Translations under genes and position numbers: made by a program
Notes under the pieces: generated by a model
What the model was told of the DNA's origin: nothing
Database searches by the model: none
The model's input: only the letters and a program-made list of their open reading frames with translations
Assembly (NCBI RefSeq): GCF_019744875.1
Contig: NZ_JAIETU010000005.1
Coordinates: forward strand, 248,001 to 312,000
DNA length: 64,000 bases
Origin: Hyphomicrobium sp.
GTDB lineage: Bacteria > Pseudomonadota > Alphaproteobacteria > Rhizobiales > Hyphomicrobiaceae
Reading direction: 5' to 3'
Shown here: positions 1 through 64,000 of the stretch, one piece after another
Position numbering within the stretch: position 1 is the stretch's first letter
How the letters are laid out: each line of letters starts with the position of its first letter

Positions 1-325
1 CGGCGATCTGCGCGCCGTACTCGGCGAAGGCGGCGAGCAGGATGAGCTGTTCCGGCTCCCCGAAGGCGCCCTCGTCTTTGAGGCGGGCGGCCCAGAGGTT
101 CATCTGGCGCAGCGCCTCCACCGTGGTCGCGAGCCAGGCGAGGCCGTGCGCCGTGTGCTGCGCTTCATCGACGCCGCCGACTGCCTTGATCCGCGCGCGC
201 GCGCCCGTCTTGGCGAGGCCGAGGATACGATCTGCGGCTTCGACCACCTCGGCCGTACGTGCGATGAGGCGTTCGGGCCCTGCCGCCAGAAGGTCGCTCT
301 CCGACTTCAGCTCAACAGCCGCCAT
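1..325 (-). CDS. mcd: Acyl-CoA dehydrogenase family protein, N-terminal fragment (probable (2S)-methylsuccinyl-CoA dehydrogenase); truncated by window edge
   Basis: Translation of complement(1..325): MAAVELKSESDLLAAGPERLIARTAEVVEAADRILGLAKTGARARIKAVGGVDEAQHTAHGLAWLATTVEALRQMNLWAARLKDEGAFGEPEQLILLAAFAEYGAQIA; HGLAWLAT..EALRQM resembles the N-terminal extension of Mcd. Confidence 0.6.
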   Translation of the reverse strand, partial: MAAVELKSESDLLAAGPERLIARTAEVVEAADRILGLAKTGARARIKAVGGVDEAQHTAHGLAWLATTVEALRQMNLWAARLKDEGAFGEPEQLILLAAFAEYGAQIA

Positions 326-687
326 GGATCAGTCTCCTCAGATGATTTTGCTCTTGGGTGCGGGTACGACCCCGAGGCCATTTCGGACCGGCAGGCTCGG
401 CGGGGGCGTCAATTCCGGCTGTCATGTGCAAATTTCCGAGCCCAGCCGTCAAGACATCTCGCGACGGCGCGACAGCGTTGCACGCTGCCAGAAGCGCCGG
501 GACACGTGCCGGAACGCCGCATGCGGAGGCCTGGAGCGTTAACGGTGCCCATGTGTTCGGCAAACCGGCGTTCGGCAAAACTGGGCATTTGATGGAGATG
601 CGTGTCCGGCAGGACATGGACCTCAATGCGCGCTATGGACTACGGTCACCCCCCGACGAGCCTAATCCACGATCAGATCGCCCACGA

Positions 688-1539
688 ATGAAGCGCTACA
701 AACAGTTCCTGGCCGCCCTCTACCGCCTCTACGAGCACTCGGGCTTCGCGATGGCGGGTGCGGTTGCGTTCTCTTTCGTGGTCTCACTCTTCCCGTTCTG
801 CATTTTCCTCGGTGGACTTGCGGGTCTGTTCGGCGGCCGGGAGCTGGCGGCGGAGGCCGTTTCGCAGCTCTTCCGGAACCTGCCGCCCGATGTCGCCAAG
901 GCGCTGGCCCCGCAGGTTGACGCCATCATGGGCCAGACCCGCATCGATCTTTTGACCTTCGGTGGCTTCCTGGCTCTCTTCTTTGCCACCAGCGCGGTCG
1001 AGACGCTGCGCGCGGCCTTGAACGGCGCCTACCGCGTCTCGGAGACACGGCCTTATCCCGTGTGCCTCGCGCTCAGCATGTTGCTGGTCTTGATCAGCGG
1101 CGCCTCGATGCTGGTGCTGACCTGGGCGGTCGTCGTCGGCCCCGCGCTCGCCGCGCAGTTCGAGCCCTCGTGGGTGGAGCCATCGCTGATCAGGTCATTC
1201 CTCGATTCGACGTGGCTCGCCCCGGCGGTGCGCTACACGCTCGGCGCGGCCGTCATCGGCACCCAGCTCCTCGCCTTCCACCTGTGGCTCGCGGCCGGAG
1301 AGCGCCGCCTGGCGGACGTATGGCCAGGTGTTGCGTTCTCGGTCGTGCTCTGGCTCGCGATCGCAGGCTTCTATTCGTACTATCTTTCGATCAGCAACTA
1401 TGCGCGGTTCTACGCCGGCCTGTCGCAGCTCATGATCGCGATGATCTTCTTCCAGGTGACGGCGGTCATCATCCTGCTTGGCGCAGAGGTGAACCGCGGC
1501 ATCATGGAAATCAAGAAGCTCACCAACGGCAAACACTGA
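688..1539 (+). CDS. YihY/virulence factor BrkB family membrane protein
   Basis: ORF 358..1539, internal ATG at 688 preferred; multi-TM protein with YihY/BrkB-like segments (GAVAFSFVVSLFPFCIFL, LLGAEVNRGIMEI). Confidence 0.75.
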   Translation: MKRYKQFLAALYRLYEHSGFAMAGAVAFSFVVSLFPFCIFLGGLAGLFGGRELAAEAVSQLFRNLPPDVAKALAPQVDAIMGQTRIDLLTFGGFLALFFATSAVETLRAALNGAYRVSETRPYPVCLALSMLLVLISGASMLVLTWAVVVGPALAAQFEPSWVEPSLIRSFLDSTWLAPAVRYTLGAAVIGTQLLAFHLWLAAGERRLADVWPGVAFSVVLWLAIAGFYSYYLSISNYARFYAGLSQLMIAMIFFQVTAVIILLGAEVNRGIMEIKKLTNGKH

Positions 1540-1617
1540 TCAAGCCAGCGCGCGAACGCGCGAAGTCAACGCCGTGCGCGAACGCGCGAAAACAACCGAA
1601 ATGCAGACACGCGAAAA

Positions 1618-1643
1618 CGCGGGTCCGGTGGTCCGGACCCGCG
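1618..1643. terminator. Hairpin between convergent genes (possible bidirectional terminator)
   Basis: CGCGGGTCCGG-TGGT-CCGGACCCGCG, 11-bp stem, between brkB-like (+) and speD (-) 3' ends; weak T-tract. Confidence 0.5.
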
Positions 1644-1690
1644 TCTCTGTCTCTGTCTGACAGGTTGTCGGGCTTGAAGCGTTGCCGCCG

Positions 1691-2269
1691 TCAGGCGGCC
1701 TTCGCCTTCCGTGCAGCGCGGGGCTTAGCGACGGAAGCGCCCTTCGGCGCCTTGCCTGCCTTCGCGCCGGCTTTGCAGGTTGCCGCCTTGCCTGGAGCCT
1801 CGCCACGGGTATGCGTCTTGACGATCACCCGGGCAGCTCCAAACGCCTCCGTGAGCACGGAGACGGCGCGCTGCGGATCGGCGTCGCCGCTCATGAACAC
1901 GTCAAGCGCGGCATAGCCCTGGTCCGGCCAACTGTGGATCGAGATATGGCTCTCCGCAAGCACGGCGACGCCAGTGACGCCGCCCGTGCGCTCAAGCGCA
2001 TGGACATGGAGGTGCAGCAGCGTTGCGCCGGCTGCGTCCACGCATTTTCTGAGAGTCCGTTCCACATGCCCGGTGTCGTCAAGATTGTGGGCACCGTAGA
2101 GATCGACAAGGAGATGGCGGCCAGAATGACGGCCGCTAATGCGGTCGTTGGCAGCGTCCTCAAGTGCCGCGTGCGCACCCTGCGCAGACGCGGAAAGATC
2201 TTCCTTTTGGGCGGGGCTTGAACGAGTCAAGTCCATCCCCAATTGGAAGAGGGTGTCATTAAAGGCCAT
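1691..2269 (-). CDS. speD: S-adenosylmethionine decarboxylase proenzyme
   Basis: GRHLLVDLYGAHNLDD...AESHISIHSWPDQGYAALDVFMSGDADP: canonical SpeD ESHISIHTWPE cleavage-site region. Confidence 0.9.
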   Translation of the reverse strand: MAFNDTLFQLGMDLTRSSPAQKEDLSASAQGAHAALEDAANDRISGRHSGRHLLVDLYGAHNLDDTGHVERTLRKCVDAAGATLLHLHVHALERTGGVTGVAVLAESHISIHSWPDQGYAALDVFMSGDADPQRAVSVLTEAFGAARVIVKTHTRGEAPGKAATCKAGAKAGKAPKGASVAKPRAARKAKAA

Positions 2270-2536
2270 ATGACCCTCCCCAACCAGCAGACAGATTTAA
2301 CCCGAACGCTCCTTACCTGGGGGTGTGGGGATGGAAGTCCTTGACCTTAAGGGCAGGTGGACGAACGGAGACGAGTGATATGATGCAAGTGACCCCCCAT
2401 CGCAAGTAGAAATTTGCCCCTGCGGGATCAAAATTCCGCGCGCGGTCGTCGCACCCTTCTTAACGAATCCTCGCGCCGTTTCTGACGGCAAAATCGGAAG
2501 GCGCTGCGTGAGCTACGAAAACAAATCACGCGGTCG

Positions 2537-5032
2537 TCACTGAGGGTTCAAAAACTGCTCGAGCAGCTTCTTGCCCTGCGCCTTCTTGGCTTTGCGCTCT
2601 TCCTTCGTTCCGCCGATCAGGCCGTCGACGATCTCGTTCGCGTTCTTGCCGTTGAGGTTGCCGCCGATCTGCTTGATCGTCTCCATCGCCTTGTTGGGAT
2701 CGCTAAGAACGCCTGAGAGGTCCGGCGTGAACTTGGGATTGTCCCATGCGCCGTGCACGCGGACCGGGATTTCGAGCCCCGACAGCGCTTCGGCGCCACC
2801 GCCCTGGCCCTGCAGGCTCGCGACCAGCTTGGGGCGCAGCATGTAGTCCACCTCGCGCGGCGGCAGCGAAACGCGCCCCGCCCCGCCGACCCGCAAGAGC
2901 GGGCTCACGAGCTTGAGATCCTTGTTCTCCGCGACGCCGGACGTGAGCGTCCATGTCGACGTCATCTCGCTGAAGTCGGTCTTGTCGGTGGGCGAGCCGG
3001 AGAGGCCGCCGAACTTGCCTTGGCTGACGCCGCGCAGCATCTCCGCGACGTTGATGCCCACGATCGCGCCATCGTGGAACGCCACGTCGATCTTGCCGTT
3101 GAGCGTGCCGACGATCTCCCGCTCGGTCGCGCCCTGGCCCGCCACGGCGAACGAAAGCCGCCCTTTGCCGGTCAGGCGGTCGAACTCGGCCGTGTCCTTG
3201 AGCAGCGGCAGCGCTTCGATGCCGTCGAGCGAAACGTTGGCCGTCATGTGGGCCGCCGTGCCACGCGTTCCGTCGAGCGTGATCGTGCCGCGGCCCGTGC
3301 CCTGGTAGAGACGCACATCGTTGAGCGTCGTCGTCATCACCCGGTTCTTCAGCGCCACCGTGACGTCGGACTGGTCGAGCCGCACTGTGCTGACGGTGAG
3401 CTTGCCGATCGAAAGACGCGCGTTGGCATCCAGGCTGCCGAGCGCGGCGAGCCGCAGCGGTTCGTCACCCCAGCCATCCCGCTTCGTGAAGCCTTTGACG
3501 CGCGGCCCCGGCGCGGCCGGCATTTCGCTGTCCTGCAGAAGATCGTCGATCGAGGTCGCTTTGGTCTTGGCCGGAGCGGGACCAGCGGCCTGACCGCCAC
3601 CCACGTCGGCGGCCGGCGCGCGCGGCGGCGGCGAGTCGCTCGCCCCGTTGGACGAATAGAGATTGAGGTCGAGTTCCGTCAGCTTGAGCGTGGCCGTCAC
3701 GTTCGGACGCGCCCCGCGCGTATCGAGCTTGATGTCGCCCCGCGCCGTGGTCCGGTCGAGTTCGATTTCGGCTGTCGAGAAAGAGAGCTGACCGGGCGTT
3801 CCGCGCAGCAGGCCCTTGGCCTTGAGCGCGCCGAAACCCTGCGACGGCGGCAGATCGCCGCCGAACCATGCCGCCAGCGCCCGCGCCGACGCCGACTTGG
3901 CCGACAGGATGCCTTCGGCGCTGAGATCGCCCTTGAGCTTCGTCGAGCCTTCGAACGTCGCGTCGAGCGCGTCCGCGCCGAGCACCATCTTGAGCTTGGC
4001 GGGCCGGTCGTCGGCGATGTCGGCGGGCGAAGTCAGCGCGCCGTCGAAGCGCACCGTCTTGCCCTTCCAGTCGAGGTGACCGGCGGCCGTCAGCGGCTCC
4101 GACATGGCGGCAAGCGCCATCTTGATATTGATGGCTGAAAACTCGGAGGCGCCGCCGGTGCGCTGGTCGCGCCAGTGGAGCGTGCCGTTGTCGATCCGGA
4201 CGTCCTCGAGCTTGAGGTCGGAAACGCGCAGCATCGAACGCTCGCGCGCCCGCTCGGCGGGAAGTGTGCTCTGCGGCACATCCGAGATCTGAGTGTCGGG
4301 CCGCGCGAGCCCGCCCGCTTGCGCCAACCGCACGCGCGCGCCTCGAGTGTCCGCCTCGGCGAAATCCCAGGAGCGGTTTCCGTTGGCGTCGACCTCGAGC
4401 GTGAACACGGGCTCGCGCAGCACCAGCGAGCTGACGCGCACGTCCCGCTGCAACAGCGGCCAAAGCGCGACGCTGACGTCGAGCGCCTTCATCGTGACGA
4501 GCGGCGCCTGCCCCGCAAAGCCGGGTCCGGCCGAGAGCGAAACGTCGGCGAGCGAGATGCCGAGCGTCGGATAGATCGAGAACGAGGCCGGCCCGGCGAT
4601 CACGAGGTCGCGTCCGGTCTTTTCCTTCACGGCGAGCACGACCCGGTCGCGCACGAAGTTGGCCGGCAGCGCCACTACGGCGAATGCAACCGCGCCCGCC
4701 GCCATCGCGATCAGGCCGAGCACGCTGTAGAAAATTGCAGACCCGAAGCCGGAGCGCTCGCGCGGCCGGGCCGCGCGGCTGTTTTGCGCGTAGTAGGGGT
4801 CGGGAGCGCCCGATCGTCCTCCGGTCTGGAGCGGTGCCATGCGCTGCTGAGGGTGCGCGGCGGGCGCATAAGGATCCTGCGGATAGCCCGTCCGTCCGCC
4901 GTCCCGCGGCGGATAGGTCTGATCGAAGTACGGATCGCCGCCACGCTGCTGGGGCGGCCGTGCCCGCTCGTCGGATGGACGATAGGGATCGAGCCGGGGC
5001 GGCCTTCCCTGCGGCGGCGGTTTGTTCGTCAT
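2537..5032 (-). CDS. AsmA family protein
   Basis: Single TM after a P/R-rich N-terminus, then a long AsmA-like region (LTGKGRLSFAVAGQGATEREIVGTLNGKIDVAFHDGAIVGINVAEMLR); start at MTNKPPPQG chosen. Confidence 0.85.
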   Translation of the reverse strand: MTNKPPPQGRPPRLDPYRPSDERARPPQQRGGDPYFDQTYPPRDGGRTGYPQDPYAPAAHPQQRMAPLQTGGRSGAPDPYYAQNSRAARPRERSGFGSAIFYSVLGLIAMAAGAVAFAVVALPANFVRDRVVLAVKEKTGRDLVIAGPASFSIYPTLGISLADVSLSAGPGFAGQAPLVTMKALDVSVALWPLLQRDVRVSSLVLREPVFTLEVDANGNRSWDFAEADTRGARVRLAQAGGLARPDTQISDVPQSTLPAERARERSMLRVSDLKLEDVRIDNGTLHWRDQRTGGASEFSAINIKMALAAMSEPLTAAGHLDWKGKTVRFDGALTSPADIADDRPAKLKMVLGADALDATFEGSTKLKGDLSAEGILSAKSASARALAAWFGGDLPPSQGFGALKAKGLLRGTPGQLSFSTAEIELDRTTARGDIKLDTRGARPNVTATLKLTELDLNLYSSNGASDSPPPRAPAADVGGGQAAGPAPAKTKATSIDDLLQDSEMPAAPGPRVKGFTKRDGWGDEPLRLAALGSLDANARLSIGKLTVSTVRLDQSDVTVALKNRVMTTTLNDVRLYQGTGRGTITLDGTRGTAAHMTANVSLDGIEALPLLKDTAEFDRLTGKGRLSFAVAGQGATEREIVGTLNGKIDVAFHDGAIVGINVAEMLRGVSQGKFGGLSGSPTDKTDFSEMTSTWTLTSGVAENKDLKLVSPLLRVGGAGRVSLPPREVDYMLRPKLVASLQGQGGGAEALSGLEIPVRVHGAWDNPKFTPDLSGVLSDPNKAMETIKQIGGNLNGKNANEIVDGLIGGTKEERKAKKAQGKKLLEQFLNPQ

Positions 5033-5356
5033 TGGATCCCAACCTCGGGCGGGCTTTAGGGGCGCATGCGCAGTCCCCGAATCTGCCCGCCGGCTCAACC
5101 TTCCAGCACATACGAAGCAATTGTGTCAGCGCGCGGCCCGCCTCGTCTCCGCGGCAAGGCGATTTATCCACCGGCAACCCCGGGGCTCGGCGACCGGGCT
5201 CGCAACAGATATGCAACTCAAGCGCGTAGGCGCGGGGCGTAAGCGGGTCTGCAGCATAAAATCAATTCTACACACAACTTAAGCCATTTCTCAGACAGAT
5301 TTTCCCCGCATTCGCGTCATCTCCGCACCTTCGTCCCGACAACCGAATCACCTAAT

Positions 5357-6118
5357 TTGCAACCTATGAGTGTATTGCGCGGTTTTGTACGTCCCGCAGG
5401 CTCGGTGGCTTTGGCGCTGACCCTGGCGGCTTACCTTCAGGCTCCCTCCAACGTGGCGGCCCGTCCGGCCCCCCCAGAGTTTCTTGGAGCTAGCTCTCTT
5501 GGCGCGAGGGGCGCCCAAACCATCAGCGGCCGCGCGACGGTCGTCGATGGCGACACGCTGGAGATTTCCGGCGAGCGCATCCGCCTCGAAGGCATCGATG
5601 CCCCTGAAGCGAGCCAGACGTGCGGACGCCGATGGCTCGGCACGTGGAGCTGCGGTTCGGCCGCGACAGCCGCCTTGCAGAAGATCGTCGGCACGCGCCG
5701 TGTCGATTGCCAGTCCGCCGGTCGCGATAAATATGGCCGCATGCTCGGCTGGTGCGCGATCGACGGCCGTGACGTCAACGCCGAGATGGTGACGACCGGC
5801 AACGCCTGGGCGTTCGTCAAATATTCGCGCCGCTATGAGGCGATCGAGGCCGAGGCGCGCAAAGCCAAGGTCGGCATCTGGCAGGGCGACGCGCAACCCG
5901 CCTGGCTCTACCGCGAACAGCGCTGGCAGGTGGCTGAGACCGCCGCGCCGGAAGGGTGCGCGATCAAGGGCAACATCACTTCCAACGGCCGCATCTATCA
6001 CACGCCCTGGAGCGCCTGGTACGGCAAGGTGAAGGTTGAGCCGGCCAAGGGGGAGCGTTGGTTCTGCTCCGAAAAGGAAGCGGCGGAGGCCGGTTTCCGG
6101 CCCGTCGCGGGCCACTGA
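5357..6118 (+). CDS. Thermonuclease family protein (staphylococcal nuclease-like), secreted
   Basis: ATVVDGDTLEISGERIRLEGIDAPEASQTC motif plus signal-like N-terminus. Confidence 0.88.
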   Translation: MQPMSVLRGFVRPAGSVALALTLAAYLQAPSNVAARPAPPEFLGASSLGARGAQTISGRATVVDGDTLEISGERIRLEGIDAPEASQTCGRRWLGTWSCGSAATAALQKIVGTRRVDCQSAGRDKYGRMLGWCAIDGRDVNAEMVTTGNAWAFVKYSRRYEAIEAEARKAKVGIWQGDAQPAWLYREQRWQVAETAAPEGCAIKGNITSNGRIYHTPWSAWYGKVKVEPAKGERWFCSEKEAAEAGFRPVAGH

Positions 6119-6344
6119 AGGCGTCCTGCGCGGCGCCACTGAGATTGCCACTTGAGACTGGATCAGCCGGGAGGAGGCGTGCGCGTCTCCGGTTGACTTC
6201 CCGCGGGCCGAGGGAGAAAGTCCCCTCAGTATACGCACACAGAGTCGTGCCGGCGCCTCGCCGGCCGATTGTGTGTGCTGCGCCCGAAGCGCCGATCTGA
6301 GGCGGGCTCTCGGGATACGGGTTTCGAGCAGGGAAAAACACGCA

Positions 6345-7166
6345 ATGGTCCGCTCTCCGCGCCGCTTGGCAACGCACCTCGCATTCGCCGCCATCGCCGC
6401 CACGGCACTCCTGACCGGCGCGGCGCAGGCGAGCGACACGTGGCCGGGCATCCATGCCGAGGCCTTCGGCGGACGCCCGATGAAGAGCGGCGCCGGTGTC
6501 ATCGCGTTGAGCGCTCCCTATCGCCCCGACGACGTGCGCAGCGTGCCCTTCGAAGCCGACGTGACGCTCGGCAAAGGCCACACCATCAAGACCGTCTACT
6601 TCGTCGTCGACATGAACCCGTCGCCCGTGGCCGCCACGTTTCAGATGGGTGGCAAGCGCAGCCGCGCCCATCTCGGTATTAACTTCCGTCTCGACCAGCA
6701 GTCGGATGTGCGCGTCGTGGTCGAAGCCGACGACGGCACGCTCTACATGTCGGAGCAGCTCGTGAAGTTCGCCGGCGGCCAGGCCTCGTGCTCGGCGCCG
6801 CCCGTTGGAGACCCGGCTGAGATCGCAGCCAACATGGGCAAGATGGATTTCGCGGGCGTCGGCGCCAAGCCGAACGGCACCCACCAGACGGCGCGCGCGC
6901 GCGTGGCGCTCAACCATCCGAACCACACCGGCATGGTGCTCGATCCCATCTCGCTGCTCTACATTCCGCTGCTGATGGTCGACCACATCGAAGCCCGCCA
7001 GGGCGACGAGCTCGTCTTCGAGATGACAGGCTCGATCACGGTCGCGCAGAACCCGTCCGTCTCGTTCGACTACGTGACGAACGGTGCGTCCGAAATGACA
7101 ATCACGGCCCGCGATACGAGCCAGGGCTCGTGGACGCGCTCCTTCCCGATCGGCCCGAGCGGCTGA
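6345..7166 (+). CDS. Quinoprotein dehydrogenase-associated SoxYZ-like carrier protein
   Basis: Signal peptide; SoxY-like then SoxZ-like halves in one polypeptide; lone Cys in ...FAGGQASCSAPP... Confidence 0.75.
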   Translation: MVRSPRRLATHLAFAAIAATALLTGAAQASDTWPGIHAEAFGGRPMKSGAGVIALSAPYRPDDVRSVPFEADVTLGKGHTIKTVYFVVDMNPSPVAATFQMGGKRSRAHLGINFRLDQQSDVRVVVEADDGTLYMSEQLVKFAGGQASCSAPPVGDPAEIAANMGKMDFAGVGAKPNGTHQTARARVALNHPNHTGMVLDPISLLYIPLLMVDHIEARQGDELVFEMTGSITVAQNPSVSFDYVTNGASEMTITARDTSQGSWTRSFPIGPSG

Positions 7167-7363
7167 TCCTAAGCGCGCGCTGACTGCCGGATTGCCTGCC
7201 ACGCCGGCTCGCTTGCGAAAGAGAGTAGCCGGTTAAAGCGCATCTCGCAGTGCGCTGCCTGTCCATGCGCCGCCCACTCCCGCGCGTGTGCAGCGTGGAA
7301 CCAAACCCCGTTCACATCGTTGTTTGCCCATCGAGGACGCACGAACGATCTGGAGTTGGTTCA

Positions 7364-7537
7364 ATGGGCAATTTGCTGCACTGGGCCGTGGTTTTCCTAG
7401 TCGTCGCGCTGATCGCGGCCTTTCTCGGCTTCGGTGGCGTTGCTGGTACGGCTATGGAGGGCGCGCGCCTTCTCTTCTGGGTAGCCATCGTGTTTTTGGT
7501 TATCTCACTCGTGCTCGGATTTATTCGCCGAGCGTAA
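7364..7537 (+). CDS. DUF1328 small membrane protein (YtjA-like)
   Basis: MGNLLHWAVVFLVVALIAAFLGFGGVAGTAMEGARLLFWVAIVFLVISLVLGFIRRA. Confidence 0.88.
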   Translation: MGNLLHWAVVFLVVALIAAFLGFGGVAGTAMEGARLLFWVAIVFLVISLVLGFIRRA

Positions 7538-7695
7538 ATGGAACTGCGTTGCGAGCCCGAGCCATTGGCCGGGTCCGCAACCGCCCCAAGCTTCAGGATC
7601 ATGACCGAGCACGACGCACGGGCGAGCGCCCGTACGGAGGCGGAGCATGGCCTGCTGCACCACCCTGCACGTCCTGAAACAAAGAGGAGTTTCGC

Positions 7696-7893
7696 ATGAA
7701 CTGGGATCGTATCGAAGGCAACTGGAAGCAGTTCTCCGGCAAGGTCAAGGAGAAGTGGGGCAAGCTCACCGATGACGACCTCGATGTCGTGAACGGCAAG
7801 CGTGAGCAGCTCGAAGGCAAGATCCAGGAGCGCTACGGCTACGGCAAAGACCAGGTGAAGAAGGAACTCGACGACTGGTCGAAGACGCTCTAA
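7696..7893 (+). CDS. CsbD family stress response protein
   Basis: MNWDRIEGNWKQFSGKVKEKWGKLTDDDLDVVNGKREQLEGKIQERYGYGKDQVKKELDDW. Confidence 0.93.
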   Translation: MNWDRIEGNWKQFSGKVKEKWGKLTDDDLDVVNGKREQLEGKIQERYGYGKDQVKKELDDWSKTL

Positions 7894-7914
7894 GCGCGCG
7901 ACCGTCACGAAACA

Positions 7915-7952
7915 GCCCGCCGGTGAGCGATCACCGGCGGGCTTGTTTGTTT
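7915..7952 (+). terminator. Rho-independent terminator after csbD
   Basis: GCCCGCCGGTGA-GCGA-TCACCGGCGGGC (12-bp perfect stem) followed by TTGTTTGTTTG. Confidence 0.88.
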
Positions 7953-8021
7953 GTGCACGCGGATGGAGCGGCCGCCGAACCCGTCGGCGCGACGCGCTCT
8001 AATCAGGTCTCCTGGACCCGA

Positions 8022-8432
8022 TCAACCCTGCGGAAACGTGATCAGGATCTTCATGCGCACGAGCTCCGGAAAATACGCCTCGAGCCCCTTGCCCATGAAA
8101 AAGAGAATGGCGCCGAGCAGAATGAGTGCGGGAATGGCGGCCAGAACGGCCTTCATGAAAAACATCGCCAGCCGCAGGAACGGCACGTCGAAACGATGCA
8201 CGACAGCCGGGATCGGCTCGTCGCCGTACATCGGCGCCTGCGGCCGTCCGCGCGACAGATACGCCGGAGGGTCGCCCATCGAGGCCGCCATCGCGCGCCC
8301 GTCGCGCTCCTGCTGCTCCCGCTCCTTGATCTCGCGCGCCTGTCTTGCCCGCTGGTCCCGTTCGCGCCGCAACGTGCGCGGCAGATCATCGAATTCGCTA
8401 TCGGCCGTAAGGGGAAAGTTTGCGTCCGCCAT
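8022..8432 (-). CDS. Hypothetical membrane protein
   Basis: ORF 8022..8489 (-); likely start at MADANFPLTADSEF; C-terminal hydrophobic segment ALILLGAILFFMG. Confidence 0.55.
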   Translation of the reverse strand: MADANFPLTADSEFDDLPRTLRRERDQRARQAREIKEREQQERDGRAMAASMGDPPAYLSRGRPQAPMYGDEPIPAVVHRFDVPFLRLAMFFMKAVLAAIPALILLGAILFFMGKGLEAYFPELVRMKILITFPQG

Positions 8433-8556
8433 CTCTACACCTGAACTGAAAAAGCGAGGCTTCGAAGCCTCGTCCTGCGCGCGATCCACCCCGGTGCGTG
8501 CCGTCTATCTTGCTAGCGACGTTATTGTTAAGTTGCGCCGCGATTTTGACGGAGAG

Positions 8557-9093
8557 GTGGCCGTGGCGGTGCTGAAGGATCTGATACGTACGATTCCCGA
8601 CTATCCCAAAAAGGGCATCCTGTTTCGAGATGTCACGACGCTGCTGGGCAATGCCGAGGGACTGAAGGAGGCCATCGCCCAGATGGCCGCACCCTACCTG
8701 GATCTCAAGGTGGACGCCGTCGCCGGCATCGAGGCGCGCGGTTTCATTCTGGGCGGCGCCATTGCCGACCGCCTGGGTTGCGGCTTCATCCCGATCCGCA
8801 AGAAGGGCAAATTGCCCTGGAAGACCATCGGCCAGGAATACACGCTCGAATACGGCGTCGATGTCATCGAGATCCACGAGGACGCCATCGCGCCGGGCCA
8901 GCGCGTGCTGATCGTCGACGACCTGATCGCGACGGGCGGCACGGCGGAGGCGGCGGTGAAGCTTCTGCGCCGCAGCCACGGCGAGATCGTCGGCGCCACG
9001 TTCATCATCGATCTTCCCGACCTCGGCGGCCTCAAGCTTCTGAAAAGTCACGGCATCGACTGTCACGCTTTGGTAGCGTTCGAGGGCCATTGA
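8557..9093 (+). CDS. apt: Adenine phosphoribosyltransferase
   Basis: GTG start in frame with ORF ending 9093; PRPP motif VLIVDDLIATGGTAEAA; IPDYPKKGILFRDVTTLL. Confidence 0.93.
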   Translation: MAVAVLKDLIRTIPDYPKKGILFRDVTTLLGNAEGLKEAIAQMAAPYLDLKVDAVAGIEARGFILGGAIADRLGCGFIPIRKKGKLPWKTIGQEYTLEYGVDVIEIHEDAIAPGQRVLIVDDLIATGGTAEAAVKLLRRSHGEIVGATFIIDLPDLGGLKLLKSHGIDCHALVAFEGH

Positions 9094-9320
9094 TGGCGCT
9101 GACGGCGGGCGAGATCCGCTTGGTCCTGGAGCGCATCGCGAAGGCGCGGGCGGATGCCGGGACGGGCTTGTCCTGCCCGCACTGCAACCGCGAGGGTCTT
9201 GCCGTCACGGACAGGTCTGCGCGGCCCTATGCCGAGTGGTATCATCTCGCGTGCGCGGGGTGCGGCCTGGACGAGACCATCCATGTCCCGCTGGGGCCGC
9301 CCGTCATGGGAGACGACTGA
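9093..9320 (+). CDS. Small hypothetical protein with Cys-X2-Cys zinc-ribbon-like pairs
   Basis: MALTAGEIRLVLERIAKARADAGTGLSCPHCNREG...WYHLACAGCGLDETIHVPLG; ATG overlaps apt TGA. Confidence 0.6.
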   Translation: MALTAGEIRLVLERIAKARADAGTGLSCPHCNREGLAVTDRSARPYAEWYHLACAGCGLDETIHVPLGPPVMGDD

Positions 9321-9421
9321 GGGGAGAGGACTGATGGCTTGCCGCCGCGAACCGACCCCGTCGAGGCGATGCGGCAGCCGCGAACCCCGCTCACGCGAGG
9401 CCAGCTCTTGAAAGACATGCG

Positions 9422-10525
9422 ATGAAAATCGACGGAACGGCGTATCGGACGATCTGGCTCGGAGACGACGGCGCGTCCGTCGTCATCATCGATCAGACGC
9501 GGCTGCCCCATCGCCTCGAAACCGTCACGCTGCGCACCGCCGACGATGCCGCGCGCGCCATTCTCACCATGCAGGTACGCGGCGCGCCGCTGATCGGCGC
9601 TACGGCGGCTTACGGATTGGCGCTGGCATTGCAGGCGGACGCGTCCGATGGCGCGCTCGCACACGCCATCGACCACCTCGCGCGCCAGCGGCCGACGGCC
9701 GTCAACCTGAAGTGGGCGCTGGAGGAGGTCCGCCGTCACGTGCAGCCCTTGCCGACCGCCGCGCGCGCGGCCGCAGCCTTCGCCAAGGCGCATGCGATTG
9801 CCGAGGATGATGTCGAGACGTGCCGCAACATCGGCGTTCATGGCGCAGCGCTCGTTCAAGCCATCGCCGAAAAGAAGCGTCCCGGCGAACCGGTCAACAT
9901 CCTTACGCATTGCAACGCGGGCTGGCTCGCCTGCGTCGACTGGGGCACCGCAACGTCGCCGATCTACCACGCGCATGACGCGGGCGTGCCCGTGCATGTC
10001 TGGGTCGACGAAACGCGCCCCCGCAACCAGGGCGCCGCGCTGACGGCCTACGAGCTTGGACGCCACGGCGTGCCCCACACCTTGATCGTCGACAATGCCG
10101 GCGGGCATCTGATGCAGCACGGTGAGGTCGATCTGTGCATCGTCGGCACCGACCGCGTCGCCGCCAACGGAGACGTCGCCAACAAGATCGGCACCTACCT
10201 TAAGGCGCTCGCAGCCCACGACAACGGCGTGCCGTTCTATGTGGCGCTGCCGTTCTCCACCATCGATTGGACGCTCGACCACGGACGCGACATCCCCATC
10301 GAGGAGCGCGGTGCCGACGAGGTTCTCGTCATGCAGGGCCGCCTCGCGGACGGCTCCGTCGTGCCGGTCGAGATCGCAGCACCCGGCTCGCCTGCCGCCA
10401 ATCCCGCCTTCGACGTCACGCCCGCCCGTCTCGTCACCGGCTTCATCACCGAGCGCGGCATCGCCGCCGCAAGCCGCGACGGCCTGTACAGCCTCTACCC
10501 CGAACGCCGCGAGACCGCAGCATGA
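9422..10525 (+). CDS. mtnA: S-methyl-5-thioribose-1-phosphate isomerase
   Basis: [55 protein letters not shown]. Confidence 0.93.
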
Positions 10526-11223
10526 GCAAGTCCGGAAAATCGAAACGCGAAAAGAATCCGGACGAGATCCGGCGTCCGGGCGAAACCCGCCTGCGTCGCG
10601 AGATCATCGATACGGCGCTGGCCATGAGCCGCAGCGGCTTGTCGCCGGGGCGCTCCGGCAACGTGTCGGCGCGCACCGAGGGCGGCATGCTGATCACCCC
10701 GACCGGCCTCGCCTATGAGGATATCGGGCCGAAGGATATCGTGTTCGTGGCGTCCGACGGCTCAGTTCCGGGACGCCAGAAGAAGCCGTCGAGCGAGTGG
10801 GCCTTTCACCTGTCGGCTTACGCGGCCCGCCCCGACATGGGCGCGGCCGTCCACACCCATTCCCTGCACGCGGTCGTGCTGTCGTGTGCCGGCAAGCCGA
10901 TCCCGTCGTTCCACTACATGGTTGCCGTCGCGGGCGGAACCGACATTCCGGTCGTGCCCTACGCGACCTTCGGCAGCCCGGAGCTTGCGGCCAACGTCGC
11001 AGCAGGACTCGCACAGCGCCGCGCGTGCCTGATGGCGCACCATGGCGCAATCGCGCTCGGCGAAACGCTGTCACGCGCGTTGGAGCTGGCCCACGAGGTC
11101 GAGGTGCTGGCCGAGCAATACTACAAGGTGTTGACGCTCGGCGCGCCACGGCTGTTGGACGACGACGAGATGGCGGTCGTGCTCGAGCGGTTCAAATCCT
11201 ACGGCCAGAACGCACAGTCTTAG
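10522..11223 (+). CDS. Class II aldolase/adducin family protein (fuculose-phosphate aldolase-like; candidate methylthioribulose-1-phosphate aldolase)
   Basis: [10 protein letters not shown]...[16 protein letters not shown]...[25 protein letters not shown]...[10 protein letters not shown]; start overlaps mtnA stop (ATGA). Confidence 0.85.
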
Positions 11224-11259
11224 GGGGGCGTCCAGTCGTAGATCACGCCAGGTCTGAGG

Positions 11260-11661
11260 CTACTCTGCGGGCAGCAGCGCGTTCAGCATGTGATGCATGT
11301 TCTCGCGGCCGAAGTAGCCGTTGATGCGTCCGATCTCGATCCGGTTGTGGACGAGCACGAGGGTCGGCACCATTGTCACCGGGCTGGAAAGCTCGAAGCT
11401 CCCGGCCTGGGCATCGTTGACATCGATGAAGCGCAGCGGCGCGGTCTTGCCGGCGCGCGAGGCGGCGTAGGTCGGCTCCACGTCGCGGCGGAACACGGGA
11501 CAATAGTTGCAGCCCGGAGCTTCGAACGCGAGCAGCTCATAGCCAGTGTCGGGCGCGCTGTCGCGATCCGGCGCGGCGCGGCTTGCGGCGGGCGTTAGCA
11601 CGGCGAGCAGTCCCAATACGAGACAACGGGACAGGCCGGAGAAGGGATGTGTGCGGGTCAT
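11260..11661 (-). CDS. Thioredoxin-like (SoxS-type) secreted protein
   Basis: Signal-like N-terminus; ELLAFEAPGCNYCPVFRRDVEP; MVPTLVLVHNRIEIGRINGYFG. Confidence 0.75.
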   Translation of the reverse strand: MTRTHPFSGLSRCLVLGLLAVLTPAASRAAPDRDSAPDTGYELLAFEAPGCNYCPVFRRDVEPTYAASRAGKTAPLRFIDVNDAQAGSFELSSPVTMVPTLVLVHNRIEIGRINGYFGRENMHHMLNALLPAE

Positions 11662-11916
11662 GCCGCTTGGGCTGCATGTTCGATGCCATCGTCATGCGGG
11701 GTCGCGCGGCGCGCCGGACGCCAAATGTTTCACGGTAAACGTACGTGTGCGACCCCGTTGCCGCGCCAGACTTTTTTGCAAGGCAGCATGTGAATAACGC
11801 CCGCTGGAAAATCCCTAAGGGTTCGGCAAGGTGGAACTGCAGGCGCGGTTCGATGTTAGGGTTTACAACCGAGACTGACCTCTTTCCCACGATACGACAC
11901 GCGACGGTGCACCCTG

Positions 11917-12279
11917 GTGAACATCTCAGATTTCACGACTCCGCTTTCTTATCTGATGTCCGGTTGGGCGTTCATATTGGCCCTCGCCGCAGTCTATGTG
12001 GCGCGGTCGCTCTGGATCGCTCGCCGCGAATGGTCCGAGTGCGCGACCGACACCAAGATGCTTTACCTGATGGTCGCGCCTCCGCTCACGCTCGCGGTCG
12101 ACGTGCTGCAGGCTACAGACCGTCTCTTCTGGCGACGCGCCGTCCGCAAGGCGGGCTCGCGATCGCACGCGTCGTATCGCGGCCATCAGTGGGATGCGCA
12201 GCGTGCGCGCGGTCAGGCAGCGTCGTCGCGTGCCTCCGCGCACGTCTCGGCCAAGCACGCATTGCGCACAAACGGCTGA
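11917..12279 (+). CDS. Hypothetical protein with N-terminal TM segment
   Basis: MNISDFTTPLSYLMSGWAFILALAAVYVARSLW...; no recognised domain. Confidence 0.35.
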   Translation: MNISDFTTPLSYLMSGWAFILALAAVYVARSLWIARREWSECATDTKMLYLMVAPPLTLAVDVLQATDRLFWRRAVRKAGSRSHASYRGHQWDAQRARGQAASSRASAHVSAKHALRTNG

Positions 12280-12360
12280 GCGCACACGCCGCCGCAGTCA
12301 CCGAATCAACGCCTACGCATTGTGCCGCCGACTACGGTGCGGATGCGCGGTATCGAGGCG

Positions 12361-12837
12361 TCAGCCGCGCCGCGCGGCTTCGATAGCTGCGACATCGATC
12401 TTGCGCATGGTCATCATCGCCGCGAACGCGCGCTTGGCTTCCGCACCGCCCGCGGCCATGGCGTCGGTCAGCACGCGCGGCGTGATCTGCCAGTTGATGC
12501 CCCACTTGTCCTTGCACCAGCCGCAAGCGCTTTCCTGGCCGCCGTTGCCGACGATGGCGTTCCAGTAGCGGTCGGTCTCTTCCTGGTTGTCGGTTGCGAT
12601 CTGGAACGAGAACGCTTCGCTGTGCTTGAACGCAGGCCCGCCGTTGAGGCCGATACAGGGGACGCCCGCGACTGTGAAGTCGACCGTCAGCACGTCGCCT
12701 TCCTTGCCCGAAGGGTAGTCGCCCGGCGCGCGGTGCACGGCCGTGACACGGCTGTCCGGGAACACCTCCGCGTAGAAGCGGGCCGCGGCTTCGGCGTCCT
12801 TGTCGTACCAGATGCAGATGGTGTTCTTCGCGATCAT
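12361..12837 (-). CDS. VOC family protein (PhnB-like / 3-demethylubiquinone-9 3-methyltransferase family)
   Basis: NTICIWYDKDAEAAARFYAEVFPDSRV...FKHSEAFSFQIATDNQEETDRYWNAIVGNGGQESACGWCKDKWGINWQITP. Confidence 0.88.
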   Translation of the reverse strand: MIAKNTICIWYDKDAEAAARFYAEVFPDSRVTAVHRAPGDYPSGKEGDVLTVDFTVAGVPCIGLNGGPAFKHSEAFSFQIATDNQEETDRYWNAIVGNGGQESACGWCKDKWGINWQITPRVLTDAMAAGGAEAKRAFAAMMTMRKIDVAAIEAARRG

Positions 12838-13133
12838 CTCCGGTCCTCTCGCTTTGGATCTTCGATCCCAGGTGTGGGTGCCTTGAAGACGATCCAACGT
12901 TCGCCGAACCGACACCGCTCCGCAAGCAAACGCGAAATTTCACGCGCTCGCTGAATCATATCGACAATTCGGGAGATCAGTCTCGGCCCGGCAGAGGTAG
13001 CTCCTCTTCGCGCCGTGGCCAGACCGCTAACTTACGGTTGCATACGCCGCATGGGGATGATTACACTTCTCCCGCAAGGCTTTCTGGGTACTGAAAAGCG
13101 CTACAGGCCAGTGTTTTCCGATCGGCAGGCGGC

Positions 13134-14291
13134 TTGGGGGGACCAATGCGCTATTCTGCAGTCGCGAAGCTTGTTCTAACGACATTCTTGGCAATTGCAG
13201 CTTGGGTGAACCAATCCCCCGGCAGGGAGGCGACTGGCATTAGCGCCCCGCCAGCGCGGACCGTTCGGGTGAAGTCTGAGGGCTATGTCGTAGCCCAACG
13301 ATACCAACAGCAGTATCAATGGCAACAACAGCAGCAAAGGCAACAACAGCAGCAGCAGCTTCAACAGCAGCGCCTTCAACAACAGCAGCTCCAGCAGGAG
13401 CGGCTACGCCAGCAACAACTCCAACAGCAACGAATGCAGCAGCAGCAACAGGCGATGCGTCAGCGTCTGGAGCAGCAGCGCATCCAGATGCAGCGCCTGC
13501 AACAACAACGCATGCAGCAAATGCAGGCCCAACGTCAGCGTCTGCTGGATAGACAGGCCCAACAGCAAGGCCAGGCTCAGCATCGGCAGCAAGATCAACT
13601 TCGCCGTAAGCAGCAACAAGACGACACAAAGCGGACGAAGAATGCGGCCTCAAAAGGGACCGATCTTGCCGTGTTGACGGCCACAGTCGTTCCCGCTCGA
13701 CTACAGGGACGCCTCACTTCACTCTCTGAGCGATTGCCCAATCTCAAGACTGACGCCCAACACCGCAAACATCTTCAACGCGCAGGTAAGCTTGGTACAG
13801 CGGCGCCTGGGTCCGGTGGAGGCGGTAACAACTCCGGAGGGAGCGGTGGCACCCCACCGGAAAAGCGGCTCAAGGACGAGTTCGGGAAGCACGCGGGCAA
13901 GAACGGTGGAGATAGCGCGAGGCCAACAATCAGGCTCAATGCCTCGACTCGCATCGCTATCGCACGCTTTGCAGTAACGGCCGAGAAAGGAGCGAGTACG
14001 AACTTCCGCTCGGCATCTCTATTGAAGGACCATTTCAAAAAGCATGGAGCGGAGTTTGACGCAAGAACGCCTGCTCACTACCGCCGCTTGGCAGATAAAT
14101 TTCTTACCGGATCCATCGGGCCCGACACTGTAGAAAAAAAAAGAAGCAGTGACGGCGACACTGTCCGTTACAATAGCAAAACGAACGAATTTGGCGTAGT
14201 ATCTCAAGATGGAATAATAAGGACATATTTTAAACTCGATAAAACAAAACACAAGCACAATACGAATATGGATTATTTTAATGCGCAATGA
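13134..14291 (+). CDS. Sec-signal Q-rich protein with C-terminal polymorphic-toxin-like (BECR/CdiA-CT tRNase-like) domain
   Basis: Signal peptide, about 100 residues dominated by Gln, G/S-rich linker, then LLKDHFKKHGAEFDARTPAHYRRLADKFL...RSSDGDTVRYNSKTNEFGVVSQDGIIRTYFKLD...NMDYFNAQ. Confidence 0.7.
   Translation: MGGPMRYSAVAKLVLTTFLAIAAWVNQSPGREATGISAPPARTVRVKSEGYVVAQRYQQQYQWQQQQQRQQQQQQLQQQRLQQQQLQQERLRQQQLQQQRMQQQQQAMRQRLEQQRIQMQRLQQQRMQQMQAQRQRLLDRQAQQQGQAQHRQQDQLRRKQQQDDTKRTKNAASKGTDLAVLTATVVPARLQGRLTSLSERLPNLKTDAQHRKHLQRAGKLGTAAPGSGGGGNNSGGSGGTPPEKRLKDEFGKHAGKNGGDSARPTIRLNASTRIAIARFAVTAEKGASTNFRSASLLKDHFKKHGAEFDARTPAHYRRLADKFLTGSIGPDTVEKKRSSDGDTVRYNSKTNEFGVVSQDGIIRTYFKLDKTKHKHNTNMDYFNAQ
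13300..13625 (+). repeat. CAG/CAA-rich (Gln-coding) low-complexity tract
   Basis: Dense runs of caacag/cagcag codons (e.g. QQQQQRQQQQQQLQQQRLQQQQLQQ). Confidence 0.85.
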
Positions 14292-14547
14292 AAATCAATT
14301 TCTTTGTCCCGTTTGCGGTTATCCGCACCTTTTAGAGCCGCCTTACAATCGAAGCGGTGGTGCGTCGTACGAAATTTGTCCGAGCTGCGGCACTGAATTT
14401 GGTTTTGACGACATTGCGAAGTCTTTTGATGAACTAAGAGCAAATTGGGTGGCGGCAGGATGTCACTGGTGGTCATCGGCACAGAAGCCGCCATCTGACT
14501 GGAGCCCCGATCAACAACTAGCAAACCTGGATAAGAACGCGCAATAA
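14281..14547 (+). CDS. Cys-rich small protein, probable cognate immunity protein
   Basis: FLCPVCGYPHLLEPPYNRSGGASYEICPSCGTEFGFDDIAKSFDELRANWVAAGCHWW; start lies inside the 3' end of the toxin-like ORF (11-nt overlap). Confidence 0.65.
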   Translation: MRNENQFLCPVCGYPHLLEPPYNRSGGASYEICPSCGTEFGFDDIAKSFDELRANWVAAGCHWWSSAQKPPSDWSPDQQLANLDKNAQ

Positions 14548-14571
14548 AATCCACGGCTGAGGTGATCCAGA

Positions 14572-17208
14572 ATGGTCAAGGTTGACAGGTTTTTTGCAAG
14601 CACCGTTCAGCCGTACGTCAGCCGGACTGCTTCGGCGCATGGTAGCTGGGTTCAAAGGCTCAGCCACTTCATGCTGCACATATTACTGTTAGCGATGATA
14701 GCTGCTACATCCGCTCAAGCTCAAACCGCCCGAGAGCTATTTCAACAACAACGCCAAATGCAAAGGCAGGAGAGGTTCAACCGACTTCAGGAGCAGCGAA
14801 GGCAAACGCTTCACGGGCATGAATTCGGTGCAGGCTCAGATGGCGTGCGTATGTCCCCGGCAAGCGGTACCCGTTGCCAGCCAGCCATCAAGATTCGCCT
14901 TCAGACCAATAAGCAAAGCTTCTTTGCCAACAATCAGCGAGAGCTTGTTGCGCTGTGGTCGCAGATTGTCGGTTACATCCAACAAGCCTGTCCTGAGGTG
15001 CAAGACATCGAGATCCAGGGTGTGGGTCAGACTATAACTGTCTACAGCGGTCGCGCTTCTGCCGCGCAGGGTTGGACCATATCGCATGACCGCACACCGC
15101 TTCAGATCGCGATCGAGGATCTTGAGAAGCAGCGCGCCACATTTGAAAACACTCAATCGCTCGATGCAGTACTCAAGAAGCATGAAAGAGCGTTTGGAGG
15201 CGGTGATACGCCGGATGCGCGAGCCTTGAAGGCTAAAATTGATGAGCGAAAATTTGCGCTCGCCGATGAGAAGCTGTCGAGTTTCGCGGCTGAAGTCGAG
15301 AAAGTGCCGGAGACGATAGAGGGATACAATTCCTTAGAGAGACTTGGCTCCAAGCTCTATCAATCTTTGTACTTCAGCGCTCGGGACAAGATTACAAAGC
15401 TCGAGGAGATCAGGGAGAGCCGTAGGCGCGCTATCGGCATCAAATTACTTGAGGATTTTCGGGGGACCCTCGCAACTGCTCCCAAAGGTTGGCGCGATGC
15501 GGCTGCCACCGTCGACTTGGCGAACAGGCTTCAGGGCACCTGGGGCTCCAAGATCGCGGAACTCGGCCCACTCGTTTCACAGACCATTGCCGACGTCAAA
15601 GCGCAGGTTCAAGCGGAATCGCCGACTTTCTTGCACACCATCCAAAACTACACAGTGGACTGGGATAGTCTCTCGAAGTTGCGCAATGATCTAACAAAGG
15701 TAAGGCAAGACGCAAAGACGGTAGATGCACTCTCCGCTTACGTTGCACCGCTCGAAGAGCGTCAAAAAATGATTCTCGCTGAACTCCAACAGATCCATCT
15801 CGCTGAAGTCGAGCAAGTTGGCAGCGAGATCGGTGATCTCGAAGCAATCATCGGCTATGCCGATACGCTAGCCGGTAAGTTTACCGCCGCGGGCGATACT
15901 CATGCGGCCGGGAACCTGAAGGAAGCAATTGCGCGCCGGGTGAATGAACTTGTTGGTGCGGGTTACGCTCAGTTCGAGGGCGAGATCGAGCAGCTCCCTG
16001 TTACGATGGAAAGCCGGGCGGAACTGCTGGAAGCCGCTAGTGACTACGAGGAGTTGGAGGTCGAGGTTCCGGCGTTTGGTCGATACCGGGAGCTGGCACA
16101 GTTGAAAGCCGAAGAAATAGGCGAAGGTTTTTGCCGGGATTCTGCCAAGCAGTTCGGCTCCGATGAGCATCTCAGGAAGACGATCCTCATCTCGGAAGAA
16201 GCAATCCCGATGGGGAGGTTCGTTTGCGATATCGCCGCTGTTGGGAACTCACTCGTCAAAGATGACTCGACGTGGACTTGGATCACCGGACTGATCAAAA
16301 GTGAAGTAGGCGTTACGTTTGAGCATAGAGATGGCGAGCGAACTTACGTCGCGTTGGCGCCATCGAGCGATTCAAAGCACCAGGGTGCCCTATTGGGCTC
16401 GTCTAGCCAGCCCGAAGGCTCAAGCTCTCGGTCGCTGACCGAGGCCGAATGGCTCGATTTCGCACGCGATATGGTTCGCCCTCCCTCCACTGGCTTGCCG
16501 GATGGGGAAGGCCGCACGGATTGCGATAACCACGCAGCCGACCGCCAAGATCCCAAGAAGCTCGGCGCAGGCACCGAGTTCGACTCCGAAAAGCTCGATT
16601 TTCGAATGCTCGAGCGGGGATTGGAGGCTTGCATCGCCGCCGTAGAGCAGCGACCGGATGATCCCCGCCAGAAATACCAACTCGGCCGACTTCTATGGAC
16701 GGCTGGGGATCACGAGCAAGCTGCGCCATTCGTCTCGGGATCCGCGGACGCGGGCTATCCTGCCGCTCTCAATCTGAGGGCAACAATGCTTCTCACGAGC
16801 GGCACCGACAAAGATGCATTTATCGATGCCTACCTTTTATATATGCAGGCTGCCAACGAGGGATACCAACCGGCCGCAGTAGCGGCACGCGAGCTTAATC
16901 CAGATGGCATTGAAATTTACAAGGAACTGCCCCCCCCAACGGAAGCAGATGTCCTGAGCACGCTGCCGGGCGAGACTTGCACGGAAGTGTTCGGGGTTCG
17001 GAGCTGCGTTCGCTTCACAGGTGCGACAGTGAAGGATTGCATTCAAATGTCCGCAACCGACTTCTCGTGCACGTGGCGGCCACACGCTGACTGCGGGACA
17101 TCAGCGAATGACTTTGCCAACGCCTTGTTCAAGATGGCCTGCTCTCAGACTGAAGATGCTTTCAGCACCTTCCGAAAGCTAGCTTCGGGCTGGCAGAAGC
17201 TTGACTGA
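14572..17208 (+). CDS. Large secreted protein of unknown function, C-terminal Sel1/TPR-like segment
   Basis: Hydrophobic signal LLLAMIAATSAQA; Q/R-rich segment LFQQQRQMQRQERFNRLQEQRRQ; helical middle; KYQLGRLLWTAGDHEQAAPFVSGSADAGYPAALNL Sel1/TPR-like. Confidence 0.6.
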   Translation: MVKVDRFFASTVQPYVSRTASAHGSWVQRLSHFMLHILLLAMIAATSAQAQTARELFQQQRQMQRQERFNRLQEQRRQTLHGHEFGAGSDGVRMSPASGTRCQPAIKIRLQTNKQSFFANNQRELVALWSQIVGYIQQACPEVQDIEIQGVGQTITVYSGRASAAQGWTISHDRTPLQIAIEDLEKQRATFENTQSLDAVLKKHERAFGGGDTPDARALKAKIDERKFALADEKLSSFAAEVEKVPETIEGYNSLERLGSKLYQSLYFSARDKITKLEEIRESRRRAIGIKLLEDFRGTLATAPKGWRDAAATVDLANRLQGTWGSKIAELGPLVSQTIADVKAQVQAESPTFLHTIQNYTVDWDSLSKLRNDLTKVRQDAKTVDALSAYVAPLEERQKMILAELQQIHLAEVEQVGSEIGDLEAIIGYADTLAGKFTAAGDTHAAGNLKEAIARRVNELVGAGYAQFEGEIEQLPVTMESRAELLEAASDYEELEVEVPAFGRYRELAQLKAEEIGEGFCRDSAKQFGSDEHLRKTILISEEAIPMGRFVCDIAAVGNSLVKDDSTWTWITGLIKSEVGVTFEHRDGERTYVALAPSSDSKHQGALLGSSSQPEGSSSRSLTEAEWLDFARDMVRPPSTGLPDGEGRTDCDNHAADRQDPKKLGAGTEFDSEKLDFRMLERGLEACIAAVEQRPDDPRQKYQLGRLLWTAGDHEQAAPFVSGSADAGYPAALNLRATMLLTSGTDKDAFIDAYLLYMQAANEGYQPAAVAARELNPDGIEIYKELPPPTEADVLSTLPGETCTEVFGVRSCVRFTGATVKDCIQMSATDFSCTWRPHADCGTSANDFANALFKMACSQTEDAFSTFRKLASGWQKLD

Positions 17209-17244
17209 TAGTCATAGTCGCGGGGTACCGCGTAGGGGGAGCCC

Positions 17245-19284
17245 ATGTGGTCGGAGCTCAAAGGTATTGTAAGACTGCTATCCGCCCTAATTGTATTCGT
17301 TGGGCTTTTGTCTGCACAGCAGGCCTACGGCGATCACTCTCCTGGTAGCTCCTGTAAGATTTGCGAACACATAGCCAACATTCGGGAAAACTGGGCGGAA
17401 AGCACTCCGGCGCAAACCTCCTCGGAGAGTGGACAGTCCCAGGATCTAGAAGCCTTGGGCATTCGCGCAACGGAAGTGCAGTTTCCGTCTAAGAATGGAT
17501 ACGCCCTGCGAATTGATAAGATCACCCCTGATGGGATTGTCGCTAAAGCCCGACCGAAAGGCGAGAACGACGCCTCGATCAAGGAAGGTGACTATATTTC
17601 GTTGTCCGAAGTTTACAAAAGCTACTCAGGGTTAGGCGCTGGAGAGTTCCTTCGAACGCATGGAAGCAGGCAGCAGATAGATGCTTTGCTTGTTCGTATC
17701 CGCGACAAGTCATACAAGCCCTCCAAAGGGTATCTCGGTCTCCAGGCTCAGATTTCGCGATTTGGCACGAGCAAGATGCCGTTCGAAATCGTGAGCGACA
17801 CCGAGGTTGAGTTCTTTGAGAAGCCCTTCTTTATCGATTTGCCACACGCCCAAGGTGAAACTCGTCCCGAGGTGGCAGGCAGCAGCGTTCCGGATAATCC
17901 GGGTGTCACAGCCTCTCTGAAGGAGAGGCCGTTGGGTCTTGATAGCGCCAAAGGCTTTAAGCCAAAATTCGGCGAGGGTACGATCGATGACCGCTTCGAT
18001 CCGGGACGCTCTGCTCTATCCCAATTTCTTGAGTACGCCGATTTGTTGGGTATTGAGAAGCGGCAGATTTCATCGGCCCTCTGGTACGGCAAACTCACGC
18101 CCCATCGCGAAGACCTTGAGCGCGTTAGGCGTGAAGCAATTGAACTTAAGGCTGCAGAGCTGGGGCTCCAAGCATGCACCGGTGGACCCTACTATCCATC
18201 CAAGTACTGCGAATCGACTTTTAACTGCGGAGTGCTGGAGAAAAACGGATACTCCAATTGCGGTAGCACTCAGTTCGAGTGGGATGGTTGGAAGGAAGAG
18301 TTCGGCATCGTTCCGCAGTGGGTTGCGTTCGGGGCTGGCCATCTTGGTGACTGCGATGGCACGGGCGACCCGAAGCCTGCGTATTGCAAAGACAGGAAGA
18401 AAACTCAGGACGTCGGACCGCCCATGTTTGGCACTGACTATTCGGACCCGCTGACCCTTGATGCAGAAGGCATGAAAGCAGTTGAACAAACTCAAGGATA
18501 TTTTTCCGGCGCAGCCGCCTGGATTGCTTTGAGAGACAAACCGAACCCAGCCAGGGGCATTCACCACCCTACCGGCAGGACGCTTCTCTACGACCGTATA
18601 CGGCAAAGTGTGTTCATGCCGTACTTAGCCAAACGGTTGGGAACAACGCTGTCACCTCAAGAGTCTTCCGAAAACCCAGAACAAATGGCTGTTCCAGACA
18701 TTCCAGGCATTCCAACTGAGCATAGCCGCGTCATCGCGTCGATCTACTCTGGAAAACGTGTTCAGTTCTCAAATGAAAGCATGGTTTTTGTGGGTGGCCT
18801 TGCTGAGGAACTTCAAATTCGTTGCGGCCTGCCATCGAACTCCGCTGAGCAACAGGTAATCTCGGGGTTCATCAAGTCTGCCGCTGTTTTCGTAACAGGT
18901 CGGATGGAACCACCCGGCTCTGAGGTTGACTTTGGGGAGGCTGCGAAGTCGAGATTAACTGAGGTCTCTTCCATGGCCAAAGGAAAGGCTTTTGGTAGCT
19001 TGCTACCATGCGGATCACCGCACGTTCAGAAATTAGCATCGGGTTTGGCATCGACGTTGCGCGCCAACGAAAAAGGCCCCAGCGGAGGACCATCTACCTT
19101 TTTGGCGGGATGTTCCCAATCGATGCCAGCTGACAAATGCGAATGCTTTGCCAAGAATGCCCAGGCTGTCGTGCCAAACATCTATGAAAATATCTATGAT
19201 CGTGAGGTCGTACGCAATGTCGTAACGAGCAATCCAATGGTTGGAATGCAGATCGTGATGGCGTGCGGAATTGTAAATTATTGA
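17245..19284 (+). CDS. Large secreted protein of unknown function
   Basis: Signal-like N-terminus (LLSALIVFVGLLSAQQAYG); PDZ-like stretch (LRIDKITPDGIVAKARP...IKEGDYISL); Cys-rich C-terminus (CSQSMPADKCECFAKNAQ). Confidence 0.6.
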   Translation: MWSELKGIVRLLSALIVFVGLLSAQQAYGDHSPGSSCKICEHIANIRENWAESTPAQTSSESGQSQDLEALGIRATEVQFPSKNGYALRIDKITPDGIVAKARPKGENDASIKEGDYISLSEVYKSYSGLGAGEFLRTHGSRQQIDALLVRIRDKSYKPSKGYLGLQAQISRFGTSKMPFEIVSDTEVEFFEKPFFIDLPHAQGETRPEVAGSSVPDNPGVTASLKERPLGLDSAKGFKPKFGEGTIDDRFDPGRSALSQFLEYADLLGIEKRQISSALWYGKLTPHREDLERVRREAIELKAAELGLQACTGGPYYPSKYCESTFNCGVLEKNGYSNCGSTQFEWDGWKEEFGIVPQWVAFGAGHLGDCDGTGDPKPAYCKDRKKTQDVGPPMFGTDYSDPLTLDAEGMKAVEQTQGYFSGAAAWIALRDKPNPARGIHHPTGRTLLYDRIRQSVFMPYLAKRLGTTLSPQESSENPEQMAVPDIPGIPTEHSRVIASIYSGKRVQFSNESMVFVGGLAEELQIRCGLPSNSAEQQVISGFIKSAAVFVTGRMEPPGSEVDFGEAAKSRLTEVSSMAKGKAFGSLLPCGSPHVQKLASGLASTLRANEKGPSGGPSTFLAGCSQSMPADKCECFAKNAQAVVPNIYENIYDREVVRNVVTSNPMVGMQIVMACGIVNY

Positions 19285-20060
19285 CCTCAGGTTGGCCGCC
19301 GAGCTTAATCGGGGCCCAAACTTTGTAGTCATTCCTGGCATCTTGCCGGCATGATGCCCGAGAACCATCGGAAGCAAACCAGTCGCGTGATCCTGTCGAT
19401 CCCGCTCACGCTCGATCTCAAGGCCGAACCCGGCGTGCGGGGCCGCGGCCGGTCAGCGACTATGCGCGGGACATGTTGTTTCCGGCGAATGAAGTCCCGT
19501 GCCCCGCGTAACAACCGAAAGGATCTGCAGGCTCTGGCCGTCTTTCTGGCCAGGCTTGGGGCCACGGAGGGCGTCCGGCGGCTTATAGGACCTGGCACGG
19601 CTTGCGCGGCTTGGCGTTTTTCCGATTACACCGGAGATGGAGGCGGCCATATGCAGGCTTGCACTGACGTTGCCGAGATCGAAGCCCTGCTAACGAAGGC
19701 GCTGGGCATCCGGGAAAGGTAGGCCAGGATGATCCACAAGGCTTCACAGTGCGGCGGCGGCAACTCGAAGAACAGGAAGGCGAGCGTGCCGCTCACGGTG
19801 GCATCATGCGCTTCGCCGCCCAGATCGATGCGACGAAGAAGGGAAGCAGCGCCTTCAGAACATTCGCCGCCGAGACGGCACAGAGGACAAGGGCGGCAGC
19901 GATGTCGAGGATGGAAAGCGTTGCCCTCAATCATCCACACTCCGAAATAATTGCGGACGATCAAACCTCACTTTCAGCGGCCGGTTGGGGTTATGTTCCG
20001 GGTTGGACGCTGAGAGGTTATTGTGGCGCTCTGGCAAAGGTGAGGGATGCCGTGCGAATC

Positions 20061-20186
20061 ATGGTGCTACTGCTAATGCTGGCTGCAGTAACGGCCTGTT
20101 CGCGCTACGATCCCGTGCCGCCCGGCGGCATTGTCACCTGCCATACCGCACAACCGTCCGGCGAGCACCAGAAAGGCTGCGGCTGA
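20061..20186 (+). CDS. Possible very small lipoprotein
   Basis: MVLLLMLAAVTACSRYDPVPPGGIVTCHTAQPSGEHQKGCG: hydrophobic segment plus lipobox-like VTAC. Confidence 0.3.
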   Translation: MVLLLMLAAVTACSRYDPVPPGGIVTCHTAQPSGEHQKGCG

Positions 20187-20500
20187 TGGATCGCGGTAAT
20201 CAGGCGCTCTTGTCATATGCATCCAGCATGGTCCCGTGACTATCCGCACGGTGCAGGAGCGCATTCAGGACGCCGAAGGACTTTGCCTGCGATGATCGAC
20301 GGGCAGCGGGGCAAGCTGGATGGTCATCCCCTCAGTTTGTCGAGAACCCAAGGAAACTGCGGGCTTATGAGCGATTGCCCGACCGTAGAGTGGCCCCCAA
20401 ACTGCTTTGTTTGATGGACCACTGCTCTACCGCAGAAATGAGGGTGTCAAACCGCCGGAATGACCCGTTTTTCAGAGGTTAAAGGGTGGCAATTATGGTT

Positions 20501-20576
<76 letters not shown>

Positions 20577-20744
20577 TGACCATGGGAACGGACGTCGGGA
20601 GAACTCCCTTGTCCGCACGCGTCAGATCGTTTGGATCGGACGCGATTGAGAAGACCGGCTCATTAGGCCGATCGCCTCGAATCTGCAAGTGCGAAATTGG
20701 CGGCGGTCCCAACAAAAGGTGAGGCCGCCGATTTATCGCAGCGC

Positions 20745-21125
20745 TTAGCGCTCTTCGTCGCCCTCGGTCACCGGCCCGCCGATGATGTTGGAGACGTCAC
20801 CGCCCTCTTCCTCTTCTTCTTCGAGGAAGGTCTCGTCCTCTTCAGCCGCAACGTCGTCCTCGGCGTCCTCGATCTCTGGCAGCGCCTCATCGACATCGGC
20901 CTCGGCCACCTCGGCGGGTGCGGGCTTTTCGGCGAAGTCGGACTTGCGCGACCGGCGGCTCGGCTTGTCATCGCCGGCGCCAAGCGCCAGCGGCGAAGAC
21001 GCGAGTTCGTAGATCGAACCGCAGATCGGACATGTGATCGGGTTGCGGTTGAGGTCGTAGAACCGCGCGCCGCATTCGTTGCTTTGGCAGGAACGCTTGG
21101 TCCCGCGCGCTTGTTTCGTCGCCAT
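20745..21125 (-). CDS. TIGR02300 family protein (FYDLN acid domain)
   Basis: MATKQARGTKRSCQSNECGARFYDLNRNPITCPICGSIYE followed by a Glu-rich C-terminus. Confidence 0.88.
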   Translation of the reverse strand: MATKQARGTKRSCQSNECGARFYDLNRNPITCPICGSIYELASSPLALGAGDDKPSRRSRKSDFAEKPAPAEVAEADVDEALPEIEDAEDDVAAEEDETFLEEEEEEGGDVSNIIGGPVTEGDEER

Positions 21126-21269
21126 GGCTTTTTGCTCAGCAGTGAATTTGGGATAGCGGGGTCTGCCACAGTGCATGACGGCTGTCAAAACGAATCCGAC
21201 CGCGAGGCGGGGAAACCGGCCTGATTGACCAGTTGACGTATGTGACGGGCTGCGCTATATTGGCTGTAG

Positions 21270-22154
21270 ATGGAGGGAGCCACTATGGCCAAGCCGATGA
21301 ACGTCATTGAATTTATGAAGCTTTTCCCGAGCGACGACGCTTGCCTGGACCACTTGTTCAAGGCGCGGTTCGGCGCGGATCACGAGTGCTCGCGCTGCGG
21401 CGAGACCGGGAAGTGGAAAAAGCTGACCAAGATGCCTGCGTACACCTGCCAGTGCGGAAACCACGTTCACCCCATGGTCGGAACGCCGTTCCACAAGTCG
21501 CACACGCCGCTCCAGAAGTGGTTCTATGCGATGTACCTGTTCACCACGACGCGCCATGGCGTTCCCGCCAAGGAGCTTCAGCGCCAGCTTTCGGTGAACT
21601 ACAAGACCGCTTGGCGCATGGGCCATGAAATCCGGAAGTATCTCGCGCTCGTAGACGGCGACCCGCCGCTGTCTGGCCACGTCGAAGTTGACGAAACCTA
21701 TGTCGGCGGTCGCGTGAAGGGGCAGGGCCGTGGCCGTCGCAAGGGCGACAACAAAACCATCGTTGTCGGTATTGCCGAGCGTGGCGGCGACGTGATCGCC
21801 CGCGTCGTGCCGGACAACAAGAGCGCGACGCTTGTGCAGCACGTTCTTCAGAACGTCACACCGAACTCGACCGTCAGCACGGACGAGGCGAAGCAGTATC
21901 ACTATCTGAAGGAACTCGGTTACCCGAACCACGGCGTCGTGAACCACACGACTGAAGAATGGGTGCGCGGCGTGCATCACACGAACACCATTGAGGCGTT
22001 CTGGTCGCTTCTGAAGCGCTCGATCCGTGGCACACACGTTCAGGTTTCAGCGCGCCACCTGCCTAAGTACCTCGCGGAGTTCGAGTTCCGGTGGAATCTC
22101 CGGCACTCTCCCGAGGCGATGTTTCCTCTCCTACTAAAGCGCCTTGGCTCATAA
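21270..22154 (+). CDS. IS1595 family transposase
   Basis: Zn-ribbon CSRCGETGKWKKLTKMPAYTCQCGNHVHPMVGTPFHKSHTPLQKWFYAMY; GHVEVDETYVGGRVKGQGRGR; VNHTTEEWVRG..HTNTIEAFWSLLKRSIRGTHVQVSARHLPKYLAEFEFRWNLR. Confidence 0.95.
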   Translation: MEGATMAKPMNVIEFMKLFPSDDACLDHLFKARFGADHECSRCGETGKWKKLTKMPAYTCQCGNHVHPMVGTPFHKSHTPLQKWFYAMYLFTTTRHGVPAKELQRQLSVNYKTAWRMGHEIRKYLALVDGDPPLSGHVEVDETYVGGRVKGQGRGRRKGDNKTIVVGIAERGGDVIARVVPDNKSATLVQHVLQNVTPNSTVSTDEAKQYHYLKELGYPNHGVVNHTTEEWVRGVHHTNTIEAFWSLLKRSIRGTHVQVSARHLPKYLAEFEFRWNLRHSPEAMFPLLLKRLGS

Positions 22155-22272
22155 CCCGCAGGAGCTTCAAGAAGCGCTCGCGATCAGCCTCGGAAGGATG
22201 CTGATCGCAGAACCGCTTGAAGTCGCCGCTCTCGCGAGCTTCTTCAAGGCTAAGGTATTTGCCGCGAGACAT
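22063..22272 (-). CDS. Small accessory protein found with IS1595-type transposases
   Basis: MSRGKYLSLEEARESGDFKRFCDQHPSEADRERFLKLLRVMS; overlaps transposase 3' end tail-to-tail. Confidence 0.65.
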   Translation of the reverse strand: MSRGKYLSLEEARESGDFKRFCDQHPSEADRERFLKLLRVMSQGALVGEETSPRESAGDSTGTRTPRGT

Positions 22273-22274
22273 AT

Positions 22275-22931
22275 TCAGCCTCCGTGAATCACCCAAGAGG
22301 TCTCATCTAGCAGCCTCTGGCTCGCTTTGAGGAGTTTGTTCATAAGCTCATCTGTGCGATCCGGCCCGGTCGCGTGCTTCAACAGCGTGGCTGCTAAAAA
22401 CAAATCGCTGATCAGCGGATTCAACGTGTCATCTCTCAAATAGTCACGAGAGATCGACTGGAAACGTTGAGTGACGGCATCATCGTTCGGCCCGTGCCCC
22501 ATTGCCATCGCTTCGATCTCTTTAACGCTCTCACGAAGCTCTAATATTTTGTCTCTGCCATACTTTCGGTCAGCATCCCACGCCCTGGCTAGCTGTTGTT
22601 CTCGGGAGAGTTGACCGAGTTGCACAGTGCGGACGACATACTCGCGTTTTTCGATGGGGGCCGGCGCTGGTCTCTCCAGCCGGACAGCATACTCAATGCA
22701 AGCGAGCGCAACCGCTGTCAGCGCTACGATGACCCAACCCCACCACGGAAGAAATCCAGTCGTGTTACTCAGAAAATCGTTCACAGTGGGCATTTTTTCG
22801 GCCCACTGCTGAGATACAAATTGTGCGCCGATGAGATCGTAGAAGCCCACTGCGCTGAGAATAGCCCAGGCCCACTTATAGGCGGGCCGTTTGCGCAGAA
22901 CGGTAAACAAGACGTCGAGGCGTTTTTGCAT
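22275..22931 (-). CDS. Passenger membrane protein of unknown function inside IS element
   Basis: Two hydrophobic segments (WAWAILSAVGFYDLIG; GWVIVALTAVALACIEYAV); lies between the terminal inverted repeats. Confidence 0.55.
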   Translation of the reverse strand: MQKRLDVLFTVLRKRPAYKWAWAILSAVGFYDLIGAQFVSQQWAEKMPTVNDFLSNTTGFLPWWGWVIVALTAVALACIEYAVRLERPAPAPIEKREYVVRTVQLGQLSREQQLARAWDADRKYGRDKILELRESVKEIEAMAMGHGPNDDAVTQRFQSISRDYLRDDTLNPLISDLFLAATLLKHATGPDRTDELMNKLLKASQRLLDETSWVIHGG

Positions 22932-23179
22932 ATTCCCGACCCTGCCTGAGTCGCCCCCACCGTGGCGGCGCTACTCATAGCACGATCCCCAGACATACGG
23001 CAACTGGCCAGTCCCGTATCATTTTCTAAGGATTGTTCATCAAAACCTGAGTAACGGGCCCGCAGGTGAAAGATGAACCTTGCGCAACGCCACGGCGCAC
23101 CGTCGAATGGCCATAAGCAAAAACACGCGTTTCGGCGCCGCCCCGCGGGCGGCAGGCCGGACAACGGAGACGCAGAAGA

Positions 23180-24220
23180 ATGGAAGAGCCGATCGATCTA
23201 GGCACGTTCCTGGATCTCTGGGCGAAGGGAGACCCAGCGCGCGGCGACATCGCAGTGACTGTGGTTCGCCTGTCGGATGCCTGCTGCAGGATCGGCAATC
23301 TCGTAGCACTCGGCTCGATCGCCGGCGCGCTCGGCTCGGAGACCGGCCGCCAGAGCGGCTTCGACCGGCAGAAGGAGATCGACGTCCGGGCGAACGACCT
23401 GATCGTCGCCTCGCTCAAGGATGCACCGGTCGCTTCGCTTGCCTCGGAAGAACTCGAGTGGGCGCTGCCCATCAATCCAGGTGCGCCGCTGGCGGTGGCC
23501 GTCGATCCCATAGACGGGTCGTCCAACATCGACGCCAACGTTTCGATCGGCACAATCTTTACCATCCTGCCGGCGCGCGCGAACGGCGTCGACACATCCA
23601 GCTTCCAACAGCAGGGCCACGCCCAGCTCGCCGCCGGCTTCGTCGTCTATGGCCCCTTCACCTCGCTGGTGCTGACGCTTGGCGAGGGGACGCACATCTT
23701 CACGCTCCAGCGCGCGTCGGGCCAGTTCCTACTGACCAAGCGCAGCGTGCAAATTCCGGTCGCGACACGCGAGTACGCCATCAACGCGTCCAACTACCGC
23801 TTCTGGGGCGAATCCGTCCGCACCTACATCGATGACTGCCTGCGCGGGCGCGACGGCCCGCGCGGCAAGGACTTCAACATGCGCTGGACGGCCTCGCCGG
23901 TGGCGGACATCTATCGCCTGCTCACGGGCGGCGGCATTTTTCTCTACCCGGGTGACATGCGCGAAAACTACGCCCATGGCCGGCTGCGGCTGGTTTACGA
24001 AGCAGCGCCTTTCGCGTGGATCATCGAGCAGGCGGGCGGCGCGGCGAGTTCCGGGCAGGAGCGCATCCTCGATCTCGTGCCGACGTCTCTTCACCAAAGA
24101 ACGCCATTTATCGCCGGATCGCGCACCGAGGTGGACTATGTCGTGCGGCTTCACCGCGATCCGCACGGGCTCGGCGAGCGTTCGCCGCTGTTCGGGCGGC
24201 GTGGCCTTTTTCGAACCTAG
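23180..24220 (+). CDS. fbp: Fructose-1,6-bisphosphatase class I
   Basis: VAVDPIDGSSNIDANVSIGTIFTI; GIFLYPGD; LRLVYEAAPFAWIIEQAGG. Confidence 0.93.
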   Translation: MEEPIDLGTFLDLWAKGDPARGDIAVTVVRLSDACCRIGNLVALGSIAGALGSETGRQSGFDRQKEIDVRANDLIVASLKDAPVASLASEELEWALPINPGAPLAVAVDPIDGSSNIDANVSIGTIFTILPARANGVDTSSFQQQGHAQLAAGFVVYGPFTSLVLTLGEGTHIFTLQRASGQFLLTKRSVQIPVATREYAINASNYRFWGESVRTYIDDCLRGRDGPRGKDFNMRWTASPVADIYRLLTGGGIFLYPGDMRENYAHGRLRLVYEAAPFAWIIEQAGGAASSGQERILDLVPTSLHQRTPFIAGSRTEVDYVVRLHRDPHGLGERSPLFGRRGLFRT

Positions 24221-24297
24221 CGTCTTTCCGCGTCGCGCAACGTCTCCCGCCCACACCCTCCGACGGCGCACCGTCAAACTGAAAAAGAACGAAGCTC

Positions 24298-25176
24298 ATG
24301 TCCGCCAAGCATCCCATCATCTCCGTCACAGGCTCCTCCGGCGCCGGTACAACGAGCGTCCGGCGGACGTTCGACCAGATCTTCCGGCGTGAGACGATTT
24401 CGGCCGTGTTCGTCGAGGGCGACGCGTTCCATCGCTACAACCGCGAAGAGATGCACGCCGCGCTCGCGACCGCCAGCGCCAACGGCAGCCCGACGCCGAG
24501 CCACTTCGGCGAGGAGGCGAACCTGCTGCAGGAGCTCGAACTCCTGTTCAAGACCTACGGCGAGATCGGCACCGGGCGCGCGCGCCACTACGTTCACGAC
24601 CACGCCGAGGCCGAAATCTACGGCTCGCCTCCAGGCACGTTCACGCCGTGGGAGGAGGTACCCTACGGCACCGACCTCATGATCTACGAAGGGCTGCACG
24701 GCGCGGCCATCACGAGCAAGGTCAACATCGCGCGGTATGCGGATCTGCGCATCGGCGTGGTGCCCGTGATCAATCTCGAGTGGATCCAGAAGATCCATCG
24801 CGACAAGGAGGAGCGCGGATATTCGCCGGAGGCGATTACTGACGTAATCCTGCAAAGAATGCCGGACTACGTGAAGTACATCTGTCCGCAGTTCACGGAG
24901 ACGGACATCAACTTCCAGCGCATTCCGACGGTCGATACGTCGAACCCGTTCGTGGCCCGGTGGATCCCGACGCCGGAAGAGTCGATGGTGGTCATTCGCT
25001 TCAAAAACCCCCGTGGAATCGACTTTTCCTACCTGCTGTCGATGATCCAGAACAGCTGGATGTCGCGCGCGAACTCGATCGTCATTCCGGGCGGCACGCT
25101 GGATCTCGCGATGCAACTCATCCTGACGCCGATGATCCTGCAGCTGATCGAGCGGAAGCGGCGCACCTTCTTCTAG
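24298..25176 (+). CDS. prk: Phosphoribulokinase
   Basis: PIISVTGSSGAGTTSVRRTF; VEGDAFHRYNREEM; DLMIYEGLHGA; ADLRIGVVPVINLEWIQKIHRDKEERGYSPEAI. Confidence 0.94.
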   Translation: MSAKHPIISVTGSSGAGTTSVRRTFDQIFRRETISAVFVEGDAFHRYNREEMHAALATASANGSPTPSHFGEEANLLQELELLFKTYGEIGTGRARHYVHDHAEAEIYGSPPGTFTPWEEVPYGTDLMIYEGLHGAAITSKVNIARYADLRIGVVPVINLEWIQKIHRDKEERGYSPEAITDVILQRMPDYVKYICPQFTETDINFQRIPTVDTSNPFVARWIPTPEESMVVIRFKNPRGIDFSYLLSMIQNSWMSRANSIVIPGGTLDLAMQLILTPMILQLIERKRRTFF

Positions 25177-25306
25177 GTCGCAGTTGTGACGTCGAATCCT
25201 CCTTAGGGGATTTGAAAACTACGCAGGGGTGCGCGTTTGTTGACTCCGCGGGTCTAGTATCACTTTTCTGTCCCTACCGTTTTTTCTACGCGTGGGGGAC
25301 CAACCT

Positions 25307-27805
25307 ATGACTTTCAATCGCGACGCCGGCGCATCGCTTGGCTCGTCTCTTTTTGACATGACTGCATCCGACCTGACGCCCGACCTCGCTCCGGCCAATG
25401 GCGGCCTGCGTAGCGATCAGGCGGCGACGCGCATCCTGACGGCGCTCTGCATGCTGGCTGCGAGCCCGGCCACGATCGCCGTTGCACAGGAAGGCAACAA
25501 GGCGGCCGAGCCCGCGGATCTGCCGCCGCTCGTCGTCGAGACGACCCAGAAAAAGAAGAAGTCCGCCGCCGCGAAGAAATCCGCCGCTCCCGTTTCGCCC
25601 CTTCCGCAGGCTCCGGCACCGCAGCAGCAGGTGACCGACCGGCCGCAGACGCCACCTCTGCCCGGCCAGGCCGGCCCGGTCGCGCCCGGGGAGTACAAGG
25701 CCGACTACGTGACCTCGAACAAGATGACGGGGCCGCTGCTCGATACGCCGCAGACGGTCACCGTCATTCCGGGCACCATCATCGCCGAGCGCGGCGCGAC
25801 GACGCTGACGCAGGCACTGCGCAATACGCCCGGCATCACGTTCGACGCCGGTGAGAACGGCTTCTCGACGTCGACCAACAATTTCAAGATCCGCGGTTTC
25901 GACACCAGCGGCAGCATCTTCGTCGACGGCGTGCGCAACTCCGGCAGCTTCGCGCGCGACATGTTCAACGTCGATCAGGTCGAAGTCATCAAGGGCGCAG
26001 CCGCAGACAACGGACGCGGCGGCGCGGCCGGCTATGTCAATCTCGTCACCAAGACGCCGCAGCTCGAGAACTTCGTGCGCGGCGAGGCCAGCATCGGCTT
26101 CGACGAGTACGACTCCGACGCGCGGTTCCGGTCGACTCTCGACGTCAATCAGCGCATCGGCTCCGTCGCCATCCGCATGAACGGCATGATCGAGAACGGC
26201 GGCGTCGCGGGACGCGACGTGGCAGAGGCCAACGCTTACGGCCTGGCGCCGTCTATCGCTTTCGGTCTCGGCACCGAGACGCGCGCGATCTTCTCCTACG
26301 AGCATCTCGAGCGGAACGACCTTCCCGACTGGGGCGTGCCGGGCGCGACCGTCAGCGGCCTGGATCGCTTCGTGCCGGCCGCCGGACGTGCCAGCCGCGA
26401 CACCTTCTACGGCTTGGACTCGGACTTCGACGATGTGCAGGGCGACCGCGTCATGGCCCGCATCGAGCATGACATCAACGCCAACTTCACGATCACGAAC
26501 CAGTCCGTCTGGGAACGCGCCACGCGCGACTCGCGCTACACGGTTCCGACCGGCATCAACGCCGCGGCGACCCGCGCGACCACTCAGTTGCAGTACTATG
26601 GCCGCGTGGGCGAGTCCTTCAGCAACCAGACCAACCTGGCTGGAACGTTTGTCGCGGGCGGCTTCAAGCACACGATTTCGACGGGTGTCGAATACACCAA
26701 CGAAACGTCCGATGCCGATCGGTTCGGCACGCTCAACAACCCGGGCGGCCAGCCGGATCTCTTCAATCCGAACCCGGACCGCTACAACGGGCCGTTCGCC
26801 AAGCCGACCTCGACGAACTCCGTCGAAATCGAGACGGTTGGCGTCTATTTCTACGACACCATCCAGCTCACGCGCCAACTCGAGCTGGTCGGTGGCTTGC
26901 GCGCCGAGCACTACGACGTCGCGATCAGCGGCGCGACGGCGGCGGGCGTGCCCATCGCGGCCGACAGCTTCGAAGACACGGAGACCACGCTCGGCGGAAA
27001 GGTGGGGCTTGTCTACAAGCCGGTGCAGAACGGAACGTTCTATGCCGCCTATGGCACATCCGCGCTGCCGCCGGGATCGTACCTCTCCAACCCCGACATC
27101 TCGCGCACCGGTGAGGGCGCGTTCCCCGGCCTCGTTCCCGGCGCGAAGACGATCCGCATCGAGAACTACGAAGTCGGCGTGAAGTGGGATTGGCTCGGCG
27201 GGCGCCTGTCGACCACGGCCGCGGCGTTCTACACCGAAAAGCAGGATGTGCCGCGCGGCAGCTTCGCCAACTTCGCCTACGGCGACCAGGCCGTCAAAGG
27301 CATCGAGCTCGGCGTGGCGGGCAATCTGACGGATCGCTGGAAGGCGTTCGGCGGTCTCGTGCTGCTCGACAGCGAACTCAAGCACGGGCAGGACGTGGAC
27401 GATGCCGCGCGCGGCGGCGGCGGTGGCGCGGACTACAGCGGCGCGCTGACGACCAACGGCGACGAGCTGGCGTTCACGCCGAACTTCTCGGCCACCCTGT
27501 GGATGACCTACGACGTGACCGACAAGCTCACCTTCGGCGGCGGCGTGCAGTATGTCGGCGAGCAGTGGCTGGGCCGTCCGGACGACGCGCTGCGCATCGT
27601 CAAGAACGGCGTCTACGGCAAGCTGCCCGACTACTTCCTCGTCAACGTGATGGCGTCGTACGAGCTGACGGACAACGTCAATCTTCAGTTCAACGTCGAT
27701 AACCTTTTCGACGAGGATTATGCGGTCACGACGAACTGGAACGGCACACGCGCCACGCTCGGCGCGCCGCGGACGTTCCGCATCGGAACCGCCTTCGATT
27801 TCTGA
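25307..27805 (+). CDS. TonB-dependent siderophore receptor (Fiu-like)
   Basis: LDTPQTVTVIPGTIIAERGATTLTQALRNTPGITFDAGENG...IRGFDTSGSIFVDGVRNSGSFARDMFNVDQVEVIKGAAADNGRGGAAGYVNLVTK; C-terminal ...FRIGTAFDF. Confidence 0.93.
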   Translation: MTFNRDAGASLGSSLFDMTASDLTPDLAPANGGLRSDQAATRILTALCMLAASPATIAVAQEGNKAAEPADLPPLVVETTQKKKKSAAAKKSAAPVSPLPQAPAPQQQVTDRPQTPPLPGQAGPVAPGEYKADYVTSNKMTGPLLDTPQTVTVIPGTIIAERGATTLTQALRNTPGITFDAGENGFSTSTNNFKIRGFDTSGSIFVDGVRNSGSFARDMFNVDQVEVIKGAAADNGRGGAAGYVNLVTKTPQLENFVRGEASIGFDEYDSDARFRSTLDVNQRIGSVAIRMNGMIENGGVAGRDVAEANAYGLAPSIAFGLGTETRAIFSYEHLERNDLPDWGVPGATVSGLDRFVPAAGRASRDTFYGLDSDFDDVQGDRVMARIEHDINANFTITNQSVWERATRDSRYTVPTGINAAATRATTQLQYYGRVGESFSNQTNLAGTFVAGGFKHTISTGVEYTNETSDADRFGTLNNPGGQPDLFNPNPDRYNGPFAKPTSTNSVEIETVGVYFYDTIQLTRQLELVGGLRAEHYDVAISGATAAGVPIAADSFEDTETTLGGKVGLVYKPVQNGTFYAAYGTSALPPGSYLSNPDISRTGEGAFPGLVPGAKTIRIENYEVGVKWDWLGGRLSTTAAAFYTEKQDVPRGSFANFAYGDQAVKGIELGVAGNLTDRWKAFGGLVLLDSELKHGQDVDDAARGGGGGADYSGALTTNGDELAFTPNFSATLWMTYDVTDKLTFGGGVQYVGEQWLGRPDDALRIVKNGVYGKLPDYFLVNVMASYELTDNVNLQFNVDNLFDEDYAVTTNWNGTRATLGAPRTFRIGTAFDF

Positions 27806-27924
27806 CTTTTGTCGGAAACAATCATTGGACATCGCTGGCCCGGGCGTGCTTTTTTCGCCCGGGCAGCAACGATAGGATATGAAGTGCCGGGCTTGCCCGG
27901 CCTTCTTGCGTTTGAGGAACCCCG

Positions 27925-28608
27925 ATGCTTGTGACGATCCCCGATGTGCTGACGCCGGACGAGGTCGCGAAAATTCGCGGCGTGCTGGAGGGCACGGCGT
28001 GGGTCGACGGGCGCGCGACCGCCGGCGACCAGGCGGCCAAGGTTAAGAACAACCTCCAAGTGCCCATCGACGCGCCGGCAGCGCAGGAGCTTGGGCAGAT
28101 CGTTCTCAGGGCGCTGGCGGCCAATCCCAAGTTCATGACGGCGGCGCTTCCGCTCCGAGTTCTGCCGCCGATGTTCAACCGCTACGATGTGGGCATGACG
28201 TTTGGGGCGCACGTCGACGGTTCGGTCCGCGCGATCCCGGGCTCGGGACAGAGAATGCGGACAGACGTCTCCTCGACGCTGTTCCTCACGCCGCCCGAGG
28301 ACTACGACGGCGGCGAGCTTGTGGTGCACGACACCTACGGCACGCACACCGTCAAACTCCCGGCCGGACATATGGTGGTCTATCCGGCGACGAGCATGCA
28401 CAGCGTCACGCCCGTGACGCGCGGAAGCCGCTGGGCCTCGTTCTTCTGGACGCAATCCATGATCAAGGACGATTGGCGCCGGCACATGCTCTACGACCTC
28501 GACATGTCGATCATGAGCGTGCGCTCGCGCCTGCCGGACGACGATCCGGCGGTCGTCGGTCTCGCGGCCCACTATCACAACCTCATCCGCCACTGGTCGG
28601 AGACCTGA
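27925..28608 (+). CDS. Fe2+-dependent PKHD-type dioxygenase (PiuC/YbiX)
   Basis: [17 protein letters not shown]...[20 protein letters not shown]...[50 protein letters not shown]. Confidence 0.92.
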
Positions 28609-28612
28609 GGCC

Positions 28613-29701
28613 GTGACGGCTCCTGCCTCGCTTCCGGTTTCGCTGGCCGACTACGAGCGGCTGGCGGAAGCGCGCCTGAGCGCCGGAGCCTGGGCTTATT
28701 TTGCGGGCGGAGCCGCCGACGAGATCACGGCCCGGTGGAACCGGGAGGCGTTCGACCGCACGGCGCTGCTGCCGCGCGTGCTGGCGGGCGGCGCGGGCGG
28801 CAGCACAGCGCTCACCCTGTTCGGCCGCGCCGTGGCCCACCCCATCCTGGTCGCGCCGGTCGCCTACCAGAAGCTTGCCGATCCGGCGGGGGAATGCGCA
28901 ACCGCGGCCGCGGCGGAGGCGCAAGATGCCGAGATGGTGCTCAGCACGCAGGCCAGCGTGACGCTCGAAGACGCGGCGCGCGCGGGGGCGACCTGCCGCT
29001 GGTTTCAGCTCTACGTTCTTCCGAGCCGCGCGGCGACGCTTGCCCTTGTGCGGCGCGCCGAGAACGCAGGCTACGCGGTGCTGGTCGTGACAGTCGATGC
29101 GCCGATCAACGGCGTACGCAACCGGGAGCATCGCGCGGGCTTCAAGCTTCCCCCCGGCATCGCGGCCGAAAACCTGCGCGGCCTCGAGGCGAGCGACAGC
29201 ACACCGCTGGCGGAGGGCGAGAGCGCGATTTTCGACCGGTTCATGACCGCCGCGCCCACGTGGGACGATCTAGCCTGGCTGATTTCCGAGACGAAGCTGC
29301 CGGTTGTCGTGAAGGGAATCCTGGCGCCGGACGACGCGGTGCGCGCCATCGAAGCGGGTGCGGCGGGCGTGATCGTGTCCAACCATGGCGGGCGTACGCT
29401 CGATACGGCTGTCGCGAGCCTGGATGCGCTGCCCGCCGTGGCCGAGGCTGCTGCGGGCCGCGTGCCGCTACTGCTCGACGGCGGCATCCGACGCGGCACG
29501 GATGTGCTCAAAGCGCTGGCTTTGGGCGCGTCGGCCGTGCTGGTGGGACGGCCGATCGTGCACGGGCTTGCCGTCTCCGGCGCATTCGGCGTCGCGCATG
29601 TGCTGCGGCTACTGCGCGATGAGTTCGAAGCGGCGATGGCGCTGACCGGCTGCTGCACGCTGGCGGACATCGACCGCAGCCGCATCTGGACGCGCTCCTG
29701 A
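28613..29701 (+). CDS. FMN-dependent alpha-hydroxy-acid oxidizing protein (lactate/glycolate oxidase-like)
   Basis: WFQLYVLPSRAATLALVRRAENAGYAVLVVTVDAPINGVRNRE; LPVVVKGILAPDDAVRAIEAGAAGVIVSNHGGRTLDTAVASLDALPAV; LLLDGGIRRGTDVLKALALGASAVLVGRP. Confidence 0.92.
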   Translation: MTAPASLPVSLADYERLAEARLSAGAWAYFAGGAADEITARWNREAFDRTALLPRVLAGGAGGSTALTLFGRAVAHPILVAPVAYQKLADPAGECATAAAAEAQDAEMVLSTQASVTLEDAARAGATCRWFQLYVLPSRAATLALVRRAENAGYAVLVVTVDAPINGVRNREHRAGFKLPPGIAAENLRGLEASDSTPLAEGESAIFDRFMTAAPTWDDLAWLISETKLPVVVKGILAPDDAVRAIEAGAAGVIVSNHGGRTLDTAVASLDALPAVAEAAAGRVPLLLDGGIRRGTDVLKALALGASAVLVGRPIVHGLAVSGAFGVAHVLRLLRDEFEAAMALTGCCTLADIDRSRIWTRS

Positions 29702-29758
29702 GCAAACCATAGGCCTGCAAAAATACGATTCCGGCTCGAATGCCGGAACCGCTAAAAT

Positions 29759-30079
29759 TTAGTCTTCGGGCGGCGGCTCGAAGCGGGCATCGGCGCAATA
29801 TTCGCCGTTCCAGTATCTGAACGTGCCGCAATCCTCGGGCCGAAGCTCGTAGGTGTATCCATACACGCGCGGCCCGACGATCACGCCATCACCCGGATCG
29901 ACGTCGTTGACATCATCGATCACCTGCTCGTCGACGTAGGCCGGCTCGTCGGCATAACCGCGTTCATCGACATAGGCGCGGTCGCCATACGCGTCCGCGT
30001 CGATATACACGTCCTGCGCATCGGCCGAGGTCATCAGAGCCATACTCAATGCTGCTGCTGCGATGCCAGCTCTCATCAT
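29759..30079 (-). CDS. Hypothetical secreted protein, acidic Asp/Tyr-rich
   Basis: MMRAGIAAAALSMALMTSADAQDVYIDADAYGDRAYVDERGYADEPAYVDEQ... Confidence 0.6.
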   Translation of the reverse strand: MMRAGIAAAALSMALMTSADAQDVYIDADAYGDRAYVDERGYADEPAYVDEQVIDDVNDVDPGDGVIVGPRVYGYTYELRPEDCGTFRYWNGEYCADARFEPPPED

Positions 30080-30179
30080 GGCAGTCCTCCGTTGCGACAT
30101 GTCCCGACTGCCCAAACAATGTCCTTGGGTTCGAACGGGTTCCGGTTGCCGGCGGGAGAGACGCCGACCTTCCGTGGCG

Positions 30180-30590
30180 CTAGCGCTTAACTCCAATAAC
30201 GACTTCGCCGTCCTCCTTGGTAAACGGCCCGATCTCGGGATTGGGGAGAATATCCAGCACCGCTTCCGACGGGCGGCACAGGCGCGTGCCCAGCGGCGTG
30301 ACGACGATGGGCCGGTTGATCAGGATCGGATCCGCAATCATGGCGTCGATCAGCGCGTCGTCGGCCAGGGCGGGATCGCCGGGCGGCATGGCTTCGAAGC
30401 GCGTGCCCTTGCGGCGCAAGAGGTCGCTCGGCGGTATGCCCATCGCGCCGATCAGCGCCACCAGCTCCGCTCGCGTTGGCGGGGTTACGAGGTATTCGAT
30501 GACGCGCGGCTCTTCCCCGCTCTGGCGGATCATCGCCAGCGTGTTGCGTGACGTGCCGCACTTCGGATTGTGATAGATCGTGATGGTCAC
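30180..30590 (-). CDS. arsC: Arsenate reductase (glutaredoxin-coupled ArsC family)
   Basis: MTITIYHNPKCGTSRNTLAMIR...LINRPIVVTPLGTRLCRPSEAVLDILP. Confidence 0.93.
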   Translation of the reverse strand: MTITIYHNPKCGTSRNTLAMIRQSGEEPRVIEYLVTPPTRAELVALIGAMGIPPSDLLRRKGTRFEAMPPGDPALADDALIDAMIADPILINRPIVVTPLGTRLCRPSEAVLDILPNPEIGPFTKEDGEVVIGVKR

Positions 30591-30622
30591 GCTGTCCGCT
30601 CCCTAGTCGTTGCCGCCGCGCC

Positions 30623-31351
30623 TCAGCGAAAGATCGGCTCTCCGGCTCTTATCAGATCCGCCAGCTCATCGGCGTCAAAGGGATACCCCTCGGCCTTCGG
30701 CTCCATACGCAACGCCTCGATCGTGGTGGCCTGATCGTAGCGTGGCTTGACGATGCCCGATGCGCCGTTCGATCCCAGCGACGCGCAGTAGCCGATGCCG
30801 TAGTCGAGGATGGCGCCCGAGCCCACGGACGCGCACATGTCGTTGCCGATCAGAAGGCGCGCGCGCATCGAGCCGATGACGCTGAAGGACGAGTCCGAGT
30901 AAGCGATCAGCACGGCGCCGTCCGCCTGCATATCGCCATCGATGAAGATGGCCGCGTCATACTCGCTGATGAAATGCTCGCAGCGCACGTCCCCCAGCAC
31001 GATGAACAGTCCGCCGCATTCGTAGCTGGACCGGAGATCGACTTCGCGCGCCACGTCGAGATCGCCAACGACGAGCGTGCAGAACGCGGGCGTCCGAAAG
31101 GCCGTCTCCAGGCGCAGCGGGCCGTCGTGCACGGCGGCATCGATCGCCCGGCGGTCATAGCCGAACTCGTAGCGCGCAAATTCCTCGCGAAACGCGGGGC
31201 TGGCGGGCGCGGCGGCCAGCAGCGCGTCGAATTCGTCCAGGGATACGGTTCTGAACACGACGGTCGATCCTCGATCGTGGCACGGGCGGCGCGGCGTGGC
31301 GCGGGGCAACCCCCTTGGAATTCCAGCGGCTTCCTGCGCCACCCCATCCAT
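30623..31351 (-). CDS. Hypothetical protein with beta-helix-like (polymer-forming-like) core; true start probably downstream
   Basis: Repetitive short hydrophobic strands: FCTLVVGDLDVAREVDLRSSYECGGLFIVLGDVRCEHFISEYDAAIFIDGDMQADGAVLIAYSDSS. Confidence 0.5.
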   Translation of the reverse strand: MDGVAQEAAGIPRGLPRATPRRPCHDRGSTVVFRTVSLDEFDALLAAAPASPAFREEFARYEFGYDRRAIDAAVHDGPLRLETAFRTPAFCTLVVGDLDVAREVDLRSSYECGGLFIVLGDVRCEHFISEYDAAIFIDGDMQADGAVLIAYSDSSFSVIGSMRARLLIGNDMCASVGSGAILDYGIGYCASLGSNGASGIVKPRYDQATTIEALRMEPKAEGYPFDADELADLIRAGEPIFR

Positions 31352-31473
31352 CAGGGAACTTGCATCGGTATTCAGATCACACCAACCATATGCCGCACCC
31401 CCGCGCTAGCCGCTTTCGCACGTCATGCGGCGGTGCTATCGACCGGCGCCTCACCGCAACGCATGTGGACCCC

Positions 31474-32046
31474 ATGACCCAGCATCCCGACGATCGCTCC
31501 GTGCTTCGTGTTCTCGCGAACCTCATTTTCGGATCGCGCTGGCTGCAGGTGCCCCTCTACCTCGGCCTCATCATCGCGCAGTGCGTGTACGTGTTCCTGT
31601 TCATGAAGGAGCTCTTTCACCTGATCGGACACGCAACCGAGTTCGGCGAACAGCAGATCATGCTGATCGTGCTCGGCCTCATCGACGTGGTCATGATCTC
31701 GAACCTGCTCGTGATGGTCATCGTCGGCGGCTACGAGACCTTCGTGTCGCGCCTCAAGCTCGAAGGTCATCCCGACCAGCCCGAGTGGCTGAGCCACGTC
31801 AACGCCAGCGTGCTCAAGATCAAGCTCGCGATGGCGATCATCGGCATCTCGTCGATCCACCTGCTCAAGACCTTCATCGAGGCGGGCAACCTCGGCGCCG
31901 AGGGCGCGCGCTTCACGGAGGCGGGCGTCATGTGGCAGACCATCATCCACATCACCTTCATTCTCTCGGCCATGGGCATCGCCTACGTCGACTATCTCGG
32001 ACAGGTGGCCCTGTCTCGAAACGGAAAGAACGGCGACGGCCACTAG
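31474..32046 (+). CDS. TIGR00645 / UPF0114 (YqhA) family membrane protein
   Basis: MTQHPDDRSVLRVLANLIFGSRWLQVPLYLGLIIAQCVYVFLFMKELFHL...LIDVVMISNLLVMVIVGGYETFVSRL. Confidence 0.9.
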   Translation: MTQHPDDRSVLRVLANLIFGSRWLQVPLYLGLIIAQCVYVFLFMKELFHLIGHATEFGEQQIMLIVLGLIDVVMISNLLVMVIVGGYETFVSRLKLEGHPDQPEWLSHVNASVLKIKLAMAIIGISSIHLLKTFIEAGNLGAEGARFTEAGVMWQTIIHITFILSAMGIAYVDYLGQVALSRNGKNGDGH

Positions 32047-32211
32047 GGCCGCCCCGCAAAGCGGTCTCGCGCGACGTCCGAGACCACCTCGAATTCGCCA
32101 CGCAACCCGCCCGGAGCGCCGGAAATACGGGCCCGGCGCGGGATGGCGCGCGCTGCGCACTTGTCGAGGCTGGCCTCGGCGTGTAGGCCATGGGGGACCA
32201 GCGACCCCCAC

Positions 32212-32916
32212 ATGGCGGACCACATGACCCGGCCCCTCATCATCGCGCCTTCGATCCTCTCGGCTGACTTCTCGCGTCTCGGCGCGGAAGTGGCGGCCGT
32301 GGACGCCGCCGGCGCAGACTGGATCCACCTCGACGTGATGGACGGGCACTTCGTGCCGAACATCACGTTCGGTCCGCCCATCATCAGCGCCATCCGCGGC
32401 AGCTCGAAAAAAATCTTCGATTGCCACCTGATGATCGCGCCCGCCGACCGCTACCTCGAAGCGTTCGCGAAGGCGGGGGCTGAGATCATCACCGTGCATG
32501 CCGAAGCCGGCCCGCACCTGGACCGCTCGCTGCAGGCGATCCGCGCGCTCGGCTGCAAGGCCGGCGTATCGCTCAATCCCGGCACGCACGAAAGCGCCAT
32601 CGCGCACGTGCTGGACCGCGTCGACCTCATTCTCGTCATGACCGTCAATCCGGGCTTTGGCGGGCAAGCGTTCATTCCCGCGCAGCTCGAAAAGATCCGC
32701 GCCATCCGCCGCATGGTGGGCGACCGGCCGATCGACATCGAGGTGGACGGCGGCGTGACGCCGGAAACCGTGGGTGACGTCGTCAGGGCCGGCGCGAACG
32801 CCTTCGTCGCGGGCTCTGCCGTGTTCAAGGGCGGCACGAAGGACAGCTACGCCGCCAACATCTCCGCCATCCGCACCGCGGCCGAAAAAGCGCGGCTCGC
32901 GAAATCCGCTGCTTGA
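32212..32916 (+). CDS. rpe: Ribulose-phosphate 3-epimerase
   Basis: [93 protein letters not shown]. Confidence 0.95.
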
Positions 32917-32976
32917 GGGCACTTTTCGCCCTGCCTTGCCTGGGGGCACGCCCCTCGCCTTGCCAAACGAGGTCAC

Positions 32977-34221
32977 ATGTTTCCGCTTTCGCACATGCTC
33001 AAGTCGTTCGTCAAAGTCGGCACGCTCAAGGTGATCGACGCTGAAGGGCGCACGCACGTTTTCGGCGGCCGCGCGGCGGGCCCGGACGTCACGATGCGGC
33101 TGACCGATCCGACGCTCTACCGTTCGCTGTTCCTCAATCCGGAGCTGGCGGCGGGCGAAGCGTACATGGACGGGCGCATGAGCTTCGAGAATTCGACGCT
33201 GCGCGACTTCCTCACGCTGTTCTCCAAGAACCGCCTTTCGCTCGGCTCGTACCCGCTGCAGAAGGTGCTGCGCGCGGCCTCGCGCGGGGTGAAGCGGTTC
33301 CAGCAGGCAAATCCGGTCGGGCGCGCGCAGAAGAACGTCGCCCATCACTATGACATCGGCAACGATTTCTACCGCCTCTTCCTCGACCGGGGCATGCAGT
33401 ATTCCTGCGCCTACTTTACCAGCGACGACGACACGCTCGAGCAGGCGCAACAGAACAAGCTGCGCCTCATCGCCTCCAAGCTCGACCTCAAGCCCGGCCA
33501 GAAGGTGCTCGACATCGGCTGCGGCTGGGGCGACATGGCGCTCTATCTCGGCCGCATGGCGGAGGGCGTGCAGGTGGTCGGCGTCACGCTTTCGCGCGAG
33601 CAGTGCAAGCTCGCCAACGAGAAGGCGAAGGCGCTCGGCCTCGCGGACCGCGTGCGCTTCGAGCTGCGCGACTATCGCGAGCTGACCGAGCGGTTCGACC
33701 GCATCGTGTCGGTCGGCATGTTCGAGCATGTCGGCGTGGCGCACTACGGCGAGTACTTCGCCAAGGTCAACGAGCTCCTGACCGATGACGGCGTGATGCT
33801 GCTGCATTCGATCGGGCACATGAGCCCGCCCGGCACGGCGAGCCCCTGGATGCGGAAGTATATCTTCCCGGGCGCCTATTCTCCGGCCCTATCGGAAGTG
33901 TTCCCGGCCGTCGAGCAGAACAGCCTCTGGGTGACGGACTGCGAATTCCTGCGCGTGCACTACGCCAAGACGCTGGCGCATTGGGAGCAGCGCTTCCAGG
34001 CCAACCGGGCCAAGGTGGCGGAGATGTACGACGAGCGCTTCTGCCGGATGTGGGAGTTCTATCTCATAAGCGCGGAAATGATGTTCCGCACGGGAAGCCA
34101 GCTCGTGTTCCACATGCAGCTCTCGAAGAAGCGCGACGCGGTGCCGATCGTGCGCGACTACATCACCGACACGCAACGCGAGTACATCGCGCGTGAGCGC
34201 GAGCGTGGGATCGGCGACTAG
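32977..34221 (+). CDS. cfa: Cyclopropane-fatty-acyl-phospholipid synthase family protein
   Basis: VAHHYDIGNDFYRLFLDRGMQYSCAYF; GQKVLDIGCGWGDMALYL; VSVGMFEHVGVAHYGEYF. Confidence 0.92.
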   Translation: MFPLSHMLKSFVKVGTLKVIDAEGRTHVFGGRAAGPDVTMRLTDPTLYRSLFLNPELAAGEAYMDGRMSFENSTLRDFLTLFSKNRLSLGSYPLQKVLRAASRGVKRFQQANPVGRAQKNVAHHYDIGNDFYRLFLDRGMQYSCAYFTSDDDTLEQAQQNKLRLIASKLDLKPGQKVLDIGCGWGDMALYLGRMAEGVQVVGVTLSREQCKLANEKAKALGLADRVRFELRDYRELTERFDRIVSVGMFEHVGVAHYGEYFAKVNELLTDDGVMLLHSIGHMSPPGTASPWMRKYIFPGAYSPALSEVFPAVEQNSLWVTDCEFLRVHYAKTLAHWEQRFQANRAKVAEMYDERFCRMWEFYLISAEMMFRTGSQLVFHMQLSKKRDAVPIVRDYITDTQREYIARERERGIGD

Positions 34222-34282
34222 GCCCTGTTAAGTTTTTATCAGTATACACCCCCGCAGACGCTGATGAGCGAGGTGGGGTGGA

Positions 34283-34642
34283 ATGACCTGGAAAACTGCA
34301 GCGATTGCGGCGGTTCTGATGGGAGCGCTGGCACATGACACTGCGGCGGCAGAAGCTCCGGCCGCATTTCGCCAGTGCGCGGCCTGCCATTCTCCGGCCA
34401 GCGGCGCGCCCGGCATCGGGCCATCGCTCGCCCGTGTCTACGGCAGCAAGGCCGGGTCGAGACCAGGCTACAACTATTCCGCCAAAATGGTGCAGTCCGG
34501 ACTGACGTGGGATGATCCGACCCTCGCCAGATTTCTCTCCGATCCCAAAGGAACGGTCCCCGGCAGCAAGATGGCGTTCGCAGGTCTCAAGAGGCCGGAA
34601 GATGTTTTGGCGATCGTCGCCTATCTGAAAACGTTGAGGTAG
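34283..34642 (+). CDS. Class I c-type cytochrome, soluble
   Basis: Signal peptide; CAACH haem motif; PGSKMAFAGLKRPEDVLAIVAYLKTL with axial Met. Confidence 0.93.
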   Translation: MTWKTAAIAAVLMGALAHDTAAAEAPAAFRQCAACHSPASGAPGIGPSLARVYGSKAGSRPGYNYSAKMVQSGLTWDDPTLARFLSDPKGTVPGSKMAFAGLKRPEDVLAIVAYLKTLR

Positions 34643-34684
34643 ACCGGCAGTCGCGCCTGCGCGCATCCCGTGCGAGCGGCCGCT

Positions 34685-35179
34685 TCACTCGCTCTTGGGC
34701 AGCGGCGGCGCCGGCGGCACGCCGTCCTTCTCGCAATGGTAGGCGGGCTTTTGCACCCGGCTCCATACCTCGGTCGAGCCGAACAGCGGCAGCAGAACAT
34801 ATCCGCGCACTTCGATCTGCGTCGGGCTCAGCACCTGTGCGTAGCCGCTGAAGCCCATGCCGAGGTCGGGCACGTAGACGTTGCCGCCGCCCCATGTGCC
34901 ATCCGGCTGCTTCGTGAAGCCTTCGATGACGCGCAGCCCGCAGACCTTCCGCGACTGCAGCGCCTTATCGGGATTGCGATAGTCCGTCAGCGGCAGGCGA
35001 TCGGGTCCGTAAGGGAGGCGCAGCCAGACCACCTTGGCGCACATCGCGGCGCCGCACGGCCCAACCTCGAGCACGACCTCGCCGTGGGAGTCCATCCAGA
35101 ACCCGTCAAGCTCGGTGGCGGAGGCCGGCTGAGCCGCCGCTGCGAACAGGACAGTGAGAAGGGCCGCCAGACGAAGCAT
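34685..35179 (-). CDS. DUF2147 domain-containing secreted protein
   Basis: LDGFWMDSHGEVVLEVGPCGAAMCAKVVWLR...GWGGGNVYVPDLGMGFSGYAQVLSPTQIEVRGYV-like pattern. Confidence 0.82.
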   Translation of the reverse strand: MLRLAALLTVLFAAAAQPASATELDGFWMDSHGEVVLEVGPCGAAMCAKVVWLRLPYGPDRLPLTDYRNPDKALQSRKVCGLRVIEGFTKQPDGTWGGGNVYVPDLGMGFSGYAQVLSPTQIEVRGYVLLPLFGSTEVWSRVQKPAYHCEKDGVPPAPPLPKSE

Positions 35180-35331
35180 GCACGTCTCCTGAGTGAGGGA
35201 CCAAGGGGCCCGCAGGTTTCGGTGGGGCCGCATGGCAGGACAGGCCGGATATCGGCCACCTTGGCAGTGTTGTAAAGGCGGCTCGTCGCGGTGGCTCCGC
35301 ATTCGGCGCCGGGCGTGCTAAGCCCGCCACG

Positions 35332-37983
35332 ATGACGGACACCACAGCTTCACACGCCTCCCGGCGATTCGCACCACCTCTCCCGATCGACGACGCGCTG
35401 GCGCCGCTCGCGGATGCGCTCACGCGCGGGTCGAAGGCGGTTCTGATCGCGCCGCCTGGAGCGGGCAAGACGACCCGCGTTCCGCTCGCGCTCGACGGCG
35501 CGGCATGGCTCGCGGGACGCAAGATCCTGCTGCTCGAGCCGCGCAGGCTGGCCGCGCGCGGCGCCGCTCGCCGCATGGCCGCGACACTCGGCGAGGAAGT
35601 CGGCGAGACCGTCGGCCTCCGGGCGCGCCTCGAAACGAAGGTGTCGCGCAAGACGCGCATCGAAGTGCTCACTGAGGGCGTCTTCACGCGCATGATCCTC
35701 GACGATCCGACGTTGGACGGCATTGGCGCGGTGCTCTTCGACGAATTTCACGAGCGTTCGCTCGATGCGGATCTGGGGCTCGCGCTGGCGCTCGATGCGC
35801 AGGGCAGTGTGCGCGACGACCTGCGCCTGCTCGTGATGTCGGCGACGCTCGCGGGCAACCGCGTCTCGGAGCTGCTCGGCGGGGCGCCGGTGATTTCGAG
35901 CGAGGGGCGCAGCTACCCGGTCGAAACGCGTTATCTCGGCAAGAACCCGGCGCTGCGGCTCGAAGACCGCATGGCGGATGCGATCCAGCGGGCGCTGCGC
36001 GCCGACACGGGCTCGATCCTCGCCTTCCTGCCGGGGCAGGGCGAAATCCGCCGCACGGAAGAGCGCCTGCGCGAGCGGATCGATCCGGGCGCGGCGATCC
36101 TCGCGCCGCTTTATGGCGCGCTCGACCGGCGCGAGCAGGATCTCGCGATCTCGCCCGCGCCGTCCGGTCAGCGCAAAATCGTGCTGGCGACGGCGATTGC
36201 GGAAACCTCGCTCACCATCGAGGGCGTGCGCGTTGTGGTGGACTGCGGCACCTCGCGCGTGCCGCGCTTCGATCCGGACGTCGGCGTGACGCGGCTCGAA
36301 ACCGTGCGCGTGTCGCGCGCCTCGGCCGACCAGCGCCGGGGCCGCGCGGGCCGCATGGAGCCGGGTGTCTGCTACCGGCTCTGGGATGAGGCCGAGACGG
36401 CGAGCCTGCCCGCCTTCAGCGAGCCGGAAATTCGCGCCGCCGATCTGGCGCCGCTGGTGCTCGATTGCGCCGAGTGGGGCGTCACCGATCCGCGCACGCT
36501 CGCCTGGCTCGACCCGCCGACGACGTCCGCGCTCGACGCGGCGCGCGAGGAGCTGGCGGCGCTCGGCGCCATCGACGACGCGGGACGCCTGACGGAGACG
36601 GGGCGGCGCTTGCGGTCGCTGCCTCTGCCGCCGCGCCTTGCGGCCATGCTGATCGCCGCCGCCGACATCGGTGCGGAGAACGAGGCGGCCGAGATCGCGG
36701 CCGTGCTCGTCGAGCGCGGGATCGGCGGCAACGATACGTCGCTCGACCATCGTCTCGAACTGTTCCGCCGCGATCGTTCGCGGCGCGCGACCGACATGCG
36801 GCGCATGGCCGAGGGGTGGGCGCGCACGGCGCGGAGCGGCTCCCCTCCCCCTGGTGGTGAGGGGTTGGGGGTGGGGGGACGCCCACCATCGGCTGTTCTG
36901 CAATCCCCCCCTCCCGGCCTCCCCCACAAGGGGGGAGGAGACGTGAAGCGCGAGGGGGGCGGGAACGATCACGCTCATCCGCACGCCCGTGCAAGGACGC
37001 GGCGAGGAGACGACGTCTCCACCGCGGCGCTGCTGGCGCTCGCGTATCCGGAGCGCATCGCGAAGGCGCGTGGCGCGCGGGGCCAGTTTCTGCTCGCCAA
37101 CGGGCGCGGCGCGCATGTCGACGCGGCCGACGGCCTTGCGCGCGCGCCGTTTCTCGTTGTCGCGGAACTGCAAGGCAGCGCGGCGGCGACGCGCATCATT
37201 CTCGCCGCGCCGACGACCGAGGCGGAAGTTCTCGCATTCGCGGGCACTCGCGTTACGAACCGCGACGAGATTGCATTCGACCGGCCGACCGCCTCCGTCC
37301 GCGTGCGCCGGACGCGCCGCCTCGACGCACTCGAACTCGCCAGCGAGCCACGCGCCGCCGACCCTAGCCCCGACGTGGAAGCCGCGTTCGTCGCGGGGCT
37401 CACCGCGCTCGGTTCGGCGCGCCTGCCGTGGAGCAAGACCCAGCTTCAACTGCGCGACCGCGTCGCGTTTCTCAGCGCCGCCGGAAGCGGGGATTGGCCG
37501 GATCTCTCCGACGCGGCACTCACGGGCACGCTCGGCGAGTGGCTTGGGCCGTTTCTCTCCGGCAAGACGCGGCTCGACGAGATCGATGCCGAAGACCTCG
37601 GCGCGGCGCTCGACGCGCTGGTTCCGTGGACGCTCAAGCGGCGGCTCGAAGACGAAGCGCCGACGCATTTCGAGGCGCCGACAGGCAACCGGCACGCCAT
37701 CGACTACGAGGGTGCGGGGGCGCCTGCGCTGCACATCCGCGTGCAGGAGCTGTTCGGGCTCAAGGCGCATCCCGCGATTGCGGGCGGCAAGCTGCCGCTG
37801 ACGCTCAACTTGCTGTCGCCCGCGCACCGGCCGATCCAGATCACGCGCGATCTGCCCGGCTTCTGGTCGGGATCGTGGGCTGCCGTGAAGGCCGACATGA
37901 AAGGCCGCTATCCGCGTCACCCCTGGCCGGACGATCCCGCCAACGCGCCGCCGACCGCCCGCGCCAAGCCACGCGGGACGTGA
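35332..37983 (+). CDS. hrpB: ATP-dependent helicase HrpB
   Basis: APPGAGKTTRVPLAL; LLLEPRRLAARGAARRMA; LFDEFHERSLDADLGLAL; QRRGRAGRMEPGVCYRLW; RDLPGFWSGSWAAVKADMKGRYPRHPWPDDP. Confidence 0.95.
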   Translation: MTDTTASHASRRFAPPLPIDDALAPLADALTRGSKAVLIAPPGAGKTTRVPLALDGAAWLAGRKILLLEPRRLAARGAARRMAATLGEEVGETVGLRARLETKVSRKTRIEVLTEGVFTRMILDDPTLDGIGAVLFDEFHERSLDADLGLALALDAQGSVRDDLRLLVMSATLAGNRVSELLGGAPVISSEGRSYPVETRYLGKNPALRLEDRMADAIQRALRADTGSILAFLPGQGEIRRTEERLRERIDPGAAILAPLYGALDRREQDLAISPAPSGQRKIVLATAIAETSLTIEGVRVVVDCGTSRVPRFDPDVGVTRLETVRVSRASADQRRGRAGRMEPGVCYRLWDEAETASLPAFSEPEIRAADLAPLVLDCAEWGVTDPRTLAWLDPPTTSALDAAREELAALGAIDDAGRLTETGRRLRSLPLPPRLAAMLIAAADIGAENEAAEIAAVLVERGIGGNDTSLDHRLELFRRDRSRRATDMRRMAEGWARTARSGSPPPGGEGLGVGGRPPSAVLQSPPPGLPHKGGGDVKREGGGNDHAHPHARARTRRGDDVSTAALLALAYPERIAKARGARGQFLLANGRGAHVDAADGLARAPFLVVAELQGSAAATRIILAAPTTEAEVLAFAGTRVTNRDEIAFDRPTASVRVRRTRRLDALELASEPRAADPSPDVEAAFVAGLTALGSARLPWSKTQLQLRDRVAFLSAAGSGDWPDLSDAALTGTLGEWLGPFLSGKTRLDEIDAEDLGAALDALVPWTLKRRLEDEAPTHFEAPTGNRHAIDYEGAGAPALHIRVQELFGLKAHPAIAGGKLPLTLNLLSPAHRPIQITRDLPGFWSGSWAAVKADMKGRYPRHPWPDDPANAPPTARAKPRGT
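36838..36943. repeat. G/C-tract palindromic repeat of intergenic type inserted in frame within hrpB
   Basis: ctccccctggtggtgaggggttgggggtgggggg...cctcccggcctcccccacaaggggggaggag; encodes SPPPGGEGLGVGGRPPSAVLQSPPPGLPHKGGG, atypical of HrpB. Confidence 0.65.
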
Positions 37984-38030
37984 GGCAACGGGCTATTCGG
38001 CAAAAAACGACGTCACGCGCAGCTTCACGC

Positions 38031-38149
38031 TGTCATCCTAGGCCTTGTGCCTAGGGTCCATTTCGGCGTCGAAGTTGCTGCGCTTCGCGAACAACATCTC
38101 TTCTCCCAAGCGGAAAGCTGGGTCCTCGGGACAAGCCCGAGGATGACAG
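38031..38149. repeat. Intergenic repeat with long imperfect inverted arms
   Basis: tgtcatcctaggccttgtgcctagggtcc ... ggtcctcgggacaagcccgaggatgaca; each arm is also internally palindromic. Confidence 0.75.
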
Positions 38150-38159
38150 TAGGAGCACG

Positions 38160-38717
38160 CTACGCGAGGCGCGCGAAGATGGCCTGGGTGTCGCCCCAGG
38201 TGCGGTGGTCGAGCTCCGTGAAGCCATCGGGCAAGACGATTTCGACGTTGGCGCGCTCTTCGAGCACAACGATTGCGCCGGGCGTGAGCCATTTGCCGTC
38301 GCGCAGCGCGACCAGCGCCTTCTCTCCCAGGCCCTTACCATAAGGCGGATCGAGAAACGCGAGCGCATAGGGCTCCATGTTTCCGCACGGGCCCAGGTCG
38401 GTCGCGTCGCGGCGGAAGATGCGGGTCGCGCCCGTGAGGCCCAGCGCCTCGACGTTGGTGCGGATGAGCGCACGCGACTCGGGCGCTTCCTCCACGAACA
38501 GGCAGTACGCCGCGCCGCGCGAGATTGCTTCGATGCCGAGCGCACCGGTGCCGGCGAACAGATCGATGACGCGTGCGCCATCGAGCGCAAACTCATTGAT
38601 CCCATGCGCCAGGATGTTGAAGACGGCTTCGCGCACGCGGTCGGATGTCGGGCGAATGGCGTCGTTGGCCGGCGTGGCGAGCGCCCGCCCCCGGTGCGTT
38701 CCAGCAACGACGCGCAT
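38160..38717 (-). CDS. rsmD: 16S rRNA (guanine(966)-N(2))-methyltransferase RsmD
   Basis: MRVVAGTHRGRALATPANDAIRPTSDRVREAVFNIL; VIDLFAGTGALGIEAISRGA; ALAFLDPPYGKG. Confidence 0.94.
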   Translation of the reverse strand: MRVVAGTHRGRALATPANDAIRPTSDRVREAVFNILAHGINEFALDGARVIDLFAGTGALGIEAISRGAAYCLFVEEAPESRALIRTNVEALGLTGATRIFRRDATDLGPCGNMEPYALAFLDPPYGKGLGEKALVALRDGKWLTPGAIVVLEERANVEIVLPDGFTELDHRTWGDTQAIFARLA

Positions 38718-40483
38718 CAGTCGTCCTCGCCGTCGTGCGTGGGCTTGTGCTTGGGCTTCGCCTTGTGCGCACCACCGCCGCCGTGCTGTTTGCCGCCCTT
38801 CTTCGGGCCGCCGGCCTTGTCGTCGCTCTTGTCGACGAGACCGAACTCGGCTGCGAGCTGGGGCCCGAGCTGATCGGCCAGAACGCGGCGCCTGACGACC
38901 TCGGCTTGGCCGGGCTCCAAATCCAGCAACTGGAACGGCCCGAACGAAACGCGGATCAGCCGGTTGACCTCGAGGCCGATGCTTTCCATCACTTTGCGCA
39001 CTTCGCGGTTCTTGCCTTCGCGGATGCCGACGGTGAGCCACGTGTTGGCGCCCTGGACGGTGTCGATCGCGGCCTCGACGGGACCGTAGCGAACCCCCTC
39101 GATCTCGACGCCCTCCTTGAGCGCGTCCAGCTCCGCCTGCGTAACGCGGCCCATGGCGCGCACGCGATAGCGGCGCAGCCAGCCGGTGGACGGCAGCTCG
39201 AAGTGGCGCGCCAGCTCGCCGTCGTTGGTGAGCAGGATCAGGCCTTCCGTATTGAAGTCGAGGCGGCCCACGGAAATGACACGCGGCAGGCCAGGCGGCA
39301 GATTGTCGAACACGGTCGGGCGACCCTGCGGGTCGTCGTGCGTGGTCACGAGGCCCTTGGGCTTGTTGTAGCGCCAGAGCTGCGACGGCTCGGCGACGGG
39401 CAGCGGCACGCCGTCCACCAGCACGCGATCCTTCGGCTTCACCTCGATGCCGGGCGATTTCAGAACTTCGCCGTTGATGCTGACGCGGCCGTCGGCGATC
39501 CAGCGCTCGGCGTCGCGGCGCGAGCAGAGGCCGGCGCGGGCCATGGCTTTGGCGATGCGCATCGGCTCGGACACGGCAGGGACGTGCGGCTGGTTGCGCT
39601 GTTTTCCGCCGCCGCCTTTGCCCGGACGCTCGGCTCTGGCGGCCTGCCACTCGGGCCTGTCCATGCGGTCGTAGCGCGAGCCCTTCGTCTCGGGACGCGC
39701 GCGCACCTTGACGCCCGGAGGCGGGTTGCCTCGTCCGGCATAGGCGCCCGGTCCGTGATCTCGATCGCCGCGTTGTCCGCCGCTTCCGGGGCGCTCGCGG
39801 AAACGATGGCCGGGCTTGCCGCCACGCTCGCTGCGTTCTCCGCGCTCGTCTCTTGTGCTGCTGGCGCGCGCGGGGCCTCCGTGCGTGCCGTACGGGCGTT
39901 TGCCAAACCGGCCGCCCGGCTTTGGCCCACGCGTTTCGCGCTGCTCGTTTCTGCCGCCGCGTTCTTCGCGCGGACCGCTCACGCCACCGCCGCGCGCGCC
40001 GCCCGTGCTGCCGCTGCCGAACGCAGGGCGCGTGCGGAAGCGCGTGCTCTTCTGGTTGTTGCGATCGAGCGGCTCCTGTCCACGGCGGTCGCGCCCGCCG
40101 CCTTGCGACGTGCGCTTCTTGAAGGTGAACTTGGCGCCAGGTCCGCGATTTCCGCCATCGTGGCTGCGGCCTCTCTCGTTGCGCTCGCCGCGCGGCTTGT
40201 CGCGCCGGTCTTCCGAGCCGCGGCCATCGGGGCGCTTGCGGAATTTGTGGCCGCCACCGCTCCGGGCCTCATCGCGCCCGCCGTCCCGGCTGTCGCGAGT
40301 CTTGAAGTTGCCATTGCCGTGCGGGCGCTTGCCCTCGCCCCGCGCACCGCCGGACGAGCGCCTGTCCTCGCCCGCACCTGCTCCGTCTCCCGGCGCTCCG
40401 CGTCCGCTTCCTCCCGGCGCTCCACGCCGGCCGCCAGAAGGCTTGCCCCGCGGAGGACGTTGACCGAAAAAGGATTTGCGCAT
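38717..40483 (-). CDS. Pseudouridine synthase (RluB/RsuA family) with long G/R-rich N-terminal extension
   Basis: PMRIAKAMARAGLCSRRDAERWIADGRVSINGEV; VGRLDFNTEGLILLTNDGELA; stop overlaps rsmD start (TGATG). Confidence 0.9.
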   Translation of the reverse strand: MRKSFFGQRPPRGKPSGGRRGAPGGSGRGAPGDGAGAGEDRRSSGGARGEGKRPHGNGNFKTRDSRDGGRDEARSGGGHKFRKRPDGRGSEDRRDKPRGERNERGRSHDGGNRGPGAKFTFKKRTSQGGGRDRRGQEPLDRNNQKSTRFRTRPAFGSGSTGGARGGGVSGPREERGGRNEQRETRGPKPGGRFGKRPYGTHGGPARASSTRDERGERSERGGKPGHRFRERPGSGGQRGDRDHGPGAYAGRGNPPPGVKVRARPETKGSRYDRMDRPEWQAARAERPGKGGGGKQRNQPHVPAVSEPMRIAKAMARAGLCSRRDAERWIADGRVSINGEVLKSPGIEVKPKDRVLVDGVPLPVAEPSQLWRYNKPKGLVTTHDDPQGRPTVFDNLPPGLPRVISVGRLDFNTEGLILLTNDGELARHFELPSTGWLRRYRVRAMGRVTQAELDALKEGVEIEGVRYGPVEAAIDTVQGANTWLTVGIREGKNREVRKVMESIGLEVNRLIRVSFGPFQLLDLEPGQAEVVRRRVLADQLGPQLAAEFGLVDKSDDKAGGPKKGGKQHGGGGAHKAKPKHKPTHDGEDD

Positions 40484-40520
40484 GTAAGTCTGGCCTCGAA
40501 GCAATCAGGAAGACGCCCTT

Positions 40521-40985
40521 ATGGCACCACAGGCCCACGTCGGCCACATGGAACTGGCGCTCGAGGAAGCCCGTGCGGCCGCGCTGCGCGGGGAGGTTCC
40601 GGTCGGCGCGGTGCTCGTTAACCCCGTCGGGCTCGTCGTGGCGCGGGCGGGCAACCGGACGCGCGAGCTGTCCGATCCGTCGGCGCATGCCGAAATGCTC
40701 GTGATCCGCACGGGCGCGGCGGCGCTCGGCAGCGAGCGGCTCATCGACCACGATCTCTACGTGACGCTGGAGCCCTGCCCGATGTGCGCCGCCGTGATCT
40801 CTTACGCGCGCATCCGCCGCCTCTACTACGGTGCGAGCGACCCCAAGAGCGGCGGCGTGGAGCACGGCCCGCGCGTGTTCAACCACGCCACGTGCCACCA
40901 CCGGCCGGATGTCTATCCGGGGCTGGGCGAGGTCGAAGCGCGCGATGTGCTGACGGACTTCTTCGCCGAGCGGCGCGCCGAGTGA
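40521..40985 (+). CDS. tadA: tRNA-specific adenosine deaminase TadA
   Basis: SAHAEMLVIRTGAAALGSERLIDHDLYVTLEPCPMCAAVISYARIRRLYYGASDPKSGGVEHG. Confidence 0.93.
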   Translation: MAPQAHVGHMELALEEARAAALRGEVPVGAVLVNPVGLVVARAGNRTRELSDPSAHAEMLVIRTGAAALGSERLIDHDLYVTLEPCPMCAAVISYARIRRLYYGASDPKSGGVEHGPRVFNHATCHHRPDVYPGLGEVEARDVLTDFFAERRAE

Positions 40986-40992
40986 GATCGCC

Positions 40993-41880
40993 TCACGCGG
41001 GCGAGGCTGTGCGCGCCAATGCGCGTGTGAGCTTGGCGCGCAGCTCGTCCTTGGCGCGCTCGGCGGCGGCGAGGATCTCGGGCAGCCTCAGGAACTCCAG
41101 CGCCTGGAAGCGGCCCGTCCCGGCATCGATGTAGATGTCGGGCCGATGCGCCTTGAGCTTCTCGCGCACGATGGAGCGTTCGAACAGGAACGGCGCGGCG
41201 AACAGCGCCTCGAGCGCTGTCGGGTTCGGCCGCGAGGGCGACGGTACGGTCGATCCCGAGACATCGATGGCAACGACGATATCCGCTTCGCCCGCAATCA
41301 GGTCGAACGGCAAGGGATTGGTGAGACCGCCATCGATATGGCTGCGGCCGTCGATCAACACCGGCTCGAACAGTGCCGGAAGCGCCATGCTGGCCGCGAC
41401 CGCGGGACGAAGCGCGCCGCTCTCGAACACGCGGGCTTCGATGGCGTAGAAATCGCTCGCCACGACGCGCAGCGGAACTGGCAGCTCCTCGAACGTGGCC
41501 GGCACGCCGTCCGGCAGGATGAGATCGAGCAAGGCGCCGGGCGCAAGAAACGCCGTGCGCGCGGAAAGATCCCAGATGCGACCGGAGCGGGGCGCGCGGG
41601 CGGCGAACAGATCCCGCACGAGACTGAAGCGTTTGGTGAGCGTTTCCTCAGTGTGCGCGCGAATGTCGCGGGCCGAGAGTCCGGCCGCGTAAGCCGCGCC
41701 GAAAATTGCACCTATCGACGTTCCCGCGATGATTTTTGGTTTGATATCAAGCTCGTCAAACACCTCCAGCATCAGAATATGCGCAAGCCCGCGTGCGCCT
41801 CCGCCGCCCAGCACGAGCCCGATCGACGGCGGGTCCTCTCCGCCTTTTGCCGCACTGCAATACGCGTCGCCGTCTGCCAT
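40993..41880 (-). CDS. Patatin-like phospholipase family protein
   Basis: IGLVLGGGGARGLAHILMLEVFDELDIKPKIIAGTSIGAIFGAAYAAG; HIDGGLTNPLPF. Confidence 0.93.
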   Translation of the reverse strand: MADGDAYCSAAKGGEDPPSIGLVLGGGGARGLAHILMLEVFDELDIKPKIIAGTSIGAIFGAAYAAGLSARDIRAHTEETLTKRFSLVRDLFAARAPRSGRIWDLSARTAFLAPGALLDLILPDGVPATFEELPVPLRVVASDFYAIEARVFESGALRPAVAASMALPALFEPVLIDGRSHIDGGLTNPLPFDLIAGEADIVVAIDVSGSTVPSPSRPNPTALEALFAAPFLFERSIVREKLKAHRPDIYIDAGTGRFQALEFLRLPEILAAAERAKDELRAKLTRALARTASPA

Positions 41881-42056
41881 GATCAGGCCTCAGAGATAGC
41901 TTCTCTGCGCATCATAGGCAGGTCCCGCGGCACACGACAAACGCGCGTGACAGTGGGTCCCCTGCTTCCAGTACGTGACTGCGACGCGCCGGCCGGAACC
42001 CGGTCCTCGAGCCAGACAAGCTCTGCGCGGCCAGTCATTTTTCGACGGAGTAAGAC

Positions 42057-42464
42057 ATGATGACCACCTGGGCCCGCGCTTCGACGGTGATGCTCGCGCT
42101 GGCGTTCTCATCGGCCTTTGGATTTTCCGCCCAAGCTGAGCGCTGGCCGGGCACAACGGCCTCGATCGGCGGCGCCATCGCCGCGCGCATCATCGCAGTC
42201 AAGTGCAGCCGCCCGACGTTGCCGGTCGCGCTGACGCAAGCCGAAATCGCCGAGCTCGACACCTACATCGACGAGCGCCAGACGGCGTTTATGATGGGCA
42301 GCAAGGCGAACCAGCGTTTCGGCGAGAGCGTGTTTCCGATCCTGGCGCGCGATTACGATCGCATCTACAGCAGCCCGGATGCCTGCGATTCCGCCTCGCG
42401 CGACATGGCCAAGGACATGCTGACCCGCGTGCGCCGCGAGCGCCAGGCCGCGTTCAACCAGTAA
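42057..42464 (+). CDS. Hypothetical secreted protein
   Basis: Signal peptide (VMLALAFSSAFGFSAQA) and a compact helical mature region. Confidence 0.6.
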   Translation: MMTTWARASTVMLALAFSSAFGFSAQAERWPGTTASIGGAIAARIIAVKCSRPTLPVALTQAEIAELDTYIDERQTAFMMGSKANQRFGESVFPILARDYDRIYSSPDACDSASRDMAKDMLTRVRRERQAAFNQ

Positions 42465-42492
42465 GCTCTCTTCTCAGAGCCTGAAAACAATT

Positions 42493-42528
42493 CGGGGCAG
42501 CCCGCGGATCAAACCGCCGGCTGCCCCG
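42493..42528. terminator. Hairpin between convergent genes
   Basis: CGGGGCAGCC...GGCTGCCCCG, 10-bp stem between gene ending 42464 (+) and hprA ending 42551 (-). Confidence 0.65.
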
Positions 42529-42550
42529 ATTGCATTCCAGACCTTGTGTA

Positions 42551-43519
42551 TTAGGCCAGCTTGAAGGGCATGTCCTTGCCGGCGAAGAACGCATCGATAT
42601 TGTCGAGCGCTTCGAAGCCCATCTGGTTGCGCGCCTCAATGGCGGCCGAGCCGAGATGGGGGAACAGGAACGTGTTCGGCAGGTCGTAGTAGCCCTCGTT
42701 GATCTTGGGCTCGCCCGCGAAGACGTCGAGGCCGGCGTAGGCCAGACGGCCCGACTTCAGGGCCGCGATCATGTCCGCGTCGTTGACGAGATCGCCGCGC
42801 GCCGTGTTCACGACAATCGCGCCCTGGGGCAGCTTCTCAATCGTCGCCTTGTTGAAGAAGCCACGCGTCTCGGGCGTGGACGGCGCGTTGATCGAGAAGA
42901 ACTGCGAGACGGAAAGCAGGCTGTCCAGGCTGTCGTGGTAGATGGCGTTGTACTTCGCCTCGACCTCGGGCTTGGCGCGGTAGATGTCAAAGTAGTGCAC
43001 TTCCATGTCGAAGCCGCGGGCGCGCTGCGCGAGCGCCTGGCCGATCTTGCCGAAGCCGTAGATGCCGAGCTTCTTGTTGTCCAGGCGCTGGCCGACGAGC
43101 TGCAGGGGCTGCCAGCCGGGCCAGGAGCGCGTGCGGATCATCGCCTCGCCCTCACCGGCGCGGCGCGCCGAGCCGAGCAGCAGGAGCATCGCGATCTCTG
43201 CCGTGGCCACCGTGACGCCGTGCGGCGCGTTGCCGACCTTGATGCCGCGCGCCTTGCAGGCCTCGAGATCGATGTGATCGAAGCCGATCGAGAACGTCGA
43301 GATGCACTTGATGTTTTCGGGAACGCGATCGATGACGGCCTTGGGGCACTTCTCGTTCAGGGTGAGAAGGATCGCGTCGACCGACTTCGCCGTCTCGAGC
43401 ATCTCGTCGACGGTGATCTTCGGATTGTCGCCGTGCGCGATCACGTCATACGTCTCGCGTGCACGGGCCATCGCGGCTTCCGGCAGTGGCCAGGTGATCA
43501 GAATCTTCTTTTTCGTCAT
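42551..43519 (-). CDS. hprA: Glycerate dehydrogenase / NADH-dependent hydroxypyruvate reductase
   Basis: MTKKKILITWPLPEAAMARARETYDVIAHGDNPKITVDEM...ENIKCISTFSIGFDHIDLEACKARGIKVGNAPHGVTVATAEIAMLLLLGSARRAGEGEAMIRTRSWPGW: very close to Hyphomicrobium methylovorum enzyme as recalled. Confidence 0.93.
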   Translation of the reverse strand: MTKKKILITWPLPEAAMARARETYDVIAHGDNPKITVDEMLETAKSVDAILLTLNEKCPKAVIDRVPENIKCISTFSIGFDHIDLEACKARGIKVGNAPHGVTVATAEIAMLLLLGSARRAGEGEAMIRTRSWPGWQPLQLVGQRLDNKKLGIYGFGKIGQALAQRARGFDMEVHYFDIYRAKPEVEAKYNAIYHDSLDSLLSVSQFFSINAPSTPETRGFFNKATIEKLPQGAIVVNTARGDLVNDADMIAALKSGRLAYAGLDVFAGEPKINEGYYDLPNTFLFPHLGSAAIEARNQMGFEALDNIDAFFAGKDMPFKLA

Positions 43520-43809
43520 GTCTCGCGTGTCCTTCCCGGAATTCGACTTTAGTGTGGGACTGGCCGCGATCCATGACGCATGCGGCACGCTCTGACAAGC
43601 CTTTCCGGGGCGTTTGCGACAAGCGCGCAGGTTTGCCGCGGTGCGAAAACGCGAAGCGGTGCGCGATCGCGGCGACGGGCGCCGAGCCCAGGCCCGATAA
43701 TCCTTTGTTCACCATGACGTGGGCAGTGTTTTCTCATGTTTTTTGATGCCGGGCGCGGGCGACAGCCGGGCGCCGAGCCAGCGGGCGTGGCCGGGACGAG
43801 GATAGATCT

Positions 43810-44172
43810 ATGAGGGCGTTCGTGCTCTTTCTGGCGCTGCTTGTGGCCATCAAGATCTGGGTTCAGGACAGCGTTTACAGGTCCGCGACCCAAGACGCGC
43901 TGGTGGCGGCCTATCGCGCCCGCGCTGCCCAGGCCTGTGCCGCCTCCGCCTCTCCCGCGGCACCCGCAGAAGGCACGGCCATCAATTGGCTGAAGGACGA
44001 CAACGCCCACGTGACGATCGGAAAGCCGTCCGTGCCCGTGCACTTCTGGCAATTGGACCACGAACTCTGGGATGCGCGCTTCCGCCAGCCGTATCTGATG
44101 CTATCCGGCGAGAACGGCGTCTCCTGCGCCTACGATCTCATGGCGGACACGGCCGAAATCGTCCGCTCGTAG
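43810..44172 (+). CDS. Hypothetical exported/membrane-anchored protein
   Basis: MRAFVLFLALLVAIKIWVQDSVYRSATQDALVAAYRARAAQACAA... Confidence 0.55.
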   Translation: MRAFVLFLALLVAIKIWVQDSVYRSATQDALVAAYRARAAQACAASASPAAPAEGTAINWLKDDNAHVTIGKPSVPVHFWQLDHELWDARFRQPYLMLSGENGVSCAYDLMADTAEIVRS

Positions 44173-44251
44173 GCCGTTTCAGGCTGGGCCGTTCACACCG
44201 GGCCACTTCTGGCCGGGCCGTTTTCCCTCCACGCTCGCGCCCAAACGCGAA

Positions 44252-44274
44252 CGCGGCACCCGTCGGGTGCCGCG
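44252..44274. terminator. GC-rich hairpin downstream of ORF 43810-44172 and of TonB receptor
   Basis: CGCGGCACCC-GTC-GGGTGCCGCG; weak T-tract. Confidence 0.4.
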
Positions 44275-44349
44275 CCGTTTCGCCGATGCGGGAGAAGCAG
44301 GCGAGATCCGGGCGAGCGCCGCACGCGGCACCCGCCCGGAATTCGAAAG

Positions 44350-47081
44350 CTAGAACTTGTACTTGAAGCCGGCCCACACGGTGCGGCCAAGGCCGGGCTT
44401 CATGCCGTCCTCACGGTCCGAGATGTACATCTTGTCGAGCAGGTATCGCCGGCGATGAAGATGCTGGCGCCCGTCTCGCCGATGTCCATGTTGAAGCGCG
44501 CGGACAGCAGCCAGATGCTCGGCACCTCGCCATCTTCGCCCGCCTCTTCGATCTCGCATTCGTACTGGCCGGGGGATTCTTCCTCGCACTCGAGTTCGCC
44601 CCCCATGCCATAGCGCGTGTTCGCTTCATCGGTGAAGAACGAGCCGCGGTAGGTCCAGGTCATGCTCGCGTCCCAACGCCAGCCGCGCTTCTGCTCGATG
44701 CCGAGCGTCAGAGCCGCCACGTGGAGCGGGACTTCCGGCAGGCGATTGCCGGAGAAATCCTCGCCGAGGTTGCTCGTGTCTTTGAAGATGCCGCGCGAGT
44801 ACATGTAGTTGCCCTCGGCGAAGAGGTTCAGCGAACCGCCGGTGAAGGGCTGCGAGTTCAAGCGGCTGTAGAGCTCGAAACCGCTGATCTCGGCTTCGTT
44901 GGCGCGGCCGAACGAACGGTCCACGGCCGCATTGAACGTGGCGCCGAACTGATAGTCCTGCAGGCGCTGGTGGAAGGCCGAGGCTTCGAAGTCGAGGCCG
45001 CGGATGGCGGTCGAGCGCAGGCCGATGTTGAAGTTGTCGCCGATCTCGTCCTTAACCGGGAAGTCCTCGTTGCGGAGAACGCCGGTCGACATGCCGCGGT
45101 GGTAGCCGCCGAACACGGTCGTGCGATGCAGGCCGGTGTAGGCGAAGGCGACGCCGGGGAGCGCGTGGAAGTTGTCGAAGCTCTCCGTCGCGGGGTTCGG
45201 GTTGAGCACGAGGCCATCGATCTCAAGGCAATCGGCATCGCCGTAGTTGGCCAGGCAGTCTGCGGAATCGCCGCCACCCGCTTCGCTCTCTTCGCGCGCC
45301 ACGACGCGATTGCGGCGGTTCGTTTCGTAATATTCGAAGCGAATGCCGGGCACGACGTTGAAGTCGCGCGCCACCTTGACGTTGGTCTGCAGGAAGGCCG
45401 AGACCGCGTTCGAGTCCAGCTCGCGATCGAAGATGGTCGCGCCGGCCTTGTCGCCTTCCTTCAGGATCTCGTCCTCGAGGCCGATGAAGTTGCGGTTGGT
45501 CATGTCCTGGTATTCGTAGCGCACGCCCGCCTGGATCGTCTGGTTGAAGCCCAGGATGTTGCGGTTGGCCCATTCGCCGCGAACCTCTGCGCCGACGTGG
45601 CGGAAGGTGCGGAGACGGCCGAACATCGTGTTCTCGCCGAAGTAGACGGAGCTGTCTTCGAGATCGCCCGGAGCCGGCACGTCGACGTCGAACACCGGAG
45701 GCAGGCCGCCGGCCGATCCATCGGGCTCGGATCCATAGGACATGAGCTGGTAGCGGTCGCGCGTGTGGTGGCCGGCATAGAAGCGCGTCGTGATGGTCGT
45801 GTCGTCGTCCAGGTAGGCGTTGTGCACGATCTGGCCGCGCCAGATGTCACCGGCGTACGTGTTGAGGCCCGAGCTCGGCGCGAAGCACGTCTTGCAGTGC
45901 TTGCCGGTCAGGAACTGGCGCTCGGCCAGTCCTATGAACTGCTCGGCGACCTGCTCAGCCTGTGCCTCGGCGTCGTCTTCGTCCACGGCGTTGAAATCGC
46001 CAAGCTCATAGTTTCCGAGGAAGTTCTGCTCGTCATAGTTGTCGCGCTGGCGGGCATAGGACGACGAGACGACGAGGTCGGAGCTGACGCCCTTCCAGCC
46101 GATCGCGCCATAGAAGTCGTTGAAGCGCAGACGCTCAGTGTCCCAGACGCCCTGCGTGTTGCCGCCGGTGTACGAGGCGACGATGCCGACGTTGCCGACC
46201 GACTGGCGGGTGTGCGTGTGCCAGCGCATCGAGATGTCGTTGTCGGAGCTGCCGAAGATGGTCGGGCCGTCGGGTTCCGGACCGCTGCCCGGTCCGTCGC
46301 CTTCGAAGGCCGTGAAGGATCCGGCCCGGCTCTTCGTCACGCCGATGGCGGAGCTGATGACGGTCTCGTTGGGTCCGAACGGCGAGATGTTGCGGGCGTT
46401 CACGACGCCGAAGTTGTTGTTGGGTCCGTGCGTGATGACCGTGCCGCGGATCACCTCGACGCTTTCGAAGCGATCGATGGGGCCCCAGTAGTGGACCGAT
46501 GGGTCGAGCCAGAGCGCCAGGTTGACGGCGTGGCCGTCTTCCATGACGAGCACCTTGCGCGACCGGCGGGCGGGCGAGCCGCGCACCGCCACGCCGCCAT
46601 GGTGGGCGGCGCCGTCGTCGTTGATGATGATGACGCCGGGAACGCGCGACAGCGCTTCATTGACGTTGCGCGGCTGGTTCTGCTGCAGGACTTCCGGCGT
46701 CAGGTTCGTGGCGGCCGAGGCGAAGCCATCAAGGTTGGTCGGGATCAGCGCGGTCGGGTTGACCGGCGTCTGGGCCGACTGGGTTGCGCGCGCGGCGGCG
46801 CCGGCACTGGCGGGCGAGCCGTAGATGGGGTTCTGATCGGCGGGCGGCGTCTGCTGCTCGACGACATCCGGTTCAGGCGGCTGCGGCGCGGGCGAGGCGG
46901 CCTGCTTCTTGGCCACGGGCGCGGCCTTCTTGGCGGCCGGTGCCTTCTTCTGCACGACCTCGACGTCCGGCAGCGCCTGCTGGGCAGGCTGGGCTGCCTG
47001 CTGCGCTCCGGCCGACGCCGATCCGATGCAGGCGGCGCCCGCCATGAGTGCCACACGCGTCAGCTTGCTTTGACTAAACAT
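44350..47081 (-). pseudogene. TonB-dependent receptor with a 3'-terminal frameshift (intact frame would end at 44350; actual ORF ends at 44400)
   Basis: Plug/barrel TBDR sequence; near 44444 the frame switches from ...GASIFIAGD to TCSTRCTSRTVRTA*, whereas the other frame continues (L)LDKMYISDREDGMKPGLGRTVWAGFKYKF*. Confidence 0.75.
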
Positions 47082-47480
47082 CCCGATCCACTCCCTCAAA
47101 ACCCATTCCCCCCGGTGGGCCGTTGGGCGTTTGCATGCCGTCGGCCACTTTCTGGTCACTTTCAGCAATGTCGAAGGGAAGGGTTGGGAACAACGGGCGC
47201 TTTTTCCCGATTACGCCGGGTCACCTCCAAAAGTAGTGCTCTGTTGCTGTACAGCATCAAAATCATTCAAAAACAATCACTTAGATCGTGGTAACCCGTC
47301 CGTTTTTATACGGATGACACGAGGTTTTTGCCCTGATGGACATTTGCCGAGGTTGCAAGGACTGCACGATGCTGAACGGCGTGAATTGCGGGTGAGTCGA
47401 CGGGTTTCGCGGCCCAAGCCCGGTCAGGAGGCCGTTTGCAGGAGAGAAATCCACGCCCCGAAGCGCGCATCGCGCGCACG

Positions 47481-47508
47481 AAAAAACGCCCGGCATTTCT
47501 GCCGGGCG
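47481..47508 (-). terminator. Rho-independent terminator downstream of TonB receptor (47540-49981)
   Basis: On minus strand CGCCCGGCA-GAAA-TGCCGGGCG followed by TTTTTT. Confidence 0.9.
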
Positions 47509-47539
47509 CTCAGAATTGCAGACGGGATTTACGTGCAGT

Positions 47540-49981
47540 CTAGAACTTCACCTTCACGCCACCGTAGGCGGCGAAGGGCATCGAAGGAGACATCGTGCGG
47601 GCATCGGTGAAGCCCGGGCCGCTGAGGTCGGGAACCTCGTCAAACTCGAAGTAGGTGCCGTAGAGGCCGTACTTCTGATTGAACAGGTTCTTCACGAGGC
47701 CATAGACCTGGATGTTGTCCGTGATGTCGTAGGACGTGTGCAGGTCGACGCGGGTGTAGCCCGGCAGGAAGGCATTGAGCCCCTCGTCTTCCGACACTTC
47801 GTTGGGGAAGTACGGCGAGTTGCTGGACGCGATGACGTCCGCACCGAACTTCCACTTCGAGGTCAGCCAGTAGTCGAAGCCCATCTTGAAGCGGTGGCGC
47901 GGGATGCCAGGCAGGCGATCGCCAGCTTCGAGGAAGGCGCACTGGCCGCTGGGATCGTCGCAGGTGTCGAGCGTGGCATCGACGAAGGCATACGAACCAT
48001 AGACGTTCCACCGGCGCGTTTCGTAGGTCGCCGACAGCTCGGCACCCTGGCGCAGCGTATCGCCCGCGTTGACGAAGAAGATGCGGCTCGCGCCACCGGC
48101 ATTCGTGACCGTGACCGGCAGAATGTCATCGGACGCGAGCGTGCGGAACAGACCGGCGCCCCAGGTGAACTGGCCGCCCATGTACGTTCCCTGCCCGCGC
48201 AAGCCGACCTCGGCCGTACGACCGACCACCTGCTTCAGCGGCGGGTCGTCCGTGAGGAAGCTTTCGATGAGGCACGGATTGGCTTCTTCGGCGCAGCCCA
48301 GCTCGGCCGGCGTCGGTGCGCGGTTCGATTCCGAGTACCCGCCGAAGACCGAGAGCCCGCGCATCAGCTTGTAGTTGAGGCCGGCCTGCGGATTGAAGCG
48401 CTCATACGTGTTGGTCGCGTTGAGGTTCGGGAAGAGATTGGTGTTGTCGTGCAGCTCGATGGTCGCGTTGTTATAGCGGCCGCCGACGGTGACCGTCAGG
48501 CGATCCGTGACATCCAAAGCGTTCGAGAAGTAGAGGCCCCAGTAGGTGTTCTCGGAGTCGAGATCGCGAGGAGCGAGTTCGTTTTCCTCGTCGCGGATCG
48601 TGACGCCAGAGCCCGTGACCACGTAGCTCGGTCCGAGCTGGCCCAGCTCGCTCGACGTCCGGTAGTTCGAGGTGCCGTGATCATAGGAGACGCCGGCGAT
48701 GAGCACGTTCGGGCGCCCGAACAGCGGCGACTTTTCCTGACCTTCGATGACGCCGCCCCAGCTTTCGCTCTTGGTGTTCAGGCGCTCGATCGAGCCCAGC
48801 GGCTCGGGGAAATCATCGGCTTCGAGCAGCTCGCCAGTGACGGCGTTGCGGATGAAGTTGTCATCGTCGTCCGAGCAAAGCCGCTCGACGCCGTTGTCAT
48901 CGCACTCCTCGAGCTCCGTGACGTTGCCGTCGACGACGGCATTCTTGTAGCTGCGGTAGTAGCCGACGCCCGAGAAGGTCAGCGTGTTGGTCGCCTTCAC
49001 GGTGCCGGAGATCGTCGGCATGAAGACTTCGAGGTTGGTGGTCTGCGGCGACGTGAAGGTATTGCTCCACGACCGCTGCAGCAGCTCGATGGGAGCGGCC
49101 GCGGTGGCGCCGAATTCGTTCTTTGCGGCGGTCAGGCTGAAGTGCAGCTCAGCCATGCTGCCCTTGAGGCCGATGTCGCCGTAGAAGCGCTTGATCTCGC
49201 TTTCGGAGAAGTCGCGGAAGCCGTCTTCCTTGATGCCTTCGGCAGCGACGTACACGGACGCGTTGCCGCTCGAAGCACCAGCCTGGACACCAACCTGGAC
49301 GCGGCCGAACGAGCCGGCCATGACGTCGACTTCTGCGCCCTGGTAGCTGAAGCCGTCCTTCATCAGAATGCTTACGGCGCCGCCGACGGCGTTGAGACCG
49401 AAGGACGGGTTGTTCGAGACGACCGACAGCGAGGCGATGGCGTTGCTCGGCAGCACGTCCCACTGGACGGTATCGCCGAAGGCTTCGTTGATGCGGACGC
49501 CGTTTTGATAGACGGCCAAGCCCTGCGAGCGGCCGCTGACCGGAGAGGCGTCGAAGCCGCGATAGGAGACTTCGGCGCGCATCGGGTTACCGGCGGCGTC
49601 GGAGAGGATGATGCCCGGCACGTTCTGCTGCAGAGCCTGCTGGACGCTCGACGTTCCTTCGCGCTCGATCTGGGTGTCGGTCACGTTGGTGACGGCGCTC
49701 GGCACGGTGGCGGGCGGCGCAAGACCGCCGTCAACGCCCGTGCCTGCCGCTGCGGATCCGCCGCCGGCAGAGCTATCAGGTGCCACGGTCGTAGCCGGCG
49801 CGCTGCTGAGCGGCGACACGGCGACGGCCTTCTTCTTGGCGCGAGCTGCCTTCTGAACCGGCGTCTCCTGGACGACATCGACCGCCGGAAGCTCTGCCTC
49901 AGCGGCCGCATCCTGAGCGTTCGCCATCGATGGGCCAACAGCCAGGGCGCCTAGGACGACGGCGGTAAATCTGGTTCTCAT
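47540..49981 (-). CDS. TonB-dependent receptor
   Basis: Signal peptide, K/A-rich linker, plug (REGTSSVQQALQQNVPGIILSDAAGNPMRAEVSYRGFDASPVSGRSQGLAVYQNGVRINEAFGDTVQWDVLPSNAIASLSVVS), C-terminal YGGVKVKF. Confidence 0.93.
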   Translation of the reverse strand: MRTRFTAVVLGALAVGPSMANAQDAAAEAELPAVDVVQETPVQKAARAKKKAVAVSPLSSAPATTVAPDSSAGGGSAAAGTGVDGGLAPPATVPSAVTNVTDTQIEREGTSSVQQALQQNVPGIILSDAAGNPMRAEVSYRGFDASPVSGRSQGLAVYQNGVRINEAFGDTVQWDVLPSNAIASLSVVSNNPSFGLNAVGGAVSILMKDGFSYQGAEVDVMAGSFGRVQVGVQAGASSGNASVYVAAEGIKEDGFRDFSESEIKRFYGDIGLKGSMAELHFSLTAAKNEFGATAAAPIELLQRSWSNTFTSPQTTNLEVFMPTISGTVKATNTLTFSGVGYYRSYKNAVVDGNVTELEECDDNGVERLCSDDDDNFIRNAVTGELLEADDFPEPLGSIERLNTKSESWGGVIEGQEKSPLFGRPNVLIAGVSYDHGTSNYRTSSELGQLGPSYVVTGSGVTIRDEENELAPRDLDSENTYWGLYFSNALDVTDRLTVTVGGRYNNATIELHDNTNLFPNLNATNTYERFNPQAGLNYKLMRGLSVFGGYSESNRAPTPAELGCAEEANPCLIESFLTDDPPLKQVVGRTAEVGLRGQGTYMGGQFTWGAGLFRTLASDDILPVTVTNAGGASRIFFVNAGDTLRQGAELSATYETRRWNVYGSYAFVDATLDTCDDPSGQCAFLEAGDRLPGIPRHRFKMGFDYWLTSKWKFGADVIASSNSPYFPNEVSEDEGLNAFLPGYTRVDLHTSYDITDNIQVYGLVKNLFNQKYGLYGTYFEFDEVPDLSGPGFTDARTMSPSMPFAAYGGVKVKF

Positions 49982-50561
49982 TACGATTAACTCCCCTTGT
50001 ATCCCGTCGTAGGCTGAGCGATGCCCAGGGCCACTTATCGACGGTCGTTCCCCCCGCAAAGGTACTTGTGTTGTTTCCAGGGGGTCAACGACGCAGGAAG
50101 TAAAACCCGTGTTTGGATCTAGTTTTCCCGATTTATGTGACTGATTAGCATCGGGAATTTTTCCCGATATTTCGGGAACTACTCCGCTTTTTGAATATTC
50201 AAGCTATAAATGCGTAGATGCTTTCGAGTTGCTGATAATCCTCCATCGGTAGTTTCACACGTTGTTTTGATGGCGCACGACCGCGAGTCCCGCAAATGCC
50301 AAACAGGTTTCAAGCAACCTCGCGCCTCTCAGTTGATTTGGGTCGTGATTTCGCGATATTGAGCCGCGACAATCCAGCGACGAACCTTCACAACTCTTCG
50401 CGAGCTCGGTCATGGCTTTTCGGCTTCCCCCGAGAACCCGCAGGACGGCGGTCTGGTGTCAGGTTATAATGAACCATCTCAATGGCCACGGATCTTCCAT
50501 GCCCTGACACGGCCTGGGCGACACTCCAAAAGGCCAGTTTTGTCAGTCTAGGAGGACGTAC

Positions 50562-51029
50562 TTGATCCGTCAGATTCGCACTCATGGCCCGTGGCTTGCT
50601 TTCGCCGCGCTCGCCGCGTTTTCGTTCGGCCCGGCGGCAGCTCAAAACGCCGCCCCCGCCCCAGCCGCTGCTGCAGGACCCAAGGCGCTGACCGTCGAAC
50701 TCAACAAGCTCGAACCGCAGGGCGGCGGCTGCCGCGCCTACGTCGTCGTCCAGAACGATGACGAGACGGCCTACCAGGCCTTCAAGCTCGATCTCGTGCT
50801 GTTCCAGAAGGATGGCATCATCGGGCGTCGCTTCGCCATGGATCTCGCCCCGCTCAAGGCCAAGAAGCGCACGGTCAAGCTGTTCGATCTCGACGACATC
50901 TCTTGCGACAAGATCGGCAGCTTCCTCATCAACGACGTGGTGGATTGCAAGTCGGACGCCGGGCCGGTCGAGAATTGTCTCGCAGGAACGACGGTCAAGT
51001 CGCTCGGCGACGTCCAGTTGACGAAGTAA
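50562..51029 (+). CDS. Hypothetical periplasmic protein immediately upstream of exbB
   Basis: Signal peptide; LTVELNKLEPQGGGCRAYVVVQNDDETAYQAFKLDLVLFQKDGIIGRRFAMDLAPLKAKKRTVKLFDL. Confidence 0.7.
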   Translation: MIRQIRTHGPWLAFAALAAFSFGPAAAQNAAPAPAAAAGPKALTVELNKLEPQGGGCRAYVVVQNDDETAYQAFKLDLVLFQKDGIIGRRFAMDLAPLKAKKRTVKLFDLDDISCDKIGSFLINDVVDCKSDAGPVENCLAGTTVKSLGDVQLTK

Positions 51030-51061
51030 CGCAATCGACGAAGCAGTAAAGGGTATCCGTC

Positions 51062-51772
51062 GTGGAGCAGATTACCGTCGCAACCGGTCACGATTTTTCT
51101 ATCTACGGCCTCGTCCTGCAAGCCGATCCGATCGTCAAGTCGGTGATGCTGATGCTCGTCATCGCGTCGGTCGCGTGCTGGGCCATCATCCTCGAAAAGA
51201 TGGTTCGCCTCAGCACGCTCAGCCGCGACCTCAAGCGGCTCGAACGCACGGTGCGCGACGAAAGCCCGGCTGACGCGCCGCGCGGTCTCGTGCGCACGCT
51301 GCTGACGGCGGCTCATCACGAAGCCGAAGAGGGCGCGAGCCGCAACGAAACGCGCTCCGATCTACGCGGGCGCCTCGAACGCGCCATGCGCTCGTCGCTC
51401 CGCTCGGAACTGCACCGGCTCGAAGTCGGGCTGCCGTTTCTTGCCACCATCGGCTCGGCGGCGCCGTTCATCGGCCTGTTCGGCACGGTGTGGGGCATCA
51501 TGAACAGCTTCACCTCGATCGCCCAGCAGAAGGACACGTCGCTCGCGGTCGTGGCGCCCGGCATCGCGGAAGCCTTGTTTGCAACCGCGCTCGGACTAGC
51601 GGCCGCCATCCCCGCCGTCATGGCCTACAACATGATTGCCGTTTCGCTCGGCCGCGCCTCCAATCGCGCCGGGTCTACGATTTCCGAACTCGCCAAGCGC
51701 CTGTCGCGCACCCCGGGTGAAACGTTCGCGCGCAGCAACCCTGAAGCCCTGCGCACGGGGACGGCTTCCTGA
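51062..51772 (+). CDS. exbB: TonB-system energizer ExbB (MotA/TolQ/ExbB family)
   Basis: [67 protein letters not shown]. Confidence 0.94.
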
Positions 51773-52221
51773 TGGGCATGGCGGCCGGAAACGGATCGCC
51801 CGCGGGCGACGACGAAGAAGCAGGTTATCGCCCGATGGCCGAGATCAACATCACGCCGATGGTCGACGTGATGCTGGTGCTGCTGATTATCTTCATGGTC
51901 GCTGCACCGCTGATGGTGGCCGGCGTGCCGCTGGAGCTGCCCAACACGTCGGCCGCGCGCGTCAGCCAATCGAAGAAGGCGATGGTGGTGTCGCTGGCCG
52001 GAGACGGGGCGCTCTACATTCGCGAGGAGCAGGTGTCGTCGGATTCGCTGGTGCCGCGCCTGCGCGAGCTGCGCGCCACGGAAGGCGACACGGTGGTCTA
52101 TGTGCGCGCCGACAAGAAGAGCAACTACGGCGACGTGATGGACGTGCTGGGCCGCGTCGGAGAAAGCGGATACGGGCGGGTTTCGCTGCTGTCGCAGCCG
52201 AAGCCGAAGGGCGCGCAGTAG
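51772..52221 (+). CDS. exbD: TonB-system transport protein ExbD
   Basis: [40 protein letters not shown]; start overlaps exbB stop. Confidence 0.94.
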
Positions 52222-52245
52222 GGCGAGAGTTTAGGTGGGGACGAG

Positions 52246-52941
52246 GTGAGCACGTTCATGAGCTTACGCGCTCTGACATGGATGATCTCCTTTCTCCTGC
52301 ACGGGGCCGTGGTGGGCTTCTTCCTCGTGTCGACGGGCGGGGCTGCGCTCGAAGAAGGAACCGGCGAGGACACCTTCATCGTCGAGCAGGGCGTCTATAG
52401 CGAACGCATCGAAGCGGTGGAGGCGCCGCCGCCCGTGCCGCTGGCCGCCAAGCCTGTCGAGGAAGTGAAGCCGGTCGAAGAGGACGTTCCGCACGTCATC
52501 GGTTCCGAGGCCGGGCCCGAGCAGGACAAGATCGTGCTCGAGGAGAAGCCGGAAGACATTCCCGAAGTGAAGGAAGAGCCGAAGGTCGCGGTCGCCCAGC
52601 CGACGGAAATCGCCGTCGACGAGCAGAAAGAGACCGGCGAAAAGAAGTCGGGCGGCAGCGTGACTGCCATGTCCGCCTACCGCGGCAGGCTGTTTGCGCA
52701 CATCTCCAAGAAGAAGGTCAATCCGCGCTCGAAGATCGCGGGCACCGTCGTCGTGCGCTTCAAGGTCGGGCCGCAGGGCGAACTGCTTTCGCGCGAGGTT
52801 GCGACGAGCTCCGGATCGAAGCTGCTCGACGATGCGGCGGTGCAGTCGATCGAGCGGGCTGCGCCGTTCCCCAAGATGCCCGAGGACGCGACAGACGAGT
52901 CGATGGTGGTCTCGGTTCCGTTCAAGTTTTCGGTGCGATAG
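52246..52941 (+). CDS. tonB: TonB-family energy transducer
   Basis: N-terminal TM, Pro/Glu/Lys-rich middle (VEEVKPVEEDV), C-terminal TonB domain (GTVVVRFKVGPQGELLSREVATSSGSKLLDDAAVQSIERAAPFPKMP). Confidence 0.9.
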   Translation: MSTFMSLRALTWMISFLLHGAVVGFFLVSTGGAALEEGTGEDTFIVEQGVYSERIEAVEAPPPVPLAAKPVEEVKPVEEDVPHVIGSEAGPEQDKIVLEEKPEDIPEVKEEPKVAVAQPTEIAVDEQKETGEKKSGGSVTAMSAYRGRLFAHISKKKVNPRSKIAGTVVVRFKVGPQGELLSREVATSSGSKLLDDAAVQSIERAAPFPKMPEDATDESMVVSVPFKFSVR

Positions 52942-53004
52942 CGCGATTGCGCGGCGGGCCTTGCTGCCCGCGCCAAGCCTTGCGCGAGCGCCGTGGCCAG
53001 GCTC

Positions 53005-53310
53005 TCAGTCTTCTTCGGCCAGCTCTTCGCCGAACCCTGTTTCGACGAGATTGACGAGCGCTTCGAGCGCCTCGGGCCCTTCCTTGCCTTCGGCGGTGAT
53101 GTAGAGCACCGATCCCGGCCCCGCTGCGAGCATCATCAGGCCCATGATCGACGTGCCGCCGACAGTCTGGCCGTCGCGCGTGACCGTGACGGTCGCCTTA
53201 TAGGTCTCGGCGAGCTTGACGAATTTCGCTGAAGCGCGCGCGTGCAATCCCTTGCGGTTGACCACCGTGACGACGGCCTCGGGACGTTTGCTATCGCGTA
53301 TCTCCGGCAT
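53005..53310 (-). CDS. ptsH: HPr family phosphocarrier protein
   Basis: VTVVNRKGLHARASAKFVKLAETYKATVTVTRDGQTVGGTSIMGLMMLAAGPGSVLYI. Confidence 0.93.
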   Translation of the reverse strand: MPEIRDSKRPEAVVTVVNRKGLHARASAKFVKLAETYKATVTVTRDGQTVGGTSIMGLMMLAAGPGSVLYITAEGKEGPEALEALVNLVETGFGEELAEED

Positions 53311-53327
53311 ACCGTCTTTCCGCCGCG

Positions 53328-53732
53328 CTACTGTTCGCCCGACAGCTCTTGGCTGGCGACCTTGATGTATTTGCGCCCGGCCTCGCGGGCAAGCGTGACC
53401 GCTTCATCGAGCGGCAACTCGCTGCGAAGACCTGCGAGCTTGACGAGAATGGGAAGGTTGATGCCGGCGATGATTTCCACCCGTGCCTCGTCCATCACGG
53501 AGATGGCCAGGTTGGAAGGCGTACCGCCGAACATGTCGGTCAGAATGATGACCCCGGAGCCCGTTTCCGTGCGGCGTACCGCGTCCAGGATCTCGGCGCG
53601 GCGGGCTTCCATATCGTCCTCGGGACCGATGGATATCGTCTCGAGGTTGGATTGATGCCCAACGATATGTTCAAGCGCCGCGCGGAATTCGACTGCCAAG
53701 CCGCCGTGCGTGACGATCACCAGTCCGATCAT
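53328..53732 (-). CDS. PTS EIIA component, mannose family
   Basis: MIGLVIVTHGGLAVEFRAALEHIVG...GVIILTDMFGGTPSNLAISVM. Confidence 0.93.
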   Translation of the reverse strand: MIGLVIVTHGGLAVEFRAALEHIVGHQSNLETISIGPEDDMEARRAEILDAVRRTETGSGVIILTDMFGGTPSNLAISVMDEARVEIIAGINLPILVKLAGLRSELPLDEAVTLAREAGRKYIKVASQELSGEQ

Positions 53733-53924
53733 CTGTCGGTGCCGAAGTTGTTTCGAGTTGGAAATTCCAAAGCACAGGCCTCGACCGCGAGACCCGCACT
53801 AACTCTCCATGGCGTCACGATATTCTCCGTGTGGCATGGTGCTGGCGGCCGCCCCCGAACCGCTCTCACGCGGGCGGAGACTTACAGGGGTTCGCGGGCA
53901 ACGCAAGGGTTTTCCTAATGCCGC

Positions 53925-54401
53925 TCACGGGGGAGTTAACGCCTCAGGAGAGCGCGCAAGAGCCAAGATCACCTTCAACGGCGCGGACGCTTCGAAGGGC
54001 GCGAGCCGGAGCAGGGGAACCGCCGCACCAAGAAGCTCTGTCGTCAGCTTTTCGAGGGGCATGCGCGGCACGAGATCGGGCGGGACGAGGTCGATCGCCA
54101 GCGCCACGCTGGCTGCCGAGCAGTAGGGAACCTCGACGATCCCCAGCCCGCGCACCTCGATCTTGCCGGCGATGGCGGGCGGCGGCACGGCAATGATGCC
54201 CCGGCCGTTGCGGGTCAGCCAGACCTGGTCGTCGGAGAGCAGCTCGACGCGCGGCAGGCCGATGACCGGTCCGGCGGCGATGCAGCGGAGCGCGAGATCG
54301 GATTTACCGGCACCTGATGGGCCGCGGATCAGAACGGCCTTGCCATCGAGAGCCAAAGCGGTCGCGTGGACGAGTTCAACCGCGCTCGCGGAGGGGGTCA
54401 T
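53925..54401 (-). CDS. hprK: HPr kinase/phosphorylase (short alphaproteobacterial form)
   Basis: VHATALALDGKAVLIRGPSGAGKSDLALRCI Walker A. Confidence 0.92.
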   Translation of the reverse strand: MTPSASAVELVHATALALDGKAVLIRGPSGAGKSDLALRCIAAGPVIGLPRVELLSDDQVWLTRNGRGIIAVPPPAIAGKIEVRGLGIVEVPYCSAASVALAIDLVPPDLVPRMPLEKLTTELLGAAVPLLRLAPFEASAPLKVILALARSPEALTPP

Positions 54402-56310
54402 GGTATCGATCCGATGCGGGGCGGCGGGTGCCGGCGGGGCCCGATCGCGCGGAGGCCAGGAGGCCGGGCAGGCGCACGACAAAGCGCGCGCCTTTCGGGC
54501 GACCGGCTACGCCGTCGACGGCCGTCTTGTTCTCGGCGGTGATCTCGCCGCCGTGGGCGCGGACGATTTCGCGCGAGATCGAAAGACCGAGACCGGAGTT
54601 CTTGCCGCGAATGGCTTCGGTGTCGGGGCGGTCGGTGTAGAAGCGGTCAAACACGACCGTCAGGCGATCGGACGGAATGCCGGGGCCATGGTCGTCGACC
54701 GTCAACTCCACGGTCGGGCCGACGCGGCGCACCCTGACCGTCACCACCTCTTCTTCGGGCGAGAACGAAACCGCGTTGTCGACGAGGTTGGTGAGCACCT
54801 GGCCCAGGCGGCCGTCGTGGCCGTTGACCAGATAGGCGCCGTCGAAGGCGGCCGGCTCGACGGCAATCTCGACGCGGCGGGTGTCGCCGGACAGGATATC
54901 GCGGAAAATCTGCGCCACGCTCGTGACGACGTTGGTGACGTCCACGGGGCCCATCTGCTGGCGCGCCAGCTCGGCGTCGAGGCGGGAGGCGTTCGAGACG
55001 TCGGTGATGAGCTGGTTGAGGCGCTTCAGCTCGTTCTGGATCTGGCGCACCACTTCCTTTTTTTGCTCGTCCGTCTTGGCGTAGGCGAGCGCTTCGGACA
55101 TCGAGCGCGCAGCGGTCAGCGGGTTCTTGAGCTCGTGGGCGACGTCGGCGGCGAAGCTTTCGCTCGCTTCGACGCGCCGGTAGAGGGCCGCCGTCATGGC
55201 GGCAAAGGCGGAGGCCATCTGCCCCACCTCGTCGTTGCGTTGGGAGAAATCCGGTAGCTCGTGGCGGGCGCTGATGTTGCGGCTGACGAGATCGGCGGAC
55301 GCGGACAGGCGGCGGATCGGGCCCGCCACGGTGCGCGCCAGCAGGAACGCGCTCAACAGCGACGCCAGGAACGCAAAGGCGGCCAGCACCCAGATCTGGT
55401 CGCGCTGGTCGGCGATGATGTCGTCGATCTCGCCCGGGCGGGTCGACATGAGCAGCACGCCCTGGACGACGGAGGCGCGCTTGATCGGCACGGCCGTCGA
55501 GACGATCTGCTCGCCCTTGTCGTTGAGCAGGAGCATGGCCGAGGGCGTTCCGTCCTGAAGCGCCTTGCGCACTTCCGGATACGACGTGCCGTTGGCGTTG
55601 CCGATCTCCTTATAGACGGGCAGGTCTTCGCCCATCATGCGCGACTTGAGGCGCGTCCAGAAATCCTTCGGGCGCATGCGGCTGTCGCTGGCGACCTTGG
55701 GCTCGTGGCGCGTGAGCTGGCCGCGCCTGAGCAGGGTCGCCGAGTCGATGACCAGCGTTCCGTCCTGACTGTAAACGCGCGCGCGGCGCGTCGTCGGTTC
55801 GATCAGGCGGCGCAGAATGGGCGCCACGAGCTCCGGGCGGATCGACAGCTCATGAGCGGCGAAGGCGTCCTCACCCGAGCCGCCGTCGTCGGCGTCGGGC
55901 ATGGCCATGTTGTCGGTATGGATGACGATCCGGCCCGTCTCGACACGCGCGTTGCCCGCGATCGCGGCGGCGATGATCTCGCCCTGGACGCGCAGGGACT
56001 CGCGCTTGGCGTCGATCAGCCAGCCGTTGTTCTCGGAGAAATAGAGGATGCCGCCGATCATCACGACGAGGCCGCCGAGGCTGGCCACCAGCACGCGGCG
56101 CAGCAGGCTGGCGCTGACGAAGCGCACGGGCGGAAACGCCTGCCACCACCGGGCCATGGCGGCGCCGGCCTTCGTCTGCTTGCGCAGGGGATTTTTGCGC
56201 CGCAGATAGCGCAAGGGCAGGGCCACCGTCCCAGCGGCGCGGCGCGCTCCGGCCAGGATGGCCTCGGAGCCCGCTGCAAACGTCGGCGATCGCTCGGTAT
56301 CGAGCGCCAT
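54376..56310 (-). CDS. chvG: Sensor histidine kinase ChvG
   Basis: FAADVAHELKNPLTAARSMSEAL H-box; VDDHGPGIP; GLGLSISREIVRAHGG; adjacent to chvI. Confidence 0.92.
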   Translation of the reverse strand: MALDTERSPTFAAGSEAILAGARRAAGTVALPLRYLRRKNPLRKQTKAGAAMARWWQAFPPVRFVSASLLRRVLVASLGGLVVMIGGILYFSENNGWLIDAKRESLRVQGEIIAAAIAGNARVETGRIVIHTDNMAMPDADDGGSGEDAFAAHELSIRPELVAPILRRLIEPTTRRARVYSQDGTLVIDSATLLRRGQLTRHEPKVASDSRMRPKDFWTRLKSRMMGEDLPVYKEIGNANGTSYPEVRKALQDGTPSAMLLLNDKGEQIVSTAVPIKRASVVQGVLLMSTRPGEIDDIIADQRDQIWVLAAFAFLASLLSAFLLARTVAGPIRRLSASADLVSRNISARHELPDFSQRNDEVGQMASAFAAMTAALYRRVEASESFAADVAHELKNPLTAARSMSEALAYAKTDEQKKEVVRQIQNELKRLNQLITDVSNASRLDAELARQQMGPVDVTNVVTSVAQIFRDILSGDTRRVEIAVEPAAFDGAYLVNGHDGRLGQVLTNLVDNAVSFSPEEEVVTVRVRRVGPTVELTVDDHGPGIPSDRLTVVFDRFYTDRPDTEAIRGKNSGLGLSISREIVRAHGGEITAENKTAVDGVAGRPKGARFVVRLPGLLASARSGPAGTRRPASDRYHDPLRERG

Positions 56311-56408
56311 AAGACCTCCAGTGCGGTCCCGGGACTATCCGGCTGGCCGGTGGTTTGACGTGCTCAGTACGCGCGCTCCGGGGAGTGCGCGAAGCGGGCC
56401 TGCCGGCG

Positions 56409-57116
56409 CTATGCTTCCTTGAAGCGGTAGCCTACGCCATACAGGGTCTCGATGACATCGAAGTTGTCGTCGACCTGCTTGAACTTTTTCCGCAAGCGCT
56501 TGATATGGCTGTCGATCGTACGATCGTCCACGTAGACCTGATCGTCGTAGGCGGCGTCCATGAGCGCGTCGCGCGTCTTGACCACGCCGGGACGGTGGGC
56601 GAGCGCCTGGAGGATCAGGAACTCGGTCACGGTCAACGTGACGGGCCGGTTGTCCCAATGGCAGGTGTGGCGCTCGGGATCGAGCTTCAGCTTGCCGCGC
56701 TCCAGGATGTTGGCGACCACCGGCTCCGGGGTCGTGCCATCCTTGGGCGACAGGCGGCGCAGGATGGCGCGCACGCGCTCGACGATGAGACGCTGCGAGA
56801 ACGGCTTGGCGATGTAGTCGTCGGCCCCCATCTTGAGGCCGAACAGCTCGTCGATCTCTTCGTCCTTGGAGGTCAGGAAGATCACGGGCATGTCGGATTG
56901 CTGGCGAACGCGGCGGAGAAGCTCCATGCCGTCCATGCGCGGCATCTTGATATCGAAGATGCCGAGGTCGGCCGGATCCTCCGTCAGGGCTTCGAGCGCG
57001 GAGGCGCCATCGCTGTAGGTGCGGACCTTGTAGCCCTCGGCCTCGAGCGCCATGCCGAGCGAGGTGAGAATGTTGCGCTCGTCATCGACCAGCGCGATCG
57101 TGCTTTTCTCTTTCAT
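56409..57116 (-). CDS. chvI: Response regulator ChvI
   Basis: [40 protein letters not shown]; winged-helix C-terminus [34 protein letters not shown]. Confidence 0.94.
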
Positions 57117-57264
57117 GTTCCGACTTTCCTAGCGGCACCCTAGAGCCCAGATGGCGCTTTATGGCTCCAAGGTGGATCAATTGTGGCGGGAACCTTACTA
57201 TGCCCCAGCGCCTGAACCAAAACTGAACAGGCACAAGCGCAAAACGGAACCACGAGGCAATCCC

Positions 57265-58032
57265 ATGGCAGCCCAAGATCCCGATCTCCCGCAGCCGCCG
57301 GCCGAGGCCAAGGCCTCCCCTGGCGTGGCTGCCCGTACGCTGGTGCGCCGCGCCCTCAAGGCGTCGCTCGCAACGCTGGATGCGGGGACGGGCCATCCTT
57401 ACGCCTCGCTGGTCACAATCGCAACCGACGTGGACGGCACGCCGCTGTTTCTCATCTCAACTCTCGCGCTGCACACGAAAAACATCGCTAACGACGACCG
57501 GATCAGCCTGCTGTTCGACGGGACGGACGGGCGGGGCGACCCGCTGGCGGGCGGGCGCGTCACGCTGATCGGGCGAGCGGCCAAGTCCCGGCGGCCGACG
57601 GCGCCGGAGCGCTTTCTCGCCCGCCACGAGGCCGCGCGCGGGTATGCGGGGTTTCCCGATTTCGCGTTCTACGAGCTGGTGCCCGAGCGGGCGCACTACA
57701 TCGGGGGGTTCGGGCGCATCGTGGACCTGGCGCCGAGCGACCTCCTGGTCGACCTGTCCGGCTCGGCCGCGCTGGTCGAAGGGCATGACGACGTCGTCTC
57801 GCACATGAACGAAGACCACGCCGCGGCGATCGAGCTTTACGCAACCGAGCTAGCCGGTGCGCCGGGCGGGGCCTGGCGCATGACCGGGATCGACCCTGAG
57901 GGCATCGACCTCGTCTGCGACGGCATTACGGCCCGGTTGCCGTTCACCACGCCTGTGCATTCGCCCGACGGGGCGCGCGAGCAGCTCATTCGTTTCGCAG
58001 CGGCGGCCCGAGCCCGAAATGCCCAGAAGTAA
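57265..58032 (+). CDS. HugZ-like pyridoxamine 5'-phosphate oxidase family protein with DUF2470-type C-terminus
   Basis: [62 protein letters not shown]. Confidence 0.88.
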
Positions 58033-58160
58033 GCGGCGTTGCTTACTTCTTGTGCGCTTGTCGTGTTGTTCTTTCGGATGATAGATTCGACGCCCCCGCC
58101 ACCATAAGAAGGAGCCGAAATCACCGACAACCGAGTCTCATTCGTGCGGAGGAGCGCCCA

Positions 58161-59969
58161 ATGAACGCAATGCGGCCTGGCGAGTTGCGTGAACGTTGTC
58201 CCGCCGTGCTGGCGTTCGTCGATGAAGCGACGAACCTTTTCAAGCCGGATACCGTCATCTGGTGCACGGGCAGCAAAGCCGAATACCAGTATCTCTTGCG
58301 CGCCATGGTGAAGACCGGAACGGCGCAATGGCTCAACCCGGAGCTGCGCCCCAACTCCGTTCTCGTCCGTTCGGACCCGGCCGACGTCGCGCGCGTCGAA
58401 GATCAGACCTTCATCTGCTCCGTATCACCCGACGACGCAGGGCCGACGAACAACTGGTCCGACCCCGCCAAGATGAAAGCCAACCTGCGCGAGTTGTTCG
58501 ACGGCGCCATGGTGGGGCGCGTGATGTATGTGGTGCCGTATTCGATGGGCCCGGTCGGCTCGCCGATTGCGCGCATCGGCATCATGATCACGGACAGCGC
58601 CTACGCGGCCGCCAGCATGCACATCATGACGCGCGTGGGCGACACCGTGCTTGCCGCGCTCGGCACAGGCACAGATTTCGTTCGGGGACTACACACGGTC
58701 GGCGTGCCTCTCAAGAAGGCCACCTGGGCCGACGAACCGTGGCCCTGCAATCAAACGAAGTACATCGCGCACTTCCCCGAGACGCGTGAGATCTGGTCCT
58801 ACGGCTCGGGATATGGCGGCAACGCGCTGCTCGGCAAGAAATGCCACTCGCTCCGCATCGCCTCGGCGCAGGCGCGCGACGAGGGCTGGCTCGCCGAGCA
58901 CATGCTGATCCTCAAGCTCACCAATCCCGAAGGAAAATCGAAGTTCATCGCGGCCGCGTTTCCCTCCGCCTGCGGCAAGACCAATCTCGCGATGCTGGTT
59001 CCCACCATTCCCGGCTGGAAGGCGGAAACCATCGGTGACGACATCTGCTGGATGAAGTTCGGCGCCGACGGGCGGCTCTACGCCATCAACCCCGAGACCG
59101 GCTTCTTCGGGGTCGCGCCCGGCACATCGAACGAGAGCAATCTCAATGCGATGAAGACTCTGGACGCCAACTGCATTTTCACGAACGTCGCGCTCACCGA
59201 AGACGACGACATCTACTGGGAGGGCATGGGCAAGGAGCCCCCGGCCCAACTGACCGACTGGCTGCGACGGCCCTGGACGCCATCGGCCGGCAGGCCTGCC
59301 GCGCACCCCAACGCGCGCTTCACCGCGCCTGCCGCGCAGTGCCCCGTCATCGCCAAGGAATGGGACGATCCGGCGGGCGTGCCAATCGATGCGATCCTGT
59401 TCGGCGGCCGGCGTGCGTCCGTCGTGCCGCTCGTGTCCGAAGCCCTGTCGTGGCGCCACGGCACGTTCCTCGGCTCGATCATGGCATCCGAAAAGACCGC
59501 CGCGGCAGCCGGGCAGATCGGCGACCTGCGCCGCGACCCGATGGCGATGCTGCCGTTCTGCGGCTACCACATGGGCGACTACTTCCGGCACTGGATCGAG
59601 ATGGGGGAGAAGGGCGGCGAGACCATGCCGAAGATCTTCTACGTCAACTGGTTCAGAAAGAGCGCGGAAGGCAAGTTCCTGTGGCCCGGCTATGCCGAGA
59701 ACAGCCGCGTGCTGAAGTGGATCTTCGAGCGCTGCGACGGCACGGCAGAGGCGATCGAAACGCCGATCGGCAAACTTCCGGCCGACGGCGCGCTGGATCT
59801 CGACGGTCTCAAGGTCGAACCGTCCGCCATGGCCGAGCTCTTGAAGGTCGATCGCGAAGGCTGGAAGGCCGAGCTGCCATCGATCAAGGAGCATTTCGAG
59901 ACGTTCGGCGCCAAGCTTCCGCAAGGGCTCGCAGCCGAACTCACCGCGCTCGAGCAGCGGCTCGGCTGA
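58161..59969 (+). CDS. pckG: Phosphoenolpyruvate carboxykinase (GTP)
   Basis: [80 protein letters not shown] signature. Confidence 0.95.
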
Positions 59970-60002
59970 GCCGGGGGCTTCCTCATCGACGCACCTGCAG
60001 CG

Positions 60003-60029
60003 GCCCCGGACGCAAGTCTGGGGCTTTTT
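60003..60029 (+). terminator. Rho-independent terminator after pckG
   Basis: GCCCCGGAC-GCAA-GTCTGGGGC followed by TTTTT. Confidence 0.85.
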
Positions 60030-60220
60030 GCATTGCTCCGTGCTCGGCGCGACAAATTCGACGTGCTGGCCACTCGCTCTGCGCCATGAATCGTGATCTA
60101 AAATTAGGCATCCAAGTGCGCGGCGGGGCGCCCTCGGCCTGTCAGAGTTTTCAGGTCTGCTTCACGCTTCGGCGCGATTTCGTCCGACGCGTGTTCCGAT
60201 ATCTGACACGCTGATCGTCA

Positions 60221-60637
60221 TTGGCGGTTCCGTGGGCGAATGCGATGCTGAACTGGCTTCTCAGGATGCTTCGGCGCCCGCCCGACGCGGCGCCAAAACC
60301 CATCGTCGCGACGCCGGTGCGCGTCACGCACGACGATAAGCTCATCACGGTCAACGATGGCGCGAGCGCGCCGGTTTCCATGACGTGGCCCGAGGTCGGC
60401 AACGTTTCCGTTCTGACGACCGACGCTGGGCCCTTCGAGGCAGACTTGTTCTGGATCGTGACGGACCGCGACGGGCGGCAGTCCCTGATCGTGCCGATGG
60501 GCGCCGAGGGGGAGCCTGCGCTGCTGCAGTCCATGCAGGCTCGGCTGGCCGGTTTCGACAACATGGCCGTCGTGGAAGCGATGAGCAGCACCTCGAACGC
60601 CGTCTTCCAGATATGGCCCGCCGCCGATCTAGCCTAG
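60221..60637 (+). CDS. Hypothetical protein
   Basis: ORF with ordinary codon usage; likely start at internal MLNWLLRMLRRP; 3' end overlaps convergent gene by 9 nt. Confidence 0.6.
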   Translation: MAVPWANAMLNWLLRMLRRPPDAAPKPIVATPVRVTHDDKLITVNDGASAPVSMTWPEVGNVSVLTTDAGPFEADLFWIVTDRDGRQSLIVPMGAEGEPALLQSMQARLAGFDNMAVVEAMSSTSNAVFQIWPAADLA

Positions 60638-61912
60638 ATCGCTGGCGGCTTTCGGCACCGCGACGTCCGGCGCGGCGCCGATGTTCGCCTGCTTGGCGCG
60701 GGCCTCTGGTGCGAGCCGCTGCATCGCGTCGCGCACGGTATGCATGGCCCACCGCGAGAGGCCCAGCGCAACCGCTGCCAGGCGGCGGGCCGACCAGAGC
60801 GCCGACGTGTCGAGCGCCATCGCCCTCATGCGGAGCGCAAGCGCGAACGAGCGGGCGTCGGACCGGCATTTGGCTTCGTCGTCGTAGAAGCGCCCGATCT
60901 TCTCGACGTCCATGCCCGGCGTTGCGAGCCAGTCCGAGACGTAGCCGTTACACAGGCGCTCGACATCGACGAGAGCCTTGCGGGCGCCCGTGCCGGCGGC
61001 CGGGCACGCCGTCGCGAACGCGTCTCCGATCAGCACGACGCCGGGCTGGCGATAGCCGCGCGTTGCATAAAGATCGATGGGGCGGACCTTGACGGGGCCT
61101 GCGATGCGCATCGGGCCGGTCAGGCGGGCGAGGCGCGGCATGGCGGCGTTCAGCGTCGCTTCGGGATCGTCGCGGAAGGCGCGCAGCCATGGGTCGCCGA
61201 CCTCGCGGTAGACGAACAGGTTCGCGCGCATGCGCTGGCCGATGGGAAACAGCGTGATGTAGGAGACGCGGTGACGGGCGCGCTCGCTGTAGTGCGTGAG
61301 GGCGCGGAACGGAAAGCGGCTGCCCGGCTCCGGCTCGACGTCGAAGCCGATCGTCACCGAAAATCCTGTTGCGAGATCGATGCGGTCCATGCCCATCGAC
61401 TGGCGCAACGCGTTGCCCAAGCCACTCGCCAGGATGACGAGACGCGCCGTCACAACCTCGCCGGATGCGAGCGTGACGCGCTGGAGATCCGGGCCGTTGG
61501 CGACGTCCGTCGCCTTGTCGCGCTTGAACACCACATTGGATGGGATCTCGGCGCGCAGCGTGTTCACAAGCCGGCCATAGTCGATGCCGTGCTGGTCGCT
61601 CAAGCGCTTCTCGATCAGATGGCCGAGGCGCGAGACCCAGGCGCGCTCGTCATGCGTGGATGCGGCGCGCACGGCATTGGCCAGGCCCGTCTTCTGCAGC
61701 ACCGCCATCTGCTCGGAGTCGAGCTTTTCGCAGCGGAACTCGGCCGGATAAACGGCATGGGGATCGACGACGGCGACGGCATGTCCCGCCCGCGACAGCA
61801 TCGTCGCGGCGATGGACCCGGCAAGGCCCGCGCCGACAATGACGACGTCAAAGATCCGTTGGTCCGCTGCGGTAACTGACACGCGCTGTTCCCGTACCCA
61901 TTCTGTCTGCAC
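60629..61912 (-). CDS. FAD-dependent oxidoreductase/monooxygenase
   Basis: FDVVIVGAGLAGSIAATMLSRAGHAVAVVD Rossmann motif; PGVVLIGDAFATACPAAGTGARKALVDVERL. Confidence 0.87.
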   Translation of the reverse strand: MQTEWVREQRVSVTAADQRIFDVVIVGAGLAGSIAATMLSRAGHAVAVVDPHAVYPAEFRCEKLDSEQMAVLQKTGLANAVRAASTHDERAWVSRLGHLIEKRLSDQHGIDYGRLVNTLRAEIPSNVVFKRDKATDVANGPDLQRVTLASGEVVTARLVILASGLGNALRQSMGMDRIDLATGFSVTIGFDVEPEPGSRFPFRALTHYSERARHRVSYITLFPIGQRMRANLFVYREVGDPWLRAFRDDPEATLNAAMPRLARLTGPMRIAGPVKVRPIDLYATRGYRQPGVVLIGDAFATACPAAGTGARKALVDVERLCNGYVSDWLATPGMDVEKIGRFYDDEAKCRSDARSFALALRMRAMALDTSALWSARRLAAVALGLSRWAMHTVRDAMQRLAPEARAKQANIGAAPDVAVPKAASDLG

Positions 61913-62051
61913 AAAATACGGAGGTATCTCACCGCCAGTGTTATGCGGAATACGGGCCAGGAACCGTTAACATCGGCCGCCGGGGGCGCCGCTTTCGCGG
62001 GCGTGATCAATATTCCGTTAATCGGCCGGTTCGGGAGACTGAAGAGCGGCC

Positions 62052-62774
62052 CTAGTAGCGGGTCGTAAGCTCCGTGAGCCAGGCGGGGGACGCCGCCACG
62101 AGCGCGGCCTCGATCGACTTGTCGAGCCCGGTCAGGATGAGCAGCGCGACGGCGATCAACAGAGCCCCGAGCACCGCCTTGCCGCCGCTGCCCGCCTGCA
62201 TCAGGCGGCTGCGCCAGCGGATCATGGCCTCGCGCGAGAGAAGCCCCATGAGCAGCAACGGCAGGGCGGCGCCGATGCCGAACACCGCCATGGTGGCGGC
62301 GACCTCGCCGAGATTTTCGCCGCGGGCCGCGAGCAGCGACGCCGCGCCCAGCGTCGGGCCGACGCACGGCGCCCAGACCGCGCCGAGCAACAGTCCCAGC
62401 AGGAACTGCCCTTGAGAGCCGCGCGTCGAAAACCGGCCGAAGGTTTCCTCGATGGTGTTTCCGAACGGGCTGCCGGCGGCGGCGAGCCGGACCTGCAGCG
62501 GCTGGACGACGAGGACCAGCCCGATGACCAGCAAGACCCCAGCCGCAATGGTGCGAAACAGCCCGGCATCGAGGCCGAGTGCAAAGCCGATCGTGGCGAC
62601 GAACAGGCCCAGAACCGTGAAGGACAGCGCCACGCCCAGCGCAAGCGCCGCGGGCGCCCAACGGTGCTCCGCCGCCGCCGCGCCGAGCACGATCGGAAGC
62701 AGCGGCAGCACGCAGGGCGACAGCACCGACAAGACGCCTGCGAGCGCGGCGAGGGCGAGAGCACCGAGTGTCAT
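62052..62774 (-). CDS. ccdA: Cytochrome c biogenesis protein CcdA / DsbD-like transmembrane protein
   Basis: LAGVLSVLSPCVLPLLPIVLGAA; GAVWAPCVGPTLGAASLLAA. Confidence 0.92.
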   Translation of the reverse strand: MTLGALALAALAGVLSVLSPCVLPLLPIVLGAAAAEHRWAPAALALGVALSFTVLGLFVATIGFALGLDAGLFRTIAAGVLLVIGLVLVVQPLQVRLAAAGSPFGNTIEETFGRFSTRGSQGQFLLGLLLGAVWAPCVGPTLGAASLLAARGENLGEVAATMAVFGIGAALPLLLMGLLSREAMIRWRSRLMQAGSGGKAVLGALLIAVALLILTGLDKSIEAALVAASPAWLTELTTRY

Positions 62775-62803
62775 GCCTCAAGACCGTCGTTGGACCGATC
62801 CAC

Positions 62804-63199
62804 CTAAAGCGCCGACTTGATCAGAGCCTCGATGCCCTTGGCGCTCGTGTCGCCGGCGGAGCGGCCCGTTTCCGTCTTGCCTTTGTAGGCGATGAGCGTG
62901 GACTGGCTGCGCGCATTCAGCTCTTTCAGCGCTGCGCCGCCGGTGTCGAAGTCGAGCTCGTACAGCACCACGTCTTTCAGGGCGGGCTCGTCCTTGATGG
63001 TGTCGATGGCCTTTTTCTGAGCAGTGCACGTTGGGCACCAGGGCGCAGACACATGGATCACGACGGCCTTGCCCGCCGCCTGATCGGCAGCGACGGCGGC
63101 GGCGTCATAGGTCTTTCTTTCCAGGGCGGCGGCCGGTTCCGACACGGCGAGGCCGAACGACAGCATCACGGCGGCGAGCATCATAAGGCGTTTGATCAT
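62804..63199 (-). CDS. Thioredoxin family periplasmic protein
   Basis: Signal peptide; VVIHVSAPWCPTCTAQKKAIDTI. Confidence 0.92.
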   Translation of the reverse strand: MIKRLMMLAAVMLSFGLAVSEPAAALERKTYDAAAVAADQAAGKAVVIHVSAPWCPTCTAQKKAIDTIKDEPALKDVVLYELDFDTGGAALKELNARSQSTLIAYKGKTETGRSAGDTSAKGIEALIKSAL

Positions 63200-63298
63200 G
63201 GTATTCTCTCCCAAGGGGGCCGGATTTGATTTGTCTCCCGACCGGTATGCGTCCGCCAATGGATACGCGGCCGGGCGGCTTCAGTTTCGCGTTGCACG

Positions 63299-63976
63299 TC
63301 AATTGCGGATCGCGCGGTCCAAATTCTTTGACTTGTCGAGATTGAGCGCCTGATCCGCGTTCTTCATGGCGCCGATGCGGGCCGAGTTGACGTCGGCCCC
63401 CTCGAAATCGGCGCCCGTCACATCGGCCCCCGTGAAGTCGGACCCGCCGAGCTCGCTGCCGGCCAGCGACGCGCCCGTGAGGTCGGCGCCATTGAGCACC
63501 GTGTATTCGATCAGAACGCGACGCATGTTCGCCCCCTTCATCGAGGCGCCCGTCAGATCGGCACTGCGAAACGTGCCGCGCATGAGACCCATCGACTGGT
63601 TCTTCTCGTCGGCCGAAAGATCAGCACCGTCCAGCTTGGCGCCCTTCAGGTTCGCTTTTGAAAAGTCGCCCGCGACGCGCGCGCCCGTCATGTCCGCGCC
63701 TTCGAGGTTGGCGCCGACGAGTTGCGTGCCGAACAGGCTCGCGCCCTTGAGATTGGCGCCGGTCCATTTCGAATTCAGCGACCAGGCGGAGTCGAGGTTG
63801 ACGCCTTCGAGGTTGGCGTTCGAGAAATCCGATCCCATCAGGCGGGCGGCCTGCAGGCTGACGCGGCGCAGGTCCATGCCGGAGAGGTCGAGCTTGTTCA
63901 AGGCCTTGCCGAACAGATCCAGCTTTTCGCCGGGCGCCAGCTTGGCGATGGCGGCCTCGATGTCGGCGCGGCTCAT
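63299..63976 (-). CDS. Pentapeptide repeat-containing protein (start may lie beyond window edge)
   Basis: Repeated A(D/N)LxG(A/T): ANLEGVNLDSA, ANLKGASLFGTQLVGANLEGADMTGA, ADLTGASLAGSELGGSDFTGADVTGADFEGADV. Confidence 0.93.
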   Translation of the reverse strand: MSRADIEAAIAKLAPGEKLDLFGKALNKLDLSGMDLRRVSLQAARLMGSDFSNANLEGVNLDSAWSLNSKWTGANLKGASLFGTQLVGANLEGADMTGARVAGDFSKANLKGAKLDGADLSADEKNQSMGLMRGTFRSADLTGASMKGANMRRVLIEYTVLNGADLTGASLAGSELGGSDFTGADVTGADFEGADVNSARIGAMKNADQALNLDKSKNLDRAIRN

Positions 63977-64000
63977 CTCGGCTTTCGTGAACTGGTCGGA

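What the first reader, a model, noticed from the sequence alone, without database searches (positions are those of the whole stretch)
13134..14547. Candidate novel toxin/immunity pair: polyglutamine-rich secreted carrier with a polymorphic RNase-like C-terminus
Seen: Sec-type signal, a tract of roughly 100 residues dominated by Gln, a G/S linker, then a C-terminal domain LLKDHFKKHGAEFDARTPAHYRRLADKFL..RSSDGDTVRYNSKTNEFGVVSQDGIIRTYFKLD..DYFNAQ. A 88-aa Cys-rich ORF (CPVC...CPSC) starts 11 nt before the toxin ORF ends. Hand count of 14161-14280 gives 38/120 G+C, far below the surrounding sequence. Established: polymorphic toxins (CdiA/Rhs/WapA types) carry exchangeable C-terminal nuclease tips, including BECR-fold tRNases with this kind of HGxEF...GDTVRYxxKTNEF...IRTYFKP pattern, followed immediately by immunity genes. 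Inference: the toxin tip and immunity gene were acquired onto a resident Q-rich carrier. No Rhs, filamentous haemagglutinin, LXG or VgrG delivery module is present, so the carrier architecture may be undescribed.
Basis: partly seen in the sequence, partly recalled or inferred. Interest (0 to 1): 0.8.

Follow-up and report, generated by a model that had tools for sequence, protein, structure and literature searches.

The report
Secreted colicin-D-like RNase toxin with immunity
A bacterium carries, on a small strain-specific gene island, a secreted protein whose tip is a known kind of RNA-cutting antibacterial toxin together with the small metal-binding protein that should protect its maker; the toxin pair is of a known type and only its glutamine-rich stalk is unusual.

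Summary
ORF 13146-14291 (+) has a Sec-type signal, a tract with 57 Gln in 100 residues, a G/S linker and a 97-aa C-terminal domain. An 88-aa CxxC...CxxC ORF (14281-14547) overlaps it by 11 nt. The G+C minimum at 14157-14337 is the only such dip in 64 kb.

The domain is a BECR-fold, colicin-D-like RNase. Its model matches the E. coli O32:H37 CDI toxin (PDB 8EY4, TM 0.71/0.78) and colicin D, with catalytic Hxx[ED] and [TS]xxK residues present (H300/E303, T360/K363). The same toxin, usually with a related CxxC protein next door, caps CdiA/FHA, Rhs, PAAR, WapA-like and SAR2788 carriers and phage portal proteins.

So the toxin/immunity reading stands, but the pair is not novel: the O32:H37 complex is solved and its toxin described as an EF-Tu-dependent RNase. 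Acquisition onto a resident Q-rich carrier is not supported: the carrier has no detectable relative in about 400 genomes of the order, and the whole unit sits in an ~8.4-kb insertion beside tRNA-Ala that four sister species lack. Still unusual: the Q-rich Sec-only carrier and an immunity subfamily just outside Pfam Cys_rich_CPCC. Delivery is unresolved.

The parts
13146..14291 (+).
   Evidence: C-terminal domain homologous to CdiA/Rhs tips
13146..13220 (+). Probable Sec signal peptide (residues 1-25, by eye)
   Evidence: sequence; no predictor run
13308..13625 (+). Q-rich tract, residues 55-160, 56% Gln, 15% Arg, 5-residue period
13626..13997 (+). Linker, residues 161-284, including the Gly/Ser stretch; no relatives found
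13998..14288 (+). Toxin domain, residues 285-381: colicin-D-like BECR fold
14043..14054 (+). HGAE: H300 (aligned with colicin D H611) and E303 (aligned with D614)
   Evidence: alignment; conservation
14223..14234 (+). TYFK: T360 (aligned with colicin D S677) and K363
   Evidence: alignment; conservation
14281..14547 (+). Immunity gene, 88 aa, C9-x2-C12 ... C33-x2-C36; start overlaps toxin stop by 11 nt
14157..14337 (.). G+C minimum of the window, across the toxin/immunity junction
12139..20500 (.). Insertion (about 8.4 kb) relative to four sister species, next to the 3' end of tRNA-Ala(GGC); holds the pair plus neighbours
14572..17208 (+). Island neighbour: 878-aa secreted protein with a Q/R-rich N-terminus and Sel1/TPR-like region; role in the system unknown
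17245..19284 (+). Island neighbour: 679-aa secreted protein; role unknown

Best explanation
This is a Sec-exported antibacterial polymorphic toxin with its own immunity protein. The C-terminal 97 residues form a colicin-D-like BECR ribonuclease using H300, E303, T360 and K363. In a sensitive cell it would cut RNA, most likely tRNA or other RNA in an EF-Tu-assisted way as reported for its homologue in E. coli O32:H37. The overlapping 88-aa gene makes a cytoplasmic protein that holds a metal ion with four cysteines and binds the toxin, so that siblings and the producer survive. The signal peptide takes the protein across the inner membrane; the Q/R-rich, 5-residue-repeat segment and G/S linker act as an extended stalk. 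Shown here by sequence or model: homology, fold, catalytic residues, conserved linkage of the pair, and island location. Inferred: RNase activity, neutralisation, metal binding, export. Unknown: how it leaves the cell and enters a target.
For: Profile of 11 relatives hits 8ey4_A at 4.6e-29 and colicin D at 0.015. AlphaFold2 model, pLDDT 83, two helices then a four-strand meander; Foldseek 8ey4_A E 1.7e-5, TM 0.71/0.78, and colicin D with probability 1.00, TM about 0.6. Motif of Tox-ColicinD, Hxx[ED] and [TS]xxK (PMC3482391), present at the aligned positions. The toxin domain is found at the end of CdiA/FHA, Rhs, WapA-like, SAR2788, PAAR and phage portal proteins. A CxxC immunity relative lies next to it in 17 of 18 toxin loci examined first, 14 by the immunity profile and 3 by PF14206, often with the same 11-nt overlap. 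In a wider set, 18 of 25 loci with the catalytic His have such a neighbour and 0 of 10 without it do. The O32:H37 homologue is reported as an EF-Tu-dependent RNase with an Fe-cysteine immunity protein (PMC12585627).
Against: No experiment on this pair. The lysine pair K607/K608 of colicin D is not kept (D295/H296 here). The immunity protein scores below the PF14206 cut-off (15.4 against 24.5), its AlphaFold model is poor (pLDDT 66) and finds no fold match. No delivery machinery was identified. Some loci carry the domain without a CxxC neighbour. A few of the 18 loci were found through the immunity protein, so 17/18 is an upper estimate, and the loci are not phylogenetically independent.
Confidence: 0.86

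Rival explanations
1. The Q-rich protein is a domesticated envelope protein whose colicin-D-like domain has a house-keeping role (RNA or peptide binding), not a weapon, as may be the case for the lipoproteins of family f115.
For: The domain occurs on small chromosomal lipoprotein-like proteins without immunity neighbours in one alphaproteobacterial family.
Against: Those versions have lost the catalytic His (N or R in 10 of 10) and have no CxxC neighbour; the window protein keeps the catalytic residues, has the neighbour with overlapping reading frames, and lies on a strain-specific island.
Confidence: 0.05
2. The carrier is a one-off fusion: a toxin/immunity cassette joined by recombination to an unrelated signal peptide and repeat tract, with no working delivery route (an 'orphan tip').
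For: No relative of the carrier was found in related genomes; the Q tract is made of simple 15-bp repeats; orphan tips are common in polymorphic toxin loci (general knowledge).
Against: The frame is intact over 381 codons with a signal peptide; short signal-peptide-plus-domain proteins with an adjacent CxxC immunity gene exist elsewhere (L083, L084).
Confidence: 0.2
3. A chromosomal toxin-antitoxin or phage-defence module acting inside the producer, not between cells.
For: Small adjacent toxin and neutraliser; homologues on phage portal proteins.
Against: Signal peptide at the N-terminus; homologous tips sit on secreted carriers; no PADLOC match.
Confidence: 0.05

Closest known systems
CdiA-CT/CdiI of E. 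coli O32:H37 (PDB 8EY4, 8EY3; PMC12585627)
   Same: Homologous toxin domain (E 1e-6 single sequence, 4.6e-29 profile; TM 0.71/0.78); partner is a small Cys protein of the family to which the window's is related (profile-profile probability 95.8% between the window-type and CPCC-type immunity alignments)
   Different: Carried by a CDI filamentous protein with PT-VENN; immunity is named a Cys_rich_CPCC protein; the window has HFKKH where 8EY4 has HWTKH, so the reported tryptophan-histidine contact may differ
Colicin D C-terminal tRNase (1v74, 1tfk, 5znm)
   Same: BECR fold; H611/D614/S677 positions matched by H300/E303/T360
   Different: K607/K608 pair not kept; immunity protein ImmD is of another family; colicin D has its own receptor and translocation domains
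Rhizobium binae and Ochrobactrum quorumnocens tip/immunity pairs (L002, L003)
   Same: Closest relatives: 50-53% toxin identity, 47% immunity identity, identical 11-nt overlap
   Different: R. binae carrier is a haemagglutinin-repeat protein; the Ochrobactrum frame is short, like an orphan tip
Sec/T2SS polymorphic toxins (Zhang et al. 2012, PMC3482391), e.g. MafB type
   Same: Signal peptide, N-terminal region limited to one lineage, exchangeable toxin tip, immunity gene downstream
   Different: No MafB-N or other known N-terminal domain; a Q-rich repeat tract instead
Pfam PF14206 Cys_rich_CPCC
   Same: CxxC...CxxC pattern and adjacency to the same toxin family (L031, L033, L074, L085, L086)
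   Different: Window protein is below the curated cut-off; has CPVCGY...CPSCGTEFGFDD and a W-rich C-terminal half instead of CPCCG...CPVCxWEDD...GGAN

Membership tests
Tox-ColicinD (BECR RNase) | BECR fold: N-terminal helices then four-strand meander | tested here: met
Tox-ColicinD (BECR RNase) | Hxx[ED] motif | tested here: met
   H300-G-A-E303
Tox-ColicinD (BECR RNase) | [TS]xxK motif | tested here: met
   T360-Y-F-K363
Tox-ColicinD (BECR RNase) | [KH]K pair (K607/K608 of colicin D) | tested here: inconclusive
   D295-H296 at the aligned place; the His is conserved in the family but the K is not
Pfam PF11429 Colicin_D | Recognised by the curated family model | tested here: not met
   no match for the window protein; one relative at E 0.0095, so it is a divergent relative and not filed as a PF11429 member
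Tox-ColicinD (BECR RNase) | RNase/tRNase activity | not testable with these tools
   needs biochemistry
CdiA-CT O32:H37 toxin family | Sequence homology over the whole toxin domain | tested here: met
CdiA-CT O32:H37 toxin family | Adjacent cysteine metal-binding immunity protein | tested here: met
   adjacency and four invariant Cys; metal binding itself not testable
CdiA-CT O32:H37 toxin family | EF-Tu dependence | not testable with these tools
   reported for the homologue only
PF14206 Cys_rich_CPCC | Score at or above the curated cut-off (24.5 bits) | tested here: not met
   15.4 bits; related by profile-profile comparison only
Polymorphic toxin system | Tip shared with unrelated N-terminal carriers | tested here: met
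Polymorphic toxin system | Immunity gene immediately downstream, conserved with the tip | tested here: met
Polymorphic toxin system | Carrier N-terminus conserved with other tips in relatives | tested here: not met
   no credible relative of N-terminus, Q tract or linker (weak hits were antisense or chance frames)
CDI, Rhs, T6SS or LXG effector | FHA/TPS, Rhs, PAAR/VgrG or LXG domain in the carrier | tested here: not met
   no Pfam or NCBIfam domain in the carrier

The most novel reading that the evidence does not exclude
The signal peptide plus Q/R-rich 5-residue-repeat stalk is a carrier type of its own (perhaps working with the two secreted island neighbours at 14572-19284) that displays or releases toxin tips in this lineage, and the CPVCGY...CPxCGxEFG proteins are a separate, unnamed immunity family sister to Cys_rich_CPCC.
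Probability: 0.15. Interest if true: 0.5.

Novelty: new member of a known kind. Interest (0 to 1): 0.36.

Why it matters
It extends an EF-Tu-dependent, colicin-D-like RNase family, whose closest solved structure comes from a CDI system, to a Sec-only Q-rich carrier in an alphaproteobacterium. It also shows that one toxin family is paired with two related cysteine immunity families across CDI, Rhs, T6SS (PAAR), Gram-positive and phage-portal carriers. It gives a clear test of whether EF-Tu dependence is a property of the whole toxin family or of the O32:H37 branch. The stalk question (how a Sec-only toxin without known delivery parts reaches a target) is general and open.

Tried and rejected
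Relatives of the linker turned out to be antisense or chance frames in unrelated genes. The gene at 12361-12915 was tried as a synteny anchor and failed: it is itself inside the island and its homologues lie elsewhere. A direct repeat of the tRNA-Ala end that would mark an integrase site was not found. The immunity AlphaFold model was too weak for a fold search to mean anything. Heptad coiled-coil periodicity in the Q tract: no excess at lag 7; the period is 5. PADLOC and NCBIfam gave nothing for the toxin domain. A first viral-contig scan with the single sequence found nothing; the alignment scan found one locus and an immunity scan two more.

Full report
What is there. Residues 1-25 look like a Sec signal by eye. 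Residues 55-160 are 56% Gln and 15% Arg; the densest 100 residues hold 57 Gln. Hydrophobic residues recur every 5, not every 7, positions, and the DNA shows 15-bp tandem units. A linker with a G/S stretch follows, then a 97-residue domain. The 88-aa ORF 14281-14547 overlaps the end by 11 nt. The G+C minimum at 14157-14337 is the only one of its size in the window. The carrier part has 54-64% G+C, the toxin domain 42.5%, its second half 35%, and the immunity gene 49%. This fits the tip having a history of its own.

What the tip is. Pfam, NCBIfam and PADLOC do not recognise it. phmmer against PDB sequences gives one hit, 8ey4 chain A, at 1e-6. A profile of 11 relatives reaches 8ey4_A at 4.6e-29 and colicin D at about 0.015. 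Single relatives touch PBECR3 and Colicin_D. An AlphaFold2 model (pLDDT 83, five-sequence alignment) has two helices and a four-strand meander, the BECR core as described in PMC3482391. Foldseek ranks 8ey4_A first (TM 0.71/0.78) and then only colicin D chains (probability 1.00, TM about 0.6) before noise. In the HMM alignment the colicin D residues H611, D614 and S677 meet H300, E303 and T360, matching the published Tox-ColicinD motifs Hxx[ED] and [TS]xxK. The lysine pair K607/K608 is not kept. 8EY4 is the toxin-immunity complex of E. coli O32:H37. Its authors report a colicin-D-like fold, non-specific RNase activity that needs EF-Tu, and an immunity protein that holds Fe3+ with cysteines (PMC12585627).

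The pair travels together. tblastn finds the tip in 23 plasmid records and the small protein in 38. Annotated carriers include haemagglutinin-repeat/CdiA/FHA proteins (Rhizobium, Burkholderia, E. coli, Salmonella), Rhs (Salmonella), SAR2788 (Priestia) and DNRLRE/WapA-like proteins (Paenibacillus). Further carriers are phage portal proteins, a large phage protein (L086) and a PAAR-type T6SS protein (L092; read by eye). In 18 toxin loci examined first, 14 have a relative of the window immunity protein next to the tip and three more have a PF14206 protein. Rhizobium, Ochrobactrum and a Salmonella Rhs locus share the exact 11-nt overlap. The window-type immunity family and PF14206 are related by profile-profile comparison (probability 95.8%, E 6.8e-9), but the window protein itself fails the PF14206 cut-off, so I do not file it there. 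C9, C12, C33 and C36 are invariant in 12 relatives.

A useful internal control: in a wider sample, 18 of 25 loci with the catalytic His have a CxxC neighbour, while 0 of 10 loci that lost it (Asn or Arg) do (Fisher p = 1e-4). All 10 come from one bacterial family and two of the 18 were found through the immunity protein, so the number is only indicative. It still agrees with the His being part of what the neighbour has to neutralise.

The carrier and the island. The signal/Q-tract segment, the linker, and a linker sub-segment were searched in 30, 100 and 397 related genomes, the linker also in plasmids; nothing credible came back except the window's own genome. The tip and the immunity protein are also absent from the relatives searched. 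In four sister species the genes mtnA-mtnB-thioredoxin-like lie next to tRNA-Ala(GGC) and an FYDLN-acid gene, with 0.1-1.3 kb between the conserved stretches that end at window 12132-12138 and start at 20501; in the window the gap is about 8.4 kb. A fifth relative has about 30 kb between the same markers. So the whole unit, not just the tip, is a strain-specific insertion beside a tRNA gene. The island also holds an 878-aa and a 679-aa secreted protein without known domains, apart from a Sel1/TPR-like region in the former; whether they serve the toxin is unknown.

How it probably works. Shown by sequence or model: nuclease fold, catalytic residues, conserved linkage with a cysteine protein, exchange between carriers. 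Inferred from the O32:H37 homologue: RNase activity with help from EF-Tu, and blocking by a metal-cysteine partner. Inferred from sequence alone: Sec export and a stalk role for the Q tract. Not known: the route across the outer membrane and into a target. The nearest described class is the Sec/T2SS polymorphic toxins with only a signal peptide or a lineage-limited N-terminus; small secreted versions with the same tip and a CxxC neighbour exist in other alphaproteobacteria (L083, L084). The alternative that this is a one-off fusion without working delivery is kept at 0.2.

Verdict. A good catch and a correct reading of the sequence; the pair is a new member of a known toxin-immunity kind. The remaining unusual features are the Q-rich stalk and an unnamed sister family of Cys_rich_CPCC.

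Noticed in passing
L077, L079, L082, L093-L097, L099, L100: In one alphaproteobacterial family the colicin-D-like domain sits on small lipoprotein-like secreted proteins that lost the catalytic His (Asn in 9, Arg in 1 of 10) and have no immunity neighbour: probably a domesticated, catalytically dead form with an unknown envelope role.
   Followed up: partly
L075, L076, L078, L080: In another family (f118) a membrane-anchored, His-intact version is followed by a different gene with a shared ...NWWYFRTPTRSN-like ending, seen in several of the loci: a possible unrelated immunity protein.
   Followed up: no
L087 2065-4261, L086 842-4512, phage FP_Brigit portal: Phage portal or large phage proteins end in this toxin; in L087 and L086 the matching CxxC immunity gene overlaps the end of the toxin frame, suggesting phage-borne toxin tips outside the MuF family.
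   Followed up: partly
window 12139-20500: Insertion of about 8.4 kb beside the 3' end of tRNA-Ala(GGC); a congener (G298) has about 30 kb between the same markers, so this looks like an insertion hot spot. No integrase or direct-repeat site was found.
   Followed up: partly
window 14572-17208 and 17245-19284: Two large secreted proteins of the island without detectable full-length relatives; the first has a Q/R-rich start (QQQRQMQRQERFNRLQEQRRQ) like the carrier.
   Followed up: partly
window 12361-12915 (-): 3-dmu-9_3-mt/glyoxalase-fold gene inside the island, although close homologues sit elsewhere in most congeners: relocated or duplicated.
   Followed up: partly
window 21270-22154: IS1595/ISXO2-type transposase just beyond the tRNA and FYDLN-acid gene.
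   Followed up: no
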